This document shows, piece by piece, positions 1-49,498 of a stretch of DNA of 49,498 nt. The notes beneath the pieces were generated by a model. The model made no database searches. It was not told where the DNA came from and worked only from the letters and a program-made list of their open reading frames with translations. Position numbers and translations under genes: made by a program. The first letter of the stretch is position 1; every line of letters starts with the position of its first letter. Source of the stretch: Candidatus Thiovulum imperiosus (GTDB lineage Bacteria; Campylobacterota; Campylobacteria; Campylobacterales; Thiovulaceae); the NCBI GenBank assembly GCA_024281175.1, contig JAMJTW010000034.1, positions 97,218-146,715 on the forward strand, in the 5' to 3' direction.

Positions 1-117
1 TGGGGTGAGAAATCTTTTATTTAGTAAACTATAAGTTTCCAAGATTTCTCAATCACTACGCTCATATCGAAATGACAAAAAAAGTGTTTTGCCCTAAAAA
101 AGCTATTTGGTCATTTT
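1..117 (+). repeat. MITE-like intergenic repeat, copy A (left end cut by window)
   Basis: The sequence from GTGAGAAATC to CGAAATGAC (5-76) matches the core of the copies near 20.1 kb and 13.0 kb. It holds the internal inverted pair GAGAAATC/GATTTCTC. A decayed right terminal repeat, TATTTGGTCA, lies at 104-113. The left end lies outside the window. It sits directly upstream of pheT, so it is part of that gene's promoter neighbourhood. Confidence 0.7.
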
Positions 118-142
118 GAATTTTTTAAATATAGTAGATTGG

Positions 143-148
143 TATAAT
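143..148 (+). promoter_or_regulatory. -10 box of the pheT promoter
   Basis: A perfect TATAAT lies 19 bases before the pheT ATG, inside AT-rich DNA with no clear -35 box, as is usual for Campylobacterota sigma-70 promoters. Transcription from here would start near 155. This rules out the upstream in-frame GTG at 107 as the translation start. Confidence 0.6.
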
Positions 149-166
149 TCCCAAAAAAGCGAATTT

Positions 167-2329
167 ATGATATTTACGAAAAGTTGGTTAGATGAGTATA
201 TTGGAACTAAAGAGTTATCAGCAACAGAGATAGCAAACACTCTAAATAGAATTGGATTAGAAGTTGATAGAGTTGAGAAGTTTTCAGCACCAGATGGAGT
301 TGTTGTTGGAGTGGTGGAAAAAACTGAGAACCACCCAGAAGCTGACCGTCTTCAAATTTGCCAAATAGATATTGGTAGTGAAACTCTTCAAATTGTAACA
401 AATGATAAAAAGGTGAAAGAGGGGGATTTTGTTCCAGTAGCTACTGTTGGTACTATTTTACCAAGCGTGAAAATCAAGAAAGGGAAACTTCGAGGAGTAG
501 ACTCTTTTGGAATGCTCTGCTCTACGGAGGAGTTTGGAATTCCAAGAGTTGGAGAAGGAGTTGTAATTTTGGATAGCTCTATTGGAGAACTTTTTGCAGG
601 AAAACCTCTTTCAGAGTTTCCAATTTTCAATGACACTATAATTGAAGTTGAGCTTACAGCAAATAGAGGAGATTGTTTAAGTATTCATGGTATCTCTCGA
701 GATTTGGCTACTGCTCTTAAATTGGAAATTCCAAAAAGTAGAGATTTGGAAGAAAAGGGTGAATTTGATTTAGATTACAATATCTCCTATTTAGAAGTTT
801 CAAATTTCTCTTTGCCTCTCAAAATTAGAACTAGACTTGCAATTGCTGGAAAAAAAGAGAATTTAGAAAACTATATTACTCATCAAACTGGAGTTGTGGC
901 TAAATTTGTAGAAGCTGATGAAAAACTAGAGTTTTTGGAGACACTATCTTGCGGAAGTTCGCAAATTGGGATTTTTGGAAAAGAGGGAAGTAGTTTAGAA
1001 CTTTCATATATTGACCCTGAAGAGATTTCAAAAACTGTTTTTGAAAAAGGTTTAAAAACTGATGAGAAATATTATAACTCTTCTCGAGGTAGTGAACCAG
1101 ATGTAGAACTTGGAGTTTCACTTCTAAAAGAGTTGGGAGTAGAATTCAAAATTGGAAATAGCTTTAGAAATATCTCTCCAAAAAGAGAGGTCTCAATTGA
1201 GATTTCAGAAATTTCAAACCTCATCGGCTACCCAATTCCAGTTACGGAAATTGAAGGAATTTTAGAAAGATTAGGTTTTGAGGTTTCTAAAGTTGAAGAG
1301 AACCTAAATTTACAAATCCCAAAACATAGACCTGACATCAAAAATATTGGAGATGTTGTTGAAGAGATTTTAAGAATTGTTGGTATTGATGAAATCCCTG
1401 CTGTGGAGATGAGGTTTTCTGAAAAGAACCGAAATAGTGAAATAGGTAATAAAATTGAAACTCGAAAGAGAATCAGAAACTCCGCAATTTCAAATGGCTT
1501 TTTTGAAACTCTACTCTATGTTTTTGGTGAGGAGAAACTATTTCAAAGATACGGTTTTAAAAGTGTAACTTCTGAAAAGAGACTTTTAAATCCAATTGTT
1601 GAAAGTATGGATACTTTGCGACCAACCCTAACTATTGGTCTTCTTCAAGCTCTTCAAAGAAATATCAGTTTTGGAAAATCTCGAATTCCTCTTTTTGAAA
1701 TTGGTAATGTTGTTTCAAAAGATAGAAAAGAGACTGAAATGGTTGCTTTTGCTTTTTCAGGGAATCTCGAAGAAGATTCTCTTTCAAATTCTGGAAAATC
1801 GAAAAAGATAGATTTTGAAACTTTCTCTAAAATGGTTTTAAAGTCGATTGGTGGTGGTGAGCTACTTCAAAGTTCTGCGGAGACAGAATTGGAACATAAA
1901 TTTGTAGTTGCAAAAATAGTGCGAGATGAGATTTCTATTGGAAAGATTTACAAATTACATCCAAAAGTTCAAAATGATTTTGATTTAGGTGAAACCTATA
2001 TCGCAGAAATAGAGTTTTCCAAACTAGCTTATCCTATACAACTTGCAAAACCATATTCAAAATTTCAAAGTGTATCTAGGGACTTGAGTGTAGTAGTTCC
2101 AACTTCTTTAGAGTTTATTCAAATTCGAAAAACGGTAGAGAGTCTGGAAATTCCAATTTTAGTAGAGTTCTATCCTGTTGATATTTTCGAATTGGAAAAT
2201 GGAAGCTCTCTAACAATTCGATTTCAACTTCAATCTATGGAGAAAACTCTTGAAGAGAGTGATATGAATATTTTTACAGAAACAGTTCTTTCTGCTCTAA
2301 AAGAGAAACTTGGAATAGATTTAAGATGA
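167..2329 (+). CDS. pheT: phenylalanine--tRNA ligase beta subunit
   Basis: This is the beta chain of the cytoplasmic (alphabeta)2 enzyme that charges tRNA-Phe. The protein begins MIFTKSWLDEYI, the usual PheT N-terminus. It continues with an EMAP-type tRNA-binding domain (about residues 40-150, including VVGVVEKTENHPEADRLQIC), the B3/B4 editing region, a B5 domain and a C-terminal FDX-ACB anticodon-binding domain (QSVSRDLSVVVP). At 720 residues it is somewhat shorter than typical homologues (about 770-790). I chose the ATG at 167 because the reading frame open from 107 adds 20 residues with no homology and begins upstream of the likely transcript start. pheS is expected just outside the window. 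The gene overlaps pgsA by 4 bases. Confidence 0.95.
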   Translation: MIFTKSWLDEYIGTKELSATEIANTLNRIGLEVDRVEKFSAPDGVVVGVVEKTENHPEADRLQICQIDIGSETLQIVTNDKKVKEGDFVPVATVGTILPSVKIKKGKLRGVDSFGMLCSTEEFGIPRVGEGVVILDSSIGELFAGKPLSEFPIFNDTIIEVELTANRGDCLSIHGISRDLATALKLEIPKSRDLEEKGEFDLDYNISYLEVSNFSLPLKIRTRLAIAGKKENLENYITHQTGVVAKFVEADEKLEFLETLSCGSSQIGIFGKEGSSLELSYIDPEEISKTVFEKGLKTDEKYYNSSRGSEPDVELGVSLLKELGVEFKIGNSFRNISPKREVSIEISEISNLIGYPIPVTEIEGILERLGFEVSKVEENLNLQIPKHRPDIKNIGDVVEEILRIVGIDEIPAVEMRFSEKNRNSEIGNKIETRKRIRNSAISNGFFETLLYVFGEEKLFQRYGFKSVTSEKRLLNPIVESMDTLRPTLTIGLLQALQRNISFGKSRIPLFEIGNVVSKDRKETEMVAFAFSGNLEEDSLSNSGKSKKIDFETFSKMVLKSIGGGELLQSSAETELEHKFVVAKIVRDEISIGKIYKLHPKVQNDFDLGETYIAEIEFSKLAYPIQLAKPYSKFQSVSRDLSVVVPTSLEFIQIRKTVESLEIPILVEFYPVDIFELENGSSLTIRFQLQSMEKTLEESDMNIFTETVLSALKEKLGIDLR

Positions 2330-2862
2330 TAAATCTACCAAATATTCTAACTATTTTTAGAGTTCTTTTGGCACCTCTTCTTCTTTGGGTTCTATTAAGT
2401 GAAGAGTATATAGTCTCTCAAGGATTTCATGAAAGTTGGGTCTCCTATTTTGGAGGTCTCATTTTTCTTATAGCTTCTATTACAGATTTCTTTGATGGAT
2501 ATATCGCAAGAGAGTGGGAACAGAGTAGTCAATTGGGAGCTATTCTTGACCCTCTTGCTGACAAAATGTTAGTAATTGGTGCTTTACTTGGTCTTCTAAT
2601 TTCAGGAACTGCTTCAGTTTGGGCAATATATATAATTCTAATTCGAGAACTCTTTATTTCTGGATTACGAATAAATGCTATTTCAGAAGGAGTTGATGTT
2701 TCAGCTTCTTGGAGTGGAAAAGTGAAAACAGTTGTTCAGATGATTGCTATCGGTTTTCTAATTATGGAGTGGAAATTTGGTACTGAACTTCTCTGGTTTG
2801 CGGTATTTTTAACCCTCTACTCTGCTGGAGAGTATGCTCTTCTTTATGTAAGAAATAGATAG
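2326..2862 (+). CDS. pgsA: CDP-diacylglycerol--glycerol-3-phosphate 3-phosphatidyltransferase
   Basis: This integral membrane enzyme makes phosphatidylglycerol phosphate from CDP-diacylglycerol and glycerol 3-phosphate. The full CDP-alcohol phosphatidyltransferase signature D-G-x2-A-R-x8-G-x3-D-x3-D is present (D57 to D79, with the extra D54). Hydrophobic segments lie at about 8-25, 40-55, 83-105 and 130-175. The 178-residue length and the start MINLPNILTIFRVLLAPL are typical of PgsA rather than of PssA. It overlaps the pheT stop as ATGA, so the two are probably translationally coupled. Confidence 0.92.
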   Translation: MINLPNILTIFRVLLAPLLLWVLLSEEYIVSQGFHESWVSYFGGLIFLIASITDFFDGYIAREWEQSSQLGAILDPLADKMLVIGALLGLLISGTASVWAIYIILIRELFISGLRINAISEGVDVSASWSGKVKTVVQMIAIGFLIMEWKFGTELLWFAVFLTLYSAGEYALLYVRNR

Positions 2863-2892
2863 AAATATCCTATTGCGGAAAGGAATATATAG

Positions 2893-4107
2893 ATGATATT
2901 TAAATATAGAGGTATTGATAGAGAGGGAAATAAGGTGTCAGGACGACTTGAGGCCTCCTCTTCTGATGAAGCAAAAAAGAGACTTAAATCGAGAGGAATA
3001 TTTTATGATAAGGTAACAGAGGCTTCTGAGTCTTTAGGACAGAAACTTCAAAAACTTCGAGCTAGAGAGATTGAGGCAAAAAAATTATCTATAATAAGTA
3101 GAAATCTTGCGATATATTTAAATTCATCAATTACAATATTACAAGCAATTCGGCTCTTAAAGACTCAAAATAGTGAAACAAAGATTTTAGATTTCTTAAC
3201 TTCAATTGAGACTATGTTAGATGAGGGAAGTAGTTTTTACAATGCAATTGAGACTCAAACAGCACTAAAGTTACCAGATTTCTATAAGCAATCTATAAAA
3301 GTTGCTGAAGAGAATGGAGTTCTTGGTACAGTTTTGGGAGAGATGGCAACTTTTCTTCTTGACCAAGACAGAACTTCAAAAAATATTTCAAAAGCGATGA
3401 TTTATCCAGGGTTTATTGTAACAATTGCAATAATTATGGTTTCAGCAATGCTTACAATTGTTGTTCCAAAAATTACACAGATGTTTGTTCAGATGAAACA
3501 AGAGATACCTCCAATTACTCAATTTGTAATAGACGCTGGAGATTTTCTCGGAAACTACTGGATGGTGATAGCTATATTTTTCACTATCTTCTTAGCTATC
3601 TTTAATATGCTTTTAAAAACTTCAGAAAATTTTAAATTTTCATTTCACCTTTTTCTCTTAAAAATTCCATTTTTTGGTAGAGTTGTTCAGACTTCAGAAT
3701 TAACTAGATTTTCATATATCGCTTCTGTTTTGTTAAAATCAGGTGTTACTTTTGTTCACACAATTAGACTTGCTGGAAATACTTTAAATAATGTTGTCTT
3801 GAAAGATAAGATAATGAATGCTTCAAAACTTGTTGTTGAGGGTAAAAAGTTTTCAGTTAGTTTAAAAGGTGGATTTAAGATAGACAATGCATTTGTTCAG
3901 GCGATAGCACTTGGAGAAGAGACGAGTGAAGTTGCTCCAATCTTAGATAATTTGGCTTCTCTATATCATGAAGAGAACCAAGACTCAATCTCAGTTTTTC
4001 TCTCAATGCTTGAACCGATGTTAATGCTCTTTGTTGGTGGTGCAATAGGAACAATAGTTGTTGCAATGTTACTTCCAATATTCTCATTAAATTTAGGAGG
4101 CATGTAA
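2893..4107 (+). CDS. gspF: type II secretion / type IV pilus-type inner membrane platform protein F
   Basis: The protein belongs to the GspF/PilC family, the inner-membrane platform on which the GspE ATPase assembles pseudopilins. In Campylobacter the homologue CtsF serves DNA uptake. The N-terminal MIFKYRGIDREGNKVSG is the family start. Two cytoplasmic T2SSF helical domains (about 65-165 and 265-370) alternate with membrane segments at about 171-192, 223-241 and 375-396. The motifs GxxLxxA-like FVHTIRLAG and EETSEV are also seen. Length (404) is normal. The matching ATPase gene is 9 kb away at 13124 and a pseudopilin is at 43506, so the system is scattered. The next gene starts 1 base after its stop. 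Confidence 0.9.
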   Translation: MIFKYRGIDREGNKVSGRLEASSSDEAKKRLKSRGIFYDKVTEASESLGQKLQKLRAREIEAKKLSIISRNLAIYLNSSITILQAIRLLKTQNSETKILDFLTSIETMLDEGSSFYNAIETQTALKLPDFYKQSIKVAEENGVLGTVLGEMATFLLDQDRTSKNISKAMIYPGFIVTIAIIMVSAMLTIVVPKITQMFVQMKQEIPPITQFVIDAGDFLGNYWMVIAIFFTIFLAIFNMLLKTSENFKFSFHLFLLKIPFFGRVVQTSELTRFSYIASVLLKSGVTFVHTIRLAGNTLNNVVLKDKIMNASKLVVEGKKFSVSLKGGFKIDNAFVQAIALGEETSEVAPILDNLASLYHEENQDSISVFLSMLEPMLMLFVGGAIGTIVVAMLLPIFSLNLGGM

Positions 4108-4108
4108 T

Positions 4109-5239
4109 TTGTTTAAAACAGTAGTTTTCTCTCTTCTTTTCTCAATCTCTCTCTTTGCTGGAAACCCTGTTGAAAAAATTGAGTGGGTTGATGATAACAG
4201 GCTTACAATCACTTTTAAAAACTGGATAAAGAAAGTTGAAAAAGAGTTTCATTTCTATCATAGTGAAACAAAACAGCACAAATATTTTTATGATATTGCA
4301 GATGGTATTGTTCTTGGAAGTTCAAAAATAGACTTTAAAGATAGCCGTTTTATCGATCAGATAGTTGTAGGACAGTTTGATAAAGATACCTTAAGAGTTT
4401 CATTTCGAAATAGTGAAAAACTTAACATTACAAGAAGAGTTTATCAAAAACAGATATCTTTCATATTTGGGAACTCAAAAGATAGCAAGAAGCCTGTTCA
4501 GAAAAAAGAGATAATTAAATACACTCCACCAGTCAAAAAAAGTGTCAAAAATAGAAAAAATAAAGTTATTATTGTTGATGCTGGACATGGTGGAAAAGAT
4601 GGTGGTGCAGTTTGTAAAAAAGAGAAAGTAATCGAGAAAGAAGTTGTTCTCTCAATTGCAAGATACACTGCCGAATATCTTGAAAATTTAGGCTATACAG
4701 TACATTTAACTAGAAGTGATGACACATTTGTAAAACTTGGAAATCGAACCAAATTTGCAAATAAGAAGAATGGAGACCTTTTTATCTCAATTCACGGAAA
4801 CTCTCTACCTCGAAAAAAGAATTTTAGAAAAAGAAATGGAATAGAAACCTATTTTCTTTCTCAAGCTAGAACTGAAAGAGCAAAAAGAGTTGCTGCAAAA
4901 GAGAATTTTCAAGACTTTGATTCTATGAGCAAAAATGGGAAAAATAACTATTTAAATATTTTAAGTAGAGAGAAGATAATTCAGTCACACAGACTTGCTC
5001 TTGACATTCAAGGTAATGTTATAACTCACCTTCGAAAATACTATTACAATATAGAAGACTCTGGAGTTCGAGAAGCACCATTTTGGGTTCTTGTTGGTGC
5101 TGTCATGCCAGCTGTTCTTATAGAAGTTGGATATGTGACAGGTGATAAAGATGGAATTAGATTGAAAAATAGACTTTATAAAAAGAGACTTGCAAGAGGA
5201 ATAGCAAATGGAGTTGAAGAGTATTTTAGGAAAAACTAG
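4109..5239 (+). CDS. amiC: N-acetylmuramoyl-L-alanine amidase (zinc, Amidase_3)
   Basis: This periplasmic peptidoglycan hydrolase cuts the bond between MurNAc and L-alanine during cell separation. It starts with TTG behind an AGGAGG located 8 bases upstream. A signal peptide (FKTVVFSLLFSISLFAG) and an AMIN-like N-terminal domain (about 20-120) are followed by a basic linker. The catalytic domain starts near 152. Zinc ligands and catalytic residues appear in VDAGHGGKDGGA (H160), IEKEV (E176), ISIHGNS and VLIEVGYV. Length (376) fits the family. The gene is tightly joined to gspF (1-base gap) and overlapped by the next gene. The symbol is by family only; paralogues elsewhere cannot be excluded. 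Confidence 0.9.
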   Translation: MFKTVVFSLLFSISLFAGNPVEKIEWVDDNRLTITFKNWIKKVEKEFHFYHSETKQHKYFYDIADGIVLGSSKIDFKDSRFIDQIVVGQFDKDTLRVSFRNSEKLNITRRVYQKQISFIFGNSKDSKKPVQKKEIIKYTPPVKKSVKNRKNKVIIVDAGHGGKDGGAVCKKEKVIEKEVVLSIARYTAEYLENLGYTVHLTRSDDTFVKLGNRTKFANKKNGDLFISIHGNSLPRKKNFRKRNGIETYFLSQARTERAKRVAAKENFQDFDSMSKNGKNNYLNILSREKIIQSHRLALDIQGNVITHLRKYYYNIEDSGVREAPFWVLVGAVMPAVLIEVGYVTGDKDGIRLKNRLYKKRLARGIANGVEEYFRKN

Positions 5240-6116
5240 AGTTGTATTTTTTGTAGCTCTACCTCTTTACGGAGGTAATTATAAAACAGAGGGTATCGAC
5301 ATAAGATACCAACTCTCTCCAGAAGATGGAGAAGTTTCTCCAATAACTAGATATCCGTACTACTGGAATAGTAGAAAATACTCTTCAATAGAGTATTCAA
5401 ATTTTTCTACCACTGAAGTTAAAGAAGATAGCGAATTTTATGACAAGATGTCACTCTCTCTTGAAAGAAAAGAGGTAACACTAAACCTCATCGGCTATGA
5501 TTACGGTTTTGGAAAGATAATCTTCTCTCCAGAACTCTCTTTTAACTATATTGGAATAGAGAAAAATGAGTTTGGATTTGATATTCAAAGTAATAGTGAA
5601 GATACTCTTTTTGACAATGAAGTAGAATTAGATGTTTTTCGTCTTAGAGTTGGTTCTTCAATCTCTGGAACAATAGGCAAGAACTTCACAATTTCTCTCG
5701 AAGGTATTCTCTACCCATATTCTCAAATGGAAGTGGAACAGACCATTATGGTGAGACCTCATAGTAACGATATTACAACAGTTGAGAGTACAAACAATTT
5801 AGATATGGCTTATGAAATTAGATTTTCAACTCTCTATAACTTTACAGATAGTTGGAGTGCCATAGCAATTTTTGAACAAAATATCTTGCCTTTGCAATAT
5901 GATGCTGTCTACTCCTATCAAAATGGTAAAGCTCTTATAAAAGAGTTTGATGAAGAACACAAAGTCTCAACTTGGATGATTAAAGCTGTTACACCCTTAC
6001 AAATCTCTGGAAACAGCCGTTTCTCATTTGGATATGGGCAGAGAATTATAGAAATAGATAGTGGAGATGCTGAAACTGAAAATATTATCTCTTTTGGTAT
6101 AGATACCATATTCTAA
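5208..6116 (+). CDS. predicted outer membrane beta-barrel protein, unknown function
   Basis: I do not recognise a named family. The N-terminus (VVFFVALPLYGG) looks like a short signal peptide, so the mature protein is exported. The rest alternates polar and hydrophobic residues in many short strands (for example ISLEGILYPYS, SRFSFGYGQRI) and ends in phenylalanine (GIDTIF), the usual end of an outer membrane barrel. The ATG at 5208 has AGAGGA 7 bases upstream. It lies inside the amidase gene (32-base overlap), which suggests coupled translation and a cell-envelope role. A TTG at 5214 is an alternative start. Confidence 0.7.
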   Translation: MELKSILGKTRVVFFVALPLYGGNYKTEGIDIRYQLSPEDGEVSPITRYPYYWNSRKYSSIEYSNFSTTEVKEDSEFYDKMSLSLERKEVTLNLIGYDYGFGKIIFSPELSFNYIGIEKNEFGFDIQSNSEDTLFDNEVELDVFRLRVGSSISGTIGKNFTISLEGILYPYSQMEVEQTIMVRPHSNDITTVESTNNLDMAYEIRFSTLYNFTDSWSAIAIFEQNILPLQYDAVYSYQNGKALIKEFDEEHKVSTWMIKAVTPLQISGNSRFSFGYGQRIIEIDSGDAETENIISFGIDTIF

Positions 6117-6186
6117 AAACCAATTTTGAGTTTTTAGAGAAATCTTGTCTCTTTTAGTTTCGTTAGAATTTTGAAAAAGAGACAAT

Positions 6187-7872
6187 TTGAGATTTTCAAG
6201 AACATTTATTCCTACAACAAAAGAGACTCCAAACGATGCAGTTTTAAAAAGCCATATTCTTCTAATTCGAGGAGGATACATCTCCAGTGTAGCAAGTGGT
6301 TTATACAACTTTCTTCCACTTGGAAAAATAGCTTTAGATAAGATAAGAGCTATTGTGAAAGAGGAGTTAGATAAGGCTGGTTGTGTAGAAGTAGATTTAT
6401 CTTTTGTAACACCTTCCGAACTTTGGGAAGAGAGTGGTAGATTAGGTAAATTTGGTGCTGAACTACTAAAGTTTCGAGACCGAAAAGAGAACCTTTTTGT
6501 TTTAGGGCCAACTCATGAAGAGATGATGGTAAATCTAGTTAGAAATCAGATAACTAGTTATAAACAACTTCCACAAAATTTATATCAAATCAAAACAAAA
6601 TTTCGAGATGAAGCAAGACCACGATTTGGACTTATGAGAGGTCGAGAATTTTTAATGAAAGATGGTTACTCTTTTCATGAAACTGAAGAAGATATGAAAA
6701 GAGAATTTGAACTTATGGAAAAAACATACTCTAAAATTTTCTCAAGACTAAAATTGGATTTTAGAGTTGTAGATGCAGACTCGGGAGCAATTGGAGGTAG
6801 TGGAAGTAAAGAGTTTCATGTTTTAGCAGATAGTGGTGAAGATACTCTTGTTGTTTGCGACTCTTGTGATTACGGTGCAAATATTGAAACAGCAAAAAGA
6901 GCAGAACCAGAAGCTCCTGAAACTGTTCCTGAGTTTGAGGGTGATTTAAGATTTCACACTCCAAATTTGAAAAGTATTGAAGAGCTTTCAAGATTTTTTA
7001 GAGTTGAACCCTATTTTCTTTTAAAAGCAGTAGTCAAGAAAGCAATTTTTGAAGATAGAGAAGAAATAGTAGTTTTCTTTCTTCGAGGTTCTGACGAGTT
7101 GGAAGAGACAAAAGCAGTTGGAACTGTTGGGGCTTTAGAACTCTTAGATGCTACGGAAAAAGAGATTTCTGAAGCGGGACTTATAGCTGGTTTTATTGGA
7201 AATAGAAACTTAGAAATTTCTCACTATTTCGATAACTCTTTAAAAGGTGCAAAACACCTAATTTCTGGTGCGAATGAGATAGACTATCACCTCATCGGTA
7301 CAGAAGTTGAAAGTGGAAATTTTGCAGACTTGGTTCTTGTAAAAGAGGGTGATAGATGTAGTTGCGGAGGGAACTTGTCTTATAAGAAAGGTATTGAAGT
7401 TGGACACATTTTCCAATTGGGAACAAAGTATTCTGAAAGTATGAATGCAAATTTCCTAAATCGAGAAGGGAAGAGTACCCCTTTTGTAATGGGAACTTAC
7501 GGTATTGGAGTGAGTAGAATTTTGGCTGGAATAGTTGAGCAGAGTGGAGATGAGTTAGGTATCGTTTTACCTGAAAGTGTAGCTCCTTACAAATTCAACA
7601 TCTTGGTCTCAAATTCTAAAAATGGTGAGCAGATGAGGTTTGGAGAGAAAATTTATGAAGATTTACGAAGTTGTGGAGAAGATGTAATTCTTGATGACCG
7701 AAAAGATAGATTTGGTGCAAAAATAAAAGATGCCGAACTCATCGGTTTTCCTTACACAATCATAGTTGGAAAAAGTCTCTCTGATGGTGAAGTGGAAATC
7801 TTCCACAGAGCTGAACAGCGAAAAGAGAAAATTTCAGTATTAGACTTAGAAAGTAGATTGGAAAATTTATAA
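6187..7872 (+). CDS. proS: proline--tRNA ligase
   Basis: This is a class II synthetase that charges tRNA-Pro. It begins with TTG to give [13 protein letters not shown], which matches the start of Campylobacter ProS; no ATG lies close by. The class II core includes [10 protein letters not shown], the motif 2 region ([21 protein letters not shown], read in two parts here: [10 protein letters not shown] and [11 protein letters not shown]) and motif 3 ([10 protein letters not shown]). An INS editing domain lies between them at about 220-390, as in bacterial-type ProRS, and an anticodon-binding domain ends the protein. Length (561) is normal. It stands alone in its direction, and a hairpin follows at 7900. 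Confidence 0.95.
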
Positions 7873-7899
7873 ATCTTGGAGAGTTGTCCCTCTCAATAC

Positions 7900-7924
7900 A
7901 AAGAGTCTGCAAAATAGACTCTTT
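7900..7924. terminator. hairpin between convergent proS and mqnC
   Basis: AAAGAGTCT and AGACTCTTT pair around a 7-base loop (GCAAAAT). The site lies between two convergent genes and can serve both directions. It is one of six hairpins in the window with the same GAGTCT stem. Confidence 0.75.
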
Positions 7925-7938
7925 AGTCAGTTGGAAAA

Positions 7939-8970
7939 CTAATATTTCTCTAAAAAGTTATAAGCTGTATCTCTACGAGCTGGAATTTCTCCAATATCTC
8001 GAATTAGGTCTATCATCTCATCTTTCCCCATTCTGAAAGATGCACCGGCTGAGGATACAACATTCTCTTCCATCATAGTTGAACCTAAATCATTTGCTCC
8101 AAAAAGTAGGGCTGTTTGTCCGATATAGCTTCCTTGAGTCACCCAAGAACTTTGAATGTTTGGAAAGTTATCCAAGTAGAGTCTGCTAACTGCGAGAAGT
8201 CTTAAATATCTATTGGAAGAACTCTTTTCTATATGAGAGAGTTTTGTGTTCTCAGGTTGAAATGACCAGAGAATAAATGCTCGAAACCCGCCTGTTTCAT
8301 CTTGCAAAGTTCGTATTCTCTCAAGATGCTCTACAATTTCTATATCTGTTTCAACTGTTCCAAACATCATAGTTGCCGTAGATTTTATTCCCAACTTGTG
8401 AGCTTCACGATGTATCTCAATCCATCGGTCAGCATCTATCTTTTTAGGTGCAATAATATCTCGAACTCTATCAGAAAGAATTTCAGCACCAGCTCCAGGA
8501 ATTGAAGAGAGACCTTTTGCTTTAAGTCTGGAAAGAACTTCAGAAACAGAAATCTTAGAAATTCTTGCAATATAGTCTATTTCAATTGCCGAAAAACCGT
8601 GAATTGTAATAGTTGGATATCTCTTTGCAATCCACTCTACTAACTCTTCGTACCACTCTATTTTCAGTTTTGGGTGAACTCCACCTTGAAAAAGAATTTG
8701 AGTTCCACCGATTTCAAGTAACTCCTCTATCTTCTTCCCAATCTCTTCAAAAGAGAGAACATAAGCGTCATCATCTTTTGCATGTCGGTAAAATGCACAA
8801 AATTTGCAATCCACCCAACAGACATTTGTATAATTTATATTTCTATCTACTATAAAAGATGTGATATTTTCAGGGTGTAACTCTTTTTTTATTTTGTAAG
8901 CTCTTTTCCCTAACTCTTTTAAGTCTCCGTTAGAAATGAGCTTTACCGCTTCTTCGGAACTTATTCTCAC
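7939..8970 (-). CDS. mqnC: cyclic dehypoxanthinyl futalosine synthase (radical SAM, menaquinone pathway)
   Basis: MqnC cyclises dehypoxanthine futalosine in the futalosine route to menaquinone, which Campylobacterota use in place of the Men pathway. The radical SAM cluster CxxxCxxC is CWVDCKFC (C51, C55, C58). Family motifs include FQGGVHP, IPGAGAEILSDRVR, ATMMFGTVET and QDETGGFRAFI, which fit MqnC better than the related MqnE. Length (343) is typical. Its start overlaps the flgK stop by 4 bases, so it is probably read from the flagellar operon upstream. Confidence 0.9.
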   Translation of the reverse strand: MRISSEEAVKLISNGDLKELGKRAYKIKKELHPENITSFIVDRNINYTNVCWVDCKFCAFYRHAKDDDAYVLSFEEIGKKIEELLEIGGTQILFQGGVHPKLKIEWYEELVEWIAKRYPTITIHGFSAIEIDYIARISKISVSEVLSRLKAKGLSSIPGAGAEILSDRVRDIIAPKKIDADRWIEIHREAHKLGIKSTATMMFGTVETDIEIVEHLERIRTLQDETGGFRAFILWSFQPENTKLSHIEKSSSNRYLRLLAVSRLYLDNFPNIQSSWVTQGSYIGQTALLFGANDLGSTMMEENVVSSAGASFRMGKDEMIDLIRDIGEIPARRDTAYNFLEKY

Positions 8971-10751
8971 TGTTTAAGTCCAAGAAGAGTATCTATCATT
9001 CTATCAAGAGTAGATATTACCTTTCCAGAAGCAGCATAAGCTGTTTGATACTTCATAAGATTTACAAGTTCATCATCAATAGAGACTTTAGAAATTGTAT
9101 TGAGTTCGGTTTCGATAGCATTAAATTGAACTTGAATTGTCTCTTGTCTTAAAACAATTGCTTCTGTTTTTGAAGCTAAATCAACAGCAAAAGTGTTATA
9201 AGCCCCTAAAACTGTTTCATCTCTATCTCCAAATTTCCAACTCTCAACCTCAAGACGACTCATAGAGTTTGCAACTCCATTATCTCCATCATTTGGAGCT
9301 TTAAATCCAGAAATATCATTTGGTTCTCTTGAAAGTTCTCTATTTAGAGAGATGTCAGAAGCGCCTTTTCCTAAGAAAAAGCTATTCATTCCAATAGCTC
9401 CAGCAAAATTTGTATCATTATCTTCTATTCCAAAAGTGTAATCTCCTTTGGATTTTATAGAGAGTCTATCATTTGAGATAAAAGCCTCAAAATTTGAAGC
9501 AAAATCGTTATTTAAAGAGCCATCTCCATTGTCATCATAACTTGTATTGAGTTGTTCAAGAACAGAACCGAAAGTTGTTGTTTCATCAATATAGACACTT
9601 CTCTTTCCAACCTCATCACCATTTTTGTCATAAATGACAACATCGAAGTTTCCAACTCTAACATCTGTTTTTTCGAGTAGATTAGAACTCTCTTTGACTC
9701 CTCCAAGTGTATTACTTCTCATATTTTCAGAAGCACTTTCAGAGTAGATAGAGTTTGTATACTGAATTAAACCTTTCGCAAAAGTGTCCAATTTGTCTTT
9801 AAACTCTGTGATAATCCCATCTTTAGGTTCTCGATTTTCATCAAACTCTCTACCTCTAAGTTCTAACATCGCCCCAACTCTACCCTTTTGAACAATGTTA
9901 GTGATATCAGTCAAATCACCCCGACTACCTTTTATATTTAAAGTTATAAAACCATCTTTACTACTTTTTGAGTCCATTGTAATTTCTCGGTAAGTTGTTC
10001 CTGTTACAAGAGCAACACCTCCAACAAGTGCAGAGTAGAGTCCTTCAGCCTCAGCAATAGTTGGTTCACTACCAGACTCTGAAATATTTCCATGAACAAA
10101 TTCAGCACCAACAAGTTTTGCCAGTTTTGTCTCAAGAGCATCTCTTTTATCTCTCAAGTCATTGGCTGTTCCACCTCGAACTTCTTGAGCATCAATACTC
10201 TTATTCAAATTGGCAATATCTTTTAAAGTCGCATTAACCTCTTTGATTTGAGCTTCTATTTCACCATTGATACTTTTCTGAATATTCTCCATCTGGTTAA
10301 AACTTGTTTTTATACTTGTTGCAAGGTTTTCAGAATTTGTTGCGAGAACCTCTTTAAAGGCTAGGTTTGATGGTTCTTGAGCAAGAGACGACCAACTTCG
10401 AAAGTAATTTTCTAAATCATTTTTAATTCCAACTCCGTCCATATCTGGAAAGTAGCTAGAAATCTCTTCTAAGTTCTGCTTGAGAGAGTTTGAATATTCC
10501 ATTCTTTCGCTACTCTGTTGATATCTGGTGAAAACAAATTCATTATGAACTCTTTCAATAGTTGCAATGCTTGTTCCAGTACCAACAACAGTATCAGCAA
10601 CACTTTTTGATGGCAGTGTTTCTTGAGTAACTCTTTGACGAGTATAATCTTTATTCTCTGCATTTGCTATATTATGACTGGTAGTATCAACACCTCTTTG
10701 TGCTGATGATAAACCAGAATATGCAGTATTTAATGTTCCAAAACTTGACAT
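8967..10751 (-). CDS. flgK: flagellar hook-associated protein 1 (FlgK)
   Basis: FlgK forms the first junction ring between hook and filament. The N-terminus (FGTLNTAYSGLSSAQRGVD, then TSHNIANAENKDYTRQRV) is the conserved rod/hook coiled-coil start. The C-terminus (DDELVNLMKYQTAYAASGKV) is the matching C-terminal coiled coil with the NLMKYQ.AY.A motif. The middle, about residues 100-500, is variable and carries the exposed domains. Length (594) is normal. The gene follows flgN with a 1-base gap. Confidence 0.95.
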   Translation of the reverse strand: MSSFGTLNTAYSGLSSAQRGVDTTSHNIANAENKDYTRQRVTQETLPSKSVADTVVGTGTSIATIERVHNEFVFTRYQQSSERMEYSNSLKQNLEEISSYFPDMDGVGIKNDLENYFRSWSSLAQEPSNLAFKEVLATNSENLATSIKTSFNQMENIQKSINGEIEAQIKEVNATLKDIANLNKSIDAQEVRGGTANDLRDKRDALETKLAKLVGAEFVHGNISESGSEPTIAEAEGLYSALVGGVALVTGTTYREITMDSKSSKDGFITLNIKGSRGDLTDITNIVQKGRVGAMLELRGREFDENREPKDGIITEFKDKLDTFAKGLIQYTNSIYSESASENMRSNTLGGVKESSNLLEKTDVRVGNFDVVIYDKNGDEVGKRSVYIDETTTFGSVLEQLNTSYDDNGDGSLNNDFASNFEAFISNDRLSIKSKGDYTFGIEDNDTNFAGAIGMNSFFLGKGASDISLNRELSREPNDISGFKAPNDGDNGVANSMSRLEVESWKFGDRDETVLGAYNTFAVDLASKTEAIVLRQETIQVQFNAIETELNTISKVSIDDELVNLMKYQTAYAASGKVISTLDRMIDTLLGLKQ

Positions 10752-10752
10752 T

Positions 10753-11181
10753 TTAACCCTTAATTTCTAGGAATGATGCTGATTGACGAACAACAGTTTC
10801 ATAACCGTCCATCTCTGTTGGAACAATTTTCTCAAGAAGAGAGCTATAAAAAGTTCCAACACTTACAACCAATCTAGCATATCTTCTATTCAATTCCTTT
10901 AAATTAAAGAGAAATGTCTTTAAACTTTCAAGATAACTTTTTTCTATATTATCAAGAAGTTCATCAAGAGGTTGTCCATTACTCTCTCTAGCTTTTTTAG
11001 AAATTTCTTGGTCTATCTGTCTCTTTTTCGCCTCAAAGGTCTCTACTAACTTCTCTTTTACAGATGCTCTCTCAAAAATTGGAATATGGTTTCCATTTTT
11101 AGCATCTTCAATATCATCTTTTGTAAGTTTTATGAGTTGTTGAAGGTCATCGACAGCTCCCTCAAGATACTTTTTTAACAC
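10753..11181 (-). CDS. flgN: FlgN-like flagellar export chaperone
   Basis: This is a 142-residue, almost wholly helical and charged protein with long heptad-like stretches (VKEKLVETFEAKKRQIDQEI). It lies between flgM and flgK, the position of the FlgN chaperone in Campylobacter. FlgN keeps FlgK and FlgL unfolded for export (family knowledge). Sequence identity to distant FlgN proteins is low, so the call rests mainly on position, size and helical character. Confidence 0.7.
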   Translation of the reverse strand: MLKKYLEGAVDDLQQLIKLTKDDIEDAKNGNHIPIFERASVKEKLVETFEAKKRQIDQEISKKARESNGQPLDELLDNIEKSYLESLKTFLFNLKELNRRYARLVVSVGTFYSSLLEKIVPTEMDGYETVVRQSASFLEIKG

Positions 11182-11185
11182 AGCT

Positions 11186-11386
11186 TTATCCTCTCAACTC
11201 CTCAGCAATCGCAATTGCAGTTGCATCTAAATCTATCTGGTAAGTTCCATTTGCTAACGCATTAGCGATAGCCTCAACTCGATTTTCCTCATTTTTGGTA
11301 ATATTTTGAGTGTTGTTTATTTCACTATTCCCATTTGTCTTTTGACTATTTTGAGGAGAGAATATTTGAGTTATTGTTGAAACCAT
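11186..11386 (-). CDS. flgM: anti-sigma-28 factor FlgM
   Basis: This is a short (66-residue) protein with a disordered, Asn/Gln/Thr-rich N-terminal half. Its C-terminal helix RVEAIANALANGTYQIDLDA is the conserved FlgM sigma-binding signature (R..IA.AI..G.Y.ID...A..IA..L). FlgM holds FliA until the hook is complete and is then exported or bound. The ribosome site is AAGGGGG before the ATG. A FliA-like promoter lies about 40 bases upstream, which would give autoregulation. Confidence 0.85.
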   Translation of the reverse strand: MVSTITQIFSPQNSQKTNGNSEINNTQNITKNEENRVEAIANALANGTYQIDLDATAIAIAEELRG

Positions 11387-11425
11387 AATTTCCCCCTTAC
11401 AAATTGGTAATTTTTCTGTATAAAC

Positions 11426-11450
11426 TTATCGTCTAAATAACATAAATTTA
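11426..11450 (-). promoter_or_regulatory. FliA (sigma-28)-like promoter for flgM-flgN-flgK-mqnC
   Basis: Read on the minus strand there is TAAA (11450-11447), 15 bases, then CGATAA (11431-11426). This resembles the sigma-28 pattern TAAA-N15-(GC)CGATAA, with a spacer about 2 bases short of the enteric consensus. It lies 40 bases upstream of flgM, where such a promoter is expected. Confidence 0.55.
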
Positions 11451-11576
11451 AAAAGAGTTAAAATTGAGAATAGGAGACCTCTCTATTCTGCTACGCTCCA
11501 CTGCCGTTAAGTTAAGCAGAGTTAGGAAAACTACCGAAAAATGATGAAGCAGACACATAGTTTAGTTCTACTTATT

Positions 11577-11691
11577 CAAAGATTTCTCAATCGCTTTGCT
11601 CATTTCGAAATGACAAAAACAGGACAAACTCGTCATTTCGAACCCTTTTGGGTGAGAAATCTTTATAATCGGAACAGCTTTTGGTAAGTCC
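11577..11691. repeat. MITE-like repeat, copy B, with halves in swapped order
   Basis: The right half of the element (AAAGATTTCTC to CGAAATGAC, 11577-11614) comes first. After 17 bases the left half follows (GTCATTTCGA to GAGAAATCTTT, 11632-11664). A decayed end TTTTGGTAAGTCC lies at 11679-11691. Copies C and D have the order left-right, so this copy may be the junction between two tandem elements that have lost their outer halves. Confidence 0.65.
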
Positions 11692-11773
11692 AAATAAATG
11701 GAGTTTTAAAACTCTACTCTCTACAAAATAGCTCTTTTTGATAAAATTCAGTAATTTTATAAGGAGTGATTAC

Positions 11774-12850
11774 ATGCCAGCAGACATGAATGACTATTTC
11801 AAAAAGAGTGGAGGTAGTGGAAAAGGTTCTCAACAGCCTCCAGAACCACCTGAGTTTATTAAAAATATAGGAGAGAAATCTTGGCTAATTTATCTAGTTT
11901 TAGCCATAGTTGGAATTATATTTTTTACAAAACCGTTTGTTATTATAAATGAGGGTGAACGGGGTATTATGGTTACAACAGGTAAGTATGAACCTCACGC
12001 TTTAGAACCTGGTTTACATTTTGTAATTCCTATAATTCAGAGAATTATCTTAGTTGATACAAAAGTTCGAATTATAAATTACAAATCTATTGACAAGATG
12101 ATAAGTGATGGGCGAAGTAGAGATGAGGGAATTCAGACAAAATCTCCAATTACTGTTCTCGATAAAAGGGGTCTTCCTGTTACCATAGAACTTACAGTTC
12201 AATACCAATTGAATAAGATGTATGCTTCTCAAACTATTTCAACTTGGGGTGTATCTTGGGAAGAGAAAATCATAAATCCTGTTGTTAGAGATATTGTTCG
12301 AAATGTTGTTGGAGCTTATGAAGCTGAGTCTCTTCCAATTAAAAGAAATGAGATTGCAAAACTTATTGATACAAATATCAGAACAAAAGTGGACTCTCTT
12401 GAAAACAAACCTGTTCATTTACAATCTGTTCAACTTAGAGAGATAATTCTTCCTGTAAAAGTTAAAGAGCAAATTGAAAGAGTTCAAGTTGCAAAACAGG
12501 AAGTTGAAAGAGCTCAACAAGAAGTTGAAAGAGCAAAACAGGTTGCTTTCCAGAAAGCAGAAGCTGCACGAGGGGAAGCTGAAGCTAAAAAGATACGAGC
12601 TGAAGGTATCGCATCTGCAACTCTAATTGAGGCGGAAGCGACAGCAAAAGCAAATGACCTTATAGCAAACTCTCTTACAGTAAACCTTTTAAATCTTGAG
12701 CAGATAAAGGTTCAGGGCGAATTCAATAAAGCTCTTCAAACAAATACAGACGCAAAAATCTTCTTAACTCCTGGTGGTTCTACTCCAAATATCTGGGTTG
12801 ATATGAAACAAGACCCTAGAACTAAAACTTCTGCTGATGAGGTGAAATAG
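11774..12850 (+). CDS. SPFH/Band 7 membrane protein (prohibitin/HflK-HflC-like)
   Basis: After a Gly/Pro-rich cytoplasmic start comes one membrane helix (WLIYLVLAIVGIIFF). Then a Band 7 domain (about 55-240) begins with VIINEGERGIMVTTGKY. A long heptad coiled coil follows (ERVQVAKQEVERAQQEV and on to about 300). Such proteins form large cages in the membrane and often steer FtsH protease (family knowledge). The ATG at 11774 has AAGGAG 8 bases upstream. An in-frame start at 11738 lacks this and lies in the promoter. No hflC or ftsH neighbour is seen, so a single-gene prohibitin-like role is as likely as HflK. Confidence 0.85.
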   Translation: MPADMNDYFKKSGGSGKGSQQPPEPPEFIKNIGEKSWLIYLVLAIVGIIFFTKPFVIINEGERGIMVTTGKYEPHALEPGLHFVIPIIQRIILVDTKVRIINYKSIDKMISDGRSRDEGIQTKSPITVLDKRGLPVTIELTVQYQLNKMYASQTISTWGVSWEEKIINPVVRDIVRNVVGAYEAESLPIKRNEIAKLIDTNIRTKVDSLENKPVHLQSVQLREIILPVKVKEQIERVQVAKQEVERAQQEVERAKQVAFQKAEAARGEAEAKKIRAEGIASATLIEAEATAKANDLIANSLTVNLLNLEQIKVQGEFNKALQTNTDAKIFLTPGGSTPNIWVDMKQDPRTKTSADEVK

Positions 12851-12857
12851 TTTAGTT

Positions 12858-12876
12858 GTAGAGTCTTAGACTCTAC
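12858..12876 (+). terminator. hairpin after the SPFH gene
   Basis: GTAGAGTCT and AGACTCTAC form a near-perfect palindrome with almost no loop, 8 bases after the stop codon. It belongs to the GAGTCT hairpin family of this window. Confidence 0.65.
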
Positions 12877-12900
12877 GACAAATTTTAGTTTCTAAAATGA

Positions 12901-13075
12901 GGGGGGTGACCAAATAGACTTCTGCCTCTCTTGTCATTTAGTGAAACTTCGTTTTCGATATGAGCGTAGCGATACAGAAATCTTGGAAACTTATCGTTTT
13001 ACTAAAAGATTTCTCACCCGAAAGGGTTCGAAATGACATATAGGTTGAGCCTAAAAATACTCTTTGGTCAGTCCC
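12901..13075 (-). repeat. MITE-like repeat, copy C, with terminal repeats and target duplication
   Basis: The outer ends are GGGGGGTGACCAAAT (left) and TTTGGTCAGTCCC (right). The core (12933-13037) is the reverse complement of copy D. The 8 bases outside the ends are TAAAATGA and TAAAATAA, a 7 of 8 match that looks like a target duplication. A short insertion near the inner end (GAAACTTCGTTTT region) distinguishes it from copy D. There is no coding capacity. Confidence 0.75.
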
Positions 13076-13123
13076 TAAAATAAGTGTTCTACTTAGAACA
13101 AATTTTTTTAAGGAGTCTATCTC

Positions 13124-14818
13124 ATGGAAATAGACAATCGGAGATTGAGAGAGATAGTTAGGGACTCTATTTCAAACCCATCTACAATTTCAATAATGTT
13201 AAAAAATGGAATTATCTCATCTCACCATTTAAGCTCTTTTATAACTAAAGGTGTTGCTGATGGCGACTTCTCAATAGCAGATTTGAAAAAATTCAAATTT
13301 GTAAATCGAGATGAGATTATCAAATCTGTTTCTGAAAGTATGGGATATGAGTATGTCGATTTAGACTCTCTTGATTTCAATTACAAATTAGCACTTCGTT
13401 TACCATTTCAGAGAATTTTGAAATATAATATTTTGCCAATAGAAGAGAAGAAGCATGAAATAGTTGTTGTTTTTGTAGACCCTCTAAATGTTGAAGCAAA
13501 AGATTTTCTTCAGAGAACTTTCAATAAGAGATTAGAAATTATTGTTGCTCCTGAAGAGCAGATACTGGATTACCTTAGAAAACTTGAAGTTGAAAAAGGT
13601 ATGAAAGATGTTATTACAAAAATCAGACGGAGTGCTAATAATGAAGATAATCGAGAGGGTTCTGCTATTCTGGAACTCATCGAACTTATTATAAAAACTT
13701 CAATTGATACTAGAAGTAGTGATATTCATATTGAACCTAGTGAACATAGCTGTACGATTAGAAATCGTGTTGATGGAGTTCTAATCCGAACTTTTCTTTT
13801 TGAAAGAGATATTTACCCACCCCTTGCTTCTCGAATGAAACTCCTTGCAAATCTTGATATTGCTGAAAAGAGACTACCTCAAGATGGTCGTTTCACATAT
13901 AGTGTAAATAAACAGACTTTCGATTTTCGGGTTTCAACTCTACCAACAGTTGTTGGAGAATCAATTGTAATTCGTATCTTGGATTCTTCAAAAGCTACAA
14001 TTTCTTTAAATCAGACTGGAATGATAGAAACAAATTACAACAGATTCTTTAATGGACTCAAGTCATCTTACGGTATTGTTTTGGTAACAGGACCAACTGG
14101 TTCAGGAAAGACAACTACACTATATGGTGCTTTAAATGAAATCAAGAGTGTAAAAGACAAGATAATTACAGTTGAAGACCCTGTTGAGTATCAAGTCGAA
14201 ATGATACAGCAAGTGAATGTAAATAAGAGAGCTGGACTCGATTTTGCAAAGACGCTAAAAGCGATTTTGAGACAAGACCCTGATAAAATTATGATAGGGG
14301 AAATTAGAGACCAAGAGACTTTAAGAATAGCGATTGAGTCGGCATTAACAGGACACTTGGTTCTATCTACACTACATACAAATGACGCAATTAGCTCTAT
14401 TACAAGAATGTTGGATATGGGAATTGAGCCATATCTTTTAGGTGGAGCAATTGTGACGATACAAGCACAAAGGTTGGTTCGGAAGATTTGTCATAAGTGC
14501 AAACAGGAAGTTCATGTTGAAAAAGAGACTCTAAATCATAAGATTGCACAAGTGCTTCCTGAGAATTATAAGTTGTACAAAGGTGAAGGGTGTACTTCAT
14601 GTGCATTTACAGGATATTTGGGTAGGGAGATGGTTTGTGAAGTTTTGGAGATAACAGATAAAATGGCTTCTATGATAAGTGCTAATGTTTCAAAAGAACA
14701 GATTTTAGAAGAGGCGACAAATAGTTACGGATTTAAAACTATTCTTGAAGTTGGTGTTGAGAAAGCTACTCAAGGTATAACTACAATTGATGAGGTTCTA
14801 AGAGTAACCAAAGGTTAA
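13124..14818 (+). CDS. gspE: type II secretion / type IV pilus assembly ATPase
   Basis: This hexameric ATPase drives pseudopilus assembly; Campylobacter CtsE, needed for DNA uptake, is the closest known role. An N-terminal MshEN-like domain (about 50-160) precedes the ATPase core. The core has Walker A GPTGSGKT (G323-T330), the Asp box, Walker B IMIGEIRDQET and the His box GHLVLSTLHTNDA. A zinc finger CHKC...CTSC follows near 455-490. Length (564) is normal. AAGGAG lies about 10 bases before the ATG. Its membrane partner gspF is at 2893. Confidence 0.92.
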   Translation: MEIDNRRLREIVRDSISNPSTISIMLKNGIISSHHLSSFITKGVADGDFSIADLKKFKFVNRDEIIKSVSESMGYEYVDLDSLDFNYKLALRLPFQRILKYNILPIEEKKHEIVVVFVDPLNVEAKDFLQRTFNKRLEIIVAPEEQILDYLRKLEVEKGMKDVITKIRRSANNEDNREGSAILELIELIIKTSIDTRSSDIHIEPSEHSCTIRNRVDGVLIRTFLFERDIYPPLASRMKLLANLDIAEKRLPQDGRFTYSVNKQTFDFRVSTLPTVVGESIVIRILDSSKATISLNQTGMIETNYNRFFNGLKSSYGIVLVTGPTGSGKTTTLYGALNEIKSVKDKIITVEDPVEYQVEMIQQVNVNKRAGLDFAKTLKAILRQDPDKIMIGEIRDQETLRIAIESALTGHLVLSTLHTNDAISSITRMLDMGIEPYLLGGAIVTIQAQRLVRKICHKCKQEVHVEKETLNHKIAQVLPENYKLYKGEGCTSCAFTGYLGREMVCEVLEITDKMASMISANVSKEQILEEATNSYGFKTILEVGVEKATQGITTIDEVLRVTKG

Positions 14819-14823
14819 ATTCT

Positions 14824-14955
14824 GAGACTGACCAAATAGCTTTTTCAAGTCAAAACACTCTGAGAGAGGTTCTTTCAGAACTGACCGAAGAGTCTTTTTC
14901 TTAAGACTCTTCACATTCGCTCGGAGAGGAAATCCTACTCTATTTAGCTAGTCCC
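14824..14955 (+). repeat. intergenic repeat with MITE-like ends and a GAGTCT hairpin
   Basis: The left end GAGACTGACCAAATAG matches the outer ends of copies C and D. The right end TATTTAGCTAGTCCC is a decayed match to the other end. The interior differs from C and D: 14857-14912 matches the reverse complement of 40654-40717 after the Amt-chemoreceptor gene, including ACACTCTGAG, AGAACTGACCGAAGAGTC and the hairpin. It fills the 180-base gap between gspE and the restriction gene. Confidence 0.6.
14887..14912 (+). terminator. hairpin after gspE
   Basis: GAAGAGTCT and AGACTCTTC pair around TTTTCTTA. It lies 70 bases after the gspE stop within the repeat described at 14824. Confidence 0.65.
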
Positions 14956-14998
14956 CTACTTTTCTGATAAAATTTTTTAAAAACTGGAAGTGGAAAAG

Positions 14999-17746
14999 AT
15001 GATAGAAGAGTATAAATTTCGGGCAGACTCTTTTGCTAGAGAGTGGCAGAGTGCAAAGTATGAAAGAGGTGAGGCTCAAACATTTTGGAATGAGTTTTTA
15101 GAGATATTTGGAATAGATAGAAAACTTGTAGCCTCTTTTGAAGAGCCGATAAAAAAGATAGATGGAAGACAGGGTTATATCGATATGTTTTGGAAAGGGA
15201 AAGTTCTAATTGAGCATAAATCTCTTGGAAAAGATTTAGATGGTGCATTTCAACAAGCTATCGACTATTTACCAAATATACCAGAAGAGGATAAGCCTGA
15301 ATATATCATTGTTTCAGATTTTCAGAATTTTGAAATTCACCATTTGGAGAGTAAAGAAGAGAAGAAGTTTGGACTACCAGAACTTTCAGAAAACATAGAG
15401 AATTTCACTTTTCTTGAAGAGAGTTTTTATAAAATTTATGAAGAGAGAAAAGAGTTAAATATAAAAGCTGGATACCTCATCGGCGAAATACATGATGGTC
15501 TTGTTGAGAGTGGATATAGCAGTGAGAATTTGGACATCTACCTAATTCGGCAACTCTTTATGCTCTTTGCAGATAGCACGGGAATTTGGGACAAAGACCT
15601 TTTTAGAAGTTGGTTTGACTCAATAAAAGAGCCTCGATATATCGGTTCTCAAATGGGAACACTTTTCAATATTTTAGATACTCCAGTAGAAAAGAGGTCG
15701 AGTAACGCAGATGAACTCATTAGGAAATTTCCTTATGTAAATGGAGAGATTTTTAAAGAGAATTTAAATTCAGCATTTTTCGATGAGGTTCTCAAAGAGA
15801 AGTTTCTGAAAGCGTTGGAATTTGATTGGTCTCAGATAAATCCAGTTATTTTCGGCTCTATTTTTCAAGCAAGTATGGATAAAGAGAAAAGGGCAGAACT
15901 CGGTTCTCACTTTACAAGTGAAGAGAATATTTTCAAACTTATCGACCCCCTATTTCTTGATGACTTTTGGAGTGAGTTTCGGAAAAATCGAGATAATAAG
16001 AAGAAATTGGCAAAACTCCAACAGGAAATAGCATCTCTCAAATTTTTAGACCCTGCGTGTGGTTCTGGAAACTTTCTTATTGTTGTTTATCGAGAATTGA
16101 AACTTTTAGAAATTGAAATTATTAAAGTTACAAATACAATACCTCTTGTTTCAATTGAACAGTTTTACGGTTTTGAAATTGATGAATTGGCTTCCAAAAT
16201 TACCGAAGTCGCAATGCTTTTTATTGAACACCAAATGAATATGCGATTAGAAGAGATTTTTCAAAATGCAAAATTCAATATCCCTGTAAAAACTTCAGCC
16301 AATATTTTTAAAATCAATGCTTTAAAAGAGGATTGGCATAAAATTTTACAAACTCAAATGGACTACATAATTGGAAATCCTCCTTTTACTGGTGCTAGAA
16401 ATATGACCAATGAGCAGAAAGATGATGTTTTGTATGTTTTTGATAATATGGAGGGTTCAGGCGATTTAGACCATGTTTCCGCTTGGTATCTTAAATCTGC
16501 CGACTATATGGAAATCTTTCCAGAAACGAAAACAGCACTACTTTCCACAAACTCCGTAACACAAGGTCAGCAAGTTGGTATTCTCTGGAATGAGATTTTA
16601 AACAATATGGGAATGGAAATTCATTTTGCTCACCAAACTTTTAAATGGAGTAATGAAGCAAAAGCAAATGCCCAAGTTCACTGTGTTATTGTCGGTTTTG
16701 GACAGGAAAGTGAAAAGCAGAAGTATCTCTTTGAGTATGCAGATATAAAAGGAAAACCTAAGAGGAAAAGAGTTAATGAGATAAGTCCTTATCTTGTTGC
16801 TAAAGATTTTACCCCTCTTAAAAATCTTTCAAAGCATATTCAAAAAGATACTTTAGAGATGATGATTGGAAGTAAGCCAATTGATGGTGGAAACTATATT
16901 TTTACCGAAGAAGAGAAAGAGGAATTTCTAAAACTTGAACCAAAAGCTGAAAAATATTTTCGAGAATTTTTAGGAGCAAAGGAGTTTTTAAACAGTCAGA
17001 AAAGATTTATTCTTTTACTGAAAGATATTTCTGAGGAAGAGTTGAAAACCATGCCAAAAGTTTTAGAGAGAGTTGAAAAAGTTAGAACATTACGGCTGGA
17101 AAGCAAAAGCAAACCAACCCAAAAACTAGCAGATACTCCAACGAGATTTCATATTGAGACAATTCCAGAAACACAATATTTAGCAATTCCAAGGGTATCT
17201 TCAGAATTACGAGACTATATTCCGATTGGATTTTCAGAAAAAGAAACATTAGCTGGAGACTCTATGCAAATTCTTCCAAATGCTTCACTCTACGAATTTG
17301 GAATTCTAACCTCATCGATGCATATGGCTTTTATGAGAAGTGTTGCGGGTCGTTTAAAAAGTGATTACCGCTACTCCATCGGAATTGTCTATAACAATTT
17401 CCCATTTCCCCAAAGAATTAGAAAAACTTCAAAAGAGAGAGTGGAGAAATTTGCACAAAAGATTTTAGATGTCCGAAAAAGGTATCCAGAAAAGAGTCTA
17501 GCGGAACTCTACAACAACTCTTCGATGCCAGAGGATTTGAGAAAAGCTCACAAAGAGTTAGACAAAGTTGTAGATAAGTTGTATGCGGGTAGGGAAATCA
17601 AAAACGACTCAACAAGAGTTAAAAAGGTTTTGGAACTTCGTTCAAAAATTACGGGTGATGAGGTTGTCAAAAAGTCTGAGTCGAAAAGAAAAAGAAGTAT
17701 AGAAAAGCCAATTCGGGTAGCGGTTCAGGGAGAATTCGATTTGTAA
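14999..17746 (+). CDS. single-chain restriction-modification enzyme, MmeI-like (type IIL)
   Basis: One polypeptide combines an endonuclease, an adenine methyltransferase and a target-recognition region. The nuclease motif is D62-X9-E72-H-K74 (in YIDMFWKGKVLIEHKS), the same spacing as D70-X9-EXK82 of MmeI. Methyltransferase motif I is DPACGSGNF (from D351) and motif IV is NPPF (from N460). The C-terminal part (about 600-880) should hold the target recognition domain and ends in a Lys/Arg-rich tail. Length (915) is close to MmeI (919). I chose the ATG at 14999 because GGAAG lies 8 bases upstream; a GTG at 14990 is also possible. No separate methylase or specificity gene is near, as expected for this class. 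Cleavage specificity cannot be read from sequence. Confidence 0.88.
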   Translation: MIEEYKFRADSFAREWQSAKYERGEAQTFWNEFLEIFGIDRKLVASFEEPIKKIDGRQGYIDMFWKGKVLIEHKSLGKDLDGAFQQAIDYLPNIPEEDKPEYIIVSDFQNFEIHHLESKEEKKFGLPELSENIENFTFLEESFYKIYEERKELNIKAGYLIGEIHDGLVESGYSSENLDIYLIRQLFMLFADSTGIWDKDLFRSWFDSIKEPRYIGSQMGTLFNILDTPVEKRSSNADELIRKFPYVNGEIFKENLNSAFFDEVLKEKFLKALEFDWSQINPVIFGSIFQASMDKEKRAELGSHFTSEENIFKLIDPLFLDDFWSEFRKNRDNKKKLAKLQQEIASLKFLDPACGSGNFLIVVYRELKLLEIEIIKVTNTIPLVSIEQFYGFEIDELASKITEVAMLFIEHQMNMRLEEIFQNAKFNIPVKTSANIFKINALKEDWHKILQTQMDYIIGNPPFTGARNMTNEQKDDVLYVFDNMEGSGDLDHVSAWYLKSADYMEIFPETKTALLSTNSVTQGQQVGILWNEILNNMGMEIHFAHQTFKWSNEAKANAQVHCVIVGFGQESEKQKYLFEYADIKGKPKRKRVNEISPYLVAKDFTPLKNLSKHIQKDTLEMMIGSKPIDGGNYIFTEEEKEEFLKLEPKAEKYFREFLGAKEFLNSQKRFILLLKDISEEELKTMPKVLERVEKVRTLRLESKSKPTQKLADTPTRFHIETIPETQYLAIPRVSSELRDYIPIGFSEKETLAGDSMQILPNASLYEFGILTSSMHMAFMRSVAGRLKSDYRYSIGIVYNNFPFPQRIRKTSKERVEKFAQKILDVRKRYPEKSLAELYNNSSMPEDLRKAHKELDKVVDKLYAGREIKNDSTRVKKVLELRSKITGDEVVKKSESKRKRSIEKPIRVAVQGEFDL

Positions 17747-17788
17747 AGAAAAGGAGAAATCTCAAAAAAGAGACTTTTCCAATTATTA

Positions 17789-19042
<1,254 letters not shown>

Positions 19043-19098
19043 CTATTGTCCATTTCTATAAATCTATATCTTATAATTGTAGCGAAACCGTAAATAGG

Positions 19099-19944
19099 CT
19101 AATTTAAAATTTTTAATAGGTTTCCAACAGTATCTCTCATCTCACTTCTTTTAACAATCATATCAATTGCTCCATGCTCTAAAAGAAACTCTGCTCTCTG
19201 AAAACCTTCTGGTAAATCTGAGCCGATAGTCTGTTTAATAACTCTCTGTCCAGCAAATCCAACAAGAGCATTCGGTTCAGCAATGATAATATCTCCAAGA
19301 GTTGCAAAAGATGCACTAACACCACCCATTGTTGGGTCAGTTAAAATTGAGATGTAAGGTAATCCTGCGTCAGAGAGTTTTGCAAGAGCTGAACTAGTTT
19401 TTGCCATCTGCATAAGAGAGAATGTAGACTCCTGCATTCTAGCTCCACCTGAAGCTGAAACAATTACTAAACCCCGCCTATTTTTAATTGCTCTATCTAT
19501 TGCTCTAACAATTTTCTCTCCCTCAACAGAACCGAGACTACCACCCATAAATGAGAAATCAAAAATTACAACTTCCGCTTCTTCTCCAGAAATTGTTGCT
19601 GTTCCACTAATAGCTGAAGAGAGCTTTCCACTTTTTGTGAATGCATCATCAACTCTTTTCTTGTAACTTTTACTATCAACAAATTTTAAAGGGTCTATTG
19701 GATATAAATCTTTATCATGCTCAACAAAACTATTTTCATCTAAAAGATACTCTATTCGATGTTTCACTCCAACTCTAATATGATGATTGCATTTTGGACA
19801 AACATACATCTGGTTTTCAACCTCTTTGTAATACATTAATGCTCGACAAGATGAACATTTTATCCAGTGTGATGGTGCTTCACTCCTTTTTGGTTGAGGC
19901 TTTTTCTCTCTCTCATTACTTTTAAAAATATCAAGAAACGACAT
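19099..19944 (-). CDS. accD: acetyl-CoA carboxylase carboxyltransferase subunit beta
   Basis: AccD with AccA transfers the carboxyl group from biotin to acetyl-CoA, the first committed step of fatty acid synthesis. The zinc ribbon is C30-x2-C33 and C49-x2-C52. The crotonase-fold core shows SASGGARMQE and PTMGGVSASFA. Length (281) fits. AAGGAG precedes the ATG. The 255 bases upstream hold a MITE-like repeat (20021-20188). Confidence 0.95.
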   Translation of the reverse strand: MSFLDIFKSNEREKKPQPKRSEAPSHWIKCSSCRALMYYKEVENQMYVCPKCNHHIRVGVKHRIEYLLDENSFVEHDKDLYPIDPLKFVDSKSYKKRVDDAFTKSGKLSSAISGTATISGEEAEVVIFDFSFMGGSLGSVEGEKIVRAIDRAIKNRRGLVIVSASGGARMQESTFSLMQMAKTSSALAKLSDAGLPYISILTDPTMGGVSASFATLGDIIIAEPNALVGFAGQRVIKQTIGSDLPEGFQRAEFLLEHGAIDMIVKRSEMRDTVGNLLKILN

Positions 19945-20020
19945 CTATCTCCTTAAAAAACTTTTCGACAATTTTATTCTAAATTTATTGGAATCTGAAC
20001 TTTAATTTTGAAAAAATTAT

Positions 20021-20188
20021 GGGAGTGACCAAATAAAGTATTTTTATATTTCAACAATTTATATGTCATTTCGAACCCTTTCGGGTGAGAAATCTTTTAT
20101 TTGGTAAAACGGTAAGTTTCCAAGATTTCTCAATCGCTACGCTCATATCGAAATGACAAGAGAGGCAGAAACCTGTTTGGTCATTCCC
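20021..20188 (+). repeat. MITE-like repeat, copy D, the best preserved
   Basis: The outer inverted ends are GGGAGTGACCAAA (20021-20033) and TTTGGTCATTCCC (20176-20188). A nested core at 20065-20157 starts GTCATTTCGA and ends TCGAAATGAC and holds the inner pair GAGAAATC/GATTTCTC. The 8 bases on both sides are AAAATTAT (20013-20020 and 20189-20196), a perfect direct repeat. With 168 bases and no gene it fits a non-autonomous transposed element. Confidence 0.8.
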
Positions 20189-20199
20189 AAAATTATAAT

Positions 20200-20799
20200 T
20201 TAGCCTTTAAACTTTTCAGCCGTAGCGACACCATCTTGATTTACATCACTTCTTTTCAAAACTTTCCAGATAGTTAAAAAGAAGATATAAAAATCTAGTT
20301 TTAGACTCACTCTCTTTGCATAGAAAACATCATAACGAAACTTGTTTTTCCAAGAGATATTGTTTCTACCTTTTATTTGAGCCAATCCAGTAATTCCAGC
20401 TTTAACATCATGTCGCTGTTTCTGAAAATTTGAGTAGAGTGGTAGATATTCTGGCAATAGAGGACGAGGACCGATAAAAGAGATATCACCTTTTAAAACA
20501 TTGAAAAGTTGAGGTAATTCATCAAGAGAGAGATTTCTTACCTTTTTACCGAAACCTCTTAATCGAACCTCATCAGCTAAAAGTTCTCCATTCTCATCTC
20601 TCTCATCTGTCATAGTTCGAAACTTATATATTTTAAATATCTTCCCTTTTTTAGTAGGTCGAAGCTGAGTAAAGATAACTGGCGAACCCATCTGAACTCT
20701 AATAAGCAGTGCAACCAAAAGTAGTACTAAAGAGAATAGAATTAGTAAAATTAGTGCAAAAACTCTATCTGAAATTGGTTTAAAAAAACTTTTATACAT
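20200..20799 (-). CDS. pglC: undecaprenyl-phosphate sugar-1-phosphate transferase, PglC-like
   Basis: This is a monotopic phosphoglycosyl transferase that places a sugar phosphate on the undecaprenyl carrier at the inner membrane. One N-terminal re-entrant hydrophobic helix ([20 protein letters not shown]) is followed by [24 protein letters not shown] and [15 protein letters not shown]. At 199 residues it has the compact size of Campylobacter PglC, and the resemblance runs along its full length. Its N-glycosylation partners (pglA, pglB and others) are not in the window, so the glycan it starts is uncertain. It is divergent from alaS. Confidence 0.82.
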
Positions 20800-20856
20800 T
20801 TAAAATCCTCATTTTTTCTACATTTACTTTACCATATATAAAAAATAGAACTTTAA

Positions 20857-20862
20857 TATAAT
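20857..20862 (+). promoter_or_regulatory. -10 box of the alaS promoter
   Basis: A TATAAT lies 24 bases before the chosen alaS ATG, in an AT-rich gap between divergent pglC and alaS. A transcript would start near 20869, just before the ribosome site. Confidence 0.6.
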
Positions 20863-20885
20863 TCCAAAATAATTTGGAGATGAAG

Positions 20886-23405
20886 ATGAATATTAGAGAA
20901 GAGTTTATAAATTTTTTCAAAGAGAGGGGGCATGAAGTAGTTTCAAGTTCGCCTCTTGTTCCTGATGATGAGACTTTGCTATTCACAAATGCGGGAATGG
21001 TTCAATTTAAAGATATTTTTACAGGAGAAGCTCCAACTCCTAAAAACCGACGAGCTACCTCATCGCAAACATGCCTCCGAGCTGGAGGAAAACATAACGA
21101 TTTAGAAAATGTTGGTTACACCTCAAGACATCACACCCTTTTTGAGATGTTAGGAAATTTCTCTTTTGGAGACTATTTTAAAGAAGATGCAATAAAGTAT
21201 GGTTGGGAATTTGTTACGGAAGTTCTCAAATTTCCATCAGAAAAACTTTGGGTAACAATTCATGAAACAGATGATGAGGCTTTTGAAATTTGGCAGAAAT
21301 ATGTAGAAGTTGGACGAATTAGAAGATTTGGAGATAAAGATAATTTCTGGCAAATGGGAGATACAGGTCCATGTGGTCCAAGTAGTGAAATTTTCTACGA
21401 CCAAGGTATAGAGAACTTTTCTGGTTCAGAGGACTATTTAGGTGGTGAGGGAGATAGGTTTCTTGAAATTTGGAATTTAGTCTTTATGCAGTATGATAGA
21501 GATGTGAATGGAAATTTAAATCCTCTACCAGAGCCTAGTATCGATACTGGAATGGGACTTGAGAGGGTAACGGCAATTTATGAAGGAGAGACGACGAACT
21601 TTCATTCATCTCTCTTCCGCCCCTTACTAAATCGGATTTCTCAATTAATTTCTAAAGAGTATCTGCCAGAGAGTGGTGGTAGCTTCCGAGTAATTGCCGA
21701 CCATATTCGAGCTGTAACATTTCTATTAGCTCAAGGTGTATCTTTTGGAAATGGCGGTAGAAACTATGTTCTTCGCCGAATTCTCAGACGAGCAGTTAGA
21801 CATGGATACCTCATCGGCTTTAGAGAACCTTTCCTTTTCAAACTTGTAGAGACTCTTATCGAAACTCTTGGAAGTTCCTATCCATATTTAAAAGAGGAGC
21901 AGAAACGGGTGGAGAGTGAGATTGAAGCTGAAGAGCAGAGATTTTTCCGAACTATCGAAGCTGGAATTCGACTTTTTGAAGAGGAATTAGAAACTACAAA
22001 AGAACTCTTTTCAGGTGAAACTGCTTTCAAACTCTATGATACTCACGGCTTCCCACTAGACCTTACAGTAGATATGCTTCGAGAGAGAGATTTGAAACTC
22101 GATTTTGAAACTTTTGAAAAACTTATGAAAGAGCAGAGAGAGAGAGCAAAAGCGAACTGGAAAGGTAGTGGAGACCACTCTGAACATGGAGATTTTAAAG
22201 AGCTTTTAGAAGAGTTTGGTGAAAATGAGTTTTCTTACACAAGTCTCGAACTTGAAAGTGAAGTTTTAGGAATTTTAGATGAGAATTTCCAAAGAGTTTC
22301 TGGCAGTGAGTCTGGTTGGGTTCTATTTAGAAATACACCTTTTTACGCTGAAAGTGGAGGACAGATAGGAGACTCTGGAGTTTTTGGAGAAACTAAAATT
22401 TTAGATACAAAGAAGTTTCAAGGTTTAAATCTTTCCAAGTTTTCAGGAAATCTCAAAGTTGGAGATGTTGGAATTTCTAAAGTTTCTGAAAGAAGAAGAG
22501 AAGTGGCGAAACATCACTCAGCAACTCACCTTTTACATGCAGTTTTAAGAGAAGTTTTAGGAGATAGAGTTCAACAGGCGGGAAGTCTTGTTGAGTCTAA
22601 GAAACTTCGTTTCGATTTCTCTTTTGATGGAAAAGTTCCAGAAAAGAAGTTGGCAGAAATAGAAGAAAAAGTAAATTCTCTAATTTGGAGTGGAATTCCT
22701 CAAGTTACAGAAAACTTAACACCTGAAGAGGCAAAAGAGAAAGGTGCTTTAGCTCTTTTTGGAGAGAAGTATGGTGATGAGGTTCGGACTGTATTTTTTG
22801 AAAAAGCATCCATAGAACTTTGTGGTGGAACTCATGTTGGCAACACTTCTGAAATTGGAATTTTCAAAATTGTAAAAGAGTCTGGAGTTTCTGCGGGAGT
22901 TCGACGAATTGAAGCTGTTGTTGGTGAAAGTGCTTATCGAAAACTTCGGGAATTGGAAATTCGGGAAGCAGAGGCTTTAGAAAAATTGAAATCTCAAAAT
23001 CTAATTCAGGGAATTTACAAACTGCAAAAACAGATTTCTGATTTAAAAGCTGAAATTACAGAATTACAACAGAGTTCTAAAAAGGAGTTTTCTATTTCCA
23101 AAATTGGAGAGATTTCCTACATAGTTGAAGAGCTAGAAACTGGAGATGTAAAAACTGAAATTGATGAAATCAAAAATAGATATGACTCTATCGCGGTAAT
23201 GCTCTTTCAGAAAAAAGGGAAAAAGGTTCTTCTCGCTTCAGGAACTAAAAACTCATCAATTCATGCTGGAAACTGGATAAAAGCTATTGCTCCAATTTTA
23301 GGTGGTGGCGGTGGTGGTCGTCCAGATTTTGCTCAAGCTGGTGGAAAAGATATTTCTAAAATTGAAGAAGCTAAAAAAGAGGCAGTTGAATTTTTAAAAA
23401 AATAG
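20886..23405 (+). CDS. alaS: alanine--tRNA ligase
   Basis: AlaRS charges tRNA-Ala and edits misloaded serine. The aminoacylation domain opens [20 protein letters not shown] and shows TNAGMVQFK. The editing domain carries HHSATHLLH and CGGTH. The DHHA1 C-terminal domain ends with the glycine-rich [15 protein letters not shown]. The reading frame is open from a TTG at 20874, but the ATG at 20886 matches the family start and has GGAG 6 bases upstream; ATG at 20880 is a second candidate. Length (839) is normal for the group. Confidence 0.95.
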
Positions 23406-23410
23406 GAGTG

Positions 23411-23432
23411 AAGAGTCTTTTTATAGACTCTT
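23411..23432. terminator. hairpin between convergent alaS and glyQ
   Basis: AAGAGTCT and AGACTCTT pair around TTTTAT, five bases after the alaS stop, and a short T-run follows. It can end both convergent genes. Confidence 0.75.
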
Positions 23433-23442
23433 TCTCAGAGTA

Positions 23443-24285
23443 TTAGCCATACAGCTCTACATATTTAGAGGCGACCTCTTTTGTAAGTTCTCTAATTTTT
23501 AAAATATAGTTTGCTCTCTCTGTTACAGAGATAGCTTTTCGAGCATCTAAGATATTGAAAGTGTGAGAAGCCTCCATACAGTAATCATAAGCTACAAGAG
23601 GCAAGTTTGCTTCTAGTGCTTTTTTCACTTCTCCACTTTTTGAATGAAACTGTTCAAAAAGCATATCTGTATTTGCAACTTCAAAATTATACTTTGAGAA
23701 CTCAACTTCAGAATTGAAGTGAACATCTTTATAAGTTACACCCTCATTCCAAACTATATCAAAGACACTTTCAACTCCTTGAAGATACATTGCTAATCTC
23801 TCTGTACCATAAGTTATTTCAACTGAAACAGGATTACATTGAAAACCTCCAACTTGTTGAAAGTATGTAAATTGTGTAACTTCCATTCCATTCAACCACA
23901 CTTCCCAACCAAGACCCCAAGCTCCAAGAGTTGGTGACTCCCAATTGTCTTCTACAAATCGTATATCATTATTTTTTGTATCAAGACCTAAATACTCTAA
24001 AGATTTCAGATAGAGTTCTTGAATATTTTTTGGAGATGGCTTTATCAGAACTTGAAACTGATAGTAGCTCCCAAGACGATTTGGGTTTTCTCCATATCTT
24101 CCATCAGTTGGTCTTCGAGATGGTGCAACATATGCTGTTGCCCAAGGTTTTGAGTCAAGGCTTCGAAGAAAAGTTGCAGGGTGAAAAGTTCCAGCTCCAG
24201 CAGAAATATCGTAAGGTTGAACAATTGTACACCCCTCATTTTGCCAAAACTCTTGAAGTTTTAGTAGCATATTGCTAAATGTCAT
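23443..24285 (-). CDS. glyQ: glycine--tRNA ligase alpha subunit
   Basis: This is the catalytic alpha chain of the bacterial alpha2beta2 GlyRS. Motifs include [25 protein letters not shown]-like [25 protein letters not shown] and [12 protein letters not shown]. Length (280) is slightly shorter than the usual 290-300. The beta subunit gene glyS is not in the window. Its start overlaps the fabD stop by 11 bases, which suggests one transcript. Confidence 0.95.
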
Positions 24286-25204
24286 CTAAAGCCTTTTGAA
24301 GAGATGCCATATCAGAAACTACAAGAGTAGGAATACTTTTTACAATTCGTCTATTCAAACCTTTTAAAACTCCACCATGTCCAAATTCTATAAAAAGGTC
24401 TACCTCATCAGCAATATTTTTGATAGAGTCACTATATCGAACTGGAGATACAAGCTGTTGAGTTAAGAGTTCTAAAGCGTCGCCTCTACTCTGATAAGGT
24501 TTTGCTGTTACATTTGAGACAATTGGAAATTCAAAACTCTCTCCAACAACCTTTTCCATCTCTTTATGTAATTCACCTGTTGCACTACTTAAAAGTTCAC
24601 AATGACTTGCAACAGACATATTTAAAACTACACTTTTTCGAGCTTTCTCCTCTTTCAACTTTCCTTGAATAGACTCTAAATCTCCACGAATTCCAGCTAA
24701 TACAACTTGACCGTCAGAGTTGTAATTTGCTCCCCAAACCTTTTTTCCATCTTCTCTAGCACTTTCACAAACCTCTTCAATTTTCTCATCTGAAAGTCCG
24801 ATAACTGCCATCATTCCAGCATCAACATCTTCACAAGCCTCACTCATTAATTCGCCTCGTTTTTTTACCAAGTTCACGGCATCTTCTAAAGAGATAGCTC
24901 CAGTTGCAACAAGAGCTGAAAATTCACCAAGAGAGTGTCCTAAAAGATAAGTTGGAGAGATATCACTTTTTTCTCTGAAAAGTTCTAAAGCTATGATGCT
25001 TACAAGGAGTATAGCTGGTTGTGTAAATTGAGTCTTTTCTAAGTTCTCATTTTCTGTAAAAAGTAGATTTTTAAAATCTATCCCACTACTTTCTGAAACT
25101 GTGTCGATGAGGTTCTTTGCTTTTTCACTATTTTCATAAAAATCTTTTCCCATTCCAATAGCTTGACTACCTTGTCCTGGAAAGATAAATGCAACTCTTT
25201 TCAA
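24275..25204 (-). CDS. fabD: malonyl-CoA:ACP transacylase
   Basis: FabD loads malonate onto acyl carrier protein for fatty acid elongation. The N-terminal [16 protein letters not shown] and the nucleophile motif [10 protein letters not shown] (S91) are clear, and the catalytic His region is VASHCELL. Length (309) is normal. It lies 12 bases downstream of mnmD and overlaps glyQ, forming a mixed translation/lipid housekeeping operon. Confidence 0.95.
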
Positions 25205-25216
25205 ATTTTGCCTTTT

Positions 25217-25966
25217 CTATAATTCTACCTGAATTGCGATATCCTCATCTCTTAAAGGCTTCCAATTTGTGGAAACTACCCTTTTCCTCTCCATGTCAAT
25301 CTCTTCCAACTCCTCTAATCTATTTAGAGATGCAATTGTTCCACTTCTAACTTTCTGATGTTCATAAGTGTAGATGTGAAAACCATTTTCAAAAAGTGCC
25401 ATTCTAATTGGAGTTGCTGATGAGTATGTTGTCAAAATTCCATTACAAGCTATCACTCTTTTTATCTCTTTAAAATATTCAACTGTCCAAAATTCTGGAC
25501 TACTCTTGGGAGAAAAAGCATCTTGAAAAACTATATCAAAGTTACTACCTCTCCACTCTTTTAAAAACTCTCTGCCATCTTTAAAATAAACATAAATTTT
25601 AAATCTTTCAGACTCATATTTTCCAGTTTCTGCAATCTCTAAAATTACGCTCTCTAAAGGTTCAAAAATCTTTGGATATGGAAAATCTCTCAAAGACTTG
25701 ACAAGTTCTTCATCAATTTCTGGAGAGTGAATCTCAACACTCTTTTTACTATTCCAGAGAGAATATAGAGTTGTTAATGAGTTAAATCCAAGTCCAAAAC
25801 TTATATCTAAAATTTGAATGTGATTTTTAGTAGTTAGTGAAAGTGCTGGAATTATATGTTTGTATAAAGACTCGCTTAAAGCCCCATCTTTTGTAGAATG
25901 GTAATGTTCTCCAAATCTTTCGGAAAACATTGTGAATGAACCATCTTCACTCTGAATAAATTTCAT
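25217..25966 (-). CDS. mnmD: tRNA 5-methylaminomethyl-2-thiouridine methyltransferase (MnmD, stand-alone MnmC N-domain)
   Basis: This SAM-dependent enzyme should finish the mnm5s2U34 wobble modification in tRNAs for Lys, Glu and Gln. The SAM-binding loop is LDISFGLGFNSL, and the conserved acidic motif is IVFQDAFSPKSSPEFW. Only the methyltransferase half of MnmC is present (249 residues); the FAD oxidase half is missing, as in other stand-alone MnmD proteins. Near the N-terminus is the family segment SERFGEHYHSTKDGALSES. Confidence 0.82.
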   Translation of the reverse strand: MKFIQSEDGSFTMFSERFGEHYHSTKDGALSESLYKHIIPALSLTTKNHIQILDISFGLGFNSLTTLYSLWNSKKSVEIHSPEIDEELVKSLRDFPYPKIFEPLESVILEIAETGKYESERFKIYVYFKDGREFLKEWRGSNFDIVFQDAFSPKSSPEFWTVEYFKEIKRVIACNGILTTYSSATPIRMALFENGFHIYTYEHQKVRSGTIASLNRLEELEEIDMERKRVVSTNWKPLRDEDIAIQVEL

Positions 25967-25989
25967 TTTCTATCTTTAAATTTATATTT

Positions 25990-26021
25990 GAATCAGAAAC
26001 TTAGAATCTAAGTTCCGATTC
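25990..26021 (-). terminator. hairpin between flgD and mnmD
   Basis: GAATCAGAAACTTAG and CTAAGTTCCGATTC form a long stem with two mismatches around a 3-base loop. It lies in the 72-base gap after flgD. There is no U-run on the minus strand, so termination is likely partial or it protects the 3' end. Confidence 0.5.
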
Positions 26022-26038
26022 TTTAAAGAATTCTATTC

Positions 26039-26710
26039 TTATGGATTGTAAATTTCTCTTACAGATGACATTGGAATATATGTATCTCCAATTCTAAATT
26101 CAGCTTCACTACCATCAAATCGAACAGCTTCAATTGGATATATTCCATATTGTGCAGAACGGTTCTCTCCGCTTGGAGTCTGGTAAGAAGCCTCTATTCT
26201 ATAATCTCCATCAGCATAAGGAACACCAGACTTATTCTTTCCGTCCCAAGTAAATGTAGAAGTACCTTTAGTTGTTGGATTTAAAGCGAGTGAATCTATC
26301 AAAATTCCTTGGTCGTTGAAAATTCTTATCTCACCACTATCAACATCTTCAGGAAAGTAGATTGGGAAATCTATTGGTGTTCCACTCTCCAAAGTAACTT
26401 CAGTTAAGCCTGTATCAGCCATTTTTCCAATAGAAGTTAAAGTTGAGTATTGAGCAGAGCTTGTTAAAGATGAAGATAGATTTTCAAGAGCCTTATTTGT
26501 ATTTGTTGAAGCCTCAAGAGTAGCAAGTTCAGAAGTCTGTTGTAAGATTTTGTCCGTATCTTGCGGATTTGTTGGGTCTTGATTTTGAAGTTGAACAAGA
26601 AGAAGCTTCAAGAAATCATCTTTATTTAAAATACTTTTATCTTCTCCAACATTTTCTCCAGTTGTTCCAAGAGAATTGAATGCACTTGAAATAGTAGTAT
26701 CTACTGCCAT
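26039..26710 (-). CDS. flgD: flagellar hook cap protein FlgD
   Basis: FlgD caps the growing hook and guides FlgE assembly. The N-terminal FlgD domain contains NKDDFLKLLLVQLQNQDPTNP followed by the Gln-rich helix. A FlgD Ig-like/Tudor C-terminal part contains FTWDGKNKSGVPYADGDYRI. Length (223) is normal. A matching RpoN promoter lies 27 bases upstream. flgE does not follow, so the hook genes are split here. Confidence 0.93.
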   Translation of the reverse strand: MAVDTTISSAFNSLGTTGENVGEDKSILNKDDFLKLLLVQLQNQDPTNPQDTDKILQQTSELATLEASTNTNKALENLSSSLTSSAQYSTLTSIGKMADTGLTEVTLESGTPIDFPIYFPEDVDSGEIRIFNDQGILIDSLALNPTTKGTSTFTWDGKNKSGVPYADGDYRIEASYQTPSGENRSAQYGIYPIEAVRFDGSEAEFRIGDTYIPMSSVREIYNP

Positions 26711-26736
26711 GTTTTTCCTTTTTTTGAAAACTAAAT

Positions 26737-26753
26737 AGCAATTTCAGTTCCAA
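26737..26753 (-). promoter_or_regulatory. RpoN (sigma-54) promoter of flgD
   Basis: On the minus strand the sequence TTGGAACTGAAATTGCT matches the sigma-54 consensus TTGGMAC-N5-TTGCW, with the GG and GC elements in the required spacing. It is 27 bases upstream of the flgD ATG. Hook genes in Campylobacterota are RpoN-dependent, so position and sequence agree. Confidence 0.82.
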
Positions 26754-26827
26754 TTTTTAAAAAGCTAAAAAATAGATTTCACAAAAAGTATTTTAAATTT
26801 TGAAAGCATAGGAATTTGTTTTTGAAA

Positions 26828-26904
26828 TGGCGCGGTGGACGGGACTCGAACCCGCGACCTCCGGCGTGACAGGCCAGCATTCTAACCAACTAAACTACCA
26901 CCGC
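26828..26904 (-). tRNA. tRNA-Asp(GUC)
   Basis: A full cloverleaf is seen on the minus strand: acceptor GCGGTGG/CCACCGC, discriminator G, encoded CCA, T arm with GTTCGAGTC, and anticodon loop CTGTCAC with anticodon GTC. It is the last of four genes in a minus-strand cluster. Confidence 0.95.
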
Positions 26905-26916
26905 ACCGATAAGAAA

Positions 26917-26992
26917 TGGTGGTCGCTACAAGACTCGAACTTGTGACATCTACCTTGTAAGGGTAGCGCTCTACCAACTGAGCTAAGCGACC
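26917..26992 (-). tRNA. tRNA-Val(UAC)
   Basis: The acceptor GGTCGCT pairs with AGCGACC. The anticodon loop CTTACAA gives anticodon TAC, the T loop is TTCGAGT and CCA is encoded. It lies 9 bases after the tRNA-Glu gene in the direction of transcription. Confidence 0.95.
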
Positions 26993-27001
26993 TACAATTT
27001 T

Positions 27002-27079
27002 TGGCGACCCCTAAGGGATTTGAACCCCTGTTACTACCTTGAAGAGGTAATGTCCTTGACCAGACTAGACGAAAGGGTC
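27002..27079 (-). tRNA. tRNA-Glu(UUC)
   Basis: The acceptor GACCCTT pairs with AGGGGTC, with one G-T wobble. The anticodon loop TCTTCAA gives anticodon TTC and CCA is encoded. This tRNA would be a target of the MnmD enzyme encoded nearby. Confidence 0.93.
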
Positions 27080-27096
27080 TCTCTGACCAAATTTCA

Positions 27097-27172
27097 TGGT
27101 GTCCTGTGTTGGATTCGAACCAACGGCCACTTCCTTAAAAGGGAAATGCTCTACCTGCTGAGCTAACAGGAC
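27097..27172 (-). tRNA. tRNA-Lys(UUU)
   Basis: The acceptor GTCCTGT pairs with ACAGGAC. The anticodon loop CTTTTAA gives anticodon TTT, the T loop is TTCGAAT and CCA is encoded. It is the first gene of the cluster, about 30 bases after the predicted transcription start. Confidence 0.95.
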
Positions 27173-27209
27173 TCCGTTTTTAAGGAGGTCTTCCTTAATT
27201 GTGGGTGGA

Positions 27210-27238
27210 ATTATATGGAATTTTTTTTTTAATGTCAA
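27210..27238 (-). promoter_or_regulatory. consensus sigma-70 promoter of the tRNA cluster
   Basis: On the minus strand TTGACA (27238-27233) and TATAAT (27215-27210) are separated by exactly 17 bases. Both boxes are perfect matches, which is unusual in a genome where -35 boxes are mostly absent. It reads into tRNA-Lys-Glu-Val-Asp. Confidence 0.85.
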
Positions 27239-27320
27239 GGGTTTTTGAAAGAAGTTGAAAAGTTATTTCAAATTAGCGGTTTTATGGTAATATATTTCCA
27301 AATTACTTTCAGGAGAAGAG

Positions 27321-28118
27321 ATGAAGAAAGCTCTATTTCTAATTTTTTTTGCAATTTCCTTGTATGGAAACAGTACAACTAGCTCTATTTTAAAAGAGAC
27401 TCTACTAAATATAGAGAAGTTAAAACCTGTAAATCTTGAAACAGGATATCAATATCACTGTCCATTAGAAAAGTGTGGAATGCAAACAGCTTTTGCTTAT
27501 CTCTATAAAACTTATGAAAAGGTAAAATCTGTTGCACCTCATCACCCAATATTAATCTCTTCAAAAGATGAGAATTTAAATTTCATTAGCAATTTGAAAA
27601 AGATGGGATTTATATTAGGAGATATATCTCTCCAAGTAAATCTTGATTACAACTTTCTAAACACTGCAAATTTCACTCACTACAATCCAGAGTTTCTAAA
27701 GTGGTTCCATAAAGAGCTGAACTCTACTCTTCAAGATAGAGAGTTTGTAAAAGAGAGTAAAAAAGATGTTTTAAAATATTTTGGAAAACAGATAAAAACT
27801 TATAACAATCTCTATATCTTTCTACAACATGAGTCAGAACTTAAAGAGAAACTTCTAAAAGAGTACCAATTTTGCCTAAGTCAAAAAGTTTATGCAAGAT
27901 GTCATGAGAGCTATCCAAGATTACAAGGAAAAGAGTTCGAATTTTCTGATTATGCAGGTGGTTGGCATCTACTCCACAACTACTCTATTGTTGATACTTA
28001 TGAAGTAAATTTATATGGTTCAGCTACATATTTCTGGCTTCGAAGGGAAATTGATGGTACTGACAAACTTTTCAAATCTATCTTAGATTTGCTAACAGAC
28101 GCTTATATTAGAAATTAA
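27321..28118 (+). CDS. secreted protein of unknown function
   Basis: I do not recognise a family. The signal peptide is KKALFLIFFAISLYG. The mature part (about 245 residues) is soluble and aromatic-rich and has four cysteines in two pairs: CPLEKC near residue 48 and CLSQKVYARC near 190, which could form disulphides in the periplasm. The gene has its own ribosome site (AGGAGAAG) and a TAATAT -10-like box near 27290. It stands alone between the divergent tRNA cluster and a convergent lipoprotein gene. Confidence 0.7.
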   Translation: MKKALFLIFFAISLYGNSTTSSILKETLLNIEKLKPVNLETGYQYHCPLEKCGMQTAFAYLYKTYEKVKSVAPHHPILISSKDENLNFISNLKKMGFILGDISLQVNLDYNFLNTANFTHYNPEFLKWFHKELNSTLQDREFVKESKKDVLKYFGKQIKTYNNLYIFLQHESELKEKLLKEYQFCLSQKVYARCHESYPRLQGKEFEFSDYAGGWHLLHNYSIVDTYEVNLYGSATYFWLRREIDGTDKLFKSILDLLTDAYIRN

Positions 28119-28145
28119 GTAGAGGTAGACATATTCTCTTTTTTA

Positions 28146-28166
28146 GTTGGGGTTTCCCCCCCCAAC
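28146..28166. terminator. GC-rich hairpin between convergent genes
   Basis: GTTGGGG and CCCCAAC pair around TTTCCCC. The right arm and loop contain an unbroken run of eight C (28156-28163), rare in this AT-rich DNA. It lies between the convergent ends of two genes for exported proteins. T-runs are weak, so termination is an inference from position. Confidence 0.5.
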
Positions 28167-28170
28167 CAGT

Positions 28171-28941
28171 TTAGAACTCTAAATCTTTTAAATCAGAAGA
28201 GTTACAATCAAGCATAAATCCATAATAATCACCATTCTCTTTTCCGAGAGCTTCATAATATGACCACATTTCTCTTGTTGCATTCCTATCAACTTGCCAG
28301 TCTTCTGAGTAAGAGACTTTTTCTCGATAATTCAAAATTAAAGGTTCATCTTGATATGTTGTTACATACATATCTATTTGTGAATTGTAGAAAATTGTAT
28401 GATGAGTGATTGTTTCATTTTCTGTAACTGCAAATACAAAATCTTTCTCTCTTAAACAGCCAAAAAAGAGAGATGGTTTTTCTATTTCAGAACAAAATCT
28501 ATCTCTATTATAAACATCAACAAAATTTTCTGTAACAGGTTTACACTCTTCATATTTTTGACAATTTTCTAAATCCATTGAGTAACAATCAACTGTAACT
28601 ATATCGACCCACTCTCTATTTAAAGGGTTGTTGTTTATATACTCTGAACAATCTTCAATAGCCGTCCAGACTCCAACTTCTCCAGCAAAAAGAACTCCAA
28701 TAACATCATCAGGAGCTACATATTTTGTTACTCCATCTATCTCTTTCGCAACTACATGCTGTTCCCAACATTTTCCTTCAGCTAAGACAATCTCTTCTGT
28801 TAAATATTCAACAGTTGAACTTGACTCTCTCTGTAACTCTGTATCTTCCGTGCTGTTGTCTAGTGCATGGCTAACAATTTCATTTCCATTATCTTTACAC
28901 CCAAAGAAAAACAGGGTAATTAGAAAAGGTATATATCTCAT
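28171..28941 (-). CDS. putative lipoprotein, unknown function
   Basis: The N-terminus RYIPFLITLFFFGC is a lipoprotein signal with the acylated Cys at residue 15. The mature protein of about 240 residues is acidic and has many cysteines (CWEQ, DCSEY, DCYSMDLENCQKYEEC, FCSE, FGC, DCNSS), which suggests disulphides and an extracytoplasmic place. No known domain is seen. It starts 9 bases after the protease gene, so the two are probably co-transcribed from the cassette promoter at 30.7 kb, and the product may be a partner of the protease. Confidence 0.75.
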   Translation of the reverse strand: MRYIPFLITLFFFGCKDNGNEIVSHALDNSTEDTELQRESSSTVEYLTEEIVLAEGKCWEQHVVAKEIDGVTKYVAPDDVIGVLFAGEVGVWTAIEDCSEYINNNPLNREWVDIVTVDCYSMDLENCQKYEECKPVTENFVDVYNRDRFCSEIEKPSLFFGCLREKDFVFAVTENETITHHTIFYNSQIDMYVTTYQDEPLILNYREKVSYSEDWQVDRNATREMWSYYEALGKENGDYYGFMLDCNSSDLKDLEF

Positions 28942-28950
28942 TTTAAACTC

Positions 28951-30621
28951 CTAATATTTCATCTCATTTGAAGAGAGACCAAAGTAGAGTTTTCCTGTAT
29001 TTTTATAAAACTCTCTTTTCACTTCAATTGTATAGTAACCACTTTTTGTAGGTGTAAATTCAGCTATCTCAAAAGGATTTTTATCACTATCTGTTTTAAC
29101 TAAGTTGGCAACTTCTTTTCCACCATATTTAATAGTTAAAGAGAAATCTAAATTTAAGGCTTTATTTTTATTTGCGTATTCTGGTTCAACAAGCCATGCA
29201 ATCGCAACTCTCTCTCTCATTCCTTTTCTCATATATCGACGAACAGTTTTTACGCTTCCATCTTTTGAAAAGTAATTTTTAACACTTCCAACCCAAGAAG
29301 TTCTATAAAAAGTGTTGATATAGTTATATCTTGGAGAACCAGCTCCCTCTTGTGGATTTAGAATTCCCTTTTCACCTGTAATATTTTCAGATGTACTTAA
29401 GAGAAATGCTTTTAAAAGTTCTGGACGACCCCGAAAAAGTGGATATTGAGAGAGAAGATTTACACCAAAACCAGAAGCAACAAATGGAGAAGCTAAACTT
29501 GAACCACTATCTTGTGTTACCCAATTACCATTTTTTTGAATTCTTGGAAAAGTAAAATGTCCTTGGGCTATTATTTCAGGTTTTTCTACTCCTGTTTCAG
29601 GATTATTATAGACCAATTTACTGAAATTATTATTAGTTATATCATAATTAGAAACAGTAATAACATTATATCCTTTACCTGGAGAAGTTATATCTAAATT
29701 CCCTGAACTTCCTCTATTACCACTACTTTTAAAAGAGGCAACTCTCTGTTTGTAAACTAATTTATCGAGTTCATTGTCGTTACTAGTGTAATCACTATTA
29801 CCACTATATCCGTAAGAGTGATTGCTAATCCAAATCTTTGGTTCTGCATCATTGATTGTTTTAGTATCATAATCACCCAACTCCATACAGTGAATATGAG
29901 CTTTTTCTGAAGATGCATGAATGATATGACCAACAATATTTGCATGATAACTAAGATTAATATCTTGTGCATCATTATAAGTATTCATTCTTGAACTATC
30001 TAAACTACCATAATTTGTGTCTGGACAAGCTACCTCATATTGACTTCCTGAAACTTCCCATAACATAACTCCTATCTGTTGGTTTTGCTGACTTTGACCC
30101 CAAACACGAAAAGGAGTATTATCCCAAAGTAGAGATGGGTCTACTCCTGTTAGTCGAAGAGTTTCTGGAACATCTTCATATTCACTTTCCGCTTCTACCT
30201 CTTCAATAATGTCTTCAACAAAAAAGTAGTGTGCTGTAAGTTCGGCAATGTCATCACCAGAAAGGTCATCTGAATTTACAACAATTCGAGAACCCATAAT
30301 CTTATAAGGAATTCCTTTTTCTTCTAAAATTGATGATATTTGAGTAGCCATAATCTCTTCTTTAAGAAGATAACTTCTATTTTTTATCTCAATATCACTC
30401 TCTAGCTTCTGGTTAAGTTCATCAATTTTTTCAAAATCAACTTCCTCTCCATTAACTTTATAAGAGCTTATTTCCCCATCAACAACTTCTGACTCGATAG
30501 CTACATCATCATAAGTAGGGTCGTGGTTTGGAACATTTAGGATAATCGCGAGTTTTTTAACCTCTCCACCATATAGAAAAATAGAAAAGAAGAGCATTGT
30601 GCTTATGACTCTTAAAAACAT
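28951..30621 (-). CDS. secreted subtilisin-like serine protease (S8 family), Glu at the Asp site
   Basis: A signal peptide (FLRVISTMLFFSIFLYGG) is followed by a propeptide-like region (about 20-165). The subtilase core then shows QIGVMLWEVSG, YHANIVGHII (H226), WISNHSYGYSG (oxyanion N267) and GSSLASPFVASG (nucleophile S375). At the first triad site, where subtilases have Asp (as in VGVWDGG relatives), this protein reads E189. A beta-rich C-terminal domain (about 440-556) resembles the pre-peptidase C-terminal type. The ATG has GGAGG about 10 bases upstream and overlaps a 17-codon leader frame. Likely substrate is unknown. Confidence 0.85.
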   Translation of the reverse strand: MFLRVISTMLFFSIFLYGGEVKKLAIILNVPNHDPTYDDVAIESEVVDGEISSYKVNGEEVDFEKIDELNQKLESDIEIKNRSYLLKEEIMATQISSILEEKGIPYKIMGSRIVVNSDDLSGDDIAELTAHYFFVEDIIEEVEAESEYEDVPETLRLTGVDPSLLWDNTPFRVWGQSQQNQQIGVMLWEVSGSQYEVACPDTNYGSLDSSRMNTYNDAQDINLSYHANIVGHIIHASSEKAHIHCMELGDYDTKTINDAEPKIWISNHSYGYSGNSDYTSNDNELDKLVYKQRVASFKSSGNRGSSGNLDITSPGKGYNVITVSNYDITNNNFSKLVYNNPETGVEKPEIIAQGHFTFPRIQKNGNWVTQDSGSSLASPFVASGFGVNLLSQYPLFRGRPELLKAFLLSTSENITGEKGILNPQEGAGSPRYNYINTFYRTSWVGSVKNYFSKDGSVKTVRRYMRKGMRERVAIAWLVEPEYANKNKALNLDFSLTIKYGGKEVANLVKTDSDKNPFEIAEFTPTKSGYYTIEVKREFYKNTGKLYFGLSSNEMKY

Positions 30622-30665
30622 TTAAAACTACCTCCAAAAAGAGAAGCGAGAATGAATTTTTTCAT
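30612..30665 (-). CDS. 17-residue leader peptide ahead of the protease
   Basis: The frame MKKFILASLFGGSFKCF starts behind GGAGG with 6-base spacing, stronger than most sites here. It ends 10 bases inside the protease gene in another frame. Its first seven residues (MKKFILA) and all upstream DNA are shared with the leader at 46229. It reads like the beginning of a signal peptide. It may couple translation to the protease start or be a relic of the gene that originally followed the cassette. Confidence 0.5.
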   Translation of the reverse strand: MKKFILASLFGGSFKCF

Positions 30666-30945
30666 CTCATACCTCCGAAATTTATTTGGTAAGATTATAT
30701 ATAGTTAAAGCTAAAAAAAAAAAAACAGTTTTAAATATAAGAAAAATTTTTTAAGAAAGATATATATATGTTATAAAATATGAATAAAATTGCTTTCACA
30801 AAATCTATTTTCAGAAAAAATAGTAGCGGTAAAACCATGCTTTTCAAAATTTTAAATTCTTAGGTTTCTCAAAATCTTCAAAAATATGATTTAAGAAAAT
30901 ATTTCTCTGTTTTCTGGATAGGAAACAAATTTTGTTAGAGTTTTG
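30644..30945 (-). repeat. promoter-leader cassette, left inverted copy
   Basis: This stretch is the reverse complement of 45952-46250 with, by eye, about 85-90% identity, and is nearly identical over the last 70 bases. Read on the minus strand it holds conserved upstream DNA including GTTTTACCGCTACTATTTTT, a run of 13 T (30725-30713), TATAAT (30699-30694), GGAGG (30676-30672) and the leader start. Homology stops inside the leader codons. It drives the protease and lipoprotein genes. The 300-base gap to the HEPN gene holds nothing else. Confidence 0.85.
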
Positions 30946-30964
30946 CTAAAACGGAATTTTTAAA

Positions 30965-31351
30965 ATGATAGATACTTCTTATCTTCAAAAGTGTGTTTTA
31001 GCTCTCGACCGAGCTTATTCCCAACTTCAAAACTACTCTGAAGAGGAGATAGAATTTGAAATATATCGCTCTGCGATTGTAAAAGAGTTTGAAATCATTT
31101 TGGAGCAGAGTGGCAAACTTCTCAAAAAAGTTTTAAAACCATATTTTCACTCTCCAAAAGCTGTTGATAGGCTCTATTTTAAAGATGTGTTTCGAGAGGC
31201 TGGACTTCGAGATATTCTCACTCTTGAAGAAGTTGAAAGATGGTTGGAATATCGAGATTTTGCAGAAAAAGAATTTGCAAATCAAGATTTCTCAAAATTC
31301 ATTTCAGACTCAAACAGACTCATAAAAGCAATTCAAAAACATGACAATTAG
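30965..31351 (+). CDS. HEPN-family nucleotidyltransferase substrate-binding protein (possible toxin of HEPN-MNT pair)
   Basis: A helical 128-residue protein of the HI0074-like type (Pfam NTase_sub_bind). It resembles HEPN toxins paired with MNT antitoxins and overlaps the MNT gene by 11 bases, the usual arrangement. In active HEPN RNases an R-x4-6-H motif follows the Trp-Leu helix; here that place reads WLEYRDFAEKEF with R97 but no His. So the RNase centre appears lost, or the protein is only the substrate-binding partner. No good ribosome site is seen before the ATG. Confidence 0.8.
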   Translation: MIDTSYLQKCVLALDRAYSQLQNYSEEEIEFEIYRSAIVKEFEIILEQSGKLLKKVLKPYFHSPKAVDRLYFKDVFREAGLRDILTLEEVERWLEYRDFAEKEFANQDFSKFISDSNRLIKAIQKHDN

Positions 31352-31631
31352 AGAAAAAGATTTAAACTCTCTTCTCTCTATTTTTCAAAATAGCCTCTCA
31401 AAACCCTATAAAGTTTTAGCTTTTGGAAGTCGAGTGAATGGAGAAGCTCACGATACGAGTGATTTAGATTTGGTAGTTGTGAAAGATGGGAAAATAGAAA
31501 TTGGTGAATTTATAAAATTGAAAGAAAATATCAAATTTTCAAATATACCAATTTTAGATTGGAACAGAATTCCAAAAAGTTTTCAGGAAAATATCGAAAA
31601 GAAATTCGAAGTTCTAATTACTGAAATCTAA
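31341..31631 (+). CDS. MNT-type minimal nucleotidyltransferase (antitoxin of HEPN-MNT pair)
   Basis: A 96-residue protein with the full nucleotidyltransferase motif G29-S30-x10-D41-x-D43 (FGSRVNGEAHDTSDLDLVVV). In MntA antitoxins this motif carries out AMPylation of the HEPN partner (family knowledge). The gene overlaps the HEPN gene by 11 bases, so the pair is coupled. Since the HEPN partner lacks the catalytic His, the present function is open. Confidence 0.85.
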   Translation: MTIREKDLNSLLSIFQNSLSKPYKVLAFGSRVNGEAHDTSDLDLVVVKDGKIEIGEFIKLKENIKFSNIPILDWNRIPKSFQENIEKKFEVLITEI

Positions 31632-31648
31632 GCAAGTTTGGCTAGACA

Positions 31649-31657
31649 CCTCATCGG
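31649..31657 (+). other. intergenic copy of the CCTCATCGG 9-mer
   Basis: This is the one copy of the over-represented + strand motif that lies outside any gene, between the MNT and ccsBA genes. Other copies are at 1219, 5486, 7290, 15475, 21809 and 43342. Its role is unknown. Confidence 0.4.
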
Positions 31658-31686
31658 CACTCCTTTCTTCTCTTTGACCAGATAAG

Positions 31687-31692
31687 CTATAA
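31687..31692 (+). promoter_or_regulatory. -10 box of the ccsBA promoter
   Basis: CTATAAT, containing a perfect TATAAT, lies 28 bases before the ccsBA TTG start. No -35 box is clear. Confidence 0.55.
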
Positions 31693-31719
31693 TCAACGCA
31701 AAAATTCGGGATAGATATA

Positions 31720-34700
31720 TTGGGAAAGATATATAACTTTTTTGCAAGTATGCGACTTGCCGTAGTTCTATTGTCAATTTTCGCCATTGCAATTGGAGTG
31801 GCTACATTTATTGAAAATGACTTTGGAACTGAAACTGCTCAAGTTGAGATTTATCGAGCCAGATGGTTTGAAATTCTTCTACTTTTAGGAACTCTAAATC
31901 TAATTGCGATTGGATTTAAATATAAGATGTATCTCTTTAAAAAGTGGTATGTCTCTCTTTTTCACCTCTCTTTTGTAGTTGTAATGGTTGGTGCATTTTT
32001 AACTAGATATGCTGGTTTTGAGGGAACAATGCACATTCGAGAGGGTGAGAAAGTTGATTACATTCTTTCCGAAAAAAGCTATCTAAATATAGAAGTTGAT
32101 GGTGAAAAGTTTTCAACTCCAATGCAGTTTTCAAATCTCTTTGAAAATAGTTTTTCTGAAAAGATTGGTGGTTTAGAGATTTCTCTTAAAGAGTTTATTC
32201 CTTATGTAAAAAAAGAGAAATTTGAAAATAGCAATGGGAAAAGCGTACTTTCAGGAGTTGTTTCAGTTGATGAAAACTTACCTCCAATTGAAGTGACGAT
32301 TTCAGAGGGTGAAGTTTTAGATTTAGGTTTTACTGTTCTTGATTTTAAAGGAGATTATGTTTCTAAAACACCTCATCACCAAGATGTAATTCAAATTTCT
32401 AAAGAGGGAAGTTCTATAAAAATTAAATCTCTTTCTACAATTACAGCTTTCTCAATGGCAGATAAAAATGAGAGTGTAAGAGGAAAAGAGACAGAAGTCG
32501 AAAGAAAATATCTCTACCGAGTTGCAAACATCTCCATCGTCTTTAAAGATATCTCACTTGGTAGTGAAACTAGACTTGTTTCCCAAATGTCAAAACCTAA
32601 AACAGAAAGAGAGCGATATCCAAATCTTATGATTTTTCAAATTGGAGACCAAACTTTAGATGTTTACGGAATGAGTGGAGCAGTTGGAGAGAAGTTTTCT
32701 ACTGAAGTTAGTGGAAAGATGGTTTCTATCTCTTATGGTGCTGAAGAGTTAGCTTTAGCTTTTTCAATCTATCTTCGAGATTTCCAATTAGAAAGATATC
32801 CAGGTTCAATGTCTCCAGCGTCTTACGCTTCTGAAGTTGCCGTTTTTGATGAAAATAGCTCTTTTGAGTATAGAATTTTTATGAACAATGTTCTTGATTA
32901 TCGGGGATATCGCTTTTTCCAAGCCTCTTATGATACTGATGAGAAAGGAACAATTCTCTCTGTAAATTTTGACCCCGGAACTTCTATAACTTATATAGGA
33001 TACGGAATGATGTTTTTAGGACTTTTTATAACTCTGTTTGGTAGAAAAAGCCGTTTTCAGAAACTTAGGAAAGAACTGCTTCCTGCCCTACTTCTATTCC
33101 TACCACTTTTAGGACATAGTGAAAAGATAGAAATTGAACAGATAGATACAATTTTTAAATTCGACAAGGTACATGCTGATAAGTTTGGCTCTCTACTTGT
33201 TCAAGACCAGTCTGGAAGAATGAAGCCTCTCGACTCTTTGAATTTGGAAGTTTTAAGAAAAGTGTATCGAGGTAATAGTATTGAGGGGTTAAATCACAAT
33301 CAAATTATTTTGGGAATGGTTACAAAGCCTCATCTTTGGAAACAGATAAATATGATTTATACAAATGACCCAAAGGTGAATGAAATTCTCGGATTTCCAA
33401 AAGATACAAAAAGAGTTCCTTTTGAAGTTTTCTTTGAAGATGTTGAGATGTTAGATGGATATAAACTTGCTGATGAGGTTTCAAAAGCGTTACAAACTCC
33501 ACCAAAGAAAAGAGGTCTTTTTGAGAAAAACATTCTAAAAATTGATGAGAGAGTAAATGTAGCTTATATGGTCTATTCTGGTGAGTTACTCAAAATATAT
33601 CCATATCCAGAAAATGAGAATAACAGATGGGTATCAACTATTGAAGCTCTAACCTCTTTTCCTCCAAAAGATGCTGAAATGGTTCGAGCTATCTCTGTTA
33701 TCTACTTTACAGCTCTCGATAAAGCTCTTAAAAGTGGAGATTGGAATGAGACAGAGAAAGGACTAGAATTTATAAGCCAGTTTCAACAAGGTCACGGTAG
33801 TGATGTTCTAATTGATGATAGTAAAATTATGGCTGAAATATACTATAATAGATACAACATTTTTCAGAACCTCATCGCCCCAACTCTAATTTTAGGAGTT
33901 CTTCTTCTAATTCTTGCATTTTGGGAACTTCTTTCAGAAAAGAGAAGCAAAGCAGTTTCAGGAATTTTGAAAAGTGGTGTTTACATAGTTTTCCTACTCT
34001 TTACAACTGGTCTCATTTTACGATGGTATATTTCAGGACATGCTCCTTGGAGTGATGCTTATGAGTCTCTTGTCTATATCGGCTGGTCCACTCTACTTGC
34101 TGGTTTACTCTTTTCAAGAACTTCACCTTTTATACTCTCAGCAACAGCAATACTTTCAGGAATAATTCTCTTTGTTGCAAACTTGAGTTGGCTTGACCCT
34201 CAAATCACAAATCTAATTCCTGTTTTAAGTTCCTATTGGCTAACTATTCATGTCTCAATCATAACTGCTAGTTACGGTTTCTTAGGACTTGGTGCTTTAT
34301 TAGGCTTTATTACTCTTCTTCTTTTTGCAATTCATACTGAAAGCAACAGAAATAGAATCTCGAAGAAGATTTTGAATTTGAATAGAGTAAATGAGATGAA
34401 CCTTATTGTCGGTTTAGTAATGCTAACAGTTGGAAACTTTCTTGGTGGAGTTTGGGCAAATGAGAGTTGGGGAAGATATTGGGGTTGGGACCCAAAAGAG
34501 ACTTGGGCATTGGTAACAATTCTTGTCTATACAGTAGTTTTACATATTAGATTTATTCCAAAAGCAAACTCTCCTTACCTCTTTGCTTTGATTTCGCTAC
34601 TCTCTTTTTCATCAGTTCTAATGACTTATTTCGGAGTAAATTTCTATTTGAGTGGAATGCACTCTTATGCTCAAGGAGACCCTGTTCCAGTTCCTGAGTT

Positions 34701-34770
34701 TGTCTACTGGACTTTAGGAGTAATCACAATCATCTCGCTTTTAGCTTGGAGAAAACGAAAAATCAGTTAA
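31720..34770 (+). CDS. ccsBA: fused cytochrome c synthetase CcsBA (system II)
   Basis: CcsBA exports haem and attaches it to apocytochromes c in the periplasm. The N-terminal ResB/CcsB part (to about 460) starts KIYNFFASMRLAVVLLSIFA and has four membrane segments with a large periplasmic loop. The CcsA part (about 700-1016) ends with several helices and the haem-binding WWD domain (SWGRYWGWDPKETW, about 917-930). Fusion of both halves is typical of Campylobacterota. Length (1016) is normal for fused forms. The start is TTG; an internal ATG at 31750 would cut into the first helix. A hairpin follows the stop. Confidence 0.93.
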   Translation: MGKIYNFFASMRLAVVLLSIFAIAIGVATFIENDFGTETAQVEIYRARWFEILLLLGTLNLIAIGFKYKMYLFKKWYVSLFHLSFVVVMVGAFLTRYAGFEGTMHIREGEKVDYILSEKSYLNIEVDGEKFSTPMQFSNLFENSFSEKIGGLEISLKEFIPYVKKEKFENSNGKSVLSGVVSVDENLPPIEVTISEGEVLDLGFTVLDFKGDYVSKTPHHQDVIQISKEGSSIKIKSLSTITAFSMADKNESVRGKETEVERKYLYRVANISIVFKDISLGSETRLVSQMSKPKTERERYPNLMIFQIGDQTLDVYGMSGAVGEKFSTEVSGKMVSISYGAEELALAFSIYLRDFQLERYPGSMSPASYASEVAVFDENSSFEYRIFMNNVLDYRGYRFFQASYDTDEKGTILSVNFDPGTSITYIGYGMMFLGLFITLFGRKSRFQKLRKELLPALLLFLPLLGHSEKIEIEQIDTIFKFDKVHADKFGSLLVQDQSGRMKPLDSLNLEVLRKVYRGNSIEGLNHNQIILGMVTKPHLWKQINMIYTNDPKVNEILGFPKDTKRVPFEVFFEDVEMLDGYKLADEVSKALQTPPKKRGLFEKNILKIDERVNVAYMVYSGELLKIYPYPENENNRWVSTIEALTSFPPKDAEMVRAISVIYFTALDKALKSGDWNETEKGLEFISQFQQGHGSDVLIDDSKIMAEIYYNRYNIFQNLIAPTLILGVLLLILAFWELLSEKRSKAVSGILKSGVYIVFLLFTTGLILRWYISGHAPWSDAYESLVYIGWSTLLAGLLFSRTSPFILSATAILSGIILFVANLSWLDPQITNLIPVLSSYWLTIHVSIITASYGFLGLGALLGFITLLLFAIHTESNRNRISKKILNLNRVNEMNLIVGLVMLTVGNFLGGVWANESWGRYWGWDPKETWALVTILVYTVVLHIRFIPKANSPYLFALISLLSFSSVLMTYFGVNFYLSGMHSYAQGDPVPVPEFVYWTLGVITIISLLAWRKRKIS

Positions 34771-34781
34771 AAAGCAAACAC

Positions 34782-34803
34782 GAAGAGTCTTTTTAGACTC
34801 TTC
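34782..34803 (+). terminator. hairpin after ccsBA
   Basis: GAAGAGTCT and AGACTCTTC pair around TTTT, twelve bases after the ccsBA stop. It has the same stem as the other hairpins of this family. Confidence 0.75.
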
Positions 34804-34870
34804 AGTAACTACTCTCTAAACTATCAAGAAAATAGGTTTCAGTTATAATTATTTACAATATATTTTATGG

Positions 34871-34876
34871 TAGAAT
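34871..34876 (+). promoter_or_regulatory. -10 box of the signalling operon
   Basis: TAGAAT preceded by TATGG lies 36 bases before the ATG at 34912. A transcript from here would exclude the upstream in-frame ATG at 34867. Confidence 0.4.
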
Positions 34877-34911
34877 GGGAAAATACACATTTCCATATCG
34901 GAGATTTTAGA

Positions 34912-36123
34912 ATGAATAATAGAACCATCTATATTGCAGATGATGATAAAAATCTTCTTGAGTTGTACTCTTCAATTTTTCAAAGTGATGTAGATGAGTT
35001 AGACTTTTTTGAAGATGAGGCAGATGATGAGTTTGAAGTTGAAATGTTTGAAGATGGCTTCTATCTTGTAGAAGCATTTCAGAATAGATACGCAAATGGA
35101 GAGAGAGTTCCAGTAGCAATTCTTGATATGAGAATGCCAAAAATGAGCGGTTTTGAAACTGCAAAAAAAATTAAAGATATTGATAAAAATACTATAATTG
35201 TTATTATTACAGCTTATTCAGATGTCTCTATGAGTGAAATAAGACAACAGCTGAAAAATGGAATTTACTATTTTAAAAAGCCTTTTAATGAAGAGGAACT
35301 CTACTCTCTTATAGACTCTGTTTTAAAACAGTGGAATGATAGAGAAGAGAATATCCAACTTCAAGAAAATTTGGAAAAAAAAATTGAAGAGGAGTTAGAA
35401 AAGAGTAGAGAGAAAGATGCTGTAATTATAAGACAACAGAGACTCGCTTATATAGGTGAACTTCTCTCAAGTATTGCACACCACTGGAGACAACCTCTAA
35501 ACCAACTTGCTCTTACAATACAAGATTTAGAAGATGCTTATGATACAGATGATTTAGATGAAGAGTATTTTAAAACTGGAACAAAAGAGGCAATAGATAT
35601 TGTAAGTTATATGTCTAAGACAATAGATAACTTTAGAGACTTTTTTGCTCCTCATGAAACTGAAACTGTTTTTCCAATTGTTCAAGCTATACACGAGAGT
35701 TTAGATATTTACGAGTATCAAATTAGAAATCAGAAAATAGAACTTATATTAGATGTAAATAGCTCTCTTCTAATTAAAGGTTTTCCAAATGAATTTAGTA
35801 GAACTCTTGTCTCTATCTTAGGTAATGCAAAAGAGGCTATTGAGAGAAATAAGGTAGAAAATCCAAAAATTGAGATTAGAACAGAGAGTTCAGAGAGAAA
35901 GGTATTTCTCTATATAGAAGATAATGGTGGTGGAGTTGATGAAAATATGATAGATAAAGTATTTGACCCATATTCAACTATTAAACCTCAAAGTGAAGGT
36001 ACAGGTTTAGGTCTCTTCTTTTGCAAGATGGTAATTGAAAATCAGATGAACGGAGATATAAAATTATCTAATTTTCAAGATGGTGTTAAAGTAGCAGTAG
36101 AGTTATTAAGAGTTTCAAATTAG
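34912..36123 (+). CDS. hybrid response regulator-histidine kinase (REC-HisKA-HATPase)
   Basis: A soluble kinase with its receiver domain at the N-terminus. The receiver shows the acidic pocket ADDDKN, phospho-acceptor D72 (ILDMRMPKMSG), the Thr region ITAYSD and KKPF. A coiled coil (about 140-180) leads to the kinase. The His box is AHHWRQPLN with likely phospho-site H190. The N box is GNAKEAIE, and the G boxes are DNGGGVDE and GTGLGLFF. Such REC-first kinases usually receive a phosphate or regulator signal from another kinase (family knowledge). The ATG at 34912 has GGAG 8 bases upstream. Two sensory genes follow with gaps of 2 and 0 bases. Confidence 0.88.
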   Translation: MNNRTIYIADDDKNLLELYSSIFQSDVDELDFFEDEADDEFEVEMFEDGFYLVEAFQNRYANGERVPVAILDMRMPKMSGFETAKKIKDIDKNTIIVIITAYSDVSMSEIRQQLKNGIYYFKKPFNEEELYSLIDSVLKQWNDREENIQLQENLEKKIEEELEKSREKDAVIIRQQRLAYIGELLSSIAHHWRQPLNQLALTIQDLEDAYDTDDLDEEYFKTGTKEAIDIVSYMSKTIDNFRDFFAPHETETVFPIVQAIHESLDIYEYQIRNQKIELILDVNSSLLIKGFPNEFSRTLVSILGNAKEAIERNKVENPKIEIRTESSERKVFLYIEDNGGGVDENMIDKVFDPYSTIKPQSEGTGLGLFFCKMVIENQMNGDIKLSNFQDGVKVAVELLRVSN

Positions 36124-36125
36124 AG

Positions 36126-38126
36126 ATGCTTCATATAAGTATAAAGAAACTATTTATAGTAGTTGGATTAACTCTTCTTATACTATTTCTACTTCTTATC
36201 GCGATATTTTATAAAATAAATAGTCAATACAAAACTCTCACTTTAATTGAAACAAGTAGTACTCTTGAAAAAGAGCAACTTATAGAAATTGATGCAATTT
36301 CTGTGTACCTTACCGACTTGTCGCGAAATTTTATTATTACAGATAGTAAGATATACAAAGATTTATATGCAAAAAATCTGGAAAAAAAGTTTGATATAGA
36401 ATTTGAATTTAGTGATAAGAGAGTAGAAAAAAAGTGGTTAGAAATAGAGAAAAAGATAACTTCCCTTATAGGGTTGCAAACAGATGCATTTGCCTTAAAT
36501 ATAGGACTCTATAAAGATAGTAGAAATAGATATTCTCACTACCAAGAGAGTAATAAGAGTGGAGCTATTCAACTTCTCTACTCTACAAAATATTTAAATC
36601 TTAAAAAAGATATTGAGAAATCTATAAAAGATTTTCATAACTGTTTAGAAAACAGAAGTAAAAGTAAAGCAAAAAGTGTTAGAAATAAAATTGAAAAGAA
36701 TATATTTTTTTTTGAAAATATATTAGTTTTACTTATTCTACTTTTCCTCTTTTTTGCTTTTGCACTTCTAAAAAAGATACTTTTTCCTATTACACAACTT
36801 ACTACTTCTATTCAGAAATTTAAAAGTAATAAATTAGATAGAGAACAACTTCAAATAATTTTCAAAGATGAGATAGGATTTATGACTGAAGAGTTTAATC
36901 GAATGAAAGAGACAATTCATCGGGATTTCAGACAATTTGAATTTCATGAGAAGAAGATAAGAGAGTATGTCTCTATAATTGATAAAAATGTCATAACCTC
37001 ATCAACAAATATTTATGGAGAGATAACTTATGTTTCAAAAGCATTTGTTGAGTTATCTGGCTACTCCAAAGATGAACTTATTGGATACAACCACTCTATG
37101 ATTAAGCATCCTGATATGAGTGAAAACATATATAAAGAGATGTGGAAAGTTATCTCAAATGATAAGATTTGGAGAGGAGAGATAAAAAATAAGAGAAAAG
37201 ATGGCTCATTCTACTGGGTTGATATAACTATCTATCCAATCTTTAGTGGTGATGGAGAGAAAGTTGGATATAGTGCAATTAGACTTGATATTACTGCTCA
37301 AAAAAGAGTTGAGAAACTACTTGTTGAAATTCAAAATTTAAATCAAGAGAGTGATGAACTTCAAAACACTTTAGACAAATATTTGGTTTCATCAGTAACA
37401 GATTTAAATGGTATTATTGTTGATATCTCCCAATCTTTTATAGAAATATCAGGTTACTCAAAAGATGAACTTGTTGGAAAAGGACACTCTATTGTTCAAC
37501 ATCCAGACAACCATAATTCACCTATCTATGAAGAGATTTGGGAGAATATTATTCACAATAGAGTCTGGAGAGGTGAGATAAAAAATAGAAGTAAAAATGG
37601 AGAGAGCTACTGGTTAGATATGGAGATATCTCCAAAGTTTAATAGAAATGGTGAAAAGACTGGTTACTTCTCTGTAAGTCAGAATATTACTCATAAAAAG
37701 AGATTGAAAGAGAGTTTAATTCGCGATAAACTTACAGGTGTTTATAATAGAGAGTATCTCTATGAAAATATTATGAAGAAGATAAAACTAAAAGAGTCTT
37801 ATGTTATCGCTTTTCTATTAGAGGATTATAGAAATTACAACAATATTTGTGGTCAAAAAAAGGGTGATAAAACTATTGTAGATATTGCATTGAAACTGAA
37901 ATCTCTACACTCAAATATATTTCGATTTGGAGCAGAGTTTTACATACTTTTAGAAAAAAGTGAAAAAGAGAAAATAGAGTATATTATCGATGAGGTTAGT
38001 AAAATCGAGATACTTTATCAAAGAAGTCAAAGTGGATATCTAAAAATTTCTCATAAAGTTATAGCTATTAGTAATGATAAAAATTATAAAGAGATATTAA
38101 GAGAGTGTAGTTGGGGAAATAGTTAA
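36126..38126 (+). CDS. membrane sensor with HAMP, two PAS domains and a degenerate GGDEF domain
   Basis: Two membrane helices (about 7-29 and 193-216) enclose a periplasmic helical sensor, followed by a HAMP-like linker. Two PAS domains (about 285-390 and 415-515) both have the Aer-like pattern GYSKDEL..HS.(V/I)..HPD...W.GEIKNR.K.G.(F/S)YW, typical of redox or oxygen-sensing FAD-PAS. The final GGDEF-like domain starts RDKLTGVYNREYL. Its active loop reads RFGAEF (G602-A603-E604-F605), one residue short of GGDEF. Cyclase activity is therefore unlikely, and it may be a GTP- or protein-binding regulator of the EAL protein encoded next. Confidence 0.85.
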   Translation: MLHISIKKLFIVVGLTLLILFLLLIAIFYKINSQYKTLTLIETSSTLEKEQLIEIDAISVYLTDLSRNFIITDSKIYKDLYAKNLEKKFDIEFEFSDKRVEKKWLEIEKKITSLIGLQTDAFALNIGLYKDSRNRYSHYQESNKSGAIQLLYSTKYLNLKKDIEKSIKDFHNCLENRSKSKAKSVRNKIEKNIFFFENILVLLILLFLFFAFALLKKILFPITQLTTSIQKFKSNKLDREQLQIIFKDEIGFMTEEFNRMKETIHRDFRQFEFHEKKIREYVSIIDKNVITSSTNIYGEITYVSKAFVELSGYSKDELIGYNHSMIKHPDMSENIYKEMWKVISNDKIWRGEIKNKRKDGSFYWVDITIYPIFSGDGEKVGYSAIRLDITAQKRVEKLLVEIQNLNQESDELQNTLDKYLVSSVTDLNGIIVDISQSFIEISGYSKDELVGKGHSIVQHPDNHNSPIYEEIWENIIHNRVWRGEIKNRSKNGESYWLDMEISPKFNRNGEKTGYFSVSQNITHKKRLKESLIRDKLTGVYNREYLYENIMKKIKLKESYVIAFLLEDYRNYNNICGQKKGDKTIVDIALKLKSLHSNIFRFGAEFYILLEKSEKEKIEYIIDEVSKIEILYQRSQSGYLKISHKVIAISNDKNYKEILRECSWGNS

Positions 38127-40634
38127 ATGGATAAAAATAAGTTTAAACTGGTTTTTGCAACTATAACTCTAAGTTCTATACTTATCCTATATATCTATAT
38201 TGAATTTAGAGCTATCTATATAGACAATTATATGAATAGATTGGATAATCTCGCAGTCGAAAATAGTAAAATATTAAAGAACTATTTTACTGAAAATGTA
38301 GAAAATATCAATATTCTTTCCCAAACTTATATTATTAAAAATGCCTTTTCAAAGTTTCAAAATGGCTATCAAAAGTTAGATAGCTCTATTTTAAAAAAGT
38401 TATATATATCTCAAAATCCATTCTTTGATAAATATCTGCTATTCTCATCAAAAGAGAACACTCTTTATGACAAAATTCATTTAAAATACCATGACCTATT
38501 TTTAGGAGAAGTAAAAAAGAATAGATATTATGATTTACTCTTAGTAGATAAAGATGGAAATATACTCTATACAGCTAACAAGAATTTCGACTTTAACACA
38601 AATATAAAGAACTTTTTATCAAATTCTAAAGGTTTACAGTTTGAAAAAAGAAAGATAATTGCTTTCAATCAATTTATATTTATCTCGTCTCAAATAAAGG
38701 ATGGTGGATTTCTAATAGCTGTTATAAATAAGAAAAATATTAGAAAAATTGTTCCAGAAGTTAAAATAGAGCTTAAAAATAAAGCTAATGTTTCAAATAC
38801 TAAAAATGAAATACTCTCTTCAATTAGAGTTTTAAATATTTATGATATAGAGTTTGTTATAACTGTTGAAGCCAAAAAGAGTGTTATTTTAGATAGCTTC
38901 TTTGAAGATATAATTTATGTCTTTTTCTCTATGATTTTTGGGATTGTTGTAATCATAACTCTTGTAGCTTCTTTTGTCTGGAAACATATAGTTCAACCTC
39001 TAGAGATAGACAAAAAAGATAGTTTCAGGAAAAAGATAGTCTTAGAAAAAGAACTTGCTCTTTCAAAACAGTTTTTAATGGAGTATAAAAAAGCAGTTGA
39101 TAATAGCTCTATTCTATCAAAAACAGATATATCTGGAAAAATAACTTATGTAAATGAGGCATTTTGTAAAATTTCCCAATTTAGGAAAGATGAACTTATT
39201 GGAAAAACCCACAATATTGTGAGACATCCAGATATGCCTTCGGAAACCTTTATTGAGTTGTGGAGTACGATTTTAAAAAAGAGAGTTTGGAAAGGTGTAA
39301 TCAGAAATAGAAAGAAAGATGGTTCTGACTATTATGTAAATAGTTCAATTGTTCCTATATTGAATGATAGAAATGAGATAAAAGAATTTGTCTCTATCAG
39401 AAATGATATTACAGAAATTTTTAAGCAGAACAAAATAATTGTTCAACAGATGAAAGATGTTTTAACGGGACTTTATACTAGAGAGAAGTTTTTAGAAGAT
39501 ATCTTAAATACTCAAAGTTTAAAAATGGCTGTCATCAGAACAGTTGAGCTGGAAGATGTTCAAAATTTCTATGGAGTAAAAATTTGGGAGACTCTAATTC
39601 AACGAATAGTATCTCAAATACAGAATATCTTTTCAGAGAAAGGGATAAGAATTTATAGAACTAGAGATGATGAATTTGCAGTGGTTGTATCTAGCACTCT
39701 TAATATCTACTTTGAGAAAAGAGTTCTAAATCTTATTCATTATTTCAATCACAATGTTATAAGTATTGATGATAATAATTTCAATATCTCTATAAATGTA
39801 GGATGTGCTATTGGAGAAAATAAAAATCTATTTTTAAATTCTGAAATGGCTTTGAGAGAAGCAATTAAGACTCAAAAAGAGGTTGTCTTTTTTGATGAGA
39901 CAAAAGATTTTCATAAGATATATCAGAACAATATTGAGATGACTACAAAAATAAAGAGAGCTATATCTAAAAATGATATAGTAATTTTTGGTCAGAAAAT
40001 AGTTGGAAAGAACTCCAGCAAATATGAAGTTCTAATTCGAATGGTTGATGGTGAAAAAACTTTATCACCATTTTTCTTTTTGAGTGTAGCCAAAAAAGCT
40101 AGGTTGTATCCGACTTTAACAAAAATAGTAATTTCAAAAGCGATAGAGTATTTTAAAGATAAGGAAGATGAGTTTTCTATAAATCTAAGTATTGAAGATA
40201 TTAGCAACAGTGATATGGTAGCTTTTTTAAAGCGAAGAATTGAAGAATATGAGATAGGTCATAGACTCATTTTAGAAATTGTTGAGTCAGAAGGAATTGA
40301 AAACTTTGATGAGGTTAGTAAATTTGTAAAGGAGATAAGAGAGTTGGATTGTCGAATTGCTATAGATGATTTTGGAACTGGATATAGTAACTTTGAATAT
40401 CTTCTAAAATTAGATGTTGATTTTATAAAGATTGATGGTTCTCTAATCAAAAATTTAGATACAAGTAAAAACTCAAGAATAGTTGTTGAACTAATTGTTG
40501 AGTTTGCAAAAAGAAGAGATATTGAAGTTGTTGCTGAATTTGTCCACAATGAGAAAATTTTGAACATAGTCGAAACTATGGGAATAGATTTCTTTCAAGG
40601 CTTTCATTTAGCAGAACCTGAACTTCTTATTTAA
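38127..40634 (+). CDS. membrane PAS-GGDEF-EAL protein, probable cyclic-di-GMP phosphodiesterase
   Basis: A periplasmic sensor lies between membrane helices at about 9-26 and 262-286. A PAS domain (about 320-430) again has the Aer-like pattern GKTHNIVRHPDMP...W.GVIRNRKKDG. The GGDEF domain has RDDEF (R513-F517) in place of GGDEF, so it is probably inactive as a cyclase. The EAL domain looks complete: EVL (E634), INLS, LEIVESE, DDFGTGYSN (D747-D748), KIDGS and QGFHLAEP. It should cut c-di-GMP, which would favour motility. The start codon follows the previous stop directly. Confidence 0.88.
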   Translation: MDKNKFKLVFATITLSSILILYIYIEFRAIYIDNYMNRLDNLAVENSKILKNYFTENVENINILSQTYIIKNAFSKFQNGYQKLDSSILKKLYISQNPFFDKYLLFSSKENTLYDKIHLKYHDLFLGEVKKNRYYDLLLVDKDGNILYTANKNFDFNTNIKNFLSNSKGLQFEKRKIIAFNQFIFISSQIKDGGFLIAVINKKNIRKIVPEVKIELKNKANVSNTKNEILSSIRVLNIYDIEFVITVEAKKSVILDSFFEDIIYVFFSMIFGIVVIITLVASFVWKHIVQPLEIDKKDSFRKKIVLEKELALSKQFLMEYKKAVDNSSILSKTDISGKITYVNEAFCKISQFRKDELIGKTHNIVRHPDMPSETFIELWSTILKKRVWKGVIRNRKKDGSDYYVNSSIVPILNDRNEIKEFVSIRNDITEIFKQNKIIVQQMKDVLTGLYTREKFLEDILNTQSLKMAVIRTVELEDVQNFYGVKIWETLIQRIVSQIQNIFSEKGIRIYRTRDDEFAVVVSSTLNIYFEKRVLNLIHYFNHNVISIDDNNFNISINVGCAIGENKNLFLNSEMALREAIKTQKEVVFFDETKDFHKIYQNNIEMTTKIKRAISKNDIVIFGQKIVGKNSSKYEVLIRMVDGEKTLSPFFFLSVAKKARLYPTLTKIVISKAIEYFKDKEDEFSINLSIEDISNSDMVAFLKRRIEEYEIGHRLILEIVESEGIENFDEVSKFVKEIRELDCRIAIDDFGTGYSNFEYLLKLDVDFIKIDGSLIKNLDTSKNSRIVVELIVEFAKRRDIEVVAEFVHNEKILNIVETMGIDFFQGFHLAEPELLI

Positions 40635-40653
40635 AAACTTCCTCTCTAAACGT

Positions 40654-40681
40654 AAGAGTCTGCAATTTGAGATAGACTCTT
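40654..40681. terminator. hairpin between the signalling operon and the convergent Amt-chemoreceptor gene
   Basis: AAGAGTCT and AGACTCTT pair around a 12-base loop. It lies within a repeat (40654-40717) whose reverse complement is found at 14857-14912. It can end both convergent genes. Confidence 0.65.
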
Positions 40682-40719
40682 CGGTCAGTTCTAAAAGAAC
40701 TTCCCTCAGAGTGTTTTAC

Positions 40720-42984
40720 CTATATTTTAAAGTGAGTGACACTTTTCTGGAGATTTTCCGACCTTGCAAGAACTTTATTTATAGAGAGAGAAAGTTTTTC
40801 AAGATTATATTCTGACTCTCCTCGATTGTAAGATTGTTGTTCTGTAAGACTTAGAATATTTCTAATTATTCCAAATGTTTTTGAAGTCATTTCAGCAATT
40901 GTATCAAGAGAGAGAAGAGAAGTTTTAGACTCTTCAGAGATAGATTTTATCTTCTTCTGATTTTCTGTTGTATTGTTCATCGCATTATTTGAAGCGTCAA
41001 GAATATTTTGAATAATTGTCTCAATATCTTTTGTAAGTTCGACAGAGTTGTTTGCAAGACTCTGAACCTCATCAGCAATTACTGAAAAACCTCTACCACT
41101 GTCTCCAGCATGTGCAGCTTCAACAGCAGCATTTAATGCTAAGAGGTTTGTCTGCTCAGAGATGTTCTCCAATCTTTCAAGAAATCTTTTGATAACTTTC
41201 GCCTGATTGTCAAGTTTATAAATAATCTGAAAAATATCATTTAAAGAGCTACTTATATTTTCAACTTCTGTAATTGTATTCCGAATTCCTATTTCTCCAC
41301 TTCTCATATCTGACTGGATTTTATCTCCATCTTCATCAAGTCTTGCACTTCTTAAACTCGAAATAATCCCATCAATTCCTTCTATTAAATCTTTATTGTT
41401 TTTCATAAAAAGTTGCTTCGATTCATTTACACTATTTAAATTCTCTTCAATGGTTTTTGAACTATATTGAATCTCTTTAATAATATTTTTCAAATTATCA
41501 ACCATCTCTTTAAGAGAGTTTCTCAAAACATCTTTTTTACCTCGAGATTCCACATAAATTGTAAGGTCACCAGTAGCAATTTTAGACATAATTTTTGAGC
41601 TATTCTCCATATCTTCTAAAAGGGAGTTGAATGCTTTTGCTAAAACTGCAACTTCACTATTTGGTTCAACTTTAACTCTTTTCGTCAAATCTCCAGATGA
41701 AATAATTTGATTTATAGTTTTAAGAGTATCGTTAAATTCAAGTTTTGCGTCATGTTCTGAAGAGTTAAGACCGATATACTCATCTCGATTTGAAACTCTT
41801 AAAATTCCCATTCCTTTAAAAATTGTGAAAATTACAATTCCAATTAGAAAAGCCCAAAAGAAGCCTGTAAAAACTCCAACAAATTGTACATAGAGTTGAG
41901 ACCACATACCACCAGCTAATAGAGCATCTTCTGGAGCAAAAATTGCGAGAGAGATAGTTCCAACAGCTCCTGCAAAACCGTGAACTGGAATTGCTGATAC
42001 AGGGTCATCAATTTTCAATTTTAAAAGAAGATACTCTCCAACATACATTGCAATACCTGAAAGCATTCCAATTGCTACCGCTCCACCAGTTGAAACAACA
42101 TCACAACCAGCTGTAATTCCAACAAGACCTGCTAATGCTCCAAACATAACTTTATCAACATGAGGCTTTCCATATAGTAACATTGATATTAGAAAAGCTG
42201 TAACTCCTCCAAAAGCAGCAGAGATATTTGTATTCAGAATAATTTTTGCAACATTATCAGTAATTCCAAGAGTTGAACCACCATTAAATCCGAACCAACC
42301 AAACCAGAGAATGAAAACTCCAACAGCTACGGTAGATAAGTTATATGATGGAATTTCAACAACTTCACCTTTTCGAAATCTTCCAATTCTTGGGCCCATA
42401 ATAATTGTTGCTGAAAGTCCTGCCCAAGCACCTATTGAGTGAACAATTGTTGAACCAGCAAAATCCATAAAGCCCATTTCTGAGAGCCAACCACCACCCC
42501 AAGTCCAGTGACCAAAAATAGGATAGACAAAGGCAATTATTATAACTGCTGCAAGAATATATCCATGAAAGTTCATTCTTTCAGCAACAGCACCAGAAAC
42601 AATTGTAATTGCTGTTCCTGCAAACATCGCTTGAAAAACAAAAAATGCGAAATCATACTCTTGAAAAACACCGTAAAGAGCGAAATTTGAGAAGCCAATA
42701 ACACCTCCAACACTCTCTCCAAACATAAATGCGTAACCAACTAAAAAGAAAATTACAATTGCAAACATCAAGTCGATTGCATTTTTAATTGCAACATTAA
42801 TAGAGTTTTTAGCTCTAATCATTCCTGTTTCAACAGCTGTAAATCCAGCTTGCATGAGTAGAACAAGAGCAGCTGAAATCAAAATCCAAGTCAAATTTAG
42901 CTCATCATAAGATGCCATTCTTTCCGCAATGTTTTCTGAAAAGAGAGGTGGAGATAATAGTAAGAGTAAGATATATTTAAGCAT
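40720..42984 (-). CDS. ammonium transporter fused to a chemoreceptor (Amt-HAMP-MCP)
   Basis: One 754-residue protein joins two families. Residues 1-16 are a signal peptide, as in AmtB. Residues 25-395 are a full Amt/Rh channel with about eleven helices, [16 protein letters not shown] (121-137), D174 with the first pore histidine H182 ([14 protein letters not shown]), WFGFNGGS (228-237) and the second pore histidine H335 ([12 protein letters not shown]). A HAMP-like linker and second helical segment follow (about 415-480). The chemoreceptor signalling hairpin has its CheA/CheW tip at 607-644 ([20 protein letters not shown], then [17 protein letters not shown]). No separate ligand domain or PII gene is nearby. 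This suggests that ammonium binding or flux steers flagellar motion (inference). AGGAAAG precedes the ATG. Confidence 0.93.
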
Positions 42985-43011
42985 GTAACTTTCCTATAAA
43001 AAATTTTCTAT

Positions 43012-43017
43012 ATTATA
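43012..43017 (-). promoter_or_regulatory. -10 box of the Amt-chemoreceptor gene
   Basis: On the minus strand TATAAT lies 27 bases upstream of the ATG, in AT-rich DNA. No sigma-28 or sigma-54 motif is evident, so this receptor may be expressed outside the flagellar cascade. Confidence 0.5.
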
Positions 43018-43068
43018 CTTATAGAAAAACACTATTTAAATATATTTTTGATGAGGTATTTTTATATA

Positions 43069-43503
43069 TTACTTTCTTAAAATTATCTTTCTAGTTTTTC
43101 CAAGTTTGATAATTTGAGAGGCTCTATTTTCAGAAAAACCATCTGCTGTTTCAAAAAAGGAATCGGCGAGATTTTTTGCAATTTTTTCTTCAAACTTCTC
43201 TCCAGAAAGATTTGCTGAAGTTGAGAACATAGTTCCAAATTTCTGAATAAAGTTTTTATGTTTTCCTGAGACAACTCGAAAAGAAGAGCCGTTTGGAAAC
43301 ACAAAACTCTTTTTGCGACTTCTTCGAACCTCTTTTCGAAACCTCATCGGTACTCTTGGCAACTCTTTAAAAGAGCTAGTTACTTTTAAAAACTCTTTTC
43401 CAGCTTTTCGCCTCTTTTTTTCTAAAAGGGGTTTCTCTTTTTTTGAAAGAAAACCAACGGTTGTATCAGTTTGAATTAGAATTACTCCATTCAGAAAGTT
43501 CAA
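43069..43503 (-). CDS. short Sua5/YciO/YrdC-family protein
   Basis: The N-terminus ILIQTDTTVGFLSKK corresponds to the family's PT(D/E)TVYGL motif, and FSTSANLSGE is the conserved SAN-S motif near the end. Full enzymes make threonylcarbamoyl-AMP for tRNA t6A. This protein has only 144 residues, against about 180-200, and lacks part of the middle. It may be a minimal TsaC or a paralogue with another role. It starts 2 bases after the pseudopilin gene. It contains, on its antisense strand, a copy of the CCTCATCGG motif. Confidence 0.7.
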   Translation of the reverse strand: MNFLNGVILIQTDTTVGFLSKKEKPLLEKKRRKAGKEFLKVTSSFKELPRVPMRFRKEVRRSRKKSFVFPNGSSFRVVSGKHKNFIQKFGTMFSTSANLSGEKFEEKIAKNLADSFFETADGFSENRASQIIKLGKTRKIILRK

Positions 43504-43505
43504 AA

Positions 43506-43988
43506 CTACTCCATAAAAGTAAAGTGATATAAAGAGACAGAACTATTTCTCTCATCTTTAATAGTTACAAGTTCTATGAGAATACCGTTTTTTTGAAGTT
43601 CTTCCGTAGCCTCAACTTCACTACTCTCTTCAACTTTCTCAAAACCCATCATCTCCTCTTCACTACTCTCTTCTCCAGAACCAAAGTTCATAAAATAGAG
43701 TTCATCTTGAAGGTACTCAAACTCTCTCTCTTTAAGATAGTGAAGAAGTTCATCATCTGTAATGGTATATCTATCTTCAATAAACTCTTTTACACTCTTT
43801 TTCTTATTATGAAGTTCTATATCGATATTTGAAAAGATAAAACTACTAAATTTATTTGCTTCTATTCGGCTATCTACCAACTCTAAAATTCGAAGTGAGT
43901 TACTGTGCATTTGAATATTTGTAAGTCCCACTATTGAGGCTATGGCGACAACAATTAATATTTCAATTAGAGAAAAAGATTTTCGCAT
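43506..43988 (-). CDS. pseudopilin-like protein with type IV prepilin N-terminus
   Basis: The N-terminus MRKSFSLIEILIVVAIASIVG has a short basic leader, a hydrophobic helix and Glu at position 5 of the mature form, as in prepilins cut by PilD. The leader ends in Ser rather than Gly (KS|FSLIE), which would be unusual for cleavage. The rest is charged, with a Glu-rich stretch (GSGEESSEEEMMGFEKVEES). It probably belongs with the gspE and gspF genes of the window. It sits between an unknown gene (25-base gap) and the YrdC-like gene. Confidence 0.75.
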   Translation of the reverse strand: MRKSFSLIEILIVVAIASIVGLTNIQMHSNSLRILELVDSRIEANKFSSFIFSNIDIELHNKKKSVKEFIEDRYTITDDELLHYLKEREFEYLQDELYFMNFGSGEESSEEEMMGFEKVEESSEVEATEELQKNGILIELVTIKDERNSSVSLYHFTFME

Positions 43989-44013
43989 AGTTTTGGGGGA
44001 ACTCCCCCTTTTC

Positions 44014-44355
44014 TTAGGAGTGAAGTCCTAAAATGTAATAAGTGTTTTGATTTACTTTCTCAATTTCAATCTTATATCGTTTAGCCCAACTCTCAACCAT
44101 CTCAATAAATTCATCATTTTGAACTCTGTTATCGCTTTTATGATGTTTGATTTTTAGATAGTTCTTAGAATTTGAAAGAGCAACATAACCATCAATTCTC
44201 TCTAGTTTTCTATGTAAATCAAACACATGTTTTTCAATAGCCTCAAATTTGTGAGTATTTTCTCTAACAGCAGAAACCTGATTTAGAAGAGCATCATTTA
44301 CTGTACCAACTCCTAGTTGATGTAAAATCCCCTCATTACTTAAATCTAAAGTCAT
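44014..44355 (-). CDS. conserved-looking small protein, unknown function
   Basis: I do not recognise this 113-residue protein. It is soluble and helical in its first 60 residues (NQVSAVRENTHKFEAIEKHV) and then mixed. The ATG at 44355 has AAAGG 6 bases upstream; an in-frame TTG lies two codons earlier. It is the first gene of a three-gene minus-strand unit with the pseudopilin and the YrdC-like protein. Confidence 0.65.
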   Translation of the reverse strand: MTLDLSNEGILHQLGVGTVNDALLNQVSAVRENTHKFEAIEKHVFDLHRKLERIDGYVALSNSKNYLKIKHHKSDNRVQNDEFIEMVESWAKRYKIEIEKVNQNTYYILGLHS

Positions 44356-44468
44356 TAACAACCTTTTATAAAACTTTTTAGCGTAATTGTAAATTGTAAC
44401 ACAATTTAAATCTTTTAGGGAAGATTGTAAAATAGCTATTCCATATTTTCTATTTACAAGGATTTGTT

Positions 44469-45206
44469 ATGAAGCCATATCTATTTACAGATATAGATGA
44501 CACAATAATTTATACAAAGAGAAAAACAGATTTTAGTAGAGAAGTTGTTGTTGGAGCATATAATATAGAAAATGAAGTATCATCTTATATCTATAAAGAT
44601 GTAAAAAACCTCTTTGAAAATTTTCACAACATATTTAAGATAATTCCAACAACTGCCAGAAATATATCCTCATATCATCGAACTATCTTTTTTAAAGAGT
44701 TTAAAATTGAAGATGTCATCTTAAATTTCTCTGGAACTATCTTGAATAACGGTAAAGTAGATGCAGAGTGGCACTCTCTTCAAAGAGAGAAATATAAGAG
44801 AATTCCGAAAATCTCTGAAATAGATGCTCTTGTTCAACATTTTTTTCAAAAACATTTAGAGAGTTTTGAGATGCCAGTTATAAAAGATATAGATGGATTT
44901 TATATAAGTATTTATAATAAGAAATTTCGAGATTTACCAGAAATGTCAAAAAGAGTTAAAGTAGTGATTGAAGATTTTATGAAACAGAATGGTTTAGAAA
45001 ACCTTTTTTACATTTACCAAAATGACGCCTCTTTTGGAATACTTCCAAATTTCCTAAATAAGAAATTTGCCGTAGAATATATTCTTAATCGAGATAAACC
45101 CTCTTTGGTTTTAAGTGCTGGAGATAATATCTCAGATTTAGATTTTATGAAACTGGCTCACTTTTCTATTCTTCCAAAAGGCAGTTCTCTTGAGAATAAA
45201 TTATAA
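44469..45206 (+). CDS. HAD-superfamily hydrolase (sucrose-phosphatase/Cof-like)
   Basis: The catalytic motif DIDDT (D8, D10, T12) opens the protein. Motif II lies in IIPTTAR, and the lysine of motif III is in LNKKFAVEYIL. The late acidic motif is AGDNISDLDFM. A cap region (about 85-180) fits the C2 cap type. Such proteins act on sugar phosphates or other small phosphates in the cytoplasm; the substrate is not visible. The next gene starts directly after its stop. Confidence 0.8.
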   Translation: MKPYLFTDIDDTIIYTKRKTDFSREVVVGAYNIENEVSSYIYKDVKNLFENFHNIFKIIPTTARNISSYHRTIFFKEFKIEDVILNFSGTILNNGKVDAEWHSLQREKYKRIPKISEIDALVQHFFQKHLESFEMPVIKDIDGFYISIYNKKFRDLPEMSKRVKVVIEDFMKQNGLENLFYIYQNDASFGILPNFLNKKFAVEYILNRDKPSLVLSAGDNISDLDFMKLAHFSILPKGSSLENKL

Positions 45207-45950
45207 GTGAAGTCACACTTCAACAATAATTTACAAGGAGGATTGGATATTTCAAAAAATTTTATTTCATATATCCCAAATGGCTTGTGCAGTGTGAATT
45301 TAAAAGTTTCAGAAAATCTTGTTAATGAGTTTCCAGAGTGTTTCGATTTTGAAAACTCTTATAAGCTCAAAATTCACTATTCTCAAAATGGTGATGAGGT
45401 AGAGTTCTTGCCTCTTTTTGGAAATGACTACAATGAAACATCTTTTCATTGGGATTTTGGTAATGGAGAAACTTCAAATTTAGAGAAGCCAACTCATCGA
45501 TATGAAAAGTATGGAAACTATGAAGTTGTTTTAAAAGCTGGAAACTTAGAAGTTGTGAAAGAGATAGATTTTTGGAAAAGAGAATTAGAAATTGAAGCAA
45601 GAAAGTGGTATCTTCTCTCAAATCCAACTAGAGAAATTTTGTATCTTCCTGAAAATACTGTTTCTTGGGTATTTAGAAGAGAAGAATGGATTTTAAACCC
45701 TCTCTGGATTGAACCAACTGAAGGTTTCTTTCTAAAAAGTGAAAAAGATTTCACCCTTGAATTTGATGGAACAAATTACTCAAAAATAGAGCCGTCTAAC
45801 AAATGGCAACTTTTGGGAAATGGAGAAAGTTCATACAATTTAGAAAAGAGTTACATTTTTAGAAATGGAAGTTGGATTGTAAATCCTGAAAAAATAGAAC
45901 CTTTTGAAGGCTTCTGGTTAAAAGATATTTTTCATACTTCTAGTTTTTAA
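45207..45950 (+). CDS. PKD-domain protein with two C-terminal Trp-rich repeats
   Basis: A PKD domain is clear at about 65-115 (FHWDFGNGETSNLEKPTHRY, then YGNYEVVLKAG). Two copies of a Trp-rich repeat follow: the first (about 132-190) runs WYLLSNPTREILY...EGFFLK and the second (about 197-243) runs WQLLGNGESSYNL...EGFWLK, sharing W.LL.N, F R..W..NP..IEP.EGF.LK. No signal peptide is seen. The frame begins with GTG directly after the HAD stop. A much better AAGGAGG lies at 45235-45241, inside the frame, with no normal start codon at the right distance (an ATT is at 45249). The true start is therefore uncertain. Confidence 0.7.
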   Translation: MKSHFNNNLQGGLDISKNFISYIPNGLCSVNLKVSENLVNEFPECFDFENSYKLKIHYSQNGDEVEFLPLFGNDYNETSFHWDFGNGETSNLEKPTHRYEKYGNYEVVLKAGNLEVVKEIDFWKRELEIEARKWYLLSNPTREILYLPENTVSWVFRREEWILNPLWIEPTEGFFLKSEKDFTLEFDGTNYSKIEPSNKWQLLGNGESSYNLEKSYIFRNGSWIVNPEKIEPFEGFWLKDIFHTSSF

Positions 45951-45951
45951 T

Positions 45952-46250
45952 AAAAGTTTAACAGAGCTTGTTTTCAAAATAGAAAACAGAGAAATATTTT
46001 CTTAAATCATATTTTTGAATATTTGAAGAAACTTAAGAATTCATGATTTCAAAAAACACTGTTTTACCGCTACTATTTTTCTAAAAATATATTTTGTGAA
46101 AGTAATTTCAATCATATTTTACAACATATACTTGATTTTCTTAAGAAATTTTTCTTATATTCAAAACAGTTTTTTTTTTTTAGTTTTAACTATATATAAT
46201 CTTACCAAATAAATTTCGGAGGTATGAGATGAAAAAATTCATTCTCGCTT
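45952..46250 (+). repeat. promoter-leader cassette, right inverted copy
   Basis: This is the partner of 30644-30945 in the opposite orientation, 15 kb away. It carries the shared GTTTTACCGCTACTATTTTT block, a run of 12 T (46170-46181), TATAAT (46195-46200), GGAGG (46218-46222) and the leader start ATGAAAAAATTC. It fills the 278-base gap upstream of the lipoprotein operon, and I see no other feature in that gap. Confidence 0.85.
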
Positions 46251-46273
46251 TTGCTGTAAAGGTTAAATCATGA
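46229..46273 (+). CDS. 14-residue leader peptide ahead of the lipoprotein operon
   Basis: MKKFILAFAVKVKS starts 6 bases after GGAGG, and its TGA overlaps the ATG of the next gene. The first seven residues equal those of the leader at 30665; then the two diverge. In both cases the leader and the main gene are offset by the same frame, and an in-frame stop closely precedes the main ATG. Coupled re-initiation is therefore likely rather than frameshift fusion. Confidence 0.5.
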   Translation: MKKFILAFAVKVKS

Positions 46274-47235
46274 ACCTTGTTAAACCACTTATGTTACTCT
46301 TAACACTTATAGTTGCAATTATATTTACTGGCTGTAACAACAACTCTTCTGAAGAGATAAGCTATCAAAATAGGGTTACTCTTGACAAAGAGTTAAAGTC
46401 AGGTAGTGTCAATAAAATTAGTTTCAAACTAGACACTCTAACTATCACAGATAATATACTTGTAAAGCTACCTTTTCAAATTATAAATCCAGTGCTAATA
46501 AATTTTTATGATGAAAACCGTGTGCAGATAAATTCTAATCAAATCTCTTTTTCGGAAGATGATTGGAATGAGTATTCAAAAGTTATTTTTGATAGAGAAA
46601 TAGATGTAGCAAATATCTATTATCAAATTGAAGATATGGAAAATCAAGGGGATACATCTTCTTTTATTAGACTTGTATCCGATGAATTTATAGGAGAAAA
46701 TCAGAAAGAAGTAAAATCAGAGAGTCCTATTTTAAGTGAAGAGCAATATGCTGAGCTTTTAGAAATGGGTTACTCTTCTGAAGAGATAGATGAAGCATTA
46801 TCTTCTCCAGCTATTGATGGAAATGAATATGTTTTAAATATTTCACCTGTTTTAAATGAAACTCAAGTAGGAAGCAGAGAAATAAAATCAAATTCTTGCA
46901 CTAGTACTGTTTGGACCTCTTATGGATATAATGTTTCATGGGACTGGAAAATTTTATGGCTTCAATACACAATGAAAGCATATACAAATTTTAAAGATAA
47001 TTGTAACAATCCTTTAAAAGCAGATGTTATTAAAACAGGTATACTTATAGGAGAAAATAGTCGTGATGTTATTGATGATAAAGTAAAGTCTGGAACAAAT
47101 GTATCTAAAGTAAAAATTGATAAAAAAGATACAGTCATTGATACTAATGGAGTTCCAAAAATAAAATATATCGAGTCTACTCATTATATAAAATATGGTA
47201 AGTGGCTTGATAAAACTTATAGACTTTATGATTAA
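46270..47235 (+). CDS. putative lipoprotein, unknown function
   Basis: The signal VKPLMLLLTLIVAIIFTGC ends in a lipobox with Cys at residue 22, followed by an Asn/Ser linker. The mature 300-residue protein is acidic, with a predicted beta-rich N-terminal half and a basic C-terminal half. It contains one motif resembling a UBA/EF-like helix pair (SEEQYAELLEMGYSSEEIDE). No named domain is recognised. It heads an operon of exported proteins driven by the cassette promoter, parallel to the protease operon at 30.6 kb. Confidence 0.75.
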   Translation: MNLVKPLMLLLTLIVAIIFTGCNNNSSEEISYQNRVTLDKELKSGSVNKISFKLDTLTITDNILVKLPFQIINPVLINFYDENRVQINSNQISFSEDDWNEYSKVIFDREIDVANIYYQIEDMENQGDTSSFIRLVSDEFIGENQKEVKSESPILSEEQYAELLEMGYSSEEIDEALSSPAIDGNEYVLNISPVLNETQVGSREIKSNSCTSTVWTSYGYNVSWDWKILWLQYTMKAYTNFKDNCNNPLKADVIKTGILIGENSRDVIDDKVKSGTNVSKVKIDKKDTVIDTNGVPKIKYIESTHYIKYGKWLDKTYRLYD

Positions 47236-47737
47236 CTTTAGGTTTATATTTTTTATTCTTCTTTTATCCTTTTCTCTTTTTGGGGAAGAGGATAACCAAA
47301 AAGTTAGTTTTGGAACAGGATTAGGTCTAGAGTATGGTGTTCTTGGCTTCCAAACTTCTATGGAACTCTTTTCAGGTAATAGAGTTTTCTTTTCAGCTCT
47401 TCCAATCCAGCCATATATTCATGCACTTGGTGTCTCATCAGACTTATATTTTCTTAAAGATACAAATTTTAGAACTCACTTAACTTATGGTACAACAAGC
47501 TGGGGTTATTCAACTTATCAAAATATGACAAATCAAAGTTTAGGATTTTCAACAGGAGTGAACTATTACTTTTATAAGCCTTATAAGGGTTGGCACTTTG
47601 GACTAGATTATGTTTTATCTGAAACAGATTATAAATATCACTTTAAAGGTTTTGGTTTTTCCAAATGGTCTAAATCTGGTGATAACATATATAGAGACTC
47701 AAGTTTGTTGCGATGGTCATTAGGTTATAAATTTTGA
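47228..47737 (+). CDS. small outer membrane beta-barrel-like protein, paralogue 1
   Basis: The ATG at 47228 gives a clean signal peptide (INFRFIFFILLLSFSLFG); the frame is open from 47195, but that start adds residues before it. The mature protein (about 150 residues) is made of short amphipathic strands and ends LGYKF, a C-terminal Phe barrel signature. It is a close paralogue of the next gene (shared VSFGTG, GFQTSME, RVFFS, IQPYIH, SSDLYFLK, NFRT, GYKF). It overlaps the lipoprotein gene by 8 bases. Confidence 0.78.
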   Translation: MINFRFIFFILLLSFSLFGEEDNQKVSFGTGLGLEYGVLGFQTSMELFSGNRVFFSALPIQPYIHALGVSSDLYFLKDTNFRTHLTYGTTSWGYSTYQNMTNQSLGFSTGVNYYFYKPYKGWHFGLDYVLSETDYKYHFKGFGFSKWSKSGDNIYRDSSLLRWSLGYKF

Positions 47738-48225
47738 AAAAGATAATACTTTTTATTTTTTTATCCTTTTCTCTTTTTGGAGAAGAGAATAATTCCAAAG
47801 TCAGTTTTGGAACAGGTATTGGTCAAGAGTATGGAGTTTTTGGTTTTCAAACTTCTATGGAAGTTTTTTCAGGCAGTAGAGTTTTCTTTTCATTTTTCCC
47901 TATCCAGCCATACATTCACACAATTGGTATATCATCTGATTTATATTTTCTTAAAAACACAAACTTTAGAACATATTTAGCCTATGGAACATTTGTTTTT
48001 AGTCCCCTAAATAATACTACTATGAACCACATGCTTAGCACATCAATAGGTTTGGACTATTACTTCTCTAAACCATATCAAGGTTGGCACTTAGGAGTTG
48101 GTACAATGATATATAGTTCTCAATACACATATGATTGGAAAAGTTTTGGTTTTTCAGATTGGCACAAATATGACTCAGGGTATGGAACTATACCAATAGT
48201 TTTTTCATTAGGTTATAAATTTTAA
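47734..48225 (+). CDS. small outer membrane beta-barrel-like protein, paralogue 2
   Basis: The TTG start overlaps the stop of paralogue 1 (TTGA). The signal peptide is KKIILFIFLSFSLFG. It has the same strand pattern and the same LGYKF end as paralogue 1. The two differ most in the region around residues 90-150, likely surface loops. DNA identity is highest in the 5' third, so this is a tandem duplication that has diverged in loops. Confidence 0.78.
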   Translation: MKKIILFIFLSFSLFGEENNSKVSFGTGIGQEYGVFGFQTSMEVFSGSRVFFSFFPIQPYIHTIGISSDLYFLKNTNFRTYLAYGTFVFSPLNNTTMNHMLSTSIGLDYYFSKPYQGWHLGVGTMIYSSQYTYDWKSFGFSDWHKYDSGYGTIPIVFSLGYKF

Positions 48226-48226
48226 A

Positions 48227-48862
48227 ATGCAAATATTTTTCATATTTCTCCTCCTTTTGGGAGGATGCAAAAAATCGTCTCAAGAAGAATTTCGAAAAGA
48301 TATTTTCTACATAGAGTATTATAAAGATCCAAAATATAGGTGGGGACCTCCAGATAAGTTAAATTATCAATTTAGCTATATCGCTTTCAATAGCAATTTT
48401 GTTTCAATTGATGAATATTTTTATATGGAAGATATAAAAATAGAGAATTTTGGGAACCGATTTGTCCGTCTTGTTGGAGATGGCTTTACAGAAGCTTTAT
48501 ATGGGGAGGATGTAAATTACTCAAACAAACCATTAGATTATCAATGGGGCTATCATTATAAGATTGAAGGATTTGTTACTCCTCTTATTGGTGAACACTC
48601 AATTTCAATAGAAATGAAAAGAGTTATTTCAAAGGAGAAAGTTTTTAAACCATTTACAATTACATTTGAAACAAAATTTGAAAGTGAATACTTAATTGAG
48701 AAAGTTTCAAACAGAACTTATTTAGTTTATAATGAATTAGAATTTGATATTTATCAAGATTTAGAACATGAATTTTTAGAAAAAATGGAAAAAAACTCCA
48801 CAATAACTCTAAGTTTTGACTTTGAAGAGAATGGAACAATCTATCTAAAAGATGTTTTATAA
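48227..48862 (+). CDS. putative lipoprotein, unknown function
   Basis: The N-terminus QIFFIFLLLLGGC is a lipoprotein signal with Cys at residue 14, then KKSSQEE. The mature protein of about 198 residues is rich in aromatic and acidic residues and appears beta-rich. No family is recognised. It is the last gene of the cassette-driven operon (1-base gap from paralogue 2) and precedes the rRNA leader. Confidence 0.75.
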   Translation: MQIFFIFLLLLGGCKKSSQEEFRKDIFYIEYYKDPKYRWGPPDKLNYQFSYIAFNSNFVSIDEYFYMEDIKIENFGNRFVRLVGDGFTEALYGEDVNYSNKPLDYQWGYHYKIEGFVTPLIGEHSISIEMKRVISKEKVFKPFTITFETKFESEYLIEKVSNRTYLVYNELEFDIYQDLEHEFLEKMEKNSTITLSFDFEENGTIYLKDVL

Positions 48863-48893
48863 ATTTTTAAGTTTATTTCCCTATACTTCCACT

Positions 48894-48920
48894 CACGAAA
48901 ACAATTCGTGTTCTTTTTGA
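48894..48920 (+). promoter_or_regulatory. rRNA leader: hairpin and boxA-like antitermination site
   Basis: CACGAAAA and TTCGTG form a small stem at 48894-48910. TGTTCTTTTTGA at 48909-48920 resembles boxA (TGCTCTTTAACA), the binding site for NusB-S10 in rRNA leaders. A TATACT box at about 48883-48888 could be the -10 element. Assignment is tentative. Confidence 0.4.
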
Positions 48921-48975
48921 AATTTGTTGTTGAATTATTGAAATCTAAGCAAGTGAGGGTTCAGGAAACCTTTCT

Positions 48976-49498
<523 letters not shown>

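What the first reader, a model, noticed from the sequence alone, without database searches (positions are those of the whole stretch)
20013..20196. MITE-like element with nested inverted repeats and a perfect 8-bp target duplication
Copy D has outer ends GGGAGTGACCAAA/TTTGGTCATTCCC, an inner repeat GTCATTTCGA/TCGAAATGAC and AAAATTAT on both sides. Copy C at 12901-13075 lies in the opposite orientation with TAAAATGA/TAAAATAA outside its ends. Copy A is cut by the window edge. Two independent duplications of the same size support transposition rather than simple intergenic palindromes. No transposase is in the window.
Basis: seen in the sequence. Interest (0 to 1): 0.58.

Follow-up and report, generated by a model that had tools for sequence, protein, structure and literature searches.

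The report
Modular MITE family without a transposase
A short, gene-less jumping element copied dozens of times in a giant sulfur bacterium's genome; its ends recur on several unrelated hairpin fillings, and also in a gammaproteobacterial genome, while the enzyme that moves it was not found.

Summary
The finding is real. Copy D is a 168-bp element (20021-20188) with 16-bp terminal inverted repeats GGGANTGACCAAATAG and a perfect 8-bp target duplication AAAATTAT. The genome (2.2 Mb; by assembly statistics Ca. Thiovulum imperiosus, inferred) holds 129 such ends at <=1 mismatch against 0 for the reversed-pattern control. Of 43 elements delimited without looking at their flanks, 16 have perfect 8-bp duplications (re-pairing mean 0.48, maximum 4 in 1000); lengths 3-7 and 9-12 give 0 or 1. 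Copies lie between genes. It is a MITE. The parent transposase family is unknown. New member of a known kind, with an unusual modular build.

The parts
20013..20020 (.). 8-bp target duplication, left (AAAATTAT)
20021..20036 (+). 16-bp terminal inverted repeat, left
20021..20188 (+). Copy D, complete family-I MITE, 168 bp
20065..20097 (+). Core hairpin unit a: GTC-ATTTC-GA-X-GA-GAAAT-CTT
20122..20157 (-). Core hairpin unit b, inverted copy of the same design
20173..20188 (-). 16-bp terminal inverted repeat, right
20189..20196 (.). 8-bp target duplication, right (AAAATTAT)
12901..13075 (-). Copy C, family-I MITE; flanks TAAAATGA/TAAAATAA (7/8)
11564..11692 (+). Copy B: degenerate, two core units in reversed order and a decayed right end
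1..113 (+). Copy A: last part of a tandem array of cores with a decayed right end; cut by a run of N just outside the window
14824..14955 (+). Family-II MITE: same ends, different core (CACTCTGAG / CGAAGAGTC)
40640..40717 (-). Family-II core without recognisable ends, squeezed between two genes

Best explanation
[quoted passage not shown] Shown: 16-bp ends, an 8-bp A+T-rich target duplication, many dispersed copies (most often 164-176 bp), no coding capacity, almost all copies between genes. Inferred: a DDE transposase acting in trans binds the GGGANTGACCAAATAG ends, excises or copies the segment and inserts it by an 8-base staggered cut, filled in by the host. The autonomous partner is absent from the assembly or unrecognised, so the family probably lived on transposase acquired in the past and since lost. 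Only the ends matter to the enzyme, so they can carry different fillings: at least three cores in this genome and at least two in a gammaproteobacterium. The transposase family is not determined.
For: 129 ends at <=1 mismatch, control 0. 16 of 43 perfect duplications only at k=8; duplications 82% A+T in the 21 that pass at >=7/8. Both family I and family II have 8/8 cases (family II: L052, 125 bp). 114 distinct ends cluster into groups of 34, 30, 12, 8, 6 and smaller that share the 16-mer and then diverge. 42 of 43 elements are not contained in an ORF >=100 aa (35 intergenic, 7 partly overlapping, 1 inside), while such ORFs cover 91% of the window. The same ends, 8-bp duplications (6 of 6 distinct full-length copies in the fetched loci at 7-8/8) and several copies in MAG CSMAG_1677 with an unrelated core. 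Mean pairwise identity of 30 aligned copies 0.89.
Against: No autonomous partner found: Pfam PF12762, PF00872, PF01609 and PF01610 negative in the own genome, PF12762 negative in the gammaproteobacterial MAG, no element end within the last 77 bases of the 71 contig ends examined. 22 of 43 elements lack a 7/8 duplication. No empty site shown: the joined-flank search over the fetched stretches of the own genome gave only two trivial self-matches.
Confidence: 0.93

Rival explanations
1. REP/REPIN-like palindromes moved by a tyrosine (HUH, RAYT) transposase acting on the hairpin cores; the outer ends are bystanders.
For: Cores consist of paired inverted hairpin units, occur in tandem without ends (L035) and alone (40640-40717); the gammaproteobacterial cores begin with GTAG, as REPs do (PMC3733652, passages seen).
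Against: 8-bp duplications lie exactly outside the outer ends, and the outer ends are what unrelated cores share. E. coli RayT finds no relative in the stretches fetched, which are a minority of the genome. It may well be true of the cores themselves.
Confidence: 0.05
2. Selected intergenic structures (transcription terminators or RNA hairpins) kept for function, not by mobility.
For: Stable folds (z about -5 as DNA or RNA); intergenic, often next to stop codons.
Against: Exact 8-bp duplications and a high-copy distribution not seen in relatives; no Rfam match at these sites.
Confidence: 0.02
3. A MITE as above, with an IS1595-family (IS1016-like) insertion sequence as its parent.
For: 8-bp duplications fit (a 165-bp IS1595-derived MITE with 8-bp repeats is listed in PMC3852290, passages seen); IS1595 elements of the order have ends such as GGGGCTAGACTAG and GGGTCTAGACTAG.
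Against: Similarity of those ends to ours is not above shuffles (p 0.19-0.76); no PF12762 match in the own genome or in the MAG.
Confidence: 0.2

Closest known systems
Bacterial MITEs in general (RUP, NEMIS, Nezha, MITEAba12, the 165-bp MITE of ISHwa6/IS1595)
   Same: Short, no coding capacity, terminal repeats, fixed-size target duplication, intergenic, many copies.
   Different: No autonomous partner identified; the same ends sit on several unrelated hairpin cores.
REP / BIME / REPIN repeats (GTAG- and CGTC-tagged palindromes)
   Same: The inner cores are paired, inverted, stem-loop units, some in tandem; the gammaproteobacterial ones start with GTAG.
   Different: Here enclosed by transposase-type ends with 8-bp duplications; the Thiovulum units begin GTCA and carry neither tag within family-I elements; no RAYT seen in the part searched.
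IS1595-family insertion sequences of the same order (loci L200, L204, L206)
   Same: Ends beginning GGG; 8-bp duplications for the family (recalled, and one table row in PMC3852290).
   Different: End sequences not significantly alike; transposase not in this genome.

Membership tests
MITE | Short, non-coding, multi-copy element with terminal inverted repeats | tested here: met
MITE | Fixed-length target duplication | tested here: met
   16 of 43 perfect at 8 bp, re-pairing mean 0.48; MAG 6 of 6 at 7-8/8
MITE | Ends match those of an autonomous element | tested here: inconclusive
   No autonomous element found
MITE | Empty sites in relatives | not tested
IS1595 family | DDE_Tnp_IS1595 transposase linked to the ends | tested here: not met
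   PF12762 absent from own genome and MAG
IS1595 family | Similar terminal repeats | tested here: not met
   p 0.19-0.76 against shuffles
REP/REPIN (cores) | Palindromic hairpin units, often inverted pairs | tested here: met
REP/REPIN (cores) | GTAG or CGTC tag | tested here: not met
   Thiovulum family-I units begin GTCA, preceded by T in the elements; the MAG cores do begin GTAG
REP/REPIN (cores) | Associated RAYT gene | tested here: inconclusive
   No RayT relative, but in the fetched stretches only

The most novel reading that the evidence does not exclude
A two-layer mobile system: one set of DDE-transposase ends, shared between Campylobacterota and Gammaproteobacteria, acts as a shell that repeatedly takes up whatever REP/BIME-like hairpins are resident in the host, so that stem-loop repeats spread inside a MITE. 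The cores of the three Thiovulum families share one design, A-N4-GA ... GA-N4'-T-CT, with the four stem bases exchanged in complementary fashion (TTTC/GAAA, CTCT/AGAG, CCTC/GAGG), pointing to selection on the hairpin itself.
Probability: 0.3. Interest if true: 0.6.

Novelty: new member of a known kind. Interest (0 to 1): 0.37.

Why it matters
It gives a well-documented MITE family in a giant, uncultured sulfur bacterium and a clear case in which the same transposase ends carry unrelated hairpin cores in two phyla. If the cores are captured REP-like repeats, it links two classes of bacterial small repeats usually treated apart, and the 72-bp and 151-bp gammaproteobacterial copies offer a direct view of a core gained or lost.

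Tried and rejected
Parent IS: Pfam searches of the own genome for IS1595, IS256, DDE_Tnp_1 and ISL3, all negative. 71 contig ends were examined for a collapsed IS: none. Viral scans (20, 8 and 59 stretches): no partner end with a duplication in the first and third sets; the second was used only for core motifs. Plasmids and phages: no match.

Segments bounded by ends in the right orientation that hold a gene (C8:37203-38731 with a C5 cytosine methyltransferase; C9:96821-98666 with a Bro-N/HTH/DUF559-like protein): no convincing 8-bp duplication, and the second mixes ends of two families, so I treat them as genes between neighbouring MITEs, not as cargo transposons. Such pairs were looked for by eye among the 100 listed of 129 ends.

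Literature: searches for MITE with IS1595, MITE/TSD/Campylobacterota, REPIN/RAYT/MITE, nested MITE, and the core sequences as text listed no description of these elements; the library holds open-licence papers only. MITEAba12 (PMC6382973, passages) has GGCTTTGTTGCA-type ends and 9-bp duplications and is unrelated.

Full report
Observation. D lies between the 3' end of a sugar-transferase gene (stop at 20200) and the start of accD (ATG at 19944).

Host. The window is G000:C34:97218-146715 of a 2,199,814-base, 36-contig genome. Table 2 of PMC9938260 (section read in full) lists Ca. Thiovulum imperiosus, JAMJTW000000000, with 36 scaffolds and 2.20 Mb, made from a single cell (passages), and relatives whose sizes and contig counts resemble those of G001-G004. 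The identification is therefore an inference from assembly statistics.

Copy number and ends. A DNA search with D gives 43 matches, with 40 of 183 candidates scored. The end pattern GGGANTGACCAAATA with <=1 mismatch gives 66 forward and 63 reverse sites, against 0 and 0 for the reversed pattern. In the fetched stretches 114 distinct ends (<=2 mismatches in 16) fall into groups of 34 and 30 (the two ends of family I), 12 and 8 (family II), 6 (family III) and smaller ones. Beyond the first 16 bases the groups are unlike.

Duplications. 43 elements were delimited by ends alone. Perfect matches of flanks: k=8, 16; k=3, 7 and 9, 1 each; k=4, 5, 6, 10, 11 and 12, 0. With flanks re-paired at random 1000 times, k=8 gave a mean of 0.48 and a maximum of 4. 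21 of 43 have >=7/8. Two of the 43 (L024, L025) are mirror images, since contig C25 is an exact mirror repeat at its two ends, so 42 are independent; neither has a duplication. The rule also left out L013 and L033:521-682, whose flanks agree 8/8 in an earlier, looser script.

Age. 30 aligned copies have mean pairwise identity 0.89 and median nearest-neighbour identity 0.95, so the family is not brand new. Full-length gammaproteobacterial copies match the query at 97-100%.

Context. 35 of 43 are intergenic, 7 overlap an ORF end, 1 lies in an ORF of 119 aa that may be spurious. ORFs >=100 aa cover 91% of the window.

Distribution. D finds nothing in 59 relatives except one 31-bp stretch in G025; of 149 genomes searched for the exact 16-mer only the own genome has it. 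There the element is 163 bp, its left end shares 20 bases with family I (GGGACTGACCAAATAGAGTA), and its core is GTAGGGGCGAATTCATTCGCC in inverted pair. That core also gives dozens of short matches elsewhere in the MAG. All 6 distinct full-length copies in the fetched loci have 7-8/8 duplications (whose 11 rows list five of them on both strands). A second type in the same MAG (ends GGGACAGACCAATTC / GGGACTGATCAAATA) exists as a 72-bp copy and as 151-bp copies with an extra palindrome starting at GTAG: a core gained or lost. The two 151-bp copies have identical flanks and no duplication; the 72-bp copy has 7/8.

Cores. Family-I core units read GTC-ATTTC-GA-X-GA-GAAAT-CTT. Taking the 113 ends and reading the first CA-N4-GA and the next GA-N4-TCT without asking for complementarity, the pairs were TTTC/GAAA 59, CTCT/AGAG 6, CCTC/GAGG 2 (all fully complementary), five ends with three of four complementary and one with none; the rest lacked the first or the second motif. 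In all fetched own sequence 46 of 220 distinct free matches are fully complementary against about 1.4 expected. Copies within a family inherit their pairs, so this is about three independent cases, and a palindromic origin alone could also produce it. The strand folds with z -5.2 as DNA and -5.0 as RNA.

Transposase. None of four Pfam transposase families is in the own genome. IS1595 elements of the order have GGG-type ends that do not resemble ours beyond shuffles. No end lies in the terminal 77 bases of 71 contig ends, so a collapsed multi-copy parent at a contig break is unlikely; C34's other end is the window's end and is 16S rRNA. I cannot exclude a diverged or gap-hidden parent, nor families not searched.

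Verdict. An ordinary kind of element (MITE), well supported, with a build worth noting: one shell, several hairpin fillings, two phyla. The mechanism of movement is inferred from the duplications; the enzyme is unknown.

Noticed in passing
L031 (G000:C8:37203-38731) and L032 (G000:C9:96821-98666): A C5 cytosine methyltransferase gene and a Bro-N/HTH/DUF559-like gene each lie between inward-facing MITE ends; no convincing 8-bp duplication.
   Followed up: partly
window 30640-30951 and 45945-46250: A ~310-bp intergenic repeat in inverted orientation, 82-87% alike, apparently unrelated to the MITE ends.
   Followed up: no
window 14990-17746: MmeI-like restriction-modification protein, 918 aa, next to a family-II MITE.
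   Followed up: no
G000:C25: The first and last 1500 bases of contig C25 are identical in mirror orientation, and a MITE sits at mirror positions, so the contig looks like an assembly or amplification palindrome.
   Followed up: partly
L035:880-1293 (G000:C34:96879-97292): Tandem array of family-I cores without outer ends, interrupted by a run of N just before the window.
   Followed up: no
window 47246-47991: Two adjacent ORFs with an 81% identical 249-nt direct repeat (tandem gene duplication, no Pfam match).
   Followed up: no

Follow-up and report, generated by a model that had tools for sequence, protein, structure and literature searches.

Unequal T-tracts in a duplicated promoter module of Candidatus Thiovulum imperiosus: a possible length-tuned promoter element

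Two operons of Candidatus Thiovulum imperiosus lie behind homopolymeric T-tracts of 13 and 12 residues, raising the question of whether tract length acts on promoter strength, and whether it changes within a population or differs only between copies. The original prediction, made on the window (the whole stretch of 49,498 nucleotides analysed here), placed each tract 13 bases before a TATAAT box, and this reading is confirmed, with the left copy on the minus strand and the right copy on the plus strand. Both tracts belong to copies of a promoter module of about 300 bp, laid out as follows:

30644-30951, minus strand: left copy of the module (upstream region, T-tract, -10 box, GGAGG and MKKFIL leader start)
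30733-30753, minus strand: AT-rich UP-like block upstream of the left tract (TAAAAAATTTTTCTTATATTT; 12/15 consensus positions)
30713-30725, minus strand: T13 tract (A13 on the plus strand)
30700-30712, minus strand: gap of 13 nt from tract to -10 box
30694-30699, minus strand: -10 box TATAAT, 13 nt 3' of the T13 tract
45945-46250, plus strand: right copy of the module, same layout
46142-46162, plus strand: AT-rich UP-like block upstream of the right tract (TAAGAAATTTTTCTTATATTC; 11/15, not significant alone)
46170-46181, plus strand: T12 tract
46182-46194, plus strand: gap of 13 nt from tract to -10 box
46195-46200, plus strand: -10 box TATAAT, 13 nt 3' of the T12 tract

The two copies are inverted relative to each other and lie 15 kb apart with housekeeping genes between them, and the leader start in both is ATGAAAAAATTC, placed after GGAGG. 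The further claim of near-identical flanks holds between the tract and a point about 20 nt beyond the ATG (95-100% identity) but not upstream, where identity falls to 84% over about 215 nt; from tract to leader the copies agree at 65/66 positions (Fisher p = 0.001 for the two segments). In both, the T-tract covers the -35 position and is separated by 13 nt from the perfect TATAAT downstream. No TTGACA-like -35 hexamer was found 16-18 bp from the left TATAAT (best match 2/6), and the right copy reads the same there. The UP-like blocks beside the tract score 11-12/15 in the left and right copies and in a third one on contig C13, values with a chance of 12-45% in AT-rich DNA; the left score has about a 12% chance of arising somewhere in 90 positions and is suggestive only. 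Neither a terminator at the tract nor an Rfam match in the promoter module was found. Further upstream, a block around TTTTACCGCTACTATTTT (for example at about 46060-46082, plus strand) is nearly invariant in the full module copies and might be a regulator site.

Using the module as a DNA query against its own genome (2.20 Mb, 36 contigs), we found that the two predicted cassettes are real but that their count was incomplete, as the family comprises four intact copies, two partial ones and three relatives. The intact copies (class A) are the right copy with T12, the left copy with T13 and two further ones with T14 and T6, and in all four the tract-to--10 distance is fixed at 13 nt whereas tract length is free. 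Upstream identity among the module copies is 82-91%, and the core is 84-100% identical by segment. The members outside the window are:

C13:15569-15881: intact copy, T14
C14:25945-26227: intact copy, T6, the module being kept without a long tract
Start of contig C16: fifth copy, cut off by the contig start
C14:24089-24246: remnant with both ends kept, tract and -10 box lost
C14:90967-90976: T10 of a class B promoter that precedes a lipoprotein operon

Class B consists of three diverged promoters with the same layout, of which the T8 (C6) and T9 (C5) members precede paralogous S8 proteases, the one on C5 without a good -10 box. Family members lie at or close to the ends of several contigs. The pattern T6, 9-14 nt, TATA and then ATGAAAAA picks out six distinct promoters, all of the module family, with one match in the reversed control; in related genomes its matches hardly exceed the control, if at all. 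The module is absent from the congener by DNA search and from the family members searched, and the exact core pattern has no match in viral contigs. In the C14:24089-24246 remnant, the TAA of the leader ORF immediately precedes the GTG of a ribBA-like gene.

Downstream of the two window copies we find short leaders followed by genes for secreted proteins, lipoproteins and outer-membrane-like proteins:

30612-30665, minus strand: 17-codon leader ORF (MKKFILASLFGGSFKCF, then stop), overlapping the protease start codon
28951-30621, minus strand: secreted subtilisin-like protease, first main gene of the left operon (Peptidase_S8, PF00082, E 1.1e-14)
28171-28941, minus strand: lipoprotein-like gene, second of the left operon, related to the C14 lipoproteins and to the T. 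stygium operon
46229-46273, plus strand: 14-codon leader ORF (MKKFILAFAVKVKS, then stop), its TGA overlapping the next ATG (ATGA)
46270-47235, plus strand: lipoprotein-like gene, first main gene of the right operon, no Pfam match
47195-47737, plus strand: probable outer-membrane protein, first of a tandem pair
47734-48225, plus strand: probable outer-membrane protein, second of the pair, weak DUF3575 match
48227-48862, plus strand: further lipoprotein-like gene in the right operon, sharing 40% identity with the second gene of the C13 (T14) operon

The C13 operon encodes an astacin/matrixin-like metalloprotease and a lipoprotein, and the T6 copy on C14 precedes a 78-residue secreted peptide. 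In the window copies, the original signal-peptide gene has been cut to a leader of 17 (left) or 14 codons (right) that overlaps the next start codon, suggesting that the module acts as a portable unit of promoter, ribosome site and leader that has been joined to different genes, with the overlap probably coupling translation to the next gene. The tandem pair of the right operon goes back to a duplication (47246-47494 and 47743-47991, 81%) that gave two outer-membrane-like proteins.

Genome-wide pattern searches show how unusual these tracts are. A/T runs of 9, 10, 11, 12, 13 and 14 occur 30, 9, 1, 1, 1 and 1 times, and of runs of at least 12, for which extrapolation predicts 0.3-0.7, all three seen lie in the module family; as they share one ancestor, they represent one event kept in three copies rather than three independent ones. 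T7 followed at 11-14 nt by TATAAT occurs at five distinct places in the genome, three of them in the module family and one inside coding sequence, against two in the reversed control, and the longest T run upstream of the -10 box in the window's ordinary promoters is 3-6. We accordingly reject the T-tract as a general feature upstream of every promoter of this genome. Tract purity was likewise discarded as proof of selection: three unbroken 12-mers have a probability of about 5% at the flank rate of about 8% change per copy and about 30% at the core rate.

We tentatively read the module's T-tract as a functional, length-tuned promoter element, a reading to which we give a little less than an even chance. 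The duplicated module would drive several secreted-protease and lipoprotein operons in Ca. T. imperiosus, the tract would stand in for the -35 hexamer and work like the sabA tract of Helicobacter pylori, and each T gained or lost would shift the angle between the core and the RNA-polymerase contact region upstream by about 34 degrees, with a stepwise effect on promoter strength. The sabA principle is suggested by the tract over the -35 position, the AT-rich block upstream of it and the constant 13-nt gap combined with free tract length. In sabA, a T-tract beside the -35 alters how the upstream boxes contacted by polymerase are angled towards the core promoter, mRNA levels with T12 and T15 being 60% and 75% of that with T13 (PMC4081817). 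The likeness extends to a poly-T of similar length (the sabA optimum is T13) beside or over the -35 position, AT-rich sequence on its upstream side (in Thiovulum a weak UP-like match), a surface or secreted protein downstream and the order Campylobacterales, and the sabA-type hallmark of an A/T run of at least nine at or over -35 is present in the T12, T13 and T14 copies and missing from the T6 copy. However, sabA has a recognisable -35 beside its tract (TGGAAT, 16 bp, TAAAAT), whereas in Thiovulum the tract occupies that place; with no hexamer between tract and -10 box, the Thiovulum element can be said to work like sabA but not to be a sabA promoter. Further differences are that one module has been copied to several operons, and that length variation and its effect were measured for sabA while for Thiovulum they are predicted from sequence.

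Outer-membrane genes are enriched among the H. pylori genes with such tracts, accounting for 15 of the 25 (PMC4081817). The Thiovulum copies resemble hopZ and other members of this set in having A/T tracts of at least nine near or within the core promoter (table 2 of PMC4081817), but the latter are separate promoters in a host-associated organism of a different family rather than one duplicated module. A second comparison comes from the two inverted copies in the window. The sap locus of Campylobacter fetus has a conserved 5' region common to its surface genes and an invertible promoter. The Thiovulum module likewise places a conserved region before several surface genes, with two copies inverted, but unlike in sap each copy has its own promoter and start. 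An invertible promoter was rejected here, as the left and right promoters are both complete and bear no trace of a promoter-switching inversion.

For a length-tuned element, we infer support from the position of the tract, the fixed 13-nt gap, the genome's only runs of at least 12, the secreted-protein and lipoprotein genes downstream, the absence of MutL and the sabA precedent; the weak UP-like match, the tracts held at fixed spacing in tRNA promoters and the T6 copy lacking a long tract count against it. The same facts can be accommodated by a static element, in which the tract is fixed in place of the -35 hexamer, the lengths 6, 12, 13 and 14 are frozen divergence among old paralogs, without switching, and one T has little effect, an explanation we also take seriously while keeping it below even. 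Copies that are 82-91% identical upstream should carry indels in their longest homopolymer, and long T/A tracts not expected to switch sit in the tRNA and HU promoter spacers of Thiovulaceae. In four tRNA promoters of this genome the spacer, exactly 17 bp long, contains an A-tract of A8-A10, and T11 tracts occur in the tRNA and HU promoters of related Thiovulaceae, so that tracts can be purely structural and do not imply variability. Yet tRNA promoters keep their spacing constant, while the module tract ranges freely over 6-14 T within a well-conserved core, and the missing MutL also sits poorly with a frozen tract. The tRNA promoters themselves (27210-27238, minus strand, and three further loci) read TTGACA/T-17-TATAAT/TACAAT and serve as an internal control of non-varying tracts.

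Whether the length-tuned element also varies, as the original prediction of phase-variable operons would have it, is a separate matter. MutL was not found in the window's genome or in three relatives (4/4 Thiovulaceae tested), although control genomes gave matches; MutS is represented by one MutS1-like protein, below cut-off, and by a shorter MutS-like one. The missing MutL should favour slippage and, like a tract longer than composition would predict, is a feature expected of a phase-variable (contingency) locus. With about 15% divergence among the module copies outside the core, however, unequal tracts are to be expected even without switching, and the 12/13 difference is what ordinary divergence of a long homopolymer should produce between copies 84% identical upstream. 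That the two operons would be independently set follows trivially from their having two paralogous tracts. High polyploidy has been observed in giant bacteria of other species (PMC10580974), and the giant Thiovulum cell probably holds many chromosomes; such a cell would average tract states over its chromosomes, which counts against the leading reading as well. We consider it plausible, though clearly less likely than not, that the tract slips fast enough for reversible length variation in the population. Less probable again is a scheme in which slippage on single chromosomes of one cell would yield graded dosage within the cell rather than on/off states between cells, the portable module thereby tuning an entire set of secreted proteases and lipoproteins. 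A search of the available literature library for phase variation in Thiovulum returned no paper.

The 12 versus 13 difference might also be an artefact of slippage in MDA or Nextera PCR or an error of the assembly consensus, which we regard as improbable. The genome derives from one cell of about 50 um through REPLI-g MDA and Nextera XT Illumina sequencing (PMC9938260), so that a one-T difference is near the level of amplification error, and the contig ends at or near family copies point the same way; the copies nevertheless have distinct flanks, a 13-base run is well within one read, and the T14 and T6 copies make length diversity as such hard to ascribe to error. Very improbable, finally, is a tract lying in the transcript leader of an upstream promoter and acting by reiterative transcription or mRNA stability: a TATATT just 5' of the tract is conserved as CTTATATT in 4/4 intact copies and TTGATT-18-TATATT is present in the right copy, but TTGATT is not kept in the left copy and the perfect downstream TATAAT sits in the best conserved part.

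Tract tuning was worked out before in host-associated Helicobacter; a free-living giant sulfur bacterium from the same order is now found to have a sabA-like layout, repeated in front of several operons for secreted proteins. If tract length matters, such tuning would predate, or be independent of, host immunity. A giant cell, if it holds many chromosomes, would also offer a testable case of phase variation inside a single cell.

Several observations concern relatives. Comparison of the cytochrome c biogenesis protein places Candidatus Thiovulum stygium (CP091137.1) closest; its orthologous S8-protease/lipoprotein operon (1245500-1250500) has G7 three bases before TATAAT and no T-tract. The protease frame of this operon is split in two, and near-identical 85-aa ORFs lie on both sides of the operon. 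In another relative, G001 (probably Thiovulum ES), two paralogous promoters 3.2 kb apart have T11 and T12 between -35 and -10, so that their spacers measure 14 and 16 bp. They lie close to repeated HTH genes whose N-termini are shared, and this pair is a better textbook candidate for spacer-length variation than the T-tract module. A 33-T run in the assembly of one relative (G002:C160:2762-2794) is perhaps an artefact of assembly. In the window itself, a dispersed intergenic repeat (TTTCCAAGATTTCTCAATCGCTACGCTCATATCGAAATGACAA and neighbours) occurs in both orientations at 26-78, 11564-11616, 12893-13047 and 20055-20197.
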